Shown here: positions 1 through 64,000 of the stretch, piece after piece | Layout of the letters: every line of letters starts with the position of its first letter | Numbering within the stretch: position 1 is the first letter of the stretch | Source: Apostichopus japonicus | Taxonomy: Eukaryota; Echinodermata; Holothuroidea; Aspidochirotida; Stichopodidae | Direction of reading: 5' to 3' | Assembly: GCF_037975245.1 (NCBI RefSeq) | Contig: NC_092561.1 | Coordinates: 7,670,001-7,734,000 of the forward strand | Length of the DNA stretch: 64,000 bases | Position numbers and translations under genes: made by a program | The notes under the pieces: generated by a model | Database searches by the model: none | The model's input: only the letters and a program-made list of their open reading frames with translations | Told to the model about the DNA's origin: nothing

Positions 1-372
1 TAAATTCACTATGTAACACAACAGCGATAACTCGTATTGCGTGCCACTGTGACAAATTGATTCACACACACTGCGACAACTTCAACGTAAATCACAGTTC
101 TGAAGAAGTGATCGGATTAAGGTTTTGAATTTGCACGACAACAAAAAGTTATACCTAAATGTTGATTTCTTACAAGCTGTACACCACACGAATCAACCGT
201 CAACAGAGTAAAGTATCATGATGTCTCGCTTGGTTAAACTTTGAATTTTACCTGTTAGTTTTCGTTGAGACCGAAATCATCGGCATAAAAAGCATAATAA
301 CTTAATTTGCTGATTAAACCCTCAATGTGAATGCGCAGACTGAGCATAAGACAGGAAGTTAGGCAACCTTAC
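1..372. other. Non-coding, no feature recognised
   Basis: AT-rich sequence without a convincing open frame, repeat or RNA gene. If the candidate exon at 373-530 (minus strand) is real, this stretch would be the start of its downstream intron. Confidence 0.4.
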
Positions 373-530
373 CCCACCACGAATGCATGCAAGCGTGCTT
401 ACAACAGTTATTTGCATGAGTGAAGGCATTACTGCTTGCGTACGCTTGCTGATAAATTCTTTTATACGGCCATATTTGGTATGTATACCCATTACATCTC
501 CTGAAGCTACAGGAAACCCTTGATCCATGC
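373..530 (-). CDS. Candidate internal coding exon, unknown gene
   Basis: On the minus strand an open frame of 52 codons runs from an acceptor-like site (AG at plus 531-532, preceded by T-rich sequence) to a GTAAGG donor (plus 367-372). It would enter in phase 1 and leave in phase 0. The peptide contains FPVASGDVMGIHTKYGRI, which loosely resembles the 'GDVIG' strand motif of extracellular beta-sandwich modules; that is a recollection and not an identification. No neighbouring exon was found within the window. It could be a chance open frame. Confidence 0.25.
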
Positions 531-531
531 C

Positions 532-935
532 TACCTTAAAGGGGTCTTAAAAAAGATATACCACTGTTATGACACTGTTCATGTTGTACATGATGTGTAT
601 TGTAGCATGTTCTTTTGTATTTGAAATCAACCTGAAGTCTCCTTTTAAGGAACTTAGAACATATTTATCTTTGAAACAAACAATGTTGTATCTGCCTCTT
701 ATTATAATGTGTGAGGTGAGGGCCAATAAGAAACATTGCATGCTGCTTTAAAGGAACCTAGCAAAATATATGCTCTCCCTTTAATAATTGACAGTGTTGT
801 GTATCGTTTCTTAGAGTGAAATCTCTGACTTAATCAAACCTTGAATGTTGCTTTAAAGGAGCTAAGCACGTGCTTAGCATGTGTTAAACATGTGCTCTTG
901 TTTGCATCGTGTCACATTGTGAAGGCACCCTTGTA
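532..935. repeat. Degenerate ~105-bp tandem repeat
   Basis: A motif close to CTTTAAAGGAACCTAGCA recurs at about 533, 640, 746 and 849, roughly 103-107 bases apart. The sequence between the motifs is strongly diverged, so this is either an old tandem array or chance recurrence. The last unit contains a perfect 18-bp palindrome at 861-878 centred on CACGTG. Confidence 0.4.
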
Positions 936-3900
936 GCATGATTCTTGGATCTGAATGAGTGTGTCTGTAATGGAGAACTTATCAAAGGAAGTTACAGTTA
1001 AGAATTAAAGTGAACAGAATATTTAGCTCGATTTTGGGCCCGAGACTACTAGACACTAGTGCACAGTCAGTACATGCAGCTACGGTCAATACCTAAAACA
1101 CAATGTACATAGCAGCGGTTGACATCTCAGGTTCAGCTAAAGATAACAAGGTATCACGTTACATTACTTTCTGCATTTTGTAGCGGCAAGAAGAAAACTT
1201 CACTTGCAAGCAACGGAAAGTTAACTTTTGCAAATGGCAGCACGCGGTTTGGGCCGAGTCTTCAATGCCTTTAAAGAAGAACTCCAAAGTGCCAATTTCA
1301 CAATTGCTTTCATAATTTTAAAGGTGTTATAAAAGTTACCCTCACCCTTTCTTTTTTAAATTAAAAAGTGCCTTTGTATTACTGTGTGTGTGTGTGTGTA
1401 AATATTGTAACATATATTTATAATTTTGATAATTTGTTTTAACGGTACTGATGAACTCTTATCGTTGGATCACGCTTTTCTTCTTTGACACTTATGCAAC
1501 AACAACATATTATTCGTCAACATTTGTATTTGCATGATGAGGAATCATGATATTGCGAACACACGAATTAAAACCGTTATAATCACCAAATGAACTACAT
1601 GCAACCTACAATTATAATATTTATAATAACTGCTATGCTATATGAAACATTAAGTTATAGGCTCAGCATCTTTGGCTAAAAACAAAATGCTGCCAACTTT
1701 GTTTGTGTCATTATTGTTTGTCCAGATTGTGTCAAAAAGTGAAAATGATCCAACATCCTTTGGACTAGGTGATATCTTAGACACATTTCGAACACTTTCT
1801 GTTGAACGCAAATATTTTGTTTTTGAAAAGCGTAAATATGTATGAGATCAATTTACTTCAGGTTAGTGAGTCTCGTAACACAGAAGTACAAAACTAGAGG
1901 GAGAGAGAGATAGAGAGAAAACCAGACCAGATTTGAAACCATCGTGAGTTTAAATTTTACTAAGGTGGAGTTTTCATTAACATTTAGACCATAAATAATA
2001 TCTTGCTACAACTTCCTTCCACTTAAATGGAATTTATGCCCAGCCCCGCCTCCACCCCACCCCCATTTCCTCTCTACCTGTAGGCTAATACGGTACCTAT
2101 CGATACTACTGAGCACGCGCGTTAAGTACAAGCAAAGCATCCAATACACAGCACCGATATCATCCAGCAGGAATACATCTCGAGTAAGACTTCAAGATGC
2201 TTCTACCGAAATATCAAATAAATCTATAAATAAAACAGCAAGGAATGTCCCGCCGCCAGCTCCGGAAATTTGCTTATACATACAATTGATGTACAGAAAA
2301 GAAACACAATGAAAGAAAGAGGTACGAACGTGCCTCACCTTACTGTATCACAATAAAGTCCGTTTAGCAAGTCAATTCACTCTATCCAAAATATTCTCAA
2401 AGGACGAACTAACCAAATCTCCCAAAAGCCTCAAATTGATTTTTTTTTTAACTATCTTTCTTTCTTTCTTCCTTTTTGTGTGTGTGTCGTTGCTTTTAAT
2501 TCGTTTAATCTTTGCGTCAAAAAAATTGCGTCGGATCAAATTTTAGAATGCACGGAAATGCCAAATGTATAAATGAAAATACCACTCAAAAAAAAGCGAA
2601 TGTATAGTGACGCCTACCCTTTGGTGGAAATTATGAACCCCTGAATTGAAGAAGCATATCGTAAGTTTGGTTGTAGCTTTGCATCGGTCTGACTATATCA
2701 TATTATATATATTCACCCATAATTTGATACTCCTCAACCTAGGCCTAACTACTAGGAACAGGTACCCACCATTTTTGGACTGGGGGTGGGGGGTTAGATG
2801 TTACGTCGTTTTTGGTACGGATAGCATTCATTTGAGGTAAATGTTTGGTTTACCCCCTCAAAGGAAGACAAATAAATATTCCCCCTCCCTGCCCCTCCCC
2901 CATTGTCCCTAGATCCTAGCTCCTAGGCTTAATCCTCTTCCGCCATCCGTTAAGGTCGAGAAATCTTGCTTACTTGCACACACAGTTTCTGACCTTTACA
3001 ACTATATTTTTACTGAGAGAAATTACACAAACAAAATCAATACTAAATCGGGCGAAAAAATTACTATTTTCATTATAAACTGTTGCTTTTTTCCAGTATT
3101 TTCTTCCAGTATCATCGTAAGCGAGATCGAACGCTAATTTACAAATATTAAAAGCAGGATTTTTTTTATAGATTTTGATAGAGGTGTGATGTTTTATTAA
3201 TATTAAAATCCCCATAAAAATATAATATCATTTAAGTACATGAGGTTCAAGTCAAGAACATATAAACTGTTTTACCCTTATGCATTTTGCATATGATTTA
3301 TATCGATATGAACATTTTCTGGGCGACGTAATGTAATGAATCGAACTCAACTTGATAATTACTTGCTCGTTAAACTTCCTTTAGTGAAAAATCTAGAAAG
3401 ATATATTTTCTTAATTTTTTATTATTATTACTATTTTTTCTTAATTGAGTTTTATTTTATTTAGTTTCTTGGTAAAATTGCTTTGAAGAGAATCAAGCCA
3501 ATGAGCAGACGAAAACTTTTCATTTTCTGTAAGCGGCATTTGATGAAAATGTAAACCATCCATACTATCACTTATATATGTTGATGAGGATGATCGGATT
3601 TTTTATTCTTCGAACGACTGTTCATGAGACTATAACATATTTGATGTTACTGGGTCCTTAATAAAAAATAAAAAACTCTTCGAGTGTTCCCGATTTGTCC
3701 AAGGAGATGATGTTTTTTCATTATGAAGTTTACTTTTATCGGTTGTTTATTCGGTAGAAGGGGGTACCATATTTGTATCCAAGGGGGGGGGGTGGAAGTT
3801 TTCAAACTGGGTCGAGGGTGTGGCGAGGCCACAAACGTAGGGGGCAGTGGGATATGTAACTTTAATTTGAGAGGCGGGGGTTGGGGTGTGGGAGGGGAGT

Positions 3901-4780
3901 ACACAAAAACGTTCCGACAAAACGGGTCCTCTGTGCATTACGTTCAAAATTTTCAGTTTTTAATAGTGATTTCAAATTTCTTTAATATATAATTTTATAA
4001 TTACGGTTTTATATAATTGTTCATCAAAAGTGCACTTTGAACAAAGCAAAATGGCACTTTTCTAAATACAAGAAAATTGAAAAAAAAAAAACAATCGGAA
4101 ACTTTTACACTAATAAGAGGAACATTTGTGGGTTTTTTTTCCTTTCTTTTTCTCAAAATTGGTGAACCCGGCTCTGACGACCTTGTATGCAACTTTATAA
4201 AATACTTCCGTTACTAATAAAAAAATATATATAAAAAACATTCAGCAAACATATCTATATATAAAGGCAACAGAGTTGGGTTCAGTATCCATAATTATTC
4301 CTATTACTACGTTTTCTTCATATTTCATTTTTGTTTTCTTTGAAAAAGTGCATTTACTGGTTTCGTTGTCCTAATTTTTTCCCCTCATCACCCTTGTTTT
4401 ATCATCCTTGAAGCTATACTTAATTCGTTCTATTTCCATGTGACTTATTATCATTTACTTTTACGATACATGCATCGGCCTATACTCTTTTATTTATTTG
4501 TTGTCTCTAATTTCTCCATCTTCTACATTTTGTTGTTCTTGTTGTTGTTATTCTCTCTCTCATTTTTGTGATTTTTATTTCGTCTTAAAACTGGGGCTAA
4601 ATCAACTGGCATACGTAGACTTGTTTTCTGATTAGTGTGCTATGATTCGTAAATTTTTTTTTATCATTTGTGCACCTGCGCCCTTCATCGTAAAACATTA
4701 GAAACAGCGAAAAGTATTAATAATAATACCGTAATAAAAGCAAGAGAAAAAACAACAACTAAAACAAAAGAGCTACATAC

Positions 4781-4786
<6 letters not shown>
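936..4786. other. Intergenic/intronic, no gene seen
   Basis: No supported gene. It holds a short TG run (about 1383-1399), GA runs near 1896-1915, T-rich stretches, and G- or C-rich tracts near 2045-2065, 2780, 2880-2900 and 3781-3895. Open frames here are short, lie in low-complexity sequence and have no splice context that I could support. Confidence 0.5.

Positions 4787-4862
<76 letters not shown>
4787..4862. repeat. (AT)n microsatellite
   Basis: About 38 nearly uninterrupted AT dinucleotides, followed by a short GA run near 4881-4892. Confidence 0.95.
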
Positions 4863-4864
<2 letters not shown>

Positions 4865-7800
4865 CCGGTATATACATATAAAGAGAGAGAGACCGAAACA
4901 TGTATACAAGAAAACGCCAGATTCCGAAGCGCGACAATGATATTACGAAGACGGTTTCGAAGGGGCGAAAACCAAGAGCTGAGGAGAAGAACTATAGTAT
5001 CATTGACAACAGAGCAATCACCTAGTCACCATTTGTCACGAAAGCGAACGACTTTAACTACTTAAGAAGAACGCGCGGAAGTCGGAAGCTGTTCTGCACT
5101 ATAGCCCTGTCGATATTTTTCGCGATGATGTAGTGAGTTAACACGTAATAATAAATAACAGGGAACACGTCGAAGCTAAAATTAAAACAATGTACGCCGG
5201 CTTTTTTATATAAACCGTTGATTTAGATCAAATACTGTACACACACATGCAGTGTCTGATGACGTATAACTCCCCCGTGAACTTTCTTTTTGTGTTCTTT
5301 TTGTAAAACAATATCGCTAAAGAGAGAGAGAGAGAGAATAGAACCAAGTAGCCAATTGGCAACAATAAAATCAAACGTGTTCCATTCAATTCCGTCACAA
5401 TTATGATTTTCATTTTCGTCTAATTTTCGCACTTTTCACAAAAGCTGTGAGTATACGCGAGGTGGAAGAAAAAGCTAGAAGAGAATTTTTCTTTCTTGGG
5501 GGTTAATTTTGTGTGTCTTTCGTTAAATCATATCGGTAGGACTCGCATGAATGAGACGTTTTATTTCAAATTCATCTGTGTTTAGCGAGAGTTTTTCATT
5601 TTGTTTTGTCGTGGTCTCGACTTCTTTTTGATATTTGCCGGTTCACGCAAAATGATTTTACGTGTCTAAAGAGATACATCAGCGAATGAATGGGGAATAT
5701 CTAAGGGGCTTTATAGTGAACGAACCGCATCCATAGTTGGAACTTTGACGTTTTACTTTGACGCTGTGGAAGACGGGATAATACAAATATAGCGTGGCGT
5801 TTGTAAGCGATTAGTAAAGAAATCGAGGTAAGGTTAAATCGAAAACTTCTTTTAAAGTATTTTATCAATATTTTATTTGCCATTTTTGTTAATTTTTTTT
5901 TAATGTCCAATAGTTGCTTTTTGTCAATTAACGGAATTCAATTTTTTTTTTTTTTTTTTTTGGTATCTTATGAAAATTTGTGGCATTTTGATAAGAGCAG
6001 AAGAGTGGGGGAATTCTTTCGTATTTTGATTTTATGTATGTCTAGTTATTTATTCCAATTTTTTTTTCTGGCTTTTGGTTTTGAAGTTGAGTGTGTGCAT
6101 GTGTTTCATTCGAAAAGCTTAACTTAAAACATTTTAATTAAAAATAAAAAGTTTTATATGCAATTAAGTGGAATACAAATGAGGAGTTTATGGAGGGTGG
6201 AAGAGGGGTGTGGGGGGAGGGGTCGAAGCAGAGAAGGGTGAGTGGGAAAGAAGGACCGACATAAGAGGGGGGAAATGCAGCCAGTAACCTATAGGTTTCT
6301 TTAGTTGCATATATATTTTCTGAGAATGATCGGGAATTTAAAGGCTAAATATGCATACAATTAAGTTTGAAGAACAGGGTCCCGGACACAGGTGGGGAAT
6401 GGTGATGGTGGGTAGGACAAGGGTCAAACCACGCTTATTGGGGCAGGATATGGTTTTGTTTTCATACAAAAGCAAATTCTTTGAATATCAACGGTTTACC
6501 CTCCCATCTATACCCCTGGTATTCCGCAAACAGAACTATTTCAATTGGTATCCCCACTATTCATCCTTCATTATGGGAGGAGAAATTCTCGCTCGGGAGA
6601 AAGAACCCCCCCCACACCCTCTCTCCCCCTAGTTTGAGCCGTTTTTTTTTAAATATATATGATTAAGGGAGTTAAGTTGTAAAATGGTGCATCTTTTGCA
6701 CTTTTAAAGTAATTTATGATCAAGATTATTTCACCTATTTTTCAACAAATATCGGCACAAATAGTGTCAATTTCATTTTCTTCCGAATTTGTTGGCGACC
6801 CTTCACAAGTGTTAAACAAAACGTGGATTATACCCCTTTTTTATTTTTTATAAACAGGCAACCATTTCAAAGAAAATAATTTTAGTTTGCTTTAGTGAAC
6901 ATGCATGATTTAGTCTACACGTAAATCTGGGCTAATCCTTCAGACGAAGTTACGGATAGAATGAAATAACTCCTATTTGTAGATTTTCATTCATGAAGAC
7001 TTATTTTTTTTTTGGACGCCAAGAAAGATTGCAAAAACGGAAAGTTGACTTTTTCGCTATAATACGATAACTGCTACATGTATAATTTCAGTCAGCCTGG
7101 TTAAGACAGTACGGATAAAGCTATGTATATAAGGGGGTAAGGGGTGGGTACTGAAGGGGGATGTGGTAAGTGGTGACATTTCGAAAGTCTTCACATTCTC
7201 GCTTTCTTGGGGAATTAAGGGTATTCTAATGCCCCCCCCCCCCAAGGCTTATAATTTAAAATTTGGTCTTAAAAACCGATAAAATGTACAACAATAGTCT
7301 GTGCCATCAATGGAGACGTTTTTTTTTTGGGGGGGGGTTGGACTTGGTTATATAGGGGGTTGGGTTACAAGGTTTGTTAAAATTTCATAAGTACTCCTAT
7401 CCATCAATTAGAATGTCCCACTTTCCCTCGACGTTTGTGCCTCAACACCTCAGAGATTGAACCCGTCTATACCGCCACGTCTAAACGTCATCAACAGGTA
7501 ATGCTGGTCAGCATCCCCCACCCCCCCCCCCCCACCAAAATACAAAACAAAAATGCTAAAAAATTAAAGAAATGGTCACTCATATTCAACTTGGAACAAT
7601 CATTTTACTTTCCACTTTAAACCATCTGTCCTCTTGGTATATGTCTAATGTCTTGGTAGCTGTAGCTTGGTAGCTGTAGCTTGGTATATGTTGTCTGATG
7701 TCACAATCTCCACAGTACGAGAATCTTTTTCTGACCCTGGAAATTATTCTTACAATATCTTTGATAAAAATTGATACCAATTTTCATTATGTTAATTTGT

Positions 7801-8995
7801 GGGGCCAGTACTGGTGATCGTTCATGATAACAGATGCGATAAATGAGGAAATCATATGCCTGAATTGCCAAGGGTATATGCAAAAATTATGATCTTCGAA
7901 AATCGTGATAAATTTGTAAAAAGAAAAGGGGGAGGGGGTAACTGAATTTGTAATTAAGAACTAACTCAGAGATTCTTATTGGAAGGCACGGATGGCAAGA
8001 TGGGTTGTAAGAACAAGTTTCATCTCTCGATCAAGAAAACTACACCCCCTCCCTCTGTCCCTTCTCCATCTCCCCTCCCTGTCTTCCATCTGTTTGGCGG
8101 TGCGCCGTGGCTAGAAGCTTGAGGGGTGCGGTATCCAACATCGGCCACGCCTCCCACCATCCACCCCTCTGTTCTAGAGCACTGGTGTACAAATATAAAT
8201 TGCGTAAATACGTGTAAATATGTATGTTAGAATTCATGTTTAATGGTTTAAAAAATATTACAATATTATTATGCCATCATTGACGCCATTCAAGAGGTGA
8301 CTCTCTTTAAACCAAGTTTACCTATTGTTATGTAACTTTCACCAAATCACAAATGGTCAAGTTATAGATCAGATACAAGGTTCGTTTTCAGCTTTGCTCT
8401 CTCCACCCACCTCTCTCTCTCTCTCATCTGGTGAATGCAAATCATAACGAGTAATATGTAATGCGAATATAGATTCTTAAAATAGCCATTCTGGCCTAAT
8501 GAGGAGGGTCTCGTAGACTCTGCTAGAATTCCTCATATTTCATGTAGACCTATATACAAAAGCCCATTTGCGGAATTGCTAAACTAGTGAGTGTTTTTCT
8601 ATTAAATTTGAAGAGAAGACTTGTAGATTTAACGTTATTAATTATTGGTATGACATTTTTTAGTATTAAAAAAAAACATATCGAAATTACTATTATAAAA
8701 AATATAAAACGCAGCAAATTACTTTAACAATAATGTCTTAAAACCCTGCACATATCTCTCAGCTTCTCTATGTCTAACCAAATTTATAGTGTATGATTTC
8801 ATCCCATTGATTCAAATCTTTGAAAGAGTCTTCCATGTAACTCGTTGTTAATAAAATAAGTATGAACTCCCCACCTTTGTGGCAAATCCCAGAGCTATGC
8901 GGATTCAACTAACGTCACAATTTAAAGTCAAACCCAGTGAACCGTTCGTCCTATGTCTCGGGGGACAATATTTGTGAGTGTATAGTGCATGGTGC
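4863..8995. other. Intergenic/intronic, no gene seen
   Basis: No supported gene. It contains a GA run (5322-5337), a T run (5942-5960), G- or C-rich tracts at 6190-6280, 7231-7242, 7322-7345 and 7517-7536, and a short TAGCTGTAGCTTGG repeat at about 7655-7690. Open frames are short and biased by low complexity. Confidence 0.5.
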
Positions 8996-9000
8996 ATATA

Positions 9001-9095
<95 letters not shown>
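8996..9095. repeat. (AT)n microsatellite
   Basis: About 50 AT dinucleotides with a single interruption near 9018. Confidence 0.95.
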
Positions 9096-9099
<4 letters not shown>

Positions 9100-11480
9100 A
9101 TAATCGGCAACCGCAGTACAGGATTACTAACGGATACAAAAAAAATAATAAGAACAAAAAAATGTTATAAATAATATCAAAAATATTCTGATATAATTGT
9201 GACAACTTGAGTAGTATACAACTAACTATATTGTGTATCTGTCGATAACGTGCATCGACATATGCGGTGGATTAGTTTGTGAGGCTTCAATGTACCTCAC
9301 ACGGTCCTCATTACCCTTCTATCCTGCCCCTTCATCTCCTTGAACATCACTAATTACCCTCTCCCATTCTCCTCCAGATGGGCCCAAAATAAATAAACTA
9401 ATATACTAATTAATTACGTTAAGCCTTTGTTTTTCTACTTATTCATATTTGCTATCACACGAACAAGCAAGATTAAAGCAAACTAATTCTCACCGTGAAG
9501 CATTTTCTTTTTTTGCGAAACTATTATACAATTAGCACTAGATCCGAATCGATTTGTTTTTTTCTTCCTCGCCGCATTTCTATGATTACAAAATTGCCCT
9601 TCTTTTTGTTGTTGCAGTTTCAAGTCAAATTTGGAGAAAAATGGCAGATGTTTACGTGCAATTAATTTACATGTAATTTATCGATTTACATACGGTTCAC
9701 TTCCCCGTATGAATTCAACATAGGTTAGGAAACAAATGGTCGTTAAACCCATTGATTGGACATACAGAAGATACCGGCAAACGGCTGATGTAGTTAGTCT
9801 AACGTACAAACAATCGTCAGTAACCCAGCGGGGAATACTTGCACTGCCATGGTATTATCACTATATAGTTTGCGCGCATATGAAAGAAACAACAATTCTA
9901 ATTAGTATGTACATCTCGTGAACGGATTTTCAGGGCTGGCTTACATGTTCAGCTATGAGCTGTGATTTTGCTCTTTATCTTTGTGGGAAGGTGTTGTGAA
10001 GGAGAGGTGGGGGGGGGGGTAGGTTTGGGTGCGGATGGGGATGCTCGTGTTGATATCATAAGAAAGCTCATCGGAATGAATAACTATTGTATATCATTGG
10101 ACTCTCGATGCATTTTACGGTAGACTATAAATTTAATCAATATCAATTAATTAATCAATCAATCAATATAACTTACAAGCCTAGGAGACACTATCATTAT
10201 TGATATATATGGTACAGAGATAAATGGGCGGGAAACAAACTTCCTCAAAACAGCTGAGAAATAATCTTATTCCATTTGGGAGTACCAAAGGTTTCTGTTG
10301 TTTTTGTCACACACAAGGCTAAAGACTTGACACCAGTCTATATGACGTCATAGCGCCACATGTACATTGTTTAAATTGTTTTGTTTTTATTACAATGGAT
10401 ATTTATTTTTTCCCTGCAAATGGAGACGGGTTTTACAAATGCTGAATCTAGGATATTGAAACTCTTTACATGACCTTATGAAAACATTGGTTTGAGTTTC
10501 AACACCATTAACATTCTACCTTTGCAAATATGGAAATGAAACTCAATGAAAAAGTTAAATGTTTCACATAATAGTGGCATTAAGACATCAGAGATTTACA
10601 AAAATGTCATCTCCAACACACAAGATACACAAGACACTAGGATATCTCCCAAACGGAACCATATTTTCCTTAGCTGTTTCGGGGGTGGGGGTGGGGGGGT
10701 CGTTCTTCACACAGATCTCTGTTTTATAAGTCACAGATGATGGTTGAGTTTTGTTTGCCTTTTTTAAAAACAAATCCCCTCAAATTGATGATATCAGACT
10801 ATAAAATTGAACCGAAATGACTTTTTTTCTTTGTATTTTTTTGTTGTATGCAGGTTAGGTTTGTGCAGCTTTAGTAAGGAATACATAGTCTAACTGGTTT
10901 AGCCTTATAAAACAAAGACCAATTGTGCCTATATACATAACGTGTTGCTGGATGGTCGATGTATATCTATAACTCATACCAGAACAACATTAGAAATTTC
11001 TATACAAATGTCGACCTATTAAAAAGTTTCGTGAAATCGGCTGCTGTACATGCAGATGCAATGTAATTAAGTTAATGAATGAAATCAACAGTTAAACTTT
11101 GGTATTTGAAGTAACATTTTTTACAAAAGAGCACTGTTCATTCATTGGATTCCACATGATTTTTTATAAATTTATGAACATATCCTATGCATACATCTGT
11201 GCCTTGCCAAATGCTATCGGGGGGGGGGGGGGGGAGAGAAAACCCAATTCATATCCCTGAAGGTTACTGTTTCCTTTGAATTATTCACAAACTGGTGGTA
11301 GCGTAATCCACCGTTGAATGAAATATAAGGTATCAAATACCACAATAGGTTGTTAATTTAAAACCAAATCACTTCATAAAATTAAGAAGAAATTAAAATA
11401 CTGAAAATTATGCATATTACTTGAAAAACAACGTCGTTAACATTGTATTAATCGGACGCCACATTTTCTTCATCAGAAAA
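9096..11480. other. Intergenic/intronic, no gene seen
   Basis: No supported gene. There is a short AATC run at about 10145-10168, and homopolymeric G tracts at 10010-10018, 10681-10699 and 11220-11234. Confidence 0.5.
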
Positions 11481-11680
11481 CCTGCAACCTATTCAAAGCA
11501 TTTAAACCTAACCTGGTTAGAGATTGTATTGATTAGAAAGTGTAACCTGATTATAGTACATGAAGAAGTAACCTGATAATAGCCTACAGTAAACCAACAA
11601 CCTGATCATAACCTGTACATCTGTAGACTTATCTATTACCTACTATCCTCTAACCTGATTGCAATAACTTATAAACTTGC
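11481..11680. repeat. Diffuse repeat of an AACCTGATTA-like motif
   Basis: The motif AACCTG(A/G)T recurs at about 11483 (as CCTGCAACC), 11510, 11546, 11571, 11600, 11610 and 11652, with spacing of roughly 25-45 bases. It looks like a decayed minisatellite; the sequence between motifs is not alignable by eye. Confidence 0.35.
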
Positions 11681-12814
11681 AATCTAGTCTCAACCGGAAA
11701 AAAAATCCCGCTAAATCAGATATTTGTTTGAGTGGTCGATTATTTGCGATGTCTCATTGCAGTGCAGAAGTAGCCTATACTATCCCGCCTAGCCATTTCA
11801 TAAAAAAAAAACTTGTCCAAAACTTGTGAAAAACAGGCCCATATTTGATTAATTCAAAACCAAATTAATTTGAAAGACTATCTCGAAACAACGCGTCTTA
11901 TTTTTAGAATCGAAATTGATCCTTAATTCCTTGCTATATCCGGCGATTTGTTAAAAGATTTTATGGATGCTGTCTTACTTTTGATCGATAACCATCTGTA
12001 GTTTGAGTAATATAAATATTGGTTTCGTCTTCTTATAAATCGCTAAAAGAAAATGGCAAAGTTACGCCTAGAGCTACTCCCCCCAGCCCCCCCCCCCCCT
12101 CTTGTAATAAAAAAAAAACTGTAGAAAATATGTCATATATTGCAATTGAGTAAACTATATATCAACCCTTAGATTGTTTCTTTTCCTCAAAACGAACGTT
12201 TCTTTAAGCTATAGTAATAAATCAGTCGTTTCGATTAACTACTCAACTACCGTCCATAACGGCAGCAAGTGTAAGCACATTTTCAAGATTTTTTGGACAG
12301 GTTAGAGGTTTCATTTCTTTTATTCTGACCTAATTGAAATATTTATTTAAGTGTTTTTTTTAGTATTGAATAGAATAGAAAAAAAATGTTTGAAGACTTG
12401 ACCAAGTATAAATTTGACATTCAATTCAGCTACGTATGCTAGACTTTAAAATACTCTGCTCTATTGCATAGAGAATGGATTTTACTACTGCTGAATCTAT
12501 ATTCAATCACAAAGGAGGTTCGTAACATGACCAAACGCTAGTAGGCCAATAAGTTTTCATGGTCAACGCTGTCAACATTAATCTTGAAAATAGGAAAAGA
12601 AAAAAGAAGCGAAAATCCAAGGTGACACCTCTCAGTGGCACTAAAATGAACATCACCCATTTAAAATATGGCAGACACCCCCCACCCCTCCCCTACAAGC
12701 CCATCCCACTCCCTCTGGCAGAAAAATCTCAATGTCTGTTATATAAGCGAACAAGCGAAACATGATGGTTTGGTTTGCTTCTCTTCTGTGAAACATCTGA
12801 TGTGGTACAAACTG
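11681..12814. other. Intergenic/intronic, no gene seen
   Basis: No supported gene. A C tract near 12088-12099 and C-rich sequence near 12678-12720 are the only notable compositional features. Confidence 0.5.
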
Positions 12815-12822
12815 CTAGAAGT

Positions 12823-13125
12823 CAGGCGCGTAGCCAAGGGGGGGGGGGGTGAAGGGGCGACCGCCCCCTTGAGCATATTTTTTTGTACGTTCTTATGATA
12901 TCGCTAGTAATTTCAAAATAGGAAATGCTTTAGATGCAACTTGCAAGGCCTGGGAAGTGCCATTTCCAGCGATCTGGAAGGCATTTTCGGCCAAAATTTT
13001 CTTGTACGCTTTGCGCCAACTCATGGTGGCGCTACGCTTAGATAGTTTCCAAAGCCGAATCTACGGTTCTAATAGTTTGCCTACAGGTTCGCCCCTCCCT
13101 TGGCAGATTCCTCGCTACGCGCCTG
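12823..13125. mobile_element. Non-autonomous hAT-like MITE, intact ends
   Basis: A 303-bp element begins CAGGCGCGTAGC and ends GCTACGCGCCTG, a perfect 12-bp terminal inverted repeat. It is flanked by the identical 8-bp direct repeat CTAGAAGT (12815-12822 and 13126-13133). An 8-bp target duplication and a CAGNG-type terminus are hallmarks of the hAT superfamily. The interior has a G run next to the left end and a non-coding body whose motif (GTGCCATTTCCAGCGATCT and flanks) recurs near 35395, 36575 and, inverted, near 43850, 51410 and 62000. No transposase frame is present. Confidence 0.85.
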
Positions 13126-13133
13126 CTAGAAGT

Positions 13134-13355
13134 CACGTGATTTATCGTGGGCCCCTCAAAGTTGCAGCCAGTAAACGTGCTCTCAGGCACTCAACTTGAA
13201 AAGAATTTCATAAAAGTCAGCTAAGGCTTTCTTTATTTTCTCTCATTTTTCATAAATGTGTGTCTCTTCAGAGACTAGATCTTACACAGCGTTATCATGT
13301 TTTTTTCTTCTTTTTCATCCTTCTGCTAAACTCTTGCCTATTGTCCTTGTAAAAG
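13134..13355. other. No gene seen
   Basis: AT-rich sequence between the MITE and a weak candidate exon. No repeat or RNA gene recognised. Confidence 0.4.
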
Positions 13356-13522
13356 TCCCCAAGAGAAACTACGTCACCATACCATGTCAAATATGTTTAG
13401 GACCTAATGATGCACTTAACTTTGTGTGTTTTACGTATATATATCATAATCGTAAAGTCATAAACGTCGAACCCATAAGGACTGATTTCACTTTAAATTT
13501 TGATAAACTAATTCATAAGAGG
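13356..13522 (+). CDS. Weak candidate exon with Ig-like pattern
   Basis: An open frame on the plus strand, enclosed by an AG (13354-13355) and a GTACAT donor-like site (13523), contains NYVTIPCQIC followed by FVCF. This loosely resembles the B-strand pattern 'VTIPC' of receptor-type Ig domains. The acceptor lacks a clean pyrimidine tract immediately before the AG, and no partner exon was found. It may be a chance frame. Confidence 0.18.
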
Positions 13523-14030
13523 GTACATATATACACGTGAGACGGAAATAACCCAAAATGTCCATTCATTTCCTCTATTTAAACGATAAAACCCGACCTT
13601 GTGTAAATATTTCCCCCTGCTCGCCAAAAAAAACTGACAGGCTAATCCTTGTGCATCTTAATGACGTATTTCGAAGCCAAGAGCAAAGTCCCATCTGGAT
13701 TAGTGCTTAACTTTGTATACAAAAAAAAAGAAGAAAAAAGGGGGGAAATAGCCGCCCAATTTCTCACAAATACTCACGTTTACAATTCACAAACATATTG
13801 CATGAAATCTTTACTGTGACCGATGACAATGAGAAATGGTAATGATATGCATATAAACAACGTTTTAACCGTTTCGAGAGCACGGTAAGAGAAGTAAGTG
13901 TAAATGCTTTTCTTAGGTCAAGCCTGCAACTGCGCATGTCACAACCATACCGAAGGTACATAAGCTTTTACATCCTGTTCATTTTATAAACTAAACATGC
14001 AATAGGGGTATTCATGCATAGCAAGGCAGG
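13523..14030. other. No gene seen
   Basis: AT-rich non-coding sequence with an A-rich tract at 13720-13740. Nothing else is supported. Confidence 0.4.
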
Positions 14031-14039
14031 CAGGAAAAA

Positions 14040-14200
14040 CGAAAGAAACTAATAAAAATGAAATACACCTGGATGAAGAGAGGCAATGGAGATAAAGTGC
14101 CTTTTGCCCAAGGACAGAACGTAATGGTCTGGCCAGGACTCGAACCTGCAAACCTTAGATAACAGGCCAATTGCCAAACGCTCTCTAAACCCATTCCAAT
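14040..14200 (-). mobile_element. tRNA-derived SINE
   Basis: On the minus strand a tRNA-like head carries a B box (GGTTCGAGTCC, plus 14136-14146) and an A-box-like stretch near 14170-14185. A tRNA-unrelated body follows, containing TCCTTGGGCAAAAGGCACTT. That body resembles a SINE core shared widely among marine invertebrates; this is from memory and no database was checked. Pol III transcription and LINE-driven movement are what is known of such elements. Confidence 0.65.
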
Positions 14201-14280
14201 CGATTCCCGTGTTTGTTATAGCAATACCGGACTTTCAGTAATACAGGTACCGGTTTTAAACAAAAAAAAAAAAACAGTAT

Positions 14281-14615
14281 AGTGGTAGCAGCAGTAGTAG
14301 TAGTCGTAGAAGTAGGAGTAGTAGTAGTAATATAGTAGTAGTAGTACTAGTAGTAGTAGTAGTAATAAAGTAGTAATGGTAGCAGCAGTAGTAGTCGTAA
14401 TATGAGTAGTAGTAGTAGTAGCAGCAGCAGTAGTAGTAGTAGAAGTAGTAGTAGCAGTAGTAGCAGTAGTAGTAGTAGTAGTAGTAGCAGAAGTAGTAGG
14501 AGTAGTAGTAATATAGTAGTAGTAGTAGTAGTAGCAGTAGTAGTAGGACTAGTAGTAGTAGTAATATAGTAGTAGTAGTAGCAGTAGTAGTAGTAGTAGT
14601 AGTAGTAGCAGTAGC

Positions 14616-14670
<55 letters not shown>

Positions 14671-14672
14671 TT
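14281..14672. repeat. (TAG)n / (CAG, AAG)-interrupted microsatellite
   Basis: About 390 bases of trinucleotide repeat, mostly GTA/TAG, with scattered CAG, AAG, GGA and AAT variants. The last 60 bases are nearly pure, suggesting the most recent expansion was at the right end. Confidence 0.95.
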
Positions 14673-16020
14673 AACAGTTAATAGCGGTACCGGTAAACAT
14701 ATTAAATGTTAATAATGAAATAATTATGTAAACTTGAATGGAAAACGTCCATTGATATGATTATTAACCTTCAATCACGTGATGACCATCACAAAGTTCG
14801 TCGTATGAGTCTATATCTAAGTACACTTGCATATGGAAATTTTGTACGTTAGTATATAAAAATATGATATTATTGTCACAACAGTTTGGTGTGACGTGAC
14901 GTTGAGTGTGTACCTTACAAACACAGTCATCTAATTTTCGAATCATAACTCCCCCCCCCCCTCCACCCCCTCCCACATGTTTTTATTTTTGGCCTTTTTC
15001 CAATATAACAACAGCGGCATTGACCAAGTGGAAAACAATCTTCTAGTTAAATTCTCCTATCATTGAGCATAATTAACCTTTACCTAACAATACCGTTCGT
15101 TTCTTATATAATCTGCCAAATTGACTTCAAAATCTATAGACTTTCGTTTGAACATAAACATCGTGTAACTATTTTGAGCAATCCCTGCCGGGTTGTTTGT
15201 TTCCCAAACACCTGCTTTGTTTTACACGGTAACGAATCAGGGTGGGTTTCGGTGTAAACAACGAAAAGATGGCACAAAAAAACACACTGCAAACAGAAAT
15301 CTATATATCTAGGTCTCTACGTTTCACAAAAGAACTATATCATTACATATATATGCAGGTACACAACGAAGAGGGAATTTCACGGGTTTTTGGAACAGAA
15401 GAACAACCTTCACTTACTTAATCCATTTTTATTAGATGAAAATAGATTAGGATGGTCACTAAAAGCATCAGTAGATAATTTCGTACACAGTTTAATGTAC
15501 TGAAGTTATTTATTTGATTATATGATCTTATTTTTATATTTCTAATCTTATCCCTATACATATAATGTACATGGGGACGGGATGTTGTAGCCCGTTTGGT
15601 TGTTACAGCCTATTAGTGCTCTGTCGGTTACCATAGCAACGGTTACGAGGTGGTATGTTCTATTTTAATGTCAGGTGACGTAACGTTTCCATTTGTGTGG
15701 CAGTATGTGCGTGCACTTGTTTGCACAAAGGAAAGCCAAGTTTTCAGACGTCATTTGAAAAGAATCATCATGTCCTCAGAAGAATTCTATTGTTTAGGGG
15801 TATTGTTAAGGTTAGGGTCAGAGGATTTGAACAATGGAAAAAACAATGGGGTATTCAGTCTGAATCTAAAACACACCTATGATTGTGTGTGGAAGGGGGA
15901 AGTGGGGCGGGGGTGTCGTGAGCGCTTAAAAAAAGAGTGTTGCCCACTCCTCCGAAACTGCGTAACCGATGTGCCTGCGCGCGGTTCAGTGCGTTCGTGA
16001 ACTATGTCGTCATCGTTCAG
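14673..16020. other. Intergenic/intronic, no gene seen
   Basis: No supported gene. C-rich tract at 14950-14970. The longest open frame (about 15650-16000) has no recognisable domain and no good splice context. Confidence 0.45.
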
Positions 16021-16040
16021 AGGTCAAAGGTCAAAGGTGA
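16021..16040 (+). promoter_or_regulatory. Triple nuclear-receptor half-site, DR1 spacing
   Basis: AGGTCA-A-AGGTCA-A-AGGTGA: two perfect and one near-perfect half-site with one-base spacers. DR1 sites bind RXR/HNF4/PPAR-type receptors in animals. Whether this copy works is unknown, as no promoter or gene is recognised nearby. Confidence 0.4.
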
Positions 16041-18426
16041 AATTACAAAAAACACAGCAGTTTGTAATCACGAACATACCCAAAAATAACAGAATGGCCG
16101 AACGATTTGGATATCAGACAAAAAGTTTACAGTGCGTTAAGTAATGTAAAAGTCCAAAGATTACTTCGTCCCTGGAGGTCAAAATCAAAATATGTGCGAA
16201 AACCTTGTTGTTTCCCAAACTCCTTCCAAACCGAGATCCAATGGAATTCAATCTGAGTGGGTATTTAAGGAGGCATGGGATACGGTGCCTTCATAATGAT
16301 CTATGAAAGTCAAAGTTCATTTAACAAAAATCACCAATTGTCCATTACACGCACGTAACAGAATGACAAAATCAGACTATTTATAAATATGTAACTTCAT
16401 GTATTTATACTGGATTTTTAATCAACTTAAACTCGAAGCCCTAAAAACTCCTTCACGTAGGATATCATGCTCTGAAAGTTTACGTTAATGAATGTAAAAT
16501 AATAATTTAAAACAAATGCCACAGGTAATTCGGTCAATTTATGTGAGATGCAAACTTCATACTTATATATGCAGTATATGACTATCAATATTAAGAGCGT
16601 TTTATAGTTTACGTTAAAATGTCAAAGGTCATGACATCACTGAAGTTCAAACGTCCCAAAAAGGTGTTTTTCACAAACTAAAAACAAACAAACAAAAGGT
16701 AAGCAGTTACAAGGTGACGGGGTGGGTGTATGATGAGGTGCCTATTCATGCAGGAGTGGTGACTTCATAGTAGTCATACAACTATTATTTGGTGGGTGAG
16801 GTGGGTGGGTGGGGTGGGGTGGGAAGGGGTAAGATATGAAGATAATGAAGTGGTTCATTAGGATGGTTGTGATGGTTGACGCAAGAAAAAAAAAGAGGTA
16901 AGAGTGATACTCTTTCCATGTACTTCCTTTATATACCCTACAGGAGGTCTTGTGTGTGTCTAGCACAAAGGTCATATCTAATATATTAAATCTGATTTCT
17001 CTCCACCCTCCCCGCCCACAAACAAATATAAGATATAATTTCACATAGTTATATTATTTTTGTTTTTGCTCTTCCTCTCGTCCATTATCTTCTACCAAGC
17101 ATAAATAATTGTTGAGCTTCTTTCTGATGCAATCGAGACAGATGGTGAGAGGGATTTTCAAATTATCTACTCTTTGTTGGGCGATTTCGATGATGGGTCT
17201 CCTCTTTATCTGTTTGTAAAATACGAAATTCTCTGAAATAATCATAATAGCATTTCAACTTTCTCAATCATGAAAAATATCAAATAGATTGGGGTTTTTT
17301 TTCAATTCAATTTTCTTCGTCCTTGACAATCTTAAAAGACGTTGTTTCGTGTTTATAAGAGTGCGTCATCTTTCATAACGGAGGCATTGATTTACATGGG
17401 TTCCATTTTCGTGGATTATTTTTATCTCTCGTGGAGGAATTTTTCTATTATTTATGTATGGATTATGCTATTTGTTTAAGTTGTGTTTTTTCTTTGGCTT
17501 TGTTTTCTTATTGTTCTGTCTTTGTTTATATTTATGTATTGTTCTTTCTTTCTTTCTTTCTTTTTATGCATTGTTCTTTCTTTGTTTATATTTAACTGTA
17601 GTCAACTCCGAGTAATAATTTTTCACGTGACAAATGATAGTAAAATTTTGCTCTTCGTTTTATGGAAGAGGGGGTTAGTGATTAGAGGGGTAGGAAAAAT
17701 GTAGTATTTTTTCCCCTTTTTGATGTAACCGATTCTTACATTTGTAAACAAAACATTAACAAAAGCATTTTTAGAAGTAACGTTTTTGTAACATTATTTC
17801 TATTTTCTATTGTTATGGTTATTATCATTATAGATTTTTGTATTATTGTTGCTGTTTTTGCAGACTTGTACATACGTTTTAGCACGATACTTACCCATTT
17901 AATGCCCCATGCTCGAATGAATCACAGAATGATCATTCAATATTAATCGTTTAATCTCTTGTTTTTGGTAAAAATTGTACAAGGTAAAGATAAATCTGGT
18001 CACCTTCATTCACAATAGGCCCCGCGTTAGTAAATCGACTGAAAACTGTCTCGAAACTATCTCGATGTTTTCGTAGTAGAATTGAATTGGGAACTTCTAC
18101 TCCCCCCCCCCCCCACACACACACTTCCACCCCGAGCTATAACGTGTTATTACTTCTCAATTATCTGGCCCGAGTCGAATAATTTATTCTAATTTATGGG
18201 TAATATTTAATTACGAAGACATTCCAAACTGTTTGTAGTTCAAATCAATTACTTCTGAAATTAAGTGATTCGAGTCATGGCCCTTTTTACAACACCACCC
18301 TCACCAACCTCTTCCCCTGCAGTCTACAACCCCTCCCTCACCCCTTCGGGGAAATCACTTGTGATACGTTGATCCAGATGTCGAGATTGGGAGTATGAAA
18401 TCACACCCTACTGTTGCTTATATATG
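16041..18426. other. Intergenic/intronic, no gene seen
   Basis: No supported gene. A guanine-rich stretch (16791-16830) has repeated GGG runs that could form a G-quadruplex. TTTC-rich sequence lies near 17545-17585 and a C tract at 18102-18113. Confidence 0.45.
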
Positions 18427-18676
18427 GCGGAGTGTATAGCCTAGTGGTTAACGCCGGCGTCTCCCAGTCATGAGATCCCCGGTTCGATTCCCCGCCGACA
18501 GCAAGGTGTGTCGTCTGGCAAGGGTGTTGTTCAATAACAACTTCCCGACATGGACGTTAAATGGATGTGTGCCGAGAGATTGGCTTCGGTCAGCTTGCGA
18601 GTCTATAAGCCTCCATGGCTTCTTTCGCGAGTTCCTGCTTGCGGGAAGATCACATATACATACATACATACATATA
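18427..18676 (+). mobile_element. tRNA-derived SINE (family 1, copy 1)
   Basis: The head carries an A box (TAGCCTAGTGG, 18437-18447) and a B box (GGTTCGATTCC, 18481-18491) at tRNA spacing. The body contains a conserved 3' part with CTTCGGTCAGCTTGCG and TTCGCGAGTTCCTGCTT, and the element ends in a CATA-rich tail (18652-18676). A second diverged copy lies at 25544-25772. The better-preserved boxes suggest this is the younger copy. Confidence 0.8.
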
Positions 18677-21600
18677 TGAGCATGTGATATATAACCCCAG
18701 ACACTATACGCGTATTAACGTGTAGGCGTGTAGGTTGCAGTTGATGATCATCATAGCGATACGAACAGTAGTATAATTTCATACATAGATAAAATTGCTG
18801 ATTTGCTACTTTGGAAATTGAATTTCCTCAAAACGGTTTGTTTCTCCCTGGTCTCTAAATCCCCCACCCCCCGCCTCCCCTCCCCACTCTCTCTGTCACC
18901 CTTTCTCTCTTTCTTTCATTCTTACACTTTCTTACGTAAATCATGAGGGAGTTACTAAACCTCCTTGACAAAAAAAAGAAGAAAAACCCCCTGCGTGCAC
19001 AAAGTGAAAATGACCGATGAGTGGTAATTAAGCCTAATCCGTAGGATCAATAATACACGGGAGACATACGGGAGACACTAAACTAGATACCGTCTATGCT
19101 TTACACAATTGCCTCTTTTTTCCCCTCCTTTTCAGCTTCATGTCTGTTTGTTACCAAATGTTTGGTCAATTTACGTACAGCGAGAAGGATTGAACCCCCT
19201 GAGTCATCTAAAATAGCTGCCGTCAAATGTATTGGTAAAAAGTGTTGAGATGAAACGGGTATGAAAAAAAAATATCCCCCCTCAAGAGACGACAAGATGA
19301 AGACAGAAAAAGAAATAAAATTGGTGCGATACATCAGGCAATATATATTAGCTTTGATCCCGAACGGAAACTATTTGACTACAGTGTTTGTCTAATCAAT
19401 AACAAATGCCTCTAGGATAGGACACACAGGTGTTCAAATATGACGTCACAAATACTCATTAATCAGACGCGGATTTAGAAACTGTTGTTTCATTTTTCAC
19501 CCAGCCCTACAAATGGTTATGTATTTCACGTAGTATATTGTATAGCGACAACTGCAATCATATTCGCTATACCAAAAACTGTAATGATTTTTGAATTAGA
19601 TGTAGACTAAGAGTTTGCTTATACGGAAAGGCTGGCGTTAATTTAAGGGATATTCCGATAACAGACAATGTATCAGTTTAATAATCTTAAAGAGAAAAAT
19701 ATTACCTACTGTAGTAGGTTTAATAAGGTAGTCAGTATCGGCCCAAATTATAGCACGCTATATTTGCTAGTAGCTTTCAAAAAGTACTTTCCTGGAGGTC
19801 TTTACTCTCCAAAATTGTTCTCAGACACTTTTAAGGAACACACAAATTGACTGTATGCCCCAGTGAGGGAAATTTCCTCGAAGGTTGTAATAAAAACAGT
19901 TTAAATATTTTGACCAAAGGTGACCATATTTGAATATCTAGCATATATGGGGCCAATACAGCATATCTTTAAGTGGGTAAACCCCTACTCAATATATTGT
20001 CCCTATAACTTGAAATATGGGTGATTTACTTGGACCTCAGTTATTCTGGTTAAAACGCACGATTCTTCTACGAGTGGATCACACGGTTTAGGTGGGGTCT
20101 GTACGTCCGGTGTACTTGTGTACAAAAGTGTACAAAGGTTTTACTGCTATCATAATCTTCTCTTTTCTTGGTTTATCCTTGAAAGAGTGATACATTTGGA
20201 AATTGTTTGATCAACTGGAAATGTTTTCTGATTTTAAAAATTCATCAAAATGCAACTATTGTTTGATGTTGTTATCTTTTTTTTTTAAATATGATTATAT
20301 TCTGTGGATGAGTGATTTAAATATTATTAATATAAGAAAAAACAAAGACATTTGAGTTGAATTATACCAGGATATGGCATCATACACCCTCCTGCTGTGG
20401 CCAGATAGTTTCACAAAATATCACAAACATTTTGAAAAGTTCTTACCATCGTCCTATGAGGATGAAGTTTTGATCTAAGATCATATGTAGTATCTGTTCG
20501 CTTTTGAGGGGAATGGTGATGCTCACCCGACGATGATCACACAGTCACAGTCCCGATGCAAGGGGACTAGGGTTGAGCGGATCAGTCGTTCGGTTGTTCG
20601 GTTTTCGTGGCCAGGTTCTTTCCTGGGCGACTTTTTCTTAAAATGTAGGATGCAGAAAAAGTGTATTATTCTTGTGAAATCGATCATCTGCAGCTTTCGG
20701 AATATACAATCTAAATCTAGAAATAATACACTGAATGGTTAGCTGAAGTTTCCTACGAGAAAAATGTTCAAAATAAATGAAGGCAAATTAGTTTAAAGTT
20801 TGTCAGAGAATTCAAATGGGACAAATGTTGCCTGTTTCCTCTCCCACCAATACGTAGGAGGACTAGGGCTGATACTGTCTTCGTTACAAATTGATTGTAT
20901 CACTGCTCCCGATATATTCTGAATATATTGGTAAAAAAATTGTTAAAAGAAATATGTATTAAACAAGAGCGCTTTAGAGCAGAAGGAGTAATCAAAACTA
21001 CAATATGAAATGTGTGACCGTGTTTTAATCACTTTGGTTTCGGCTTTGAGTACAACGATTCTGCATGCTGCCTTGTTTGACGAATCTAACCGTAATAGTT
21101 AAATTACTCACTTTCGCGATCCGCGTCATATAGTCGTTGCCGACTTTTCAATCCGCGGTCCATCTCACATTAAGTAAGAGTGACGTCATAGTTTTCCCTT
21201 TCGGGGAAAAAAACGAACCATCGTCAATTACCTAAAGTAGTAGAAATACTTGTAACAAACAATTAATTTTCCCCCAAACAGCTAACGAAAACAATATTCC
21301 ATTTGGGAAGATATCATGTAATGTTGAACGACAAGCCTTGAGCAAATGTCATTTATTACGCAACTGTTGCGTGACATTTTACTGCATCTAACTTTGTAAT
21401 TGTTTTCATTATTGTCACTAAAATTTCACACCAATTAAGCTAATGAGATTGAATCGAGCAAATCAATTTTTTATTAAACAAATTTTTTTTTCCATTACCA
21501 TTTGATAAAGATCTATAATTAGTAGGTTAGGCAAAATAATTAACCGATCTAAACAAAAAGCTCTTTCCAAGGGTGACTTTAGACAGAATTTATTCTTGAT

Positions 21601-22080
21601 ACATCAATGCACGAGACAAAATAATAAAAAAATAAAAAAAATAATACTAGTAATGTTCTTTTAGCTATTCTGATTTTCGAGACATTCCGCTTTCAATATA
21701 CGCTAAATATATGGAATGCTCTTTTAATAGATGACTACGTTGATGATGTAGGCTTCTCTTAAATATTTAAGTTAATCTATTGTTTCATAAATTCTAATAA
21801 CTCAACGAAAACACGTTCTGTTTATCGTCATATCGACCAAACTTGGCCAACATACATTTGACATCCGTTTGTCATTACCAAGTTTGTTATGCGTTGTAAA
21901 TATTTCATTTGCAACCATAAACATTTCCCCATTTAGTTTTGTGATGTATATGATGAATTGACCTAATGGTCTATTATTATGTATTACTATATAGTCCAGT
22001 CACTTCAATTGATGAACCGCGGGTATTTAAAGGGTCATTCATCAAAAAATTAATAATGTTATAGACATAGACACACACAC
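18677..22080. other. Intergenic/intronic, no gene seen
   Basis: No supported gene. C-rich CT tracts near 18860-18915, T runs near 20278-20286. Short frames (for example around 19668-19850) have no recognisable domain. Confidence 0.45.
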
Positions 22081-22082
22081 AC

Positions 22083-22148
<66 letters not shown>

Positions 22149-22254
22149 GCAATATATATATATATATGCAATATATATATATATATAAATATATATGCAA
22201 TATATATATATATGCAATATATATATATGCAATATATATATATTATTATTATTA
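22081..22254. repeat. (AT)n microsatellite with ATGCAAT interruptions
   Basis: AT dinucleotides interrupted at regular places by TGCA. It abuts the Penelope-like motif at 22255-22345 on that element's minus-strand 3' side, so it probably grew from the element's tail. Confidence 0.9.
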
Positions 22255-22345
22255 GAGAAAACCAGAAAAATAAGATACCACTCATAATTGACAAATAAGG
22301 AGTAAATTTTCGGTCCCCCCTGGGACCTTCGTCAGCAATACTTGG
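22255..22345 (-). mobile_element. Retroelement 3' fragment with hammerhead-like core (Penelope-like?)
   Basis: On the minus strand CTGACGA (plus 22329-22335) is followed by a stem whose arms GGTCCC and GGGACC pair, then GAAA (plus 22308-22311). This is close to the CUGANGA-stem II-GAAA core of hammerhead ribozymes, which are reported in Penelope-like elements. One extra unpaired A sits at the start of stem II, so self-cleavage is doubtful. The downstream part runs into an AT microsatellite. No reverse transcriptase is visible. Confidence 0.4.
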
Positions 22346-23960
22346 CAGTCGAATGAAAAGTACAAAATGTAACACAATGAAAGTATGACGCTAGATATGT
22401 GTAAGTTGCATTGATGGAAGTAGAACCAATTAAACCATAACTATTCAGGAAGCGGATTAAGGAGCAAAGACTAGGATTACATATGCTTGTAGAACTGATA
22501 GTTGTTAAGGGGTCCCAAGTCTTTGTTGAGGTCTGTGATGTAAGACTTAATTTATATTTATATCGAAAGCCATCCTTGAACAGTGTAACTCAAAGCTTAT
22601 AGTTAATATGTTGAATAATATCCTCGGGGATTGATTTACACTCCTAAATGCGTAGATGCATGGGATTCGCTCCTAAATATCTCCATTTCGGTTTAGTGAG
22701 TTTCATGCCGTCATATCTGACGTCACACCATGAATGATGTAAGTGATATTAACTTTTCTTCACTAATTCCCCTAACTTTTATAAATTATAAGCCAAAGGT
22801 TTGATCAACCTTGCAAACACTGAAATTCTATCATTTATTAGAAGTGGTCAGTATACCACAATTAACTGCTCCAATGACTTACAAACTAAATTTGTCACTT
22901 TTCAAGGTGTCCAGAACATAAATTCAACAGGCCATTGTCAATTGATATATCTCACCATTATAATAGTTTGGTTTATCATGGCACTTACAAGTTTCCATAC
23001 TATGACAAGTTTAGATTTTGAGATACAAGAAGTGCTGCCTTCGTCGCCAGTAGCGTAGATAGACTTATTTTTAAAGAAGGAAGGGGGGGGGGGGGGTTTG
23101 ACAGAACCTAATTTCTAAGAAGAACCATTTCTGACAATTATCTTCTTTCGGGGGGGGGGCGGGGGGGGGTGGGGGTGCGGACGGCACACAAATATCTTAG
23201 GCCATGCCCCCGTAGAAACGTGCTATATAATAAGGCTTAGAAATGTTTCTTCTACATCAATGACTGGTGCGTTAGTTGGGGGAGCTATGAGCAGTTACTG
23301 GATGAGCCTCTTGGTTGAAGGATCGTCTCAATGGTCATTAGTTGTCATTTATGGAGGAATAAACACCTACGGGCACAACAGAGGTTGTATGTATGTATGT
23401 GTGTATGGGTGCATGTGTGTATTTATGTTATCAAAATATTATACACCTTTATCTTCATATTTTTTTTTACCGATACCATCATTTCATAATTGAGAGGTGT
23501 TCTTCGGTTTAGATTTGAACTTTAAAGTTTTTTTTTCAAATTTTAATAAACGAAAAATTGTATGTATAACAGCCAATGTTCACTCTTCTAACTTAGGCTT
23601 GAAGCATTTAAGATGGCGACCAGTTCATCCAAATATGGTCGCATAAATAATTGATAACAATCACACGTGGATCGATAATATAGATAACTAGATAAGCAGC
23701 ATCGCTCGTAGCCTATTGTTTAGACCCAAAAAAGTAGACATTAAACACGGCAGGAATATTAACCCCAGAGACTCAATTGCACGTAGACTTATCTGGTAAA
23801 GAATCGCATGTCCTTATAAAATATGTAGTTATAACTGTAAATAAAATACCAACTATATTCTGCCGATTATTTGTAATAAAAAAAAAACTAACAGAAAAAT
23901 CAAGGAGATCTTCATGTTTAATGCTAACGTCATATATATGACGTCGTATGCCGCCTATAG
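22346..23960. other. No gene supported; G-rich tracts
   Basis: An open frame near 22801-23058 ends in a hydrophobic stretch and shows no clear domain. Around 23047-23215 are G runs next to CAGTAGCGTAGATAG, which resembles one end of the hAT-like MITEs elsewhere in the window, but no matching second end was found. Confidence 0.35.
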
Positions 23961-24059
23961 AGTTTCGATGGTGTTGCCGTTGGTGAAGAAATTACATTAG
24001 CCTGCGTCTATCAAAACAAAACTGAAACAAATGCCATATATACAGTTAATTCCACTGAG
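23961..24059 (+). CDS. Candidate Ig-domain exon (partial)
   Basis: A 33-codon stretch runs from an acceptor-like site (CTATAG, 23955-23960) to GAG|GTAAAT (donor at 24060). It reads VAVGEEITLACVYQN in the middle, the typical B-strand pattern of an Ig domain (G-x-x-x-x-L-x-C). The second cysteine would lie in a further exon, which was not found. The codons look coding, but the exon is short and isolated. Confidence 0.28.
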
Positions 24060-24207
24060 GTAAATTATTTTAAAAAAAGTCATTAAAAATACACGTTAAG
24101 AAGGTGAACAAAGGTGTCTATCTGATCAAGTAGTTATTCTAAGCAGCATCTATGATTTGTTTTTGTTTTTATGCCATTGGAAGGTCGTGGCGCGACCTAT
24201 ATTTTTT

Positions 24208-24210
<3 letters not shown>

Positions 24211-24289
<79 letters not shown>

Positions 24290-24403
24290 ATTTATATATA
24301 TATATATATATATAAAATATGTGTATATAAATAAATATAATTATATGTATATATATATTTATAAGTATATATTTATAAATATATTTATAAATATAATATA
24401 TGA
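24211..24403. repeat. (AT)n microsatellite, imperfect right half
   Basis: A pure AT run to about 24274, then AT/TTTATA/ATAAAT variants to 24403. Confidence 0.9.
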
Positions 24404-24570
24404 ATAACCCGCTTCATCTGTCAGCCGTACAGTTAGAAAAAAAGGTTTTCGATTAAGGTAAAGAATACATTAAACTTAGAAGTTCGAATATATAATATCC
24501 GACATATCAAATCTGTATGTTACTTTGCAACTTACGTCATTAGTTGACATGGGGATTTTCTTTTTAGCAT

Positions 24571-24702
24571 GTGACATAAGCGCGCACCGGTCGTGACATA
24601 AGCGCGCACCGGTCGTGACATAAGCGCGCACCGGTCGTGACATAAGCGCGCACCGGTCGTGACGTAAGCGCGCACCGGTCGAGACGTAAGCGCGCACCGG
24701 TC
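24571..24702. repeat. 22-bp minisatellite, six copies
   Basis: Six head-to-tail copies of a 22-bp unit reading GTGACATAAGCGCGCACCGG plus TC. The first four are identical; the fifth has GTGACGTAA and the sixth GAGACGTAA. The unit is much more GC- and CpG-rich than its surroundings. The TGACGTAA variant matches a CRE/ATF half-site. The array lies about 1.1 kb upstream of the insulin-like gene's first coding exon. Confidence 0.95.
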
Positions 24703-25543
24703 GGAAATAAAGAAACTTAAAAGAAAAAGTCGTTCAATAGTATTCGTTCATCGGTCGTTCAATGTTCGGGAGTCAGTTGTACCATAACTATGCGTCCTGA
24801 CGGCTGCCGTATCGAAAACTAGTCGAGATGAGTGCGTCCGTCCTCTTTCCGTCTTCTTCAGTCGGGCGATATTCGTATGAATTTACAGTACTTCGGGCAA
24901 GCGTTCAAGGTAGAATTGCGCCAAAAGATTATATGAAATTGCGGTCTGCCTACAAACAGCGTACGTTATCAACGTTGCCTTTAATATACAACGTTACAAT
25001 GGTACATAATATTTTTTATCTTTTCTGGTCATTTTTTCTTTTCCAACCAGGTTCTACGTCGTAACTGTGAAAGCCTGCAATTTTTAGCCATACGTTTTCC
25101 ACGACCATAACCGACGAATGATTTTGGCCTATCATAGGCACATAAGCTTTTCCACCGCCTGAATATAGTAAGTATAAATTAATGGGTCTTTATAGAGAGT
25201 TAATAATAACGAGGTCAACCCCAAACACTATCATTGGTTTCTGTGATATGCTATATTTCTTTGATCAACATCTTCCTCAAACAGCTAAGAGAAATGTTGA
25301 TTTCGGATGGGATATTTAACTGTTAATTAAACTGTTAATTATTTAATAGCAAGTCTTGAACAAGTCTAGATAGAACATTGTTTCATGCAATTTGTGTCCA
25401 TTTTTCATCAAAGAGATGGATATTGCAACTAAAAATATACAAACAATATAACATATATGCTGGCATTGATTTCATTGTTTAAATTCACATTGGAAGAATG
25501 AAATTAGAAAACCATAGCACCCAATATATATACTTTATGTATA
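24703..25543. other. Upstream region of the insulin-like gene
   Basis: No gene seen. It probably contains the promoter and a 5' UTR exon of the insulin-like gene, because the ATG of that gene sits directly after a splice acceptor. I could not identify a TATA box or a first exon with confidence. Confidence 0.35.
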
Positions 25544-25772
25544 TTGTGGAGTGTTAATTCAGTGGTTAACGCCGGTGCCTTCCAATCATAAGGTCCCCGA
25601 GTTCGAGTCGCTCCAAGTTTAATGTATGTCGTCCAGTTACAGAGTTGTTGACAATTGACAATTCATAACCATGGACGTTAAATATGAATGTAAGAGACTG
25701 ACTTCGGTCAGCTTGCGGCTTTGATAAGCCAATGATGGCTTCTTCGCGAGTTCCTGCTTTCAGGAGGATTTA
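25544..25772 (+). mobile_element. tRNA-derived SINE (family 1, copy 2, diverged)
   Basis: It aligns by eye to the copy at 18427-18676 over its whole length: GTGGTTAACGCCGG in the head, a degenerate B box (AGTTCGAGTCG, 25600-25610), CTTCGGTCAGCTTGCGG and TTCTTCGCGAGTTCCTGCTT in the body. Its A box is degenerate (TAATTCAGTGG). Its 3' end lies about 50 bases before the splice acceptor of the insulin-like gene, on the same strand. Confidence 0.75.
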
Positions 25773-25820
25773 AAATACACAAATACACACAAATTGTTTC
25801 TTTACTTATTTCCTCCTCAG

Positions 25821-27331
25821 ATGGCTAAGTTGGGTTTGGCCCCATCTGGAGGTAAACCATGGTTTTCGACAGGATCAACTGTACTTTTCCTTGTAGCGGG
25901 CTTGTCATTCTTTTACGTAGCAGCAGAAGGGTCTTGGTATTGCGGCAGTGCACCGGAGACAGTTCGAGCTATATGCGATGGATGTTACGCCGGTGGAATT
26001 CACACTAGGGCGTTTAAGAGATCATCATCAGATATAATATCATTGTACAAAGGTATATAATTTAATTCCCTTAGCAAATGTCATTTCAGCCCGCATAAAA
26101 ATATATCAAATACATCCCACTGTGATCATCGACTCCTTGCAGTAACAAATATCTGTAACCAAAATATACAAACAAAAATTGATTAATTTATTTGTTCTAT
26201 CGCCAATTGTTGTACAATGGGAAAGGAAGTCTCCATAAAGTCTTAAATAGACTTAACAAAGTAGGAGACTCCCTAGAAGATATGGAAAAAAATGTACAAA
26301 TATAAATAATACAGTGTATGCATAAGGATTGAATATACAGTAATAATATCCTAATGATGCTGAGATGGATACATTTATCAAAATTAAGTGACATTGAAAA
26401 AACACATCTAGAATTTGAGAACACACATATAGCCTATACTGAGCTTGGGTGATCAACAAGTCTATGACGTCACGCTATCGGTTCACGAATGACGTCGAAG
26501 ATAGAGTACAACGCCTAGCTACTAGAAAGAATGATATCATTAACTTGATTGGATTTAACAAAAAGAAGTAGTTATGAAATTCGATTATATGTTAGCAATT
26601 ATAGTCAGTTGATGAAATGGCTGATTGAAATTTATCAGGGTAGAAATGACGTGATAAGTATAGTAGAGCATACCATAGAAACAACATAATAAACGGTTAA
26701 AGGGTGTTGCGTTTACTAAGCTGTCTTATCAGACGGAAGTTACGTAAATCTGGACACATTTTGAGACTATTTTACGCAACATCTTGCAGTCGACCTGTGT
26801 TCTTTTGTTTTGTTTCCTTTTGTTTTGTTTTGTTTTGTTTCCTTTTGTTTCCTTTCCTTTTATTTTCTTTCCTTTTGTTTTGTTTCCTTTTGTTTTGTTT
26901 TGTTTCCTTTCCTTTTATTTTCTTTCCTTTTGTTTTCTTTCCTTTTGTTTTCTTTCCTTTTGTTTTCCTTTTGTTTTCCTTTTCTTTTGTTTTCCTTTTG
27001 TTTTCCTTTCCTTTTGTTTTGTTTAGTTTTCTTTTCTTTTTCTTCCCTTTTCTTTTCTTTTCTTTTAATCAATTGTAACTTCTATATTTCTTATGTTTAA
27101 ACCACAGATCCATTCCTTAAAAAATCGAATGCCTTGAACTTCTTACTACCACGAAGTCATACCCCTTCCAGTTTGATAAAACGAGGGATCAGAAGATCCG
27201 GCTTTATCGGGGAGTGTTGTGAGAAGAATTGCGAAATACGAGAAATGGTATTTTACTGCTGTGCCGAGAAACAACGGGAATATGCCTCATTTTTTCCCGA
27301 GATTTTCAGAAACAGAATACGACACACGTAG
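25821..27331 (+). CDS. Insulin-superfamily peptide precursor with eight cysteines
   Basis: Secreted peptide hormone precursor in two coding exons, 25821-26052 and 27108-27331. The donor is AAAG|GTATAT, the acceptor ACCACAG, both phase 1, and together they restore one Asp codon. The predicted protein has 151 residues. Residues 20-35 are a hydrophobic signal segment. The B chain has Cys41, Cys52 and Cys55 (CGSAPETVRAICDGC), a Lys-Arg site follows at 66-67, and a C peptide of about 35 residues ends at Lys-Arg 102-103. The A chain carries the exact insulin signature CC-x3-C-x8-C (Cys114, 115, 119, 128) plus one extra cysteine, Cys129. B-chain spacing is C-x10-C-x2-C, not the usual C-x11-C. Eight-cysteine insulins called octinsulins have, from memory, been described in echinoderms; this may be one. 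The ATG directly follows a pyrimidine-rich acceptor (AG at 25819-25820), so a 5' UTR exon lies upstream. Target receptor unknown. Confidence 0.85.
26803..27067. repeat. Pyrimidine-rich TTTTG/CCTTTT simple repeat in intron
   Basis: About 265 bases of TTTTGTTTCC-type repeat, almost free of A and G-poor, inside the single coding intron of the insulin-like gene and ending about 40 bases before its acceptor. It yields long spurious frames on both strands. Confidence 0.95.
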
Positions 27332-27967
<636 letters not shown>

Positions 27968-28194
27968 TAGATAGGTCGGCTAGGGACTCGGAAAAAATTA
28001 AATGAGTACATCCATCATATAATACAATATGCGAGTACTACTATGAAAAAACCACAAATTAAGGGCATAAATTTTGTTTCCATTTATTATTTAATATACA
28101 CTTTTGAGTCGTCCCATGATATGAATGAAAACAATTCAATCACTTTATGTTTACCTATTACTACACAAGGGACTGGATATCATAAACAAGACAG

Positions 28195-28545
28195 TACACC
28201 ATATATGAGTACCTTACTGGCAAGCTATGATAGCGTATGCGAGCCTACCTAGCCAGCTATATTCATATGTGATACCATATGAGTACCTACTAGTTATACC
28301 ATATATGAGTACCTTACTGGCAAGCTATGATAGCGTATGCGAGCCTACCTAGCCAGCTATATTCATATGTGATACCAAATGAGTACCTACTAGTTATACC
28401 ATATATGAGTACCTTACTTACTAGTAAGCTATGATAGCCTATGTGAGTACCTAGTTATTATGTCATATGTGAGTAGCTAGCCATGGTACCATATGAGTAC
28501 CTACTAGTAATACCATATATGAGTACCTTACTTACTGGGTACTGC
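28195..28545. repeat. ~100-bp minisatellite, three and a half copies
   Basis: The unit begins ATACCATATATGAGTACCTT. The first two copies (about 28195-28296 and 28297-28396) are nearly identical, the third (28397-28511) is diverged, and a fourth is cut off near 28545. Within the unit the submotif GAGTACCT(A/T)ACT recurs, so it is a repeat of smaller repeats. Confidence 0.9.
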
Positions 28546-30359
28546 CTAAAGTTGGTTCTATACTTATCCTCTGAACGTTCAATCATACATAATCCCTTTA
28601 AGTTCCAAAGTCACTTACAAATCATCAGTATTTTATTATTCATTATCTCAATTAATGAAGTTTTAATGACTAAATGTTTACTTAATATATATTATAACAG
28701 AAGGGATATTAGACCATCTGCATCATACGTATAATAACCTATATAGGTAATATTACAGAACGGTACAGATACCATAGTTATCCTCTAATATGCGCCACGC
28801 AGTGATTTTTAAATGCGCTAATATTGGAAGTGAGCACACAGTTTATCCTTCACCATATATGTGAGCACCGTCGTGGTGTACACATAGTCATTGTTCTATG
28901 TGTCCTATATGTATACTATAAGGACTCTTTTAAGGCGGACTTTTTCAGTGCATATTTCATTCCTGATATCACCGAAGAATTCTAAACAATAAATTGCAGA
29001 ATGATTGTTTTCATCAAGAATAATGTTCACATGTGTCGTTCTTTATTTACTTCTTATAAGCATGGGTGCAGAAGAGAAAGGGAGCGGACGGGGTGGAAGG
29101 GGGGCAGAGAACTGTCTCGATACAAACAAAAAGGGTCACCGGAACACATTTACTAAGTTCGATTAGAGAAAAGATGATTTTCCTTTTCTTTTGTTAAATA
29201 TTTCTTTAATTCTCCCATCTGTAATTTCAAATTTTATTAAGACTAATACATTCCATATTCCATATCCAATAGCACTCAACATAAATTAGTTAACCATCAA
29301 CAATATCTCATATTTAAGTCCGATCAATACGAGTGATCATTGGTCAATTTACACCAACTCCGTATCTAGCACGGAGCTTCGAGCCAACACGTATAGAGGC
29401 GTGGAGAGCCAAGTTAATGACCGTAGGCAATCATGTCACCAATCCCCCAACTTTCCTTCCTCTTCTGTTAGGGGAGGGGGGGGGGAATTCTTCATATTTG
29501 TTAATTATATTAAGAAAATATATCCCATACTCTACATGGTCCCTTCATATTTTCCAGGACCCTACTTGACCCCGGAGCCATTACCCCCCCCCCCCCCCTC
29601 GTCAAGCTGCCGACTCCGAGGTTTGAATTAAACCCTGGTTCTTTATTCTCCTTTTTTTCTGAATACGCAATTTTAATCCGCGTCGAGTTTTCAAAGGTTA
29701 AACCTGAGTATAGAAAGAACAGCTTTGAACACATATACAGATTCGACTCCAATCGGTCATGTTTTTTCATTTAAGAGGGACGGTGGACCCTCGGAAGAAG
29801 AGAAAAATGGCCGATATTTGTGGTGGAAAGGGCGGGTGGGGGGGGGGGGGGGAATCTTGAACCCAAATTACTTCAATGGTTGCAAAATATAGCACCATTT
29901 TACAATTAAGCAATCTTAATCACATAAACATTTCTCAAAGGGGAGGAAGCCTACCCTCACCCATCCCCCCACCCCATCCCGCTCCGTAGACCCCTTACCT
30001 ACGCCGTAATATCTGTCTTTCTCTTTTCTTTACGGATATGTCAACATTTGTAACTTGTTCACATAGAAACCAGCTTAGTACAGTGTTCTCCATGCTTTGA
30101 CGAGTTATCTGGAAATCCACATAGCTATATATTAGCACTCTGAGTATATAAAGAAGAAAAAAGGAGGGGGGAGGTGGGAGGTGGGAAGCGGGGGGGCACG
30201 GTTATTACTAACAGGAACCCAAACCTAGCTAGACAATATAGGCGTTTGGATTTATAGATGTCTTGTGTTTCCACCCATATATATAACCAAATACTAATTT
30301 GTCCTTTCGAAGTTTGTTACAAAAAAAGAAAAAAAAACACAATTGTTTATTTTTGTCAG
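28546..30359. other. Intergenic/intronic, no gene seen
   Basis: No supported gene. G or C homopolymer tracts at 29476-29485, 29585-29599, 29838-29852 and a GGGAGG-rich stretch at 30163-30197. Confidence 0.45.
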
Positions 30360-30538
30360 GTTTAGTATATATCGATCATAGAAATGTTACCGCTATAGTA
30401 ACTAGAAATGAATTTATCGGTAAAGGCGATAAACAAGCATACGATACAGTACACGCCATTGTTGAAGAGAGCATAATAAAGAAAGAATTATATAAATACA
30501 AATGGAACAAAACAGAACGAAAGAAAATGTTGTTTTAA
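30360..30538 (+). CDS. Candidate terminal coding exon, unknown gene
   Basis: An AG preceded by a pyrimidine-rich tract (TTATTTTTGTCAG, ending 30359) opens a frame of 58 codons to a TAA at 30536-30538. It would enter in phase 1. The peptide is well mixed and charged: DHRNVTAIVTRNEFIGKGDK, then AYDTVHAIVEESIIKKELYK and a lysine-rich tail. I do not recognise a family. A YDTV motif could suit a cytoplasmic tail, but this is speculation. No upstream exon was assigned. Confidence 0.35.
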
Positions 30539-30654
30539 ACTCTTTTATTTCCAATAACCATGTTTTCAAAATTGATAATATTATACAAGTTTAAAACTTC
30601 TATTTGTTCTTCTAATACAGTATTTCAGAGTTAGGTATTTATTGATTGATCGAG

Positions 30655-30657
<3 letters not shown>

Positions 30658-30753
<96 letters not shown>

Positions 30754-30806
30754 ATAGATATATATATATATATATGTAAATATATAAATATATATACTAT
30801 ATACTA
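30658..30806. repeat. (AT)n microsatellite
   Basis: AT dinucleotides with TTTATA, GATA and GTAAATA interruptions in the right third. It directly adjoins the 3' end of the minus-strand element at 30807-30934. Confidence 0.95.
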
Positions 30807-30934
30807 TATATGGTCTATCATAACGCGTGGGTGTGTATGGACGCCTTAAACAATTGTACAATTGTGCTATGAAACCAACTGTGGCTGCGATGGTCTCGAA
30901 CTCGACCGAGTCGTCGGGAACATGACGCATTTCG
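30807..30934 (-). mobile_element. SINE-like repeat (family 3, copy 1)
   Basis: This stretch matches 35185-35312 closely, including GGACGCCTTAAACAATTGT and CGAACTCGACCGAGTCGTC. Homology stops abruptly at the right end of both (GACGCATTT). On the minus strand it has a B-box-like GAGTTCGAGACC and ends in an AT tail, as SINEs of this window do. No convincing A box was seen, so the tRNA origin is unproven. Confidence 0.5.
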
Positions 30935-30954
30935 ATATTAGACCAGTATCTATA

Positions 30955-31135
30955 CAGGCGCGTATCCAGGGGGGCGTTGGGGGCGCGCGCCCCCCGGGTA
31001 AGGAAAAGAGGAGAGAAAAAAAGAGAAGAAAAAAGGGAAAAAGAGGGAGAACAAAGAAAAGGAGGAGAGGAAGGAAGGGAAAAGAAAAAGAAGAAAGAGA
31101 GAAAAAGGAGAAAAGGAGGAAGTAGAAGATAAACG
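30955..31135. mobile_element. One hAT-like terminus followed by a GA-rich tract
   Basis: CAGGCGCGTATCCAGG at 30955 matches the terminus class of the MITEs at 12823, 35632 and 38091. A purine-only GAAAGAGGA-type tract fills 31000-31128. No second end with a matching target duplication was found, so this is a truncated copy or a chance match. Confidence 0.4.
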
Positions 31136-32163
31136 CCAAGACCTCGGGAAGAGAAAGAGGAACAGTCATAATTACAGCGCTGATCCCTATTATATACACA
31201 GGGTAGCCAGTGACAGATCGAAGATTACAGAGGGGACGTGCGCCTCACCCTATCCCTTACACCGACAACTCCATATTTAGCTCATACCAGCATGCTGGTG
31301 TGAGCTATTGTTACAGTGCGGCGTCTATCACTCTACCCGTCAACAATTGGTAAAACCGCTCCCACTCACACAGTATTTAATGGAATTTCATGAAACGTGG
31401 ACACAAGGACCATTGGGTATAGGGCCATCAGAGATGGTCCGAAATTTGGGGTCAATGGTCACCTGTGGGCCATTTTGTGGAAATACGCAAAATGCTTCTT
31501 CTCCTACAGATTCCATGGTACAATGTTGAGGGTTTGTCACGATAGTACTATGGAAGTTTTACCTTCAGGGTGTTCATGAATTTAAGATCAAAGATCAACT
31601 AGGGGTCTTTTGTGGCCCGGGCCGCGGCCCTATATTTTCAAATTGCTCCTGTTCGTACAGTGTATGGCCAGTTATAATGAAACTTGGTCACAACGTTCCT
31701 CGGGATGAGGGTTATGAGGGGTGTTCGGAAAATTGAGGTCATTTAGGGGGTCATCAGGGGTCATTCTTTGTAATATTTTCAAATATCTCAATCTCCTCAA
31801 GATTTTGATGGATGATATTCAAAGTTGAACTGACGATTGTTGGATTGTGTATGAATAAGATAATGCCTAATAATTTTTGGTCAAAAGTTAATTAATTACA
31901 ATTAATCTACATTGTTTAAAAAATCTGAGCCTTCACCTTTTGCCAAAGCTCCTTTAATTTGTCTCCCAGTCTCTGCAGTGTTTGTTTACATTTGTGGTTA
32001 AGCTCTGCAGAGGCTGTTAGTGGAATTAAAGCAGGACTGGGAGTTGTTATTAATTGTTGAACTGTAAGCATGAGAGCCCTATAGCCAATCAGCACTTGCC
32101 GATTCTTAGAAGTCTTTGAGCCTGAGGTAAGTAGGCAGCCAGCCAAAATTTTGGCAAGGAGTG
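31136..32163. other. Probable old repeat, no gene seen
   Basis: Around 31280-31800 the sequence has the look of an interspersed repeat (ATGGTCACCTGTGGGCC, GGTCATCAGGGGTCATTC), but no second copy is alignable in the window. A near-perfect 28-bp palindrome sits at 31279-31306. Confidence 0.35.
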
Positions 32164-32169
32164 CTTCAG

Positions 32170-34855
32170 TATGGAACGCGAAAAGGGCAACCATATTTCG
32201 TTGTCTAAACTAAGTTTGTTGCAGTCTAAACTAAAGTTGTTGCTGCTGTTTTACCACGTTGTTGCTCAAACTCACGTTGTTATTTTAACTTCCATTGTCT
32301 AAACATACGTCGTTGTCTAAACTTACGTTGTTGCTATCAGCGCTGTTCAAAATTGCTCAACCGCGTAATGTAAACCAGAATGCAAAATGCATTGAGGTTT
32401 CGATGACTTCAGTACACTAGAAAGGTGTTAGTATAAGCAGAACTAGCTGTTACTATAGAAATGGCCCGAACCACCATTTTGATACATTAACATTACGGCA
32501 TGATAAACACAGGTCAGTCTACTGTACGTGGCTATACACACCTGCACCAAAAACAATAGGGGTCTTGGAGGTCCAAGTCCATTTGGAGTCACCAAACGCA
32601 AACTTGTGGAAACCTTGTTTTATAAGCTACCGTATCTCCCACAGCCAGCCTATCAGATATGTGCGTTAGTACAACTCATACGAGTAGGAGGCTGCATGGT
32701 AAACAACTTTTAAAATGTTATAATGTTATATTTATAGGCTATGCATATACGCTGTGAATGTTGGAAATCAAGTACAACGTCGAGTGTCTAGACAAAGTAC
32801 CAGCATAAAAATACTGCACTTTTAAACTGATTTCATTGAGCCCCTCCAACAATGTGTAGAGGTAATCTGGGAATGTAAAGTCAAGTAAAAAGTCAAGTAA
32901 AACGAGTGTCGAGACAAACTGCCAGCATAAAATACAGTACTTGAAATTGAATTATTTAACCATTACATGATGTCTGGATATGTTGTGAATGTCGGCAATC
33001 AAGTAAAACGAATGACAGTAATATTACTAAAGAAAAATTTTTTCGTCCCGATCGAACACCAATTGCGTTTATTATATGACCTATACTTTTACTAGTGTTT
33101 ATAGTTGAGAAGATGCGATCTTATCACTGCCTGTACTTTGTGAATGCTCTACACAATATATATATATATATTGCGGATGCCATCCAGTGCCCTAGCTTCG
33201 CTGTTTTACAAGGGCGGCCGTCCGACCTTCATTTCGCCTGCCCTGCCACTCTTTCCTCCTCTCCAACTCCGTATATAGTACCTCGATGCTTTGACCTGCA
33301 GCGATTTCACCAGCAACCCCAACTCTTCAAATATCCCCGCAAATGTAGTGTGCATATCTCGCTAAATTCCACGCAATTTGTATTAGGCCTGTTCAAACTT
33401 CGGAGTTTCAACTGCACATGCGCATATCCTGAAAATTAGTGGAGAAAAGATCATATGACCTTACCTACAACACATAGCCTTAGTCAAAACTCGAGTGTAT
33501 CTTGGATGATTCGTTTCTTGCATAACATGTTAGCGGGTTTTTTGGTCTAAAATTCTTAATGCTGAGCGAGGTTTGTGTATATTCCATTTACAACACAATC
33601 CCTTTCGCAAATCGAAACTCCGAACTGGATTGGTGTTACGAATGAACTTGCTTGGCGGGTTTAGTAAACTAGTTCTGTGAGTCATATTGCCTACGTACTT
33701 CAATACTGTGCCCCTCTTGTTACTCACGAAGCGCAGACTACATCCAACCATAGAGCAACTGATCCAATATTTACCCTGGATACTTTTCAGTATTTGGAAA
33801 CAACCAACTCCACGAAAATTTTAGTATTTAAATAACATTTTCACGCAATGTCGAAACTTCAATGACTACTTTTGACGATGTATGACTGCAGTAGTTTATG
33901 CACACGAATTAGTGTTGCACCAGAATCATGACTTGAAGCACGTGGTCAAAGGGACCGCAAAAATTTGCGTAAGTTTGCAACGAAGAAATAACTGTGGTAT
34001 AAATGCACATTTTACATTATCAACTCTCAAAAGGGAGAGAACATAACATACTGTGAGACTTAAAATCCTTTTCAGTATCAGAGATGTTGTGGTAGCTTCC
34101 CGCAAAATTCATAGATTGTCTCAACTCATAACTTTCTGTGATAAAACAATTATTCAAATATGACATTAACAATATAAATGTAAATAACGTCCTCGGATTT
34201 GTATCAACTATCATGTAAATATCGTTAACAACGTGATTTTGTTCGACAAATCAGGTTGTTAAGGATATTTACATGGCTGTTGCTACAAATCCGGCATGAC
34301 ATTAACGATTACCCCCCCCCCCCCCTTTTCGCGTTACATAGTTCAACCATCATACTTTGCGTTCATTGAGCACTGAAGATGCAAGCATGTTTGCAGACAA
34401 TGGGTAAGGGACTATTAACCAAACAAATCTCGGGAAATTTGAGAAAACATCATTGGCTGTATTTAGCATGAAAATCTCTGTAATAGATATGTTGTCAGCA
34501 CTGCACGGAAGCAACTTGCGGTTGATTGTTATATTTTTTTGGAAAAAAAAAGAATGCTGTTCGTTCACAATGTGTTCACAACGGAACTTTAGATAGCAAC
34601 GAAAGTGTAGACATCACGTGAGTTTAGACATCAACCGTATTATAAGTTTATAAATCAACGTGAGTTTAGACATTAAGGCGCGTTTAGTCGTCAACGTGAC
34701 TTTAGACATCAACGTAAGTTTAGACATCAATGAACAACAGCAACATGGTAAAACAGCAGCAACAACTTTAGTTTAGACAGCAACAAACTTAGTTTAGGCA
34801 ACGAAACAAACTTAGTTTAGGCAACGAAATACGGTTACCATTTTCGCGTTCCATA
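32170..34855. mobile_element. 2.7-kb foldback-like DNA element with 6-bp target duplications
   Basis: The ends are inverted: TATGGAACGCGAAAA at 32170 and its complement ending at 34855. Both are flanked by the same 6 bases, CTTCAG (32164-32169 and 34856-34861). The inverted arms (about 32170-32345 and 34560-34855) are built from degenerate tandem repeats of a roughly 20-base motif, GTCTAAACTNACGTTG. This is the architecture of foldback elements. The right arm has more repeat units than the left. The interior has partly repeated sequence (near 32765, 32895 and 32995, AGTAAAACGAGTGTC-type) but no transposase. The superfamily is uncertain. Confidence 0.75.
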
Positions 34856-34861
34856 CTTCAG

Positions 34862-35184
34862 GTCTGCTGAGGTAGAGGGGAGAAAGTTTAATAGGGTAGG
34901 TCAGTGGTATTGTTTGAGAGAGTGGGTAAAACAGGATTTAAAGGGGGAAAATAGGAATTATAGCCAGTGGTGTGGCCAGTATTCTGCTAACGGAGGGGGC
35001 GGGGGGTTATCCCTCATGGGCCCAAAATTGGTGGAATCTGAAAAATGGCATGAAATTTGGTGGGCCATAAAGTTTTGTGGGCCCTACATTTTTAAGCTCG
35101 AAAAGGTATGAGCTTCTGCACCATTGGTGCTCTAGTTGACGTTTCCATTTTTCCTCTCTCACTAATGTATCTATATATATATAC
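34862..35184. other. No gene seen; possible single MITE end
   Basis: CAGTGGTGTGGCCAG near 34972, followed by G runs, resembles a hAT-like terminus, without a detectable partner end. A short AT run (35172-35190) abuts the next SINE-like copy. Confidence 0.35.
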
Positions 35185-35312
35185 TATATATGGTCTAGCA
35201 TAACGCGTGTGTGTGTATGGACGCCTTAAACAATTGTTCAATTGTGCAATGGAACCAACTGTGGCTGGTCTTGAACTCGACCGAGTCGTCTGGGAACATG
35301 ACGCATTTTGGG
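35185..35312 (-). mobile_element. SINE-like repeat (family 3, copy 2)
   Basis: This is the second copy of the element at 30807-30934, same orientation, with its AT tail at 35172-35190. Its right end is joined directly to a truncated hAT-like MITE. Confidence 0.5.
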
Positions 35313-35532
35313 AAGGGGCGACCGCCCCCCCCCCCCCGAGCAGTAATTTAAAAATAGACAATGCTTAGATGCAACTTACAAGGCCTGGGAAGTGTCATTT
35401 CCAGCGATCTGGGAGGCATTTTCGGCCAAAATTTTCTTGTACCCTTTGCGCCAACTCATGGTGGCGCTTCGCTTAGATATTTTGGCTACAGGCTTCGCCC
35501 TTCCCTTGGCAAATTACTCGCTACACGCCTGT
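35313..35532. mobile_element. Truncated hAT-like MITE (12823 family)
   Basis: It closely matches 12845-13125, including GGCATTTTCGGCCAAAATTT and GGTGGCGCT(T/A)CGCTTAGATA, and ends in CTACACGCCTG. The left terminus is missing. Confidence 0.7.
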
Positions 35533-35631
35533 TCGAATTTGTAAAGCAAAGAGCAGACATCACATAATATCAGTGAGCATGAAAATGCATGTTCAAAAAT
35601 AACCAGCCTCAAAACTGTCTATGTGTGTAGT

Positions 35632-36062
35632 CAAAGGCGTAGGAGCCCAACTGGATTTGGGGGCTGTAACGACTTGCCCGAAAAATATAGCCAAAATTTT
35701 TCGCGCGCAGAGCGCTCGTTCAACATGTTAATGTCAATATCATATAAGCAAGCATAGGTAATTACATCGCATGGCATCGTGTACCGTACGGTGCGTGAAA
35801 GTTGCGCAGTATTCCGCAGGATGCTAATGTAAACAACGAAATGTCTTATGTAGATCGAGAAAAAGCATACAGGTCCAATTATGTCAAAACTCTCTTTAAC
35901 AGTAGTAATGGCGAATTAGTCTGCCAAGCTTAGAACTTTATTTTAATTACCAAGGAGATAATTTTTAAACTATTCATTTATTCTCAGCATATTGCCCGAA
36001 TTTTCAGGGGAAAAGGTTTGGTTGGGGGGGGGGGGCTGCAGCCCCCGCCTCCTACGCCTATG
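35632..36062. mobile_element. hAT-like MITE, intact ends (family B, copy 1)
   Basis: A 431-bp element beginning CAAAGGCGTAGGAG and ending CTCCTACGCCTATG (13 of 14 bases inverted). It is flanked by the 8-bp direct repeat TGTGTAGT (35624-35631 and 36063-36070). It has a G run near the right end and no coding capacity. Confidence 0.85.
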
Positions 36063-36574
36063 TGTGTAGTGTTCGGTTTCGAAATATCTGATATCGGAAA
36101 TATCTGGTATTTTTCATTTCCTTCAACGAAGTTTTATAATTGCCGTTATAAGAGGTTGTAATATTTGTACACCAATAAATTAACTGTGTCTGAATTTTCG
36201 AAAACTTCCTGACCAACATTCTTCATCCTACTTCCCTCTACTCGTAGCAATTTTGACCTGTCTGTTAGGGGTTGAAGAATTTTGTGCAACATTATGTATA
36301 TGTTTTGAAGTGATTTTCTTCACGAGAAATGTGAATTTTCAAATTCTGAACAAATAATGGGCTCTAAACTTTGAAAAGTGGGGCTTTCGGATATTGTGGG
36401 CCGTGACGTAGAATCACCTACAAAAGCAATGATCCACAGGATATGCAATGAGGTCGAACATGATGTGTGACTGGTTACAATCTTCAAAAAAGTTATGGAT
36501 GAAAAAAAAAATATTGGGAAATACTTGGTTCTCAAGCAAAAGTGTCCATCTGGTTGGTCATTTTCAAGCCCGAG
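36063..36574. other. No gene seen
   Basis: AT-rich sequence. A long minus-strand frame crosses this region into the MITE fragment at 36575-36712 and is judged spurious. Confidence 0.4.
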
Positions 36575-36712
36575 AAGTGCCATTTCCGGTGATCTAGTTG
36601 GTATCAAAACCTGAAATTTTCCTGTACGCTCCGCACCAACTGATGGTGGCGCTCCGCTTAGATAGTAATTCGCGCCCCCCCCCGGGTTAGAAAATCCTGG
36701 ATACGCCCCTGC
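36575..36712. mobile_element. MITE fragment related to the 12823 family
   Basis: It shares GTGCCATTTCCGGTGATCT and GGTGGCGCTCCGCTTAGATA with 12823-13125 and ends CCTGGATACGCCCCTG, a hAT-like terminus. The left end was not found. Confidence 0.55.
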
Positions 36713-37441
36713 TATATGCGCTAGACACATTTCCTTCGATGCCACACTGCCATCCATAGATAAAAGTTATACACTCCGACCTGAATGCTTATTGTTACCC
36801 TAAACCTAGTAACGTAACTCGTAAAATGAATCTAAAAATAATTCCGCATGCGATTGGAGAATTGAGCACATCTCCTGTGAATATCATGTATAGTGAATCC
36901 AAGGGCGTATCATGGGCGAGGGCGGGGGTGGGCCCACGCAACCATCACTTCTAGTGATTATTCCATCTGCATGAAATAGCGGGCCCCACAACCCTACGCC
37001 CACCCCTCTAATCGCTTGCCGATGAGTTATATACGAAACTTAATTATTGACCTTCGCCCGTAGTACCAAGACCTTGACATAATCTGGCAACACGCCACTT
37101 CATCGATAACAAGTGATTGGGTTGTGTATAAGTGACGTCTATGGGTCGTTCACTCACCTACCTGGAGTGCGACCACTCCCGATTTTACTTTTTCCAAGAT
37201 CAGGCTCCGAAAAATCCAAGGACACTGTACTATATGGATATCTAGCAATATCTAGCGATATCTAGGAATGAAAATCCCAAGATCTTCCCTAAACTGAAGG
37301 CATATATAGAATCGAAGCCTTCAGTGTGTAATGAACTTGAAACTGTGCGCTTCGAAATGAAAAGAATGTGGGGCATTGCACAATAAAATTTAAAAAAAAA
37401 TGCAAAATAAAATTTATTTATTTCAGACTCATTTCAATTAT
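36713..37441. other. No gene seen
   Basis: No repeat copy or coding exon recognised. A short repeated ATATCTAGCAATATCTAGCG lies near 37238-37265. Confidence 0.4.
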
Positions 37442-37895
37442 TCGAATTTGTAAAGCAAACAGCAGATGTCCCATCACATCAGAGGGATGAAAATGGCGTT
37501 CCAGGTTGAACAGCCTCCAAACTGTCTATGTGTAGTCATAGGCGTAGGAGCCCAATTTGATTTGGGATGGGGGGGGGGGGGGCTGCAACGACTTGCCAGT
37601 AAAATATAACCAAAGTAAGCGCGCGTTCAACATGTTAATGTATATATTATATATATATCGGCAAGCATTGGATATTACATCGCATGCCATCGTGTACCGT
37701 ACGGTCCGTGAATGTTGTGCAGTACTCCGCGGGATGCTAATGTAAACAACGAAATGTCTTATTTAGATGGAGAAAAAAGCATGGAGGTCCAAATTATGTC
37801 AACACTCTCTTTTACATTAGTAATGGCGAATTAGTCGGGCAAGCTTAGAACTTTATTTTAATTACCAAGGACATTTTTTTTTAAACTATTGATAT
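37442..37895. repeat. Local duplicate of 35533-35960, including a MITE copy
   Basis: The match covers the unique flank (TCGAATTTGTAAAGCAAA, GCCTC(C/A)AAACTGTCTATG) and most of family B MITE copy 2, which starts at about 37537 with CATAGGCGTAGGAG. The right end is lost near 37895. Because flank and MITE are shared, this is a segmental copy and not an independent insertion. Confidence 0.75.
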
Positions 37896-38090
37896 CCTTT
37901 AGCTACATCATTGCAATTTATTTTTCTTTCAGTAGGTGCCCTTCATAAACCTTCATAAATTAAGAATAAATGCTGTCACATGCTAAAAAAAGGTAAGTAT
38001 TAACAAAAAAAACAAGCACACTGTCTGACTCGATGACGTCATATTTAGACTTGTTCAAGTCCCAGTCTCGTATGTGTGCATAGGAATGTT

Positions 38091-38458
38091 CAGTGGCGTA
38101 GGAAGGTACTTTTGAGTGGGGGGGGGGGGTGGAGACTGATGGCCGGCCTGGGGGAGGGGTCTAAGTGGAGGTGGTTTCCCCCTCCCCTTTGGATTTTTTT
38201 GCATTTCCAGGTGGCCTCAGATGCAATTTGGTGCAGTATAGCACACTTCAACACCCACTCCATTTTATAAACTTAATTTTGTATTTTCACCTGGCCTTAG
38301 ATGCAATTTGGTGCTCAAAATGAGATTTTTTTCTCATTTGGAAATGAAAGAGGGGTTTTCTGACTTGCGAAGCAGGGGGGGCGGAATGATACTTCTGCCC
38401 CTCCATATTTTTCACTGGGGGCTGGCGCCCCCCCAGCCCCCCGGTTCCTACGCCCTTG
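38091..38458. mobile_element. hAT-like MITE, intact ends (family C)
   Basis: A 368-bp element starting CAGTGGCGTAGGAA and ending TTCCTACGCCCTTG (12 of 14 bases inverted). It is flanked by the 8-bp direct repeat GGAATGTT (38083-38090 and 38459-38466). Internally, GATGCAATTTGGTGC occurs twice (38220 and 38300). No transposase. Confidence 0.85.
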
Positions 38459-38466
38459 GGAATGTT

Positions 38467-39472
38467 ACACAACTGTGATATCTCTCGACAGAATGAGACA
38501 TCTCATTAACCTGTTAATTGCTCTGTACACGTCATTCATCACAACCCGTGTCTGCTGTCATTCATCGTATGAATTATGAAACACTCATCTATATACGAAA
38601 AATATACCATTTCTGTTTGGTCACATGTCATTTTGGGTTAAATAATTTATATCAAAAAAGCTACTTTATTGACTGATTATTTCATGAAAGGTAATAATCT
38701 GTATTTCCAGGTATATCGGAAGACAATACTTTTCGCTGATTAATCTTGACATTTTAATCATGCTTAACTCAGTGTCCATCGCTCTAATCTTCTTGACCTT
38801 TTGCAGACCAAGGGGAAAATAAACCGCTGGCAACATTGGCAGCTGCAGAATATTTCTTTTTTTTTCCCTTTTTCCTCTCTCTCTCTCTTTTTCCCTCTTT
38901 CATTCTTTTCTATTTATTTTTTCACCTTCTTGTTCTGCCTCTTCTGTTTGATGATGAGATAAAAGGTAGATCTTAAATAGATCCAAGTAGCTTATACAGT
39001 AAAGAAGAGGATTAGTAATTTAATAGCTAATTATTTAATAGCTGATTATTTGTAAATACATATATAAATATATATATATATATAGGAGTTAAAGTATATA
39101 GCAAGGTATCATAACAAAAAATCGCAACCTTGATAATCTGCATAACGCTATATTTCTGTATCTTTTTTCGTCTCCCCCCCCCCAACTTTTCATCCTTATT
39201 TTTTCTTCCGATTTTCTTTTAGATATAACCATATATAGAGATCATATTCTTCCCACGCAAAAACAGTATGTTTTGAAATGTAATTTATTTAATTGGTTGT
39301 TGCCATGCAATCTCTGTCTATAGTTTTCTTTTGTATTTTTATTAATATTATTATTACTTTTACTATGTTTGTTCGTCCTGTTAAAGTGCAGGTGTTTTGA
39401 AAATGCGCTTTCAGTAAAAGGACCTTGGGTTTCGAAGCCATTGTAAAATACAAATTATCTTTACACATATCT

Positions 39473-39476
<4 letters not shown>
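38467..39476. other. No gene seen
   Basis: AT-rich sequence with a CT-rich tract (38855-38945) and a small AT run (39062-39083). Confidence 0.45.
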
Positions 39477-39531
<55 letters not shown>

Positions 39532-39619
39532 TCATATATATAAATTCATATATATATATATATACATATATATATAAATACATATATATATAGATATATA
39601 TATACATTTACATAAAAAA

Positions 39620-39650
<31 letters not shown>
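39477..39650. repeat. (AT)n microsatellite at SINE tail
   Basis: AT-rich repeat with ATTCATATATA and CATATATATA variants, directly joined to the 3' end of the minus-strand SINE at 39651-39771. Confidence 0.9.
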
Positions 39651-39771
39651 AAATGAAAATCGTAATGAGTTGGAAAATCAAGAACAGTGAAAAAACTTTC
39701 AGCCTCCACCGGGATTCGAACCACGGGCCTCCCACTCTGTACGCGGACACCCTAACCACTAGGCTATGGAC
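39651..39771 (-). mobile_element. tRNA-derived SINE (family 4, copy 1)
   Basis: On the minus strand there is a well-preserved A box (TAGCCTAGTGG, plus 39756-39766) and B box (GGTTCGAATCC, plus 39712-39722). A short body, CTGAAAGTTTTTTCACTG to TCATTACGATTTTCATTT, follows, then an AT tail. The head could be mistaken for a tRNA gene, but the same body reappears at 39971-40041. Confidence 0.8.
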
Positions 39772-39970
39772 GCTGATTATATGTCCAGAGGTTCAAAACC
39801 GGTAAGGAAGATCGTAATTCCACTGTAGGCGTTTGTCACCTGTATCGAACAATACTAGTTCTGTTTTTGGTGACATATTTTGCCTTACTCTAGAGATCAA
39901 ACATGATGCTAACCAACTCGAAATCATTTGTGATTCCTAAAGCCGGATCTCGAAAGAGATACTTTGAACA

Positions 39971-40041
39971 GTGGAGGCTGAAAGTTTGTTCACTGTTCTT
40001 GATTTTCCAACTCATTACGATTTTCATTTATATATATTCAT
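39971..40041 (+). mobile_element. 5'-truncated SINE (family 4, copy 2)
   Basis: It matches the body of the SINE at 39651-39771 in the opposite orientation, starting just after the B box (GTGGAGGCTGAAAGTTT). The sequence that follows is AT-rich and passes into the microsatellite at 40089-40269. Confidence 0.75.
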
Positions 40042-40088
40042 TTGCATTTGTCATTTACCTCCATTGCATTAACATAAAGTCTGTTAAG

Positions 40089-40106
40089 TATATATATATA
40101 TATATT

Positions 40107-40160
<54 letters not shown>

Positions 40161-40185
40161 ATATTATTATTATATATATATATAT

Positions 40186-40225
<40 letters not shown>

Positions 40226-40227
40226 TA

Positions 40228-40269
<42 letters not shown>
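40089..40269. repeat. (AT)n / ATT microsatellite
   Basis: AT runs separated by TATTATTA and TTTATA segments, downstream of the truncated plus-strand SINE. Confidence 0.9.
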
Positions 40270-40271
<2 letters not shown>

Positions 40272-40489
40272 TTGAAATTAATTGAAAAGCGGTCTGAGCA
40301 TCTGTCGATTTAAGGCAGCACTCTGCTGATGCGATTAGTTTTGACATTCGGTTGAGACATGAACAATTTGCGGACCACCTTAAAGGAAAAAACACATGAG
40401 GCATAAGGTTAAGAGCTGAAATTACATTGAAAAAGTCCTCGGATGTCGTAATTATCAAATTGAGCTACTTGTGACAGTATATAACATAC

Positions 40490-41101
40490 CTAGCACATTG
40501 ATCGACCATTCACACATTTCTGGTTTTCCTGAGAAAAGATATCTCTTGTAGCAAGAATAGTCTCCAACATCCTGGAGGGTAAAATTCGTGACTTTCAAAC
40601 GAGCAGTTCTTCCATTCGATTCTATTGTAAAGATTCGCTTGCCATCTGTTTTAATGACAGATTCATCATATCGGTGACTCAACATCTCAGAATTTTTCCA
40701 TTTCCATAAAAAAAGGAAGTCCGAATAGACGAACTCGAACACACAATTCATTTCAGCGACTTCCCCAAGAGCAACAAATGTCTCTTTCTGACTTTGAGCT
40801 ACCGTGTTTGAGAAAGGTTGGAAAACAAAATGAGAATTAGCTGGTCACGTATTTGATCCTAAGTGAACCTTATTGCAGTCGTTTATTTAACAATAGGAGA
40901 AGTGTTTGTGTAATTGCCACAAGTTATGGTGCACATGTAAAACGACGTAACCACTGCAACCTGTTAAACCTTGCATGGCTTATTTTACAATACTTAGTGA
41001 GTATTCTAACCCTTTAACTTACCTGGAACCATGGAAATGCACAATTCTATGATAGTCATCCACTGGAGAAAGAGTTCTACACATCCCTTTCGATTACACA
41101 T
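40490..41101 (-). CDS. Ig V-type domain protein, first two coding exons (partial gene)
   Basis: Minus strand. Exon 1 (41101 down to 41023) encodes 26 residues with a hydrophobic stretch (FLQWMTIIELCISMV), probably a signal peptide, and ends at CCAG|GTAAGT. Exon 2 (40798 down to 40490) starts after a GGTAG acceptor and ends at a GTATGT donor. Both junctions are phase 1, and the junction codon is Ala, as expected for an Ig module. Exon 2 carries one V-type domain: Cys45, Trp58/Trp60, and DVGDYSC (Asp103, Tyr107, Cys109), with an NFT glycosylation site at 98 and an extra Cys near 122. The gene continues to lower coordinates, where I could not find the next exon among the repeats, so membrane attachment is unknown. 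Likely an immune-type or adhesion protein; the ligand is unknown. Confidence 0.7.
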
Positions 41102-43110
41102 GATGCACTCTTTTTCGTAGTTTTCTTGGTAGTTTGATTTTGCTATTCGTCACAGAGTCTTCAATAGGCGTAATTCTTTTTAGCTGGGAAAGTGTTTAGG
41201 CTAGTAGAACTGATGTGACCTAACTACTGCAATGGTCTAAGTGTGAAGTTATTCCGGCTCTTTACCAAAGGCAATAACAATACGGTAAAGACAAAGGTGA
41301 CAAAACATAATCTGGTAAAAACATAATAAAATGGTTTCATATCTATTGACAATTAAAAAGGAAAGGAGATTCTTGCGGCTTAATGCCATAATTGCATAAT
41401 TTTTATATGCTTGATACTTTAAAAGACAAAGGTAACAACACTTGATATTTTGGTTTCATATCTATAATTGACCAAAATATACCGAAAGGCTTTTGTCACT
41501 TCAGCTATTCTTTACAACTATTAATAGACAGTTATATTGCAGGTTTTTTCTTAAGTCATTAGCAACAGATAAACGTCTGACCTAGTGAACAGTAACTAAT
41601 AAATTGAATATTGATTTAAAAGGAAGTTCAACTGTTTCTCCATCAACATGTGATAAAACAAGTTTTTAAAAAGCAGAGCTATAGCAATATGCGTTTCCCC
41701 GAATATCCAGACAGATTTAGTAAACAGCTGCATAAAGATGGCCCGACAGAAGACGGCCCGACAGAATGTTGCTGTTTTCAATAGTTATGGCATTTGGGTC
41801 GAGTACTACGTAACTGTTCGTGACTTGCTAATCCCTCTTCATTGTGTTATTTTCTTTCCAAACTTTCTTTGCTTTTAGAAAAGAGAAAATTGTTGCAAGT
41901 CAATCATTTACAGTAGTTGATGAATCTTCGGCAAGCTTTAATCAGTTATATTTGTATCACTTGGACAACCTTTGCAAAATATTAGTCTCCGCAATAGTAT
42001 CCGAATTTATGTTTTGATGCTTGCTTTTATATTACTTAATATTCAGCATTTTGTTACGGTAAAACCAAGACTGAAACACACTCCCTTACGTCGACATTTC
42101 GCAGATGTGGGAAATATTAGGCCAAACCAAACTGCTAAGCTCACTCATATTTGTGTGTGTTCTAGTTTGTCATTAATTTATTACTTTATTAAATATTACA
42201 AGAAATTTCAATTTAAAGAAATGGTAGAATCGTGTAAGTATCAAACCCTGGAATAGTTTTACAATGTTTTGAACTGTTAAAGATAATTCCAAGAATGTTA
42301 CTCTAAAGTATAATTGTGTTTTTTGACTAACCAGATATTAAAATACATAGAAAACGATATCACTTCTTTAGGCAAATTCAAAATTCCCGACCATGTTAGG
42401 AAGGGCTGAACTTTTATGCAATGACCAAAAGGCGAATGTGGCCCTTTGATCGTTGATGGCGACTGCCATGTAGGAAGTTAGGGTTTCTCCCCCCCCCCCC
42501 CACCTGCCCCCGAAAAATAGACGTCAAACGGTGCAGTATGAGGCATACTTATTCAATAAATTAGTTCTTTAACTAAATTTAAAAGGCTGGTTTTGCTACT
42601 CTTGTTCTTTTGTTTTGTGTGTGTGTGATATTGAAAAGGGTGTGTACCCCGCAGTAGGAGTCGAATTCTTTTCAGGCTGAATATATGAAATCCCGCAACT
42701 GAACCATTTTACCCCCCCCCCCCCCACTGACAATGGAACGTGAAGGAATTCCACACCCGCACAGACTTCCTTCCAAATGACTTACATTGAAATAACCCAG
42801 GTTGTACTATACAATGTAGTTGAAATGATGGATATGATAGTATCATTTTGCACCTTCAGCCAATGATTTCTCTTGATTTGTCGATTCGTTCATTCGTTTA
42901 TTCGGTCATTCGTTCATTCGTTCGTTCTTTCGTTCTTTCGTTCATTTGTTCATCCAACTGCTTTTATACCTTATTTCGTGATTCCTGTGACCTAAAATGT
43001 ATCAGGTATCACAAGTCCCCTCGAAAGGATTAACAGATACTACACATGATCCTGGTTTGTGGAATCGATCTACACAAAAGAACATATACTGCACTTGACC
43101 TTATCAACGG
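41102..43110. other. Intergenic, no gene seen
   Basis: Probably includes the promoter of the minus-strand Ig gene. It has C tracts at 42490-42502 and 42712-42725 and a TTCG/TTCA tetranucleotide run (42884-42957). A plus-strand frame at about 41972-42240 ends at a GTAAGT but has no recognisable domain. Confidence 0.4.
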
Positions 43111-46039
43111 ATCGATTAAATAGTCCTGTAGAGACTCGGCGTTTGCGTTATCTCATATATTTATTATTTATAGTATACGCAATGTATACTTTTGATGTAA
43201 AATACCAATCATATCAGTTCAGCGTGGCTGTTCTCGCGATATCAAAGTCCAATCTCAATTATATATAAGTTCCGTGCGTTGTTTCCATTGTAGGCTACAT
43301 AAACGTACAATGTACAGTGTGTATGATCATGTATTTCCTTTATGGTCCGACTCGAAATAACGCAAGAAAGAAAAATCTGGCTAGGTTGATAACTTGATGC
43401 AAGAGTAGGTAAACATTAAAGTAAGGTAAGTCTTAGAAATGCATAACGGTTATAATTTCAAAAATGTTTCCTTAGTTCATCAGTATTTTGATATACCATT
43501 AAGAGGGATATAATAGAGCAAAAATTGCAATAGTGATTAGTATTATCGTTAATTCGGTATCTATTGCCGTTGTTATATTATTAAGCTTAACAATCAGAAC
43601 AGAACAGATATCGAGGTCATAGCCATGATACCGAATTCACTAAAGTTATAAACTGACTGATTGAGTAAACTTCGAATCATCATGTATTGTCATTACAAGT
43701 CAACTGTTTAAACATAAAAAGGTAAACATTCTTAAAATTTGCATGCAAGAATAAAATCACCTTGTTATACAGATGTCTACAACATGCAAACATATGGTAT
43801 CATAAGTACATTTAAGAAGCATTGTTGGTTACATCACCGGAAATGGCACTTCCCAGGCCTTGTAAGTTGCATCTGAAAATTCTTTATTTTGAGATCTCTT
43901 GATTGAGAATTTTACACTTACAAAAAAAAAGGTCAATTAGAAAAATTGTATTAGATGAATTGAATAAAGGACTTAAGGTAATAAGCTCTGCCTTATTCAC
44001 TGTTTACACAGGTAAATGAAGATATGAAAGCACACCAGGGCTTTATTATGATAGCTGTAGCCTGTATGAAGTGGGGAAGCCATATGGGGAATTTAGGTGT
44101 AAATAAGTTGTTATCATTATTTCTTCTACATCCCAAGAAGGGGCTTACTAGGGGAAGGGGGGGGGATGAACTGAGTGTGTGGGCCATGTATGGGGACTGT
44201 GCCTCAATAATCTTAGTTAAAACATTTGGGCACTGATATAGGAGCTAACATTTAAACTGATAGGCCATCATAAAACATATAGACGTAATAAATATATCCA
44301 TGAGCCATAGTTTAGTAATAAAGTTCTACACTTTTCACGATAAAATCTTAGGAGTTCTCTACTTGTATTGTCATTCTAAAAAAATGATCAGTTATAATTA
44401 ACCCTGTGTTTTATTGTTTGGAACGCCATTCCTACAATACGTGCCTAGGAACTTGAGGTTGCACACTAATCTAATAAAATTAGAAGAAATGATTTTGAAC
44501 ATTTTGCTTAAACTAAGCGAAATAGTGCTTACTGCCTAAGCATCCACATTATCTTAACCAAAATATAATTTGCATATAGTGTAATATTGCTAATATTGTA
44601 CGTGACAAACCACATAATATAAAATAAAAAAAATAATATTCTTGAAAGGAGATTAGTGAATGCTGCAGGCTTTCACTATCTCCTTGCTCAGCATACAGCG
44701 GTGTATGGGCCCGGTTGCTCAGTTAATTTACGCTATAAATGCAATCTGTCAGTCTTATATCTTCAACCCAGTGGAAGTTGTAATTTCATTGGGGGTTGAG
44801 CAAATGAGAATGAAACATTAATAACCAATTATCTCATAGCACAATGTTTTCAGAGCTCCTTTTATGAGATACACGAGTCATTATGAGCCTGATAATGGGC
44901 TAGTGCTTACAGGAGCCAGCCACTAAACCTGGGTGGGGAAATTTGATATTATTTCTTCCACCTTTCAGAAAGAGGAATGTGTCCCCATGCACCCCCCCCC
45001 CTCCCTGCCGTGATTGATGCCCCTACTTGTACAGACAAACGTTTATACCTAAGATTGCACCAGTTGACGCTTAAAAAACTTCAACTTCTCGGTGTGGACT
45101 CCTACATCCCGACAAAGTGTCTACTACAATGACCCAAGTGCAGCCCCCCCCCTTCTCCCCTACTTAAAATCTATCATTCTCCTCTGGCCCATCAACACAT
45201 TTTTTAACGCCATACCTTAATCAATTGGGGGGAGTTGAATTTGTCCCCTCCGTTCCTCCACTTTGCTATGCTGCTCATGCCACTGAGTGACTCTTTGTGG
45301 TTATATTATGCTGAAGGCTTGGTAACTTTGCAATAGTGATGGCGTGTGCTTGTGTTTGTGATGGCTAGAAGCACTAGTTGAGTCAATGTCGTGCTTGGTA
45401 CAGTAGGTAGATGCCCCTTGTTGGTTAAATGTTCTCTATTGTTTGTGCTCCCCGTTTCATGCATATTGATGAGTGGGCGGGGTAAACGTACAATCCATAT
45501 AATGGCAATATCTTTTCAAACCTATGTCTGATTTAGTTCATACTTGGTATGGTGATGTAACTATATAGTAAGTATATGCTCTTTGCAACAACTTTGACCT
45601 TGTTCATATTCATGATTTTGTGGGGCTTAATGTGGGAAATAATCAAAAACAGCTTGTAAAAACATATATCTCATCAACCACAAGTTGAATAAATGTCATA
45701 CTGGGTAAATGCCTCATGATTGAAATTGGTAAAGGTCAAAAGAGGTCAACAGGTAACAAAGTTCCAGTACTATTAAAGTCAGTGTGGTTGTGTTTGCCAT
45801 CAGCAATATCCGAACAGTTCCATTATGCCAGTGATCGAGTTGCACCAATATCTCGACTTCTGTGTTTATAGGGAAAGACATACCCGTCATACCGTAGGTT
45901 ACAAAGAACAGCTTTTATATTCAGTTCATTGAAGGTCTTTCTTCTTAATTTTCTTACTCTCAATTTGTTTCTCCAAATAATGATTTTAATAAACACTGAT
46001 CATGATCATTTTCTTTACAGATTAAATTTCGCGACAAAA

Positions 46040-48253
46040 ATGGCCTGCCCATCGCCTTGGAAAGACATCGAAGATAAATTCTTTGAATGTTCAATTTGTT
46101 TGGATCTGTTTAAAGAACCGAAACTATTACCGTGTCTACATAGATTTTGTAAACAATGTCTGGAATCTATACTAGAAGGACAGGTTGGGACATTTAAATG
46201 TCCTCTTTGCAAAGATGTCTGTAACATACCAAACAATGGGATAGATGGATTCAAGACTGACTTCCATATGAAAAGTATGCTGCAGTTTATTCAGCTACAG
46301 AAAACATTTGAAAATGAAGAAGTTAGGGTCTGTGTTGGCTGTTCAAAGAAGTTAAAGGTTACAGCATACTGTTTTAAGTGCAAAGATTTTCTTTGTGTCC
46401 AGTGTTATCAATTCCACTCGACCAACAAGATGGTTGCTGATCATCGGGAAAATGTATTAGCTCTGAAAGATGTTGAAGGAAAGAGTCTCACATTAGAAAA
46501 ACTTGCATCATTGAAGGAAGCCCTTAGGTGCCATGTTCATACAGAATTTAAAGCTCAGTTATGTTGTTGTACTTGTGGAAATCTCCCTGTTTGTGTGACA
46601 TGTACGTATGGAAAACACAAAGGTCATGACCTACAAGACGTTGCGAATGTGTCGAAAGAAGAAAGAGAGAGATTGCAGAAGAGATTGGAAGAACTTGTAA
46701 AACGGAAAGAAAATGTAACCAGCTTAACTAATAAGATAAACAAAGTAAATGAAGAACTTACATCAATCGTTGCTGATACAAAAAGGAAATGGGAAACGCA
46801 GTACGAAGATCAGACCAGGAAGTTAAAGAATAAGAAAGAGAAAGAAAAGAAAGAATTCAACAGATTCAAAGCAGTTCTTGAAAAAAGGAGTCGAAAAGAA
46901 TTGAAAGAATTAGAAACAGAAATGGAAGAGAAGATTAGAAAAATAAGAGACGAGTACGACAGGATGATTAAAATCAAAATTAGGGAATCAAAAGAGAAAG
47001 AGGAAACCAAACAAAATGAAATAGAAAACAGTGAATTAAAGATTGACGAAACAATGAACAAACTTGATGCATTAATGAATGAGAGAAATAAAACAATAGA
47101 AGAACAACAGCAACGCAAGCTTAGAGAAACACAAAACTTATCAGATCTTTGTAACCAATGGGTCAATAAGTTTGAAAATATGTCTACTATAGCTTCGAGT
47201 GTCCTTGAATCGCACAACCACTGGACAGACGCACAGTGTATTCCTGATATAAGAGCTGCGAGCGAACCTCTAGTTGAGGATCTTATGAAAGATTTTCCAG
47301 AAATGGAATCTTTATCTGATATAACAATGGATGATCTACCAATGTTGTGTATTGATAGAGTAAATATATCGGATAATGTAGAATCTGTTGTTGATTTTGA
47401 TATGATCAAAGGTAGTTTGTTTTGTTTAACTGGTATAACAAGTACCGGATCTGGTAACATCATCGTCTCTGGGAGGTTATCACAAGACCATTCATTTATT
47501 ACAGTGATAAACAGACAAGGACGTCAGATTCGTCATAACAAGATAGATAAAGGCAAAGGGAGCTCTCTTCAACCCTTTCGATACTGTGCTGCTTTATCAC
47601 GTGATAAGATAGCTTCGGTTTGTAGATCCAATCAGCTTGTTGTTTATAATATTCATGGTGGGTCCTTGACTCAAAATAAGATCACGTCCTTCTTTGATGA
47701 CATCAAAACGGTGGGTGAAAAATATGCGAGTTGTATAACTACCGATACTATTCGTGGCCACATCATTGTAGGTACATCTATTGGATCGCTATTCATATTT
47801 GATGAAGAGTTGAAGTTCATTCGAGCTCTGAAGCTGCCAGAGGTTATAAAATGCTCAAGAGATATCCTTTATCATCAAGGCGTTCTGCTGATATGCGATG
47901 GAGAGAGTAGATGTGCATACGCTGTTACCATGGATACAACTAACACAGAGGCAGAGTTACTATACAAGCTTCCGATACCAGCTATTGACGGAGACACTTG
48001 GTATCCTTGGAGTATATGTGCAGACAGGGCAGGTTTTGTATACATATTGTGGAATGGTGATGGAACACGTATCATCACACAGTACAGTCAAGATGGTCAG
48101 CAGATGTTGACAACCAAACGGACAAAAGATACAGCATGGTGTATGACAACATTGATGACAGAGGAGGGACATAAGCTACTTGTAGCTACATCATATTCAG
48201 GAAAGATACTTTGTTATTGTCTGGTGAGTATATCTCAGTGTTCAATACTTTAA
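46040..48253 (+). CDS. TRIM protein: RING, two B-boxes, coiled coil, propeller-like C-terminus (copy 1)
   Basis: Probable cytosolic E3 ubiquitin ligase of the TRIM class, 737 residues from the ATG at 46040. RING C3HC4: Cys17/20, Cys32, His34, Cys37/40, Cys54/57. B-box 1: Cys98/101, 111/114, 119/122, with His126 and His135. B-box 2: Cys164-x2-His167, Cys176/179, Cys185/188, His193/196. A long charged coiled coil spans about 204-370, and a repeat-containing C-terminal region about 430-728 looks like an NHL/beta-propeller. I chose this start because it follows an acceptor (TTTCTTTACAG, ending 46020) and a good AAAATGG context; upstream in-frame sequence lacks an ATG at its start. A GTGAGT donor after codon 728 (48224) could splice to an acceptor at 48820, replacing the last nine residues with Thr-Pro-Glu and a stop (48830-48832). 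The read-through form has an AATAAA at 48478. Confidence 0.9.
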   Translation: MACPSPWKDIEDKFFECSICLDLFKEPKLLPCLHRFCKQCLESILEGQVGTFKCPLCKDVCNIPNNGIDGFKTDFHMKSMLQFIQLQKTFENEEVRVCVGCSKKLKVTAYCFKCKDFLCVQCYQFHSTNKMVADHRENVLALKDVEGKSLTLEKLASLKEALRCHVHTEFKAQLCCCTCGNLPVCVTCTYGKHKGHDLQDVANVSKEERERLQKRLEELVKRKENVTSLTNKINKVNEELTSIVADTKRKWETQYEDQTRKLKNKKEKEKKEFNRFKAVLEKRSRKELKELETEMEEKIRKIRDEYDRMIKIKIRESKEKEETKQNEIENSELKIDETMNKLDALMNERNKTIEEQQQRKLRETQNLSDLCNQWVNKFENMSTIASSVLESHNHWTDAQCIPDIRAASEPLVEDLMKDFPEMESLSDITMDDLPMLCIDRVNISDNVESVVDFDMIKGSLFCLTGITSTGSGNIIVSGRLSQDHSFITVINRQGRQIRHNKIDKGKGSSLQPFRYCAALSRDKIASVCRSNQLVVYNIHGGSLTQNKITSFFDDIKTVGEKYASCITTDTIRGHIIVGTSIGSLFIFDEELKFIRALKLPEVIKCSRDILYHQGVLLICDGESRCAYAVTMDTTNTEAELLYKLPIPAIDGDTWYPWSICADRAGFVYILWNGDGTRIITQYSQDGQQMLTTKRTKDTAWCMTTLMTEEGHKLLVATSYSGKILCYCLVSISQCSIL

Positions 48254-49840
48254 TATTATTACTATTAGTAACATAAATGTTGTTGTCGTGATACTCTGAT
48301 GTAACGACAGTTAAATGGTACATTCAACAGTGATAATATCACCAAGGATATCATCTTCCTGTATTGACTTTATGTATGCCCAAGTAGCATATAATATTTA
48401 TAACTTTAAAGATAGTTTTTGCTTGAAATTAGCTCAAGTAATAGTATATAAATAAGATGAAGTTATGTCTTAAACCCAATAAACATGAAGCTAAAGTGCA
48501 AAACTTGTTCACTATTTCCTTTTACGGAATTGAAGAAGAAAAATTAAGAATTTTAACGAGATAATGGTACTGTTGTTGACAAGACATCGCAATGCCAACT
48601 TAAGTTGATTAAAAAAAGAAAATAAACAACAAAGGTTAGAAAAGGGAACATAACAGGCAAGAATGGAAAGAAGAAAAGAAAAGAAGGGATTTGTTTGCTG
48701 AAAAAACATTACACAAAGAATCGACATCTAACATGTCTTTTTTGTTCATTCAAAAATGTGCTTCATTAGAAAAGAGAACTGGATCAACGTTTGTAACTTT
48801 ATAAATGTTCTTTCCAACAGACACCAGAATAAAGTCATCCTGGAAAATATACATGAAAGAAACGAATATCCAGAGTATACACCACACTGAATCAAACATC
48901 AAGGGCTGGGTCCAGCTGATGAGGAGAGAATTATTAAAATTTGCTGAAAAAACTAGAAACTTTAATATGAAACGGATCATGATGATTAAGATCGGTCTTC
49001 ATGGTTTATATAGTTTAATTGTAAGGTGAAAAGAATTAGACCGTCAACCCATTTAGCTTAACGGTTATTTTGTTACAACATATAGTCGCAAAACAATAAG
49101 GTATATTTGACGTAGACATACGTTTTACCAAAGTTGGCTGCGAAGGAATATTCATCAAAGGCGGACCGAACTTTCATATTTTCGATGTGGTATTAATGAC
49201 TTTTATGGAACTTGTAAAGTAAGATCTCGAAAATCAAGTACATTGAAACATATTTCCGTAGAACTGCTGACGTTCATGCGAATAAATATGGAGCTGGGAA
49301 TGTGTCTTAACGATTGTAGAACATGCGGGATAATTCAAATGGGTTGTAACCTTGTTTCACATCTTGTGTTTATATGATTGACAGGTTTAAATAGTTTGTT
49401 TCTACAATTCGGAAGATCATTTCAGATAGGAAAACTGTTTAGTTTTCCAGCTTGAAGAACCCAGCTTACTTTAGCCGTGGCCTGGTTTCATAGCTTCTTA
49501 TGATATTCGCTCGACCATAGTCTCTAGTGTATAAGATCTGAAAGATTCGATTTAAGTATAATCCAAAAGTGGGGAGGAGTTGCAAGTGATATGAAGGATA
49601 ACTAGCTCGCTCCGTATTATTAAAAAATAGCAACAAACGTAATGTTGCTCTGAATTATTGATTAAAGATAATAATTTCGAATGAAGAACAGTCATTTGCA
49701 GCCTCCAGTGCTAAATCTTGCTTTCGTGTAGCCTGTGGGATGGTAAAAACTAGCCGAATTTGTCATACTTTGTATTTTAAGATACAATGTAATCATATAA
49801 AAAGGACTTTTTCATTACTCTGTTTTTCTATGAATGCATC
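48254..49840 (+). other. 3' part of TRIM unit 1
   Basis: It contains the putative last intron (48224-48820), an AATAAA at 48478-48483 that could end the unspliced transcript, and a candidate 3' exon from 48821 with an immediate stop. The rest is presumed 3' UTR or intergenic sequence, conserved in unit 2. Confidence 0.5.
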
Positions 49841-50233
49841 CCTTGGATTTACAACGTCCTTTCCTATATATAGTTCGGATCGAATATACCTTCAACTTGA
49901 TACGCATAAGTAAGAAATTTGTATTCATTATGTTAAAAGTATTTGATTATCCAGTTTTAAAGTAATACAGTCAGTTTCATACTCTATTTATCTTTCTCAT
50001 TTTGAATACCTAGTTGAGATATCTTGTTTTGCATGTATTGTAATTGTACCGTACGTACCGCTTGAATGCACTGGTACTGATAGTATGGACAGTATGAATA
50101 TTCTGTTTCTACCAGATAAAGCTGAAGAAATATTCATACATGAGAACCAACCAAAGTTAAATTTATGATTATCGATTCTAGTCAATGTGATAGACGGTCA
50201 TATGGAAAGCCATTTTAACTTTTAATCAGGGAT

Positions 50234-50535
50234 TTTGGATATCTGAAATTGTTTCTTATTTTAGACATCTCAATTTTATTTCAGATTTCTAAGATAACCT
50301 TCGAGATATCTTAAATTCGATTACAGATATCTAAAATTAAATTTGGGATATCTAAAATTGTTTTTTCAGGCATCTGAAATTAAATGCAAGATAACTTAAA
50401 TTCTACTTCAGATATCTGAAATTGAATTCGAGATATCTGAATATAAATTTCAGATGCCTGAAATATAATTTCAGATATATGAAATATAATTTTAGATATC
50501 TCGTTGTCGTCCGGTATTTCGAGATATCCGAAATT
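50234..50535. repeat. Degenerate palindromic array of AGATATCTGAAATT
   Basis: About 14 copies of a roughly 20-bp motif related to TTTCAGATATCTGAAAT, itself a palindrome. The array sits in the spacer between TRIM units 1 and 2, about 135 bases before the start of unit 2. Confidence 0.8.
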
Positions 50536-50597
50536 TAGTTAAATTGCTCACACTGTAATTCTTAAACTTTTTATCGTCAACAATGCCATAGTCATCG

Positions 50598-50622
50598 CTA
50601 TATATATATATATATATATATA
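50598..50622. repeat. Short (AT)n run at unit 2 border
   Basis: Twelve AT dinucleotides about 50 bases before the left breakpoint of unit 2. Confidence 0.8.
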
Positions 50623-53600
50623 TGTTCAATTATTACTTGTCACTTATAAGTTCCCCTATGGCCTATGGGGATCGATTAAATAGTCCTGTAGAGACTCATC
50701 GTTTGCGTTATCTCATATATTTATTATTTATAGTATACGCAATGTATACTTTTGATGTAAAATACCAATCATATCAGTTCAGCGTGGGTGTTCTCGTGAA
50801 ATCAAAGTCCAATCTCAATTTTATATAAGTTCCGTGCATTGTATCCATTGTAGGCTACATATACGTACAATGTACAGTGTGTATTATCATGTATTTCCTT
50901 CTGGTCCGACTCGAAATAGCGCAGGAAAGAAAAATCTGGCTAGGTTGATAACTTGATGCAAGAGTACCGGAAAAGGTAAACATTAAAGTAAGGTACGGTA
51001 AGTCTTAGAAATGCATAAAGGTCATAATTTCAAAAATGTCTCCTTAGTTCATCAGTATTTTGATATAACATTAAGAGGGATATAATAGAGAAAAATTGCA
51101 ATAGTGATTAGTATTATCGTTAATTTTGTATATCTATTGCCGTTGTTATATTACTAAGCTAAACAATCAGAACAGAACAGATATCGAGGTCATAGCCATG
51201 ATACCGATTTCACTAAAGTTATAAACTGACTGATTGAGTAAACTTCGAATCATCATGTATTGTCATTACAAGTCAACTGTTTAAACATAAAAAGGTAAAC
51301 ATTCTTAATCTTTGCATGCAAGAATAAAATCACCTTGTTATACAGATGTCTACAACATGCAAACATATGGTATCATAAGTACATTTAAGAAGCATTGTTG
51401 GTTACATCACCGGAAATGGCACATCCCATGCATGCCTTGTAAGTTGCATCTGAAAATTCTTTATTTTGAGATCTGATGATTGAGAATTTTACACTTACAA
51501 AAAAAAAGGTCAATTAGAACAATTGTATTAGATGAATTGAATGAAGGACTTAAGGTTATAAGCTCTGCCTTATTCACTGTTTACACAGGTAAATGAAGAT
51601 ATAAAAGTACACCAGGGCTTTATTATGATAGCTGTAGCCTGTATGAAGTGGGGAAGCCATATGGGGAATTTAGGTGTAAATAAGTTGTTATCATTATTTC
51701 TTCTACATCCTAAGAAGGGACTTACTAGGGGAAGGGGGGGGGGGTGAACTGAGTGTGTGGGCCATGTATGGGGACCGTGCCTCAATAATCTTAGTTAAAA
51801 CATTTGGGTACTGATATGCCCGAGCTAACATTGAAACTGATAGGCCAACATAAAAAATATAGACGTAATAAATATATCCATGAGCCATAGTTTCGTAATA
51901 AACTGCTACACTGTTTACGATAAAATCTTAGGAGTTCTCTACTTTTATTGTAATTCTAAAAAAATGATCAGTTATAATTAACCCTGTGTTTTATTGTTTG
52001 GAACGCCATTCCTACAATACGTGCCTAGGAACTTGAGGTCGCACACTAATCTGACTAAATAAATCAGCAGAAATTATATGAATATTTTGCTTAAACTAAG
52101 CGAAATAGTGCTTACTGCCTAAGCATTCACATTATCTTAATCAAAATATAATTTGCATATAGTGTTATATTGCTAATATTGTACGTGACAAACAACATAA
52201 TATAAAATTTAAAAAAAAAAATTCTGGAAAGGAGATTAGTGAATGCTGCAGGCTTTCATTATCTCCTTGCTCAGCATATAGCCTTAACTGTGTATGGGCC
52301 CGGTTGCTCAGTTAATTTACGCTATAAATGAAATCTGTCAGTCTTATATCTTCAACCTAGTTGAAGTTGTAATTTCATTGGGGGTTGAGAAAAATGAGAA
52401 TGAAACATTAATAACCAATTATCTCATAGCACAATGTTTTCAAAGCCCCCTTTATGAGAGACACGAGTCATTATGAGCCTGATAATGGGCTAGTGCTTAC
52501 AGGAGCCAGCCACTAAACCTTGGGTGGGGAAATTTGATATTATTTCTTCCACCTTTCAGAAAGAGGAATTTGTCCCCCTGCCCCCCCCCCCCTCCCTGCC
52601 GTGATTGATGCCCATGCTTGTACAGACAAACGTTTATACCTAAGATTGCACCAGTTGACGCTTAAAAAACATAAACTTCTCGGTGTGGACTCCTACATCC
52701 CGACAAAGTGTCTACTACAATGACCCAAGTGCAGCCCCCCCCCTTCTCCCCTACTTGAAATCTATCATTCTCCTCTGGCCCATCAACACAATTTTTAACG
52801 CCATGCCTTAATCAATTGGGGGAGTTGAATTTGCCCCTCCATTCCTCCACTTTGTTATGCTGCTCATGCCACTGAGTGACTCTTTGTGGTTATATGATGT
52901 TGAAGGCTTGGTAACTTTGCAATAGTGATTGCGTGTGTGTGTTCGGGGGAGGGGGCGTCTGTGTTTGTGATGGCTAGAAGCACTAGTTGAGTCAATGTCG
53001 TGCTCGGTACAGTAGGTAGATGCCCCGTGTTGGCTAAATGTGCTCTATTGTTTGTGCTTCCCATTCATGCATATTGATGAGTGGGCGGGGTAAACGTACA
53101 ATTCATATAATGGCAATATCTTTTTCAAACCTATGTCTGATTTAGTTCATACTTGGTATGGTGATGTAACTACATAGTAAATATGTGCTCTTTGCAACAA
53201 CTTTGACCTTGTTAATATTCATGATTTTGTGTGGCTTAATGGGAAATAGTCAAAAACAGCTTGAAAACACATATATCTCATCAACCACAAGTTGAATAAA
53301 TGTCATACTTGGTAAATGCCTCATGATTGAAATTGGTAAAGGTCAAAAGAGGTCAACAGGTAACAAAGTTCCAGCACTATCAAAGTCAGTGTGGTTGTGT
53401 TTGCCATCAGCAATATCCGAACAGTTCCATTATGCCAGTGATCGAGTTGCACCAATATCTCAACTTCTGTGTTTATAGGGCAAGAAATGCCCGTCATACC
53501 GTAGGTTACAAAGAACAGCTTTTAAATTCAGTTCATTGAAGGTCTTGCTACTTAATTTTCTTGCTCTCAATTTGTTACTCCAAATAATGATAGTAATAAA

Positions 53601-53646
53601 CACTAATCATCATACTTTTCTTTACAGATTAAATTTCGCGACAAAA

Positions 53647-55845
53647 ATGGCCTGCCCATCGCCTTGGAAAGACATCGAAGATAAATTCTTTGAATGTTCA
53701 ATTTGTTTGGATCTGTTTAAAGAACCGAAACTATTACCGTGTCTACATAGATTTTGTAAACCATGTCTGGAACCTATACTAGAAGGACAGGTTGGGACAT
53801 TTGAATGTCCTCTTTGTAAAGATGTCTGTAACATACCAAACAATAGAATAGATGGATTTAAGACTGACTTCCATATGAAAAGTATGCTGCAGTTTATTCA
53901 GCTACAGAAAACATTTGAAAATGAAGAAGTTAGGGTCTGTGCTGGCTGTTCAAAGAAGTTAAAGGTTACAGCATACTGTTTTAAGTGCAAAGATTTTCTT
54001 TGTGTCCAGTGTTATCAATTCCACTCTACCAACAAGATGGTTGCTGATCATCGGGGAAATGTATTAGCTCTGAAAGATGTTGAAGGAAAGAGTCTCACGT
54101 TAGAAAAACTTGCATCATTGAAGGAAGCCCTTAGGTGCCATGTTCATACAGAATTTAAAGCTCAGTTATGTTGTTGTACTTGTGGAAATCTCCCTGTTTG
54201 TGTGACATGTACGTATGGAAAACACAAAGGTCACGACCTACAAGACGTTGCGAATGTGTCGAAAGAAGAAAGAGAGAGATTGCAGAAGAGATTGGAAGAA
54301 CTTGTAAAACGGAAAGAAAATGTTACCAGCTTAACTGATAAGATAAACAAAGTAAATGCAGAACTTACATCAATCGTTGCTGATACAAAAAGGAAATGGA
54401 AATCGCAGTACGAAAGTCAGACCAGGGAGTTACAGAATGAGAAAGAGAAAGGAAAGAGAAAATTCCACAGATTCAAAACAGTTCTTGAAGAAAGGAGTCG
54501 AAAAGAATTGAAAGAATTAGAAACAGAAATGGAAGAGAAAATTAGAGAAATAAAAGAAAATTACGACAGGATGATTAAAATTAAAATTAGGGAATCAAAA
54601 GAGAAAGAGGAAACCAAACGAAATGAACTAGAAAAGAGAGAATTAAAGATTGACGAAACAATGAACAAACTTGATGCAGTAATGAATGAGAGAAATAAAA
54701 CAATAGAAGAACAACAGCAACGCAAGCTTAGAGAAACACAAAACTTATCAGATCTTTGTAATCAATGGGTCAATAAGTTTGAAAATATGTCTACTATAGC
54801 TTCGAGTGTCCTTGAATCACGCAACCACTGGACTGATGCACAGTGTATTCCTGATATAAGAGCTGCGAGCGAACCTCTAGTTGAGGATATAATGAAAGAT
54901 TTTCCAGAAATGGAATCAATATCTGATATAACAATGGATGATCTACCAATGTTGTGTATTGATAAAGTAAATATATCGGATAATGTAGAATCTGTTGTTG
55001 ATTTTGATGTGATCAAAGGTATTTTGTTTTGTTTAAGAGGTATAACAAGTACTTGCTCTGGTAACATCGTCATCTCTGGGAGGTTATCATCTGACCATTC
55101 ATTTATTACAGTCATAAACAGACAAGGACGTCAGATTCGTCAAAACAAGATAGATAAAGGCAAAGGGAGCTCTCTTCAACCGTTTCGATACTGTGCTGCT
55201 TTATCACGTGATAAGATAGCTTCGATTTGTAGATCCAATCAGCTTGTTGTTTATAATATTCATGGTGGGTCCTTGACTCAAAAAAACATCACGTCCTTCT
55301 TTGGTGACATCAAAACGGTGGGTGAGAAATATGCGAGTTGTATAACTACTGATACTATACGTGGCCACATCATTGTAGGTACATCTATTGGATCGCTATT
55401 CATATTTGATGAAGAATTGAAGTTCATTCGAGCTCTGAAGCTGCCAGAGGTTATAAAACGCTCAAGAGATATCCTTTATCATCAAGGCGTTCTGCTGATA
55501 TGCGATGAAAAGAATAGATGTGCATACGCTGTTACCATGGATACAGCTAAAACAGGGGCAGAGTTACTATACAAGCTTCCGATACCAGCTATTGACGGAG
55601 GGACTTGGTGTCCTTGGAGTATATGTGTAGACAGGGCAGGTTTTGTATACATCTTGTGGTATAGTGCTGGAAAATATATCATCACACAGTACAGTCAAGA
55701 TGGTCAGCAGTTGTTGACAACCAAACGGACAGAAGATACAGTATGGTGTATGACAACATTGATGACAGAGGAGGGAGAGAAGCTACTTGTAGCTACATCA
55801 TATGCAGGAACGATATTTAGTTATGGTCTGGTGAGTATATATTAG
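53647..55845 (+). CDS. TRIM protein: RING, two B-boxes, coiled coil, propeller-like C-terminus (copy 2)
   Basis: Paralogue of the gene at 46040, 732 residues from the ATG at 53647, with no indel relative to copy 1 up to codon 728. All RING and B-box ligands are kept. By my count eight residues differ from copy 1 in the first 240, but 21 differ in residues 251-350 of the coiled coil (several charge reversals: E252K, K261E, K282E, K301E). About 39 differ in the last 330 residues, clustered in short loops (for example GES/EKN and NGDGTR/YSAGKY). The same GTGAGT donor (55831) and an acceptor at 56422 would give a Thr-Pro-Glu ending (stop 56432-56434); AATAAA lies at 56085 for the unspliced form. 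Function is as for copy 1; partner choice may differ. Confidence 0.9.
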   Translation: MACPSPWKDIEDKFFECSICLDLFKEPKLLPCLHRFCKPCLEPILEGQVGTFECPLCKDVCNIPNNRIDGFKTDFHMKSMLQFIQLQKTFENEEVRVCAGCSKKLKVTAYCFKCKDFLCVQCYQFHSTNKMVADHRGNVLALKDVEGKSLTLEKLASLKEALRCHVHTEFKAQLCCCTCGNLPVCVTCTYGKHKGHDLQDVANVSKEERERLQKRLEELVKRKENVTSLTDKINKVNAELTSIVADTKRKWKSQYESQTRELQNEKEKGKRKFHRFKTVLEERSRKELKELETEMEEKIREIKENYDRMIKIKIRESKEKEETKRNELEKRELKIDETMNKLDAVMNERNKTIEEQQQRKLRETQNLSDLCNQWVNKFENMSTIASSVLESRNHWTDAQCIPDIRAASEPLVEDIMKDFPEMESISDITMDDLPMLCIDKVNISDNVESVVDFDVIKGILFCLRGITSTCSGNIVISGRLSSDHSFITVINRQGRQIRQNKIDKGKGSSLQPFRYCAALSRDKIASICRSNQLVVYNIHGGSLTQKNITSFFGDIKTVGEKYASCITTDTIRGHIIVGTSIGSLFIFDEELKFIRALKLPEVIKRSRDILYHQGVLLICDEKNRCAYAVTMDTAKTGAELLYKLPIPAIDGGTWCPWSICVDRAGFVYILWYSAGKYIITQYSQDGQQLLTTKRTEDTVWCMTTLMTEEGEKLLVATSYAGTIFSYGLVSIY

Positions 55846-57054
55846 TGTGCCTTACTTTAATATGATTACTACTAGAAACATAAATGTTGTTGTCGGGATA
55901 CTCTGATGTAACGACATTAAATGGTATATTCAGCTGTGATAATACCACCAAGGATATCATCTTCCTGTATTGACTTTATGTATGCCCAAGTAGCATATAA
56001 TATTTATAACTTTAAAGATAGTTTTTGATTGAAATTAGCTCAAGTAAGAGTATACAAAATTAGATGAAGCTATGTCTTAAACCCAATAAACATGAAGCTA
56101 AAGTGCAAAACTTGTTCACTATTTCCTTTTACGGAATTGAAGAAGAAAAATTAAGAATTTTAACGAGATAATGGTACTGTTGTTGACAAGACATCGCAAT
56201 GCCAACTTAAATTGATTAAGAAAAGAGAATAAACAACAAAGGTTAGAAAAGGGAACATAACAGGCAAGAATGGAAAGAAGAAAAGAAGGGATTTGTTTGC
56301 TGAAAAAACATTACACAAAGAATCGACATCTAACATGTCTTTTTTGTTCATTCAAAAATTTGCTTCATGAGAATAGAGAACTGGATCAACGTTTGTAACT
56401 TTATAAATGTTCTTTCCAACAGACACCAGAATAAAGTCATCCTGGAAAACACACATGAAAGAGAGAAATATCCAGAGTACACACCACACTGAATCGAAAT
56501 ATCAAAGGCTGGCTGCAGCTGATGAGGAGAGAATTATCCAAATTTGCTAAAACAAACTAGAAAATTTAAGATGAAACGGATCATGATGATTAAGATCGGT
56601 CTTCTTAGTTTATATAGTTTCATTAGAATTAATTGAAAGGTGAAAAGAATTAGACCGTCAACCCATTTAGCTTAACGGTTACTTTTTTACAACATTTAGT
56701 CAAAAAACAATATGGTACAATTGACGTAGACATATGTTTTACCAAACCTCGCTTAAAGTTGGCTGCGAAGGAATATTCATCAGGAGCGGACCGAACTTTC
56801 ATATTTTCGGTGTGGTTTTAATGACTTTTATGGAACTTGTGAAATTAGATCTCGAAAATCAAGTACATTGAAACATATTTCCGTAGAACTGCTGACGTTC
56901 ATGCGAATAAATATGGAGGTGGAAACGTGTCTTTACGATTATAATTTACCAGATGAACATGTGGGAGAAAGGCTTAAAACTTCGCTTCACATCTTGTGTT
57001 TATCTAATGGACAGTTTTAAATCATTTTTTCTTTACAATTCGGATTATCATTTC
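55846..57054 (+). other. 3' part of TRIM unit 2
   Basis: Putative last intron (55831-56422), AATAAA at 56085-56090, candidate 3' exon from 56423, then sequence homologous to 48850-49420 of unit 1. Confidence 0.5.
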
Positions 57055-57199
57055 TACAGTGGATTAATAGGGACATAGGAAAGGAAGGTTTTGAGATAAG
57101 TAGTCAACTTTTTATTTCAAATTATTGACTTAATAAGTCAAACAGTTGACTTTTGATCTCAATTTCTTTCCTTTCCAATGTCCCTATTAAGCCACCGTA
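57055..57199. mobile_element. 145-bp foldback MITE inserted in unit 2
   Basis: Nearly the whole element is an inverted repeat: TACAGTGGATTAATAGGGAC at the left and its near-complement ending CCACCGTA at the right, with AGTCAAC/GTTGACT inside. It is flanked by CATTTC and CATTTA. Unit 1 has the uninterrupted site (near 49410-49425), which shows it is an insertion. The target duplication is about 5-6 bases and imperfect, so the superfamily is not assigned. Confidence 0.8.
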
Positions 57200-57630
57200 C
57201 ATTTAAGATAGGAAAACTGTGTATTTGTCCTGCATGAAGACCCACTTCAGCATACTTTAGCCGTGGCCTGATTTCACTGCTGCTTATGATATTCGCTCGA
57301 CTATAGTATCTACTGCATATATAAGATCTGAAATAGTCGATTGAAGTAAAATCCAAGGATGAGGAGGAGATGCAAGTGATATGAAGGGTGACAAGCTGGC
57401 TCCGTATTATTAGAAAATACCAACAAAAGTGTTGTTGCTCTGTTTTGTTCAATGATAATAATTTCGAATGAAGAACAGTCATATGCAGCCTCCAATGCTA
57501 AATCTTGCTTTCGATTAGCGTGTGGGACTGCAAAACTAGCCGAATTTGTCATGTTTGATCTTTTAATATACGATTTAATCATATAAAGGACTTTTTTAGT
57601 ACTCTGTTTTCCTATAAACGGATGCCATGG

Positions 57631-58320
57631 TTTCGGGTTATTATTATATTATTATTCTTTATCCATTATGTTCCAGGCCCCACAATTAACCGCGGTCCCG
57701 CGCTGTAATATACTGATGTCAAACCCCCTCTCGTTAGGCCTGGCTAATATATACTATACTTTAACATAACATAAACGATTATGAATGTTATAATGAAAAA
57801 TATTATCAACAATGTTCTATTCAGAGTAATACATCTCTTGTGATACACTAAATCAGCATAAATGGTTTCTCGTATATATCACTTTAATACCAGACTAGAC
57901 GCTTTTAAGTTCGGAATACTCGAACCAAAATTGTCTTCTGAACATTTCTTCCGGGTAAAATAGTATCTTATTATAATATATAAACCACCTACGTAAGTAA
58001 CAATGTTAATGTCCGGAGCATTTCATGTGTTATATCAACAAAGATGGTGTGATCTTCAAAATATCTTACGGTTTTATTTCATTTAATTTCTTGACGGTTT
58101 GATAATGTTTAGCATGATCCAGGACTCACCTTTAATTCCTTTACGTGAAAGGATGTTTCTCGTTGTAGGTAAATATAGGAACACACATAGAAGAGCTGTT
58201 CGTTACCAGTAGTCACCGCCAGCAAGTCATCATATTATAGTTTGGTCTGCTTTGGAATTGAGGTAGTTGCAGTTACAAGTCAATACAACTATGCCTGGAA
58301 ACAGAGGTAACCGTGAAGGG
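57631..58320. other. No gene seen
   Basis: Spacer after unit 2. AT-rich, with a short ATTATT run near 57640-57660; no repeat copy or coding exon recognised. Confidence 0.4.
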
Positions 58321-58840
58321 AGACAACGTCGCATAGGTAACAAACGTGATGTAAGTCTATTACGGTCTAAGTGGTTAATAGAGGTAATTGTCAAGGGGAG
58401 CCTCGTGAAGGAGGTAACGTAAGGTAAGTTTATTACTGTCGTCATAAAAATAGGTAAATGTAGAGATAAGCCTCATGAAGGAGGTAACATGAGGTAAGTT
58501 TATTACTGACTTAGTGATTCATAGAGGTAATTGCTGAGGGGAGTCTCGTGGAGGAGGTAATATGAGGAAAGATTAATACTGTCGTTATGTAAAAAGGTAA
58601 TTGTGAAGGTAAGCCTCACAAAGGAGGTAATGTGATATATGTTTATTTACTGCCTTAGTGATTACTGGAGATAATTTTGGAGGTAAGCCTCATGTGGGAG
58701 GTAACGTGAGGTATGTTTATTTACTGTCTTAGAGATTAATAGAGGTAATTATCAAGGTGAGCCTCGTGGAGGAGGTAACGTGAGGTAAGTTTATTACTGT
58801 CTTAGTGATTAATGGAGGTAATTGTGGAGCCTCATGATGA
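58321..58840 (+). repeat. ~70-77-bp minisatellite carrying splice-donor-like GTAAGT
   Basis: About seven copies of a unit containing GAGGTAACGTGAGGTAAGTTTATTACTG and AGAGGTAATTG. GTAAGT occurs at 58351, 58424, 58494 and 58785. Other units carry variants (GGAAAG, ATATAT, GTATGT at 58711). Unit length varies between 70 and 77 bases. Confidence 0.9.
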
Positions 58841-59084
58841 TTAAGCCTATATATTGTGTTCGTCAACAATGAACCAATAAACAACTAAATATTTTTTGTT
58901 TTCCTGAAAGATTCTGACCCTCCAATATATTCTCAAATAGATATGATAAGTGCATGTGAGATATTTCTTATCATTGGCCATGACAGTAAAGCAATAGTCA
59001 ACGTTCGACATGCGAGAGCGACCATTATCGACATGTTTTTTATATTTGGCAAAATGATGATGATGTTTAACCTGTATGAGTACA

Positions 59085-59288
<204 letters not shown>

Positions 59289-59439
59289 GCTATAATTATT
59301 GGAACTATTAAAAATCTGCTTTCTGTTACAGAATGAAATAGAGCATAACGTAATAAATACTAATACAATACTATTATAGCTCGCAGTCACCAATGATGAG
59401 GCACAGCCAAAAGCTTGAATGGACATGGACATACAACCA

Positions 59440-59865
59440 CACGAAACATATGTACAACAGCTAACGAAATAAGTCAACACAACTAGAGAAAACATTTTGA
59501 ATGTGCATAAAATTAACTTTGTTCTTATTATTCTTTGTTGGGTTGAGGTCAATATACTTTTCACCGTTTATTGCAAATTTAAATTTATAAAGAATTCCTC
59601 CATACAAAGATTCTTGTTTTGGCGACTATTTTGGTAAATACGATTGTTCCCATGTAGAATTAAAAAGTTATATGGGTGGGTACATCCATTCACAAAGCCA
59701 AAAAAGATACATTTTTTTGTGAAAGAAAATTACTTTCTTAAAAAAACAATTATCCACTTCTAAAATCAACTCTGATGTGAACTGACAATCCCAAAACAAG
59801 TGCTCAAGACTTTCATCCTGTGTTGTATAGTAGGTACTCTGACTATTCTTAGTTAACACATACTA
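59440..59865 (-). pseudogene. Decayed LINE reverse-transcriptase C-terminal fragment
   Basis: A minus-strand frame (about 59860 down to 59668) contains DESLEHLFWDCQFTSEL, matching the 'ETxxHLFWxC' zinc-knuckle motif near the C-terminus of non-LTR retrotransposon polymerases. The preceding CxxC is lost (YYTT). A second open stretch further down (about 59590-59460, with LYKFKFAINGEKYIDLNP) could be the end of the same protein in another frame. The fragment lies between two expanded microsatellites and has no intact catalytic domain. Confidence 0.5.
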
Positions 59866-59876
59866 AGCAAAAGTTT

Positions 59877-60105
59877 GTTATTATTATTATTTATTATTAT
59901 GATTATGATTATGATGATTGTGATTATGATTATGATTATTATTTTTATTATTATTATCATAATTATTATTATTATCACTATTATTGTGGTTATGATTATT
60001 ATTATGATTATGATTATGATTATGATTATTATTATGATTATGATTATGATTATGATTATTATTATGATTATGATTATTAGTAGTAGTAGTAGTAGTAGTA
60101 GTAAT

Positions 60106-60176
<71 letters not shown>

Positions 60177-60211
60177 CACTATTATTGTGGTTGTTATTAT
60201 GATTATTATTC
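59877..60211. repeat. (ATT/GATTAT)n microsatellite
   Basis: About 335 bases of TTA, TGATTA and a short TAG block (60078-60103), with a pure ATT run near 60109-60176. The flanks CACTATTATTGTGGTTATGATTATT and a close variant occur on both sides of the middle block, so part of the array was internally duplicated. Confidence 0.95.
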
Positions 60212-61765
60212 AACTAACATCGTTACTATGCTTACTCGCAAACCCTGTATTGATTTTTGTGTGCATGTGTACGCACCGAGTGTAGAAATACAGCTGTGCA
60301 CCACTGAGTGTAGATCAGTGCTCTGCACAAATATGCCATTAAACAAGTTACGGGAGGGTGTTAGGCAATTGCTAAGTACACTAACACCCAAATTATCAAC
60401 AGGGGATTTCCATTATTATCGCCTGGTTTTGGACGTTCACCGGTACTTTGCGTCTCGTCTGTTGTATTTTCATTCAGTTTCTTTGAAAAAAAACAACAAA
60501 TGCAACAACAGCAACTAGATAAAGTATGATTCAAGTGCTTTTGATATTTCAACGTGAAATACAAAGACGCCTTAATACTCCATTGTCTGAAAGCTAAAAG
60601 GACAAGGTTAGTAAATATATCTGTTCCGCGATAGGTCTCTGAGTTCAATGTGTGCATGAAGGTACACAGTGTATCATAGCTTTCGGCCATTTTAACCCCG
60701 AAGTATTGAATGGTGTTAGGGTTGGTTATAAAACTGAAGTACAGTAGATAATTACGGCGTTAAAGAGCGAGTTCTGAATAGAGTACAGTAATAATGTTCT
60801 ATGATAGGTATTTAACAGCTTAATGGAATACTTTCGAAGTACCTAGGCAACACTATTTCCAATATAATAAACACCATATTACAAACGGGAATAAGACTAT
60901 AATATACTGTACATGTGTATTGCTTCTGCCATTGATAGTAATGCATAAGACCTTCCCAATAAAAGTCAGATCAAATGACATATGATACCAATTTTAAGAG
61001 CTGCCACATGAAGGTAGTAATGTTTAATGACTATAACTATCTGCCCTGTTTAAGTATAAGGACATCAAGCTTCTTGGAGAAGCCACAGGTGAATTAAGGT
61101 CTTGTAAAAGAGTGGATATGGCCATGAGATCGTTGTAGCTGACTCCCAACTATAGGGGGTCTGTGGACTTCCCCAGAGAAAGAATATACGTTTGGACGTC
61201 ACATGGTGCGTTAATATTTACAATATAAAATATAGAAACTATTTCCAATTCTCATAAAGGTTCAGCCATTAGTGCAGGGAAATGTTGGAAATACAGTAGG
61301 ATATTATTTATAAGCACAACCTTCCGTCTAGAGATACTTATAAAATAATAAATTATAGTCTCAACATGCTTCAGAATGCAACAAATGACTTGTTCATTTT
61401 TCTTCCTAGGACCGCCAGCTCACCCCCTCCCATACATGGGAGTTGGCTTCAATAACCCACAGAAGCCTACCCCTCATCATACTTCCTTCATATATGGCCC
61501 TCCAATAAAGATTCACTACCCCAATCAGTTGGGGAGTTATATTATTAGCACAATATTGCATTCAGAGCTACTTTACACAGGGGAATCAATCCCCATTGAA
61601 AAGTGGGGTGGGTGGGGGTGGGGTGGGTGGGGGAGGACATAAATAACTTAACATGCATACAAATGAAGGAGTGAGCGTCTTGGCGCAAAGGCTGTATCGG
61701 GTAGGGTCCAGGGGACCGCCTTAGGCTCCTGACGGGGTCCAGTGGCTAAGTTGAGGTATCGACCC
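60212..61765. other. No gene seen
   Basis: Spacer before unit 3. A minus-strand stretch near 60595-60620 has TACTAAC followed by a pyrimidine tract and AG, a textbook branch point and acceptor, but the following frame stops at once. A strong G-rich tract (61602-61636) has repeated GGG to GGGGG runs. Confidence 0.4.
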
Positions 61766-64000
61766 CAGATATCGAGGTCATAGCCATGATACCGAATTCA
61801 CTAAACCCTGAAGTTATAAACTGACTGATTGAGTAAACTTCGAATCATCATTTAGTGTCATTACAAGTCAACTGTTTAAACATAAAAAGGTAAACATTCT
61901 TAAACTTTGCATGCAAGAATAAAATCACCTTGTTATACAGATGTCTACAACATGCAAACATATGGTATCATAAGTACATTTAAGAAGCATTGTTGGTAAC
62001 ATCACCGGAAATGGCACATCCCATGCATGCCTTGTAAGTTGAATCTGAAAATTCTTTATTTTGAGATCTGATGATTGAGAATTTTACACTTACAAAAAAA
62101 AAGGTCAATTAGCAGAATTGTATTAGATGAATTGAATGAAGGACTTAAGGTAATAAGCTCTGCCTTATTCACTGTTTACACAGGTAAATGAAGATATAAA
62201 AGCACACCAGGGCTTTATTATGATAGCTGTAGCCTGTATGAAGTGGAGAAGCCATATGGGGAATTTAGGTGTAAATAAGTTGTTATCATTATTTCTTCTA
62301 CATCCCAAGAAGGGACTTACTAGGGGAAGGAGGGGGGGGATGAAATGAGTGGGTGGGCCAAGTAGGGGACTGTGCCTCAATAATGTTAGTTAAAACATTG
62401 GGGTACTGTTATATAGGAGCTGACATTAAAACTGATAGGCCAACCAGGGCCGTCTTAAGAGATCACCGGGCCCTGGGCCCGGCAATGGAGCGGGGCCCCT
62501 CAATCAAGTGAGTCCGAAAAAAAGTTGCGTGAAAAATTGACATCCTTGACAATCGCTCAAGCATAGACATGCCTGCATTTACCACTCCTCCCTATGTCGC
62601 GCATAAAGCATAAAACTTTAGCTGAATAACATACATGATATATCTAAAAGCTGAAATACATTATAGAAGAGTAATCTTCTAGTTGCCCTCCATCCCTTCC
62701 CTAACAATACTGGACTCACCATTTGTAACACCCTTGTGTTGAGTCGTTCAACTGGGGAAACTAACGAAATTTGCGGCATTTCTTGATCGTAAACTGTTGT
62801 ATGATTGGCTGAAAGTCAATTATTTTGAGGATGTCGCTTTCTATGCATATGGGAGAGAGCCTATTAAGTCCGAGTTGTCTGGTGTTGTTAGCCTTCGGGG
62901 CATTGTATATTCCAGGGTTGCCAACTCAGATTCGAATATTTAATGTCAAACTCTCAAGTGTTTCACCAACTCTCGTCACAAGTTGTCAAGTATCGAATTC
63001 AATCAGGCATAATGGCCTATTCAATAAGTTTTCCTCCCAGATTAAGACATGGGATTACTACGATTGCGGGGCCCCGGCATCGCGGGGCCCTGGGCCAGGG
63101 CCCAGTGGGCCCATGCGTTAAGACGGCCCTGAGGCCAACATAAAAGTACATATAGACGTAATAAATATATCCATGAGCCATAGTTTAGTAATAAAGTTCT
63201 ACACTGTTCACGATAAAATCTTAGGAGTTCTCTACGTGAATTGTTATTCTAAAAAAATGATCAGTTATAATTAACCCTGTGTTTTATTGTTTGGAACGCC
63301 ATTCCTACAATACGTGCCTAGGAACTTGAGGTTTCACTGCACTAATCTGACTAATGAAATCAGAAGAAATGATATGAACAGTTTGCTTAAACTAAGTGAA
63401 ATAGTGCTCACTGCCTAAGCATTCACATTATCTTAATCAAAATATAATTTACATATAATGTTATATTGCTTATATTGTACGTGACAAACAACATATAAAA
63501 AAATATAAAAATAAAATAAAATAAACTAGAATGGAGATTAGCGAATGCTGCAGGCTTTCATTATCTCCTTGCTCAGCATATAGCCTCACCGGTGTATGGG
63601 CCCGGTTCCTCAGTTAATTTACGCTATAAATGAAATCTGTAATTCTTATATCTTCAACCCAGTTGAAGTTGTAATTTCATTGGGGGTTGAGCAATTGAGA
63701 ATGAAACATTAATAACCAATTATCTCATAGCACAATGAGATGTATTATGAGATACACGAGTCATTATGAGCCTGATAATGGGCTAGTGCTTACAGGAGCC
63801 AGCCACTAAACCTGGGTGGAGAAATTTGATGTTATTTCTTCCACCTCTCAGAAAGAGGAATGTGCCCCCCTGCCCCCCCCCTCCCTGCCGTGATTGATGC
63901 CCCTGCTTGTACAGACAAAAGTTTATACCTAAGATTACACCAGTTGACGCTTAGAAAACATAAAATTCTGGGTGTGGACTCCTACATCCCGACAAAGTGT
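61766..64000 (+). repeat. Tandem segmental duplication unit 3, truncated by window end
   Basis: It starts abruptly at CAGATATCGAGGTCATAGCC, equivalent to 43605 in unit 1, so it lacks the first ~490 bases of the unit. It continues collinearly to the window end, equivalent to about 45120. By spacing, a third TRIM gene would start near 64.9 kb, outside the window. The unit is interrupted by a hAT-like element at 62445-63131. Confidence 0.9.
62445..63131. mobile_element. hAT-like element in unit 3, with empty sites in units 1 and 2
   Basis: A 687-bp insertion with perfect 14-bp inverted ends CAGGGCCGTCTTAA, flanked by the 8-bp direct repeat AGGCCAAC (62437-62444 and 63132-63139). Units 1 and 2 have a single AGGCCA(A/T)C at the matching place, proving insertion after duplication. 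Subterminal regions are rich in GGGCCC. The interior has no transposase; the longest frame (62825-63121) has no domain. Confidence 0.92.

Follow-up and report, generated by a model that had tools for sequence, protein, structure and literature searches.

The question raised by this locus is which insulin-like hormone it encodes and what its eight cysteines imply for the folding and the receptor of that hormone. Our answer, held with a probability of about 95%, is that it is the Apostichopus japonicus octinsulin gene, matched by its layout to the published precursor AjILPP (MF401996). The octinsulin gene, its family placing and the idea of an extra disulphide are already known, having been published between 2019 and 2021.

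Gene structure and precursor layout

Translation of the window (the whole stretch of 64,000 nucleotides that was analysed) gives a precursor of 151 residues from two open frames spliced together on the + strand (Table 1). The intron has GT-AG borders and interrupts an Asp codon (G/AT) in phase 1, so the original prediction of exons joining in matching phase holds. It is the sole coding intron and falls in the C domain. Exon 1 (25821-26052) comprises 77 codons plus one base and ends at the junction AAAG/GTATAT, and exon 2 (27108-27331) is preceded by ACCACAG and closed by TAG. The ATG of exon 1 stands immediately 3' of a CAG (25818-25820) that resembles a splice acceptor and lies downstream of a pyrimidine-rich stretch, which is compatible with an upstream non-coding exon. 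The published AjILPP gene is described as having four exons, two of them coding (PMC6586643, Table 2), and since a transcript with two coding exons was thus published by others, the splicing is supported at the level of layout. A T-rich 5-base tandem array occupies 26800-27066, in the intron near the acceptor. Downstream of the gene, at 27856-27973, there is a long TA array.

Table 1. Positions of the octinsulin gene parts, of nearby open frames and of insulin family matches in the genome (window numbering, or contig and position where a contig is given)
Feature	Position	Strand	Basis
Signal peptide, 35 codons	25821..25925	+	hydrophobic core STVLFLVAGLSFFYV; published length 35
B chain, 30 codons, Cys 41, 52, 55 (C-x10-C-x2-C)	25926..26015	+	sequence; published 30 residues, three Cys
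Lys-Arg convertase site, B chain/C peptide	26016..26021	+	sequence
C peptide, first part, up to first base of split codon (phase 1)	26022..26052	+	joined translation
Phase-1 intron, GT...AG, 1055 bases	26053..27107	+	sequence; two coding exons published
C peptide, remainder (residues 78-101)	27108..27178	+	translation; published C peptide 68-101
Lys-Arg convertase site ahead of A chain	27179..27184	+	sequence
A chain, 48 codons, Cys 114, 115, 119, 128, 129 (CC-x3-C-x8-CC)	27185..27328	+	translation; Pfam Insulin
Stop codon TAG	27329..27331	+	sequence
TRIM-like stretch 1	45872-48253	+	single open frame, 793 residues; Pfam
TRIM-like stretch 2	53479-55845	+	single open frame, 788 residues; Pfam
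TRIM-like stretches 3, 4	64692-67076, 78449-80830		protein similarity to stretch 1
Octinsulin A exon		+	insulin family match, genome family search
Upstream IGF, B + A exons	C1:7635452 and C1:7636673	+	genome family search
Downstream IGF, B + A exons	C1:7839920 and C1:7840680	+	genome family search
IGF-like A-chain exon	C22:8991989-8992063		genome family search
Relaxin-like A exon	C1:11324584-11324661		genome family search
Insulin-like B exon	C1:19247096-19247164		genome family search
Weak insulin family match	C14		genome family search

The order that had been predicted, namely signal segment, B chain, Lys-Arg, C peptide, Lys-Arg and A chain, is seen in the 151-residue translation, and the core of the signal peptide has a mean Kyte-Doolittle value of 2.01 across 15 residues. 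AjILPP, the precursor of AjILP, was published in 2019 from a circumoral nerve ring transcriptome and is described as a protein of 156 residues with a signal peptide of 35, a B chain of 30 residues with three Cys and the motif CxxxxxxxxxxC, a C peptide at 68-101 and an A chain of 53 residues with five Cys and the motif CCxxxCxxxxxxxxC (PMC6586643). The signal length, the B-chain length, the C-peptide span, the 3+5 cysteines, both motifs and the number of coding exons are the same at this locus, and the identity with AjILPP is drawn from them. The two differ in total length (156 in AjILPP, 151 here) and in the A chain (53 and 48 residues).

Beyond its last Cys the A chain at this locus continues for 22 residues (27263-27331 including the stop). 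We give even odds to the explanation that the 151-residue reading contains an assembly error or is one tail allele and that the A chain in its common form has the published 53 residues. Deleting a single base downstream of the last Cys codon and ahead of the stop leads into a frame that stops at the next TAA, ends in ...TRRTIQN and has exactly 53 A-chain residues, and a one-base indel in the tail would account for 151 versus 156 residues. Nevertheless the assembly was built from PacBio HiFi reads, according to its description (PMC10344927), whereas the published length came from a transcript assembly; the error may be in either of them, and both tails may be genuine alleles. Were there a short intron close to the stop, the gene would need a third coding exon, against the two published (PMC6586643).

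Cysteine frame and family placement

The joined precursor has eight cysteines, three in the B chain (41, 52 and 55) and five in the A chain (114, 115, 119, 128 and 129), exactly as had been counted in the original prediction. The A chain contains the superfamily motif CC-x3-C-x8-C, with the fifth Cys adjoining its last Cys. The first B-chain spacing, C-x10-C, is one residue below the usual x11, a point absent from that prediction; it is common to this locus and to the published AjILP, which its authors placed in the superfamily (PMC6586643).

The possibility that these are chance open frames and no gene at all would draw on the shortness of both frames, on a Pfam score under the cut-off and on the looser B motif, which in its form without Gly occurs at least four times within the window, so that the B motif alone is weak evidence. 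Its probability is nevertheless negligible. When the window was resampled 150 times with a first-order model and the B motif taken as CG-x9-C-x2-C, the A motif was found in 4 and the B motif in 9 of the resampled windows, the real window having one of each; Lys-Arg followed by the A motif, present once in the real window, was found in none of the 150. The splice phases match, and a transcript with the same layout has been published (PMC6586643). The sole Pfam family for the joined protein at E <=10 was Insulin (PF00049), with an E-value of 0.0028 and 19.1 bits against a curated cut-off of 23, the alignment taking in residues 40-128 and profile positions 3-81 of 81. Exon 2 by itself matched this family at E 0.0031, and exon 1 by itself gave no Pfam insulin match, just a sub-threshold bacterial domain (E 0.15). 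A sequence search of the PDB at E <=10 returned 18 sequences, made up of 14 chains of IGF or fly insulin-like type and 4 unrelated enzymes; the best was an IGF-I chain (E 0.0061), and the insulin-type matches cover the A-chain region from residue 96 onward.

The octinsulin family was named by Veenstra (2021), who put the A. japonicus gene in it and described as its marks eight Cys, Lys-Arg sites, one phase-1 coding intron and, in echinoderms, a single copy (PMC8286064). The same source reports that the gene is expressed in Apostichopus while the gut regenerates, and that in A. japonicus it shares a contig with two IGF genes (PMC8286064). All of these structural marks, along with the single copy (within the reach of the search) and the IGF linkage, are common to our locus, where Lys-Arg sites frame the C peptide; none of the tested marks differs, the comparison being with the family description (PMC8286064). 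Membership of the octinsulins, suggested beforehand as a possible home, is thus borne out by the eight Cys, the Lys-Arg sites, the one phase-1 intron and a layout equal to that of AjILPP. To call the hormone little-studied was also fair, as octinsulin and AjILP are seldom named across the literature searched.

Precursors of relaxin-type gonad-stimulating peptide (RGP/GSS), a spawning hormone, follow the same plan, with dibasic sites and a phase-1 intron within the C peptide. That the locus encodes such a peptide is nevertheless very improbable. RGP A chains are described as ending in Cys and as having Gly ahead of the third A-chain Cys, and RGPs as having six Cys (PMC6389678), whereas here Asn takes the place of that Gly, a 22-residue tail follows the last Cys and there are eight Cys in all. 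Moreover the B spacing of the A. rubens RGP is x11 against x10 here, and a better RGP candidate is found at C1:11324584 (...GIARRCCSTGCSSSDIAKLC). RGP/GSS was rejected on the two A-chain marks, the terminal Cys and the Gly ahead of the third Cys. Multinsulin was likewise rejected, as it is an Asterozoa family typically with four coding exons and with its extra Cys placed differently, and the present gene has two coding exons.

Genomic neighbours and related chains

A search of the B exon against its own genome gave one candidate and one match, which was the exon itself. With the insulin family model at least nine matches were obtained at E <=10 among the best 18 candidates scored; as just the best candidates were scored, the octinsulin copy number is a lower bound, and the gene is single copy within the reach of the search. 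On C1 an IGF gene, octinsulin and a second IGF gene form a local group spanning about 205 kb, all on the + strand. At chromosome level octinsulin is seen to be flanked by IGF genes on both sides, an arrangement consistent with its having arisen through local duplication. Motif scans covering 264 kb around the gene, 15 kb of which are N, recovered the upstream IGF, and no second IGF was among the matches listed from them; the second one is outside that stretch and was found by the genome family search. There was also no dilp7-like A chain among the matches listed from the 264-kb scans, and a dilp7 ortholog was not identified. The linkage of octinsulin with IGF is reported for sea urchins and sea cucumbers and as largely lost in sea stars (PMC8286064), and because of its loss in the sea stars examined it is not strictly defining for octinsulin.

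The same-strand linkage would also suit an IGF-type gene belonging to the local group, and the nearest A chain compared is indeed that of the downstream IGF. In a test with 2000 Cys-preserving shuffles, in which the A chain was compared with four others of the genome, its closest counterpart among the four was that of the downstream IGF, with 9/21 identical residues, and only 2 of the 2000 shuffles scored as high. The corresponding numbers were 14/2000 for the upstream IGF, 51/2000 for the C22 A chain and 402/2000 for the relaxin-like A chain at 11.32 Mb of C1. B-chain likeness was weak (54/2000 for the upstream IGF, 46/2000 for the downstream IGF and 229/2000 for the B exon at 19.25 Mb of C1). 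In echinoderms the IGF-type precursors share with octinsulin a related A chain, a C peptide interrupted by a phase-1 intron and their place as genomic neighbours, but are described as differing in having six Cys and a C terminus extended by a long charged stretch (PMC4772807, PMC8286064). The upstream IGF follows this pattern, with a phase-1 intron at the equivalent position, a long charged tail and about 450 residues as joined, whereas the present precursor has 22 residues past its last Cys, a C peptide framed by Lys-Arg sites and eight Cys versus six in IGF. The published AjILPP transcript is also described without a long charged tail (PMC6586643). The IGF reading was rejected for want of that C-terminal extension, and we consider it highly unlikely in comparison with octinsulin.

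Three further insulin-like exons were found in the genome. The IGF-like A exon on C22 has a short tail and is the best Pfam Insulin match in the genome; a motif scan of 3 kb found no insulin-like B exon near it. The B-chain exon at C1:19247096-19247164 (RRLCGPDLVHALSLVCGERGYF) is strongly insulin-like, and a similar 3-kb motif scan found no A exon near it. The relaxin-like A exon, located on C1 like octinsulin and 3.6 Mb away from it, ends in Cys and is a candidate gonad-stimulating peptide that, judged from its sequence, fits better than the octinsulin locus.

Between octinsulin and the downstream IGF there are four tandem TRIM-like stretches (RING, B-box), the second to fourth having 88-90% protein identity to the first. 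An open frame of 148 residues at 36323-36766 (-) had no Pfam match at E <=0.01.

Maturation, receptor and comparison with known systems

The spliced transcript would be translated in secretory cells, above all nervous ones, as Veenstra's expression data suggest. Sequence and insulin biology suggest that the 35-residue signal peptide would then be removed and the disulphides formed, and that cleavage at both Lys-Arg sites would release a two-chain hormone. The predicted bridges of the insulin frame are 114-119 within the A chain and 115-41 and 128-52 between the chains, which would leave the extra pair 129-55 for a fourth bridge. We regard this fourth bridge as probable. The extra Cys of the A chain is at the A21 place, directly after the last canonical Cys. 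That of the B chain is aligned with the Arg-Gly turn that follows the second B-chain Cys of IGFs. In insulin the A21 place and the B-chain turn touch, and this turn must loosen when insulin binds to its kinase receptor. A fourth bridge would lock the end of the A chain onto the B-chain turn. The extra disulphide that had been predicted for this locus has in fact been in print since 2019, when an additional atypical disulphide was suggested for AjILP, and the pairing of the cysteines is deduced, here as there (PMC6586643).

As to the receptor, Veenstra's view that it is a leucine-rich-repeat GPCR seems to us somewhat likelier than an insulin receptor kinase. Octinsulin was put forward as the only plausible ligand for the LGR3-type (gonadulin) receptor (PMC8286064). 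In starfish, however, RGP1 and RGP2 are reported to activate RXFP/LGR3 and not LGR4 (PMC11863921), so the premise that LGR3 has no other ligand fails and the link with octinsulin is contested; octinsulin is unmentioned in the available text of that report (PMC11863921). AjILP is described as being without the relaxin receptor-binding motif (PMC6586643), and octinsulin is without the aromatic triplet that follows the B-chain turn. No tested octinsulin receptor was found in the literature searched. More doubtful is the idea that there is a leucine-rich-repeat receptor other than LGR3 to which octinsulin is dedicated, or that LGR3 has octinsulin as its second ligand; if true, the echinoderm ligand-receptor pairing as proposed would need revision.

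Octinsulin is known from echinoderms and hemichordates (PMC8286064). In addition, a potential relative in Xenoturbella bocki has been put forward as a character uniting Xenambulacraria (PMC11521371). With this range and the possible Xenoturbella relative, octinsulin bears both on insulin evolution and on deuterostome relationships. The Xenoturbella peptide belongs to another phylum and is likened to octinsulin by description, being reported with octinsulin sequence similarity and an atypical cysteine pattern (PMC11521371). Molluscs too have insulin-like peptides with eight Cys, SjILP among them, with four disulphides predicted in the insulin frame (PMC9221753). However, the extra A-chain Cys of SjILP is described as preceding the CC (C-x-CC-x3-C-x8-C) and pairing with an early B-chain Cys (PMC9221753), whereas that of octinsulin comes after the last A-chain Cys. 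As the extra pairs are placed differently, those of SjILP and octinsulin are probably separate inventions.
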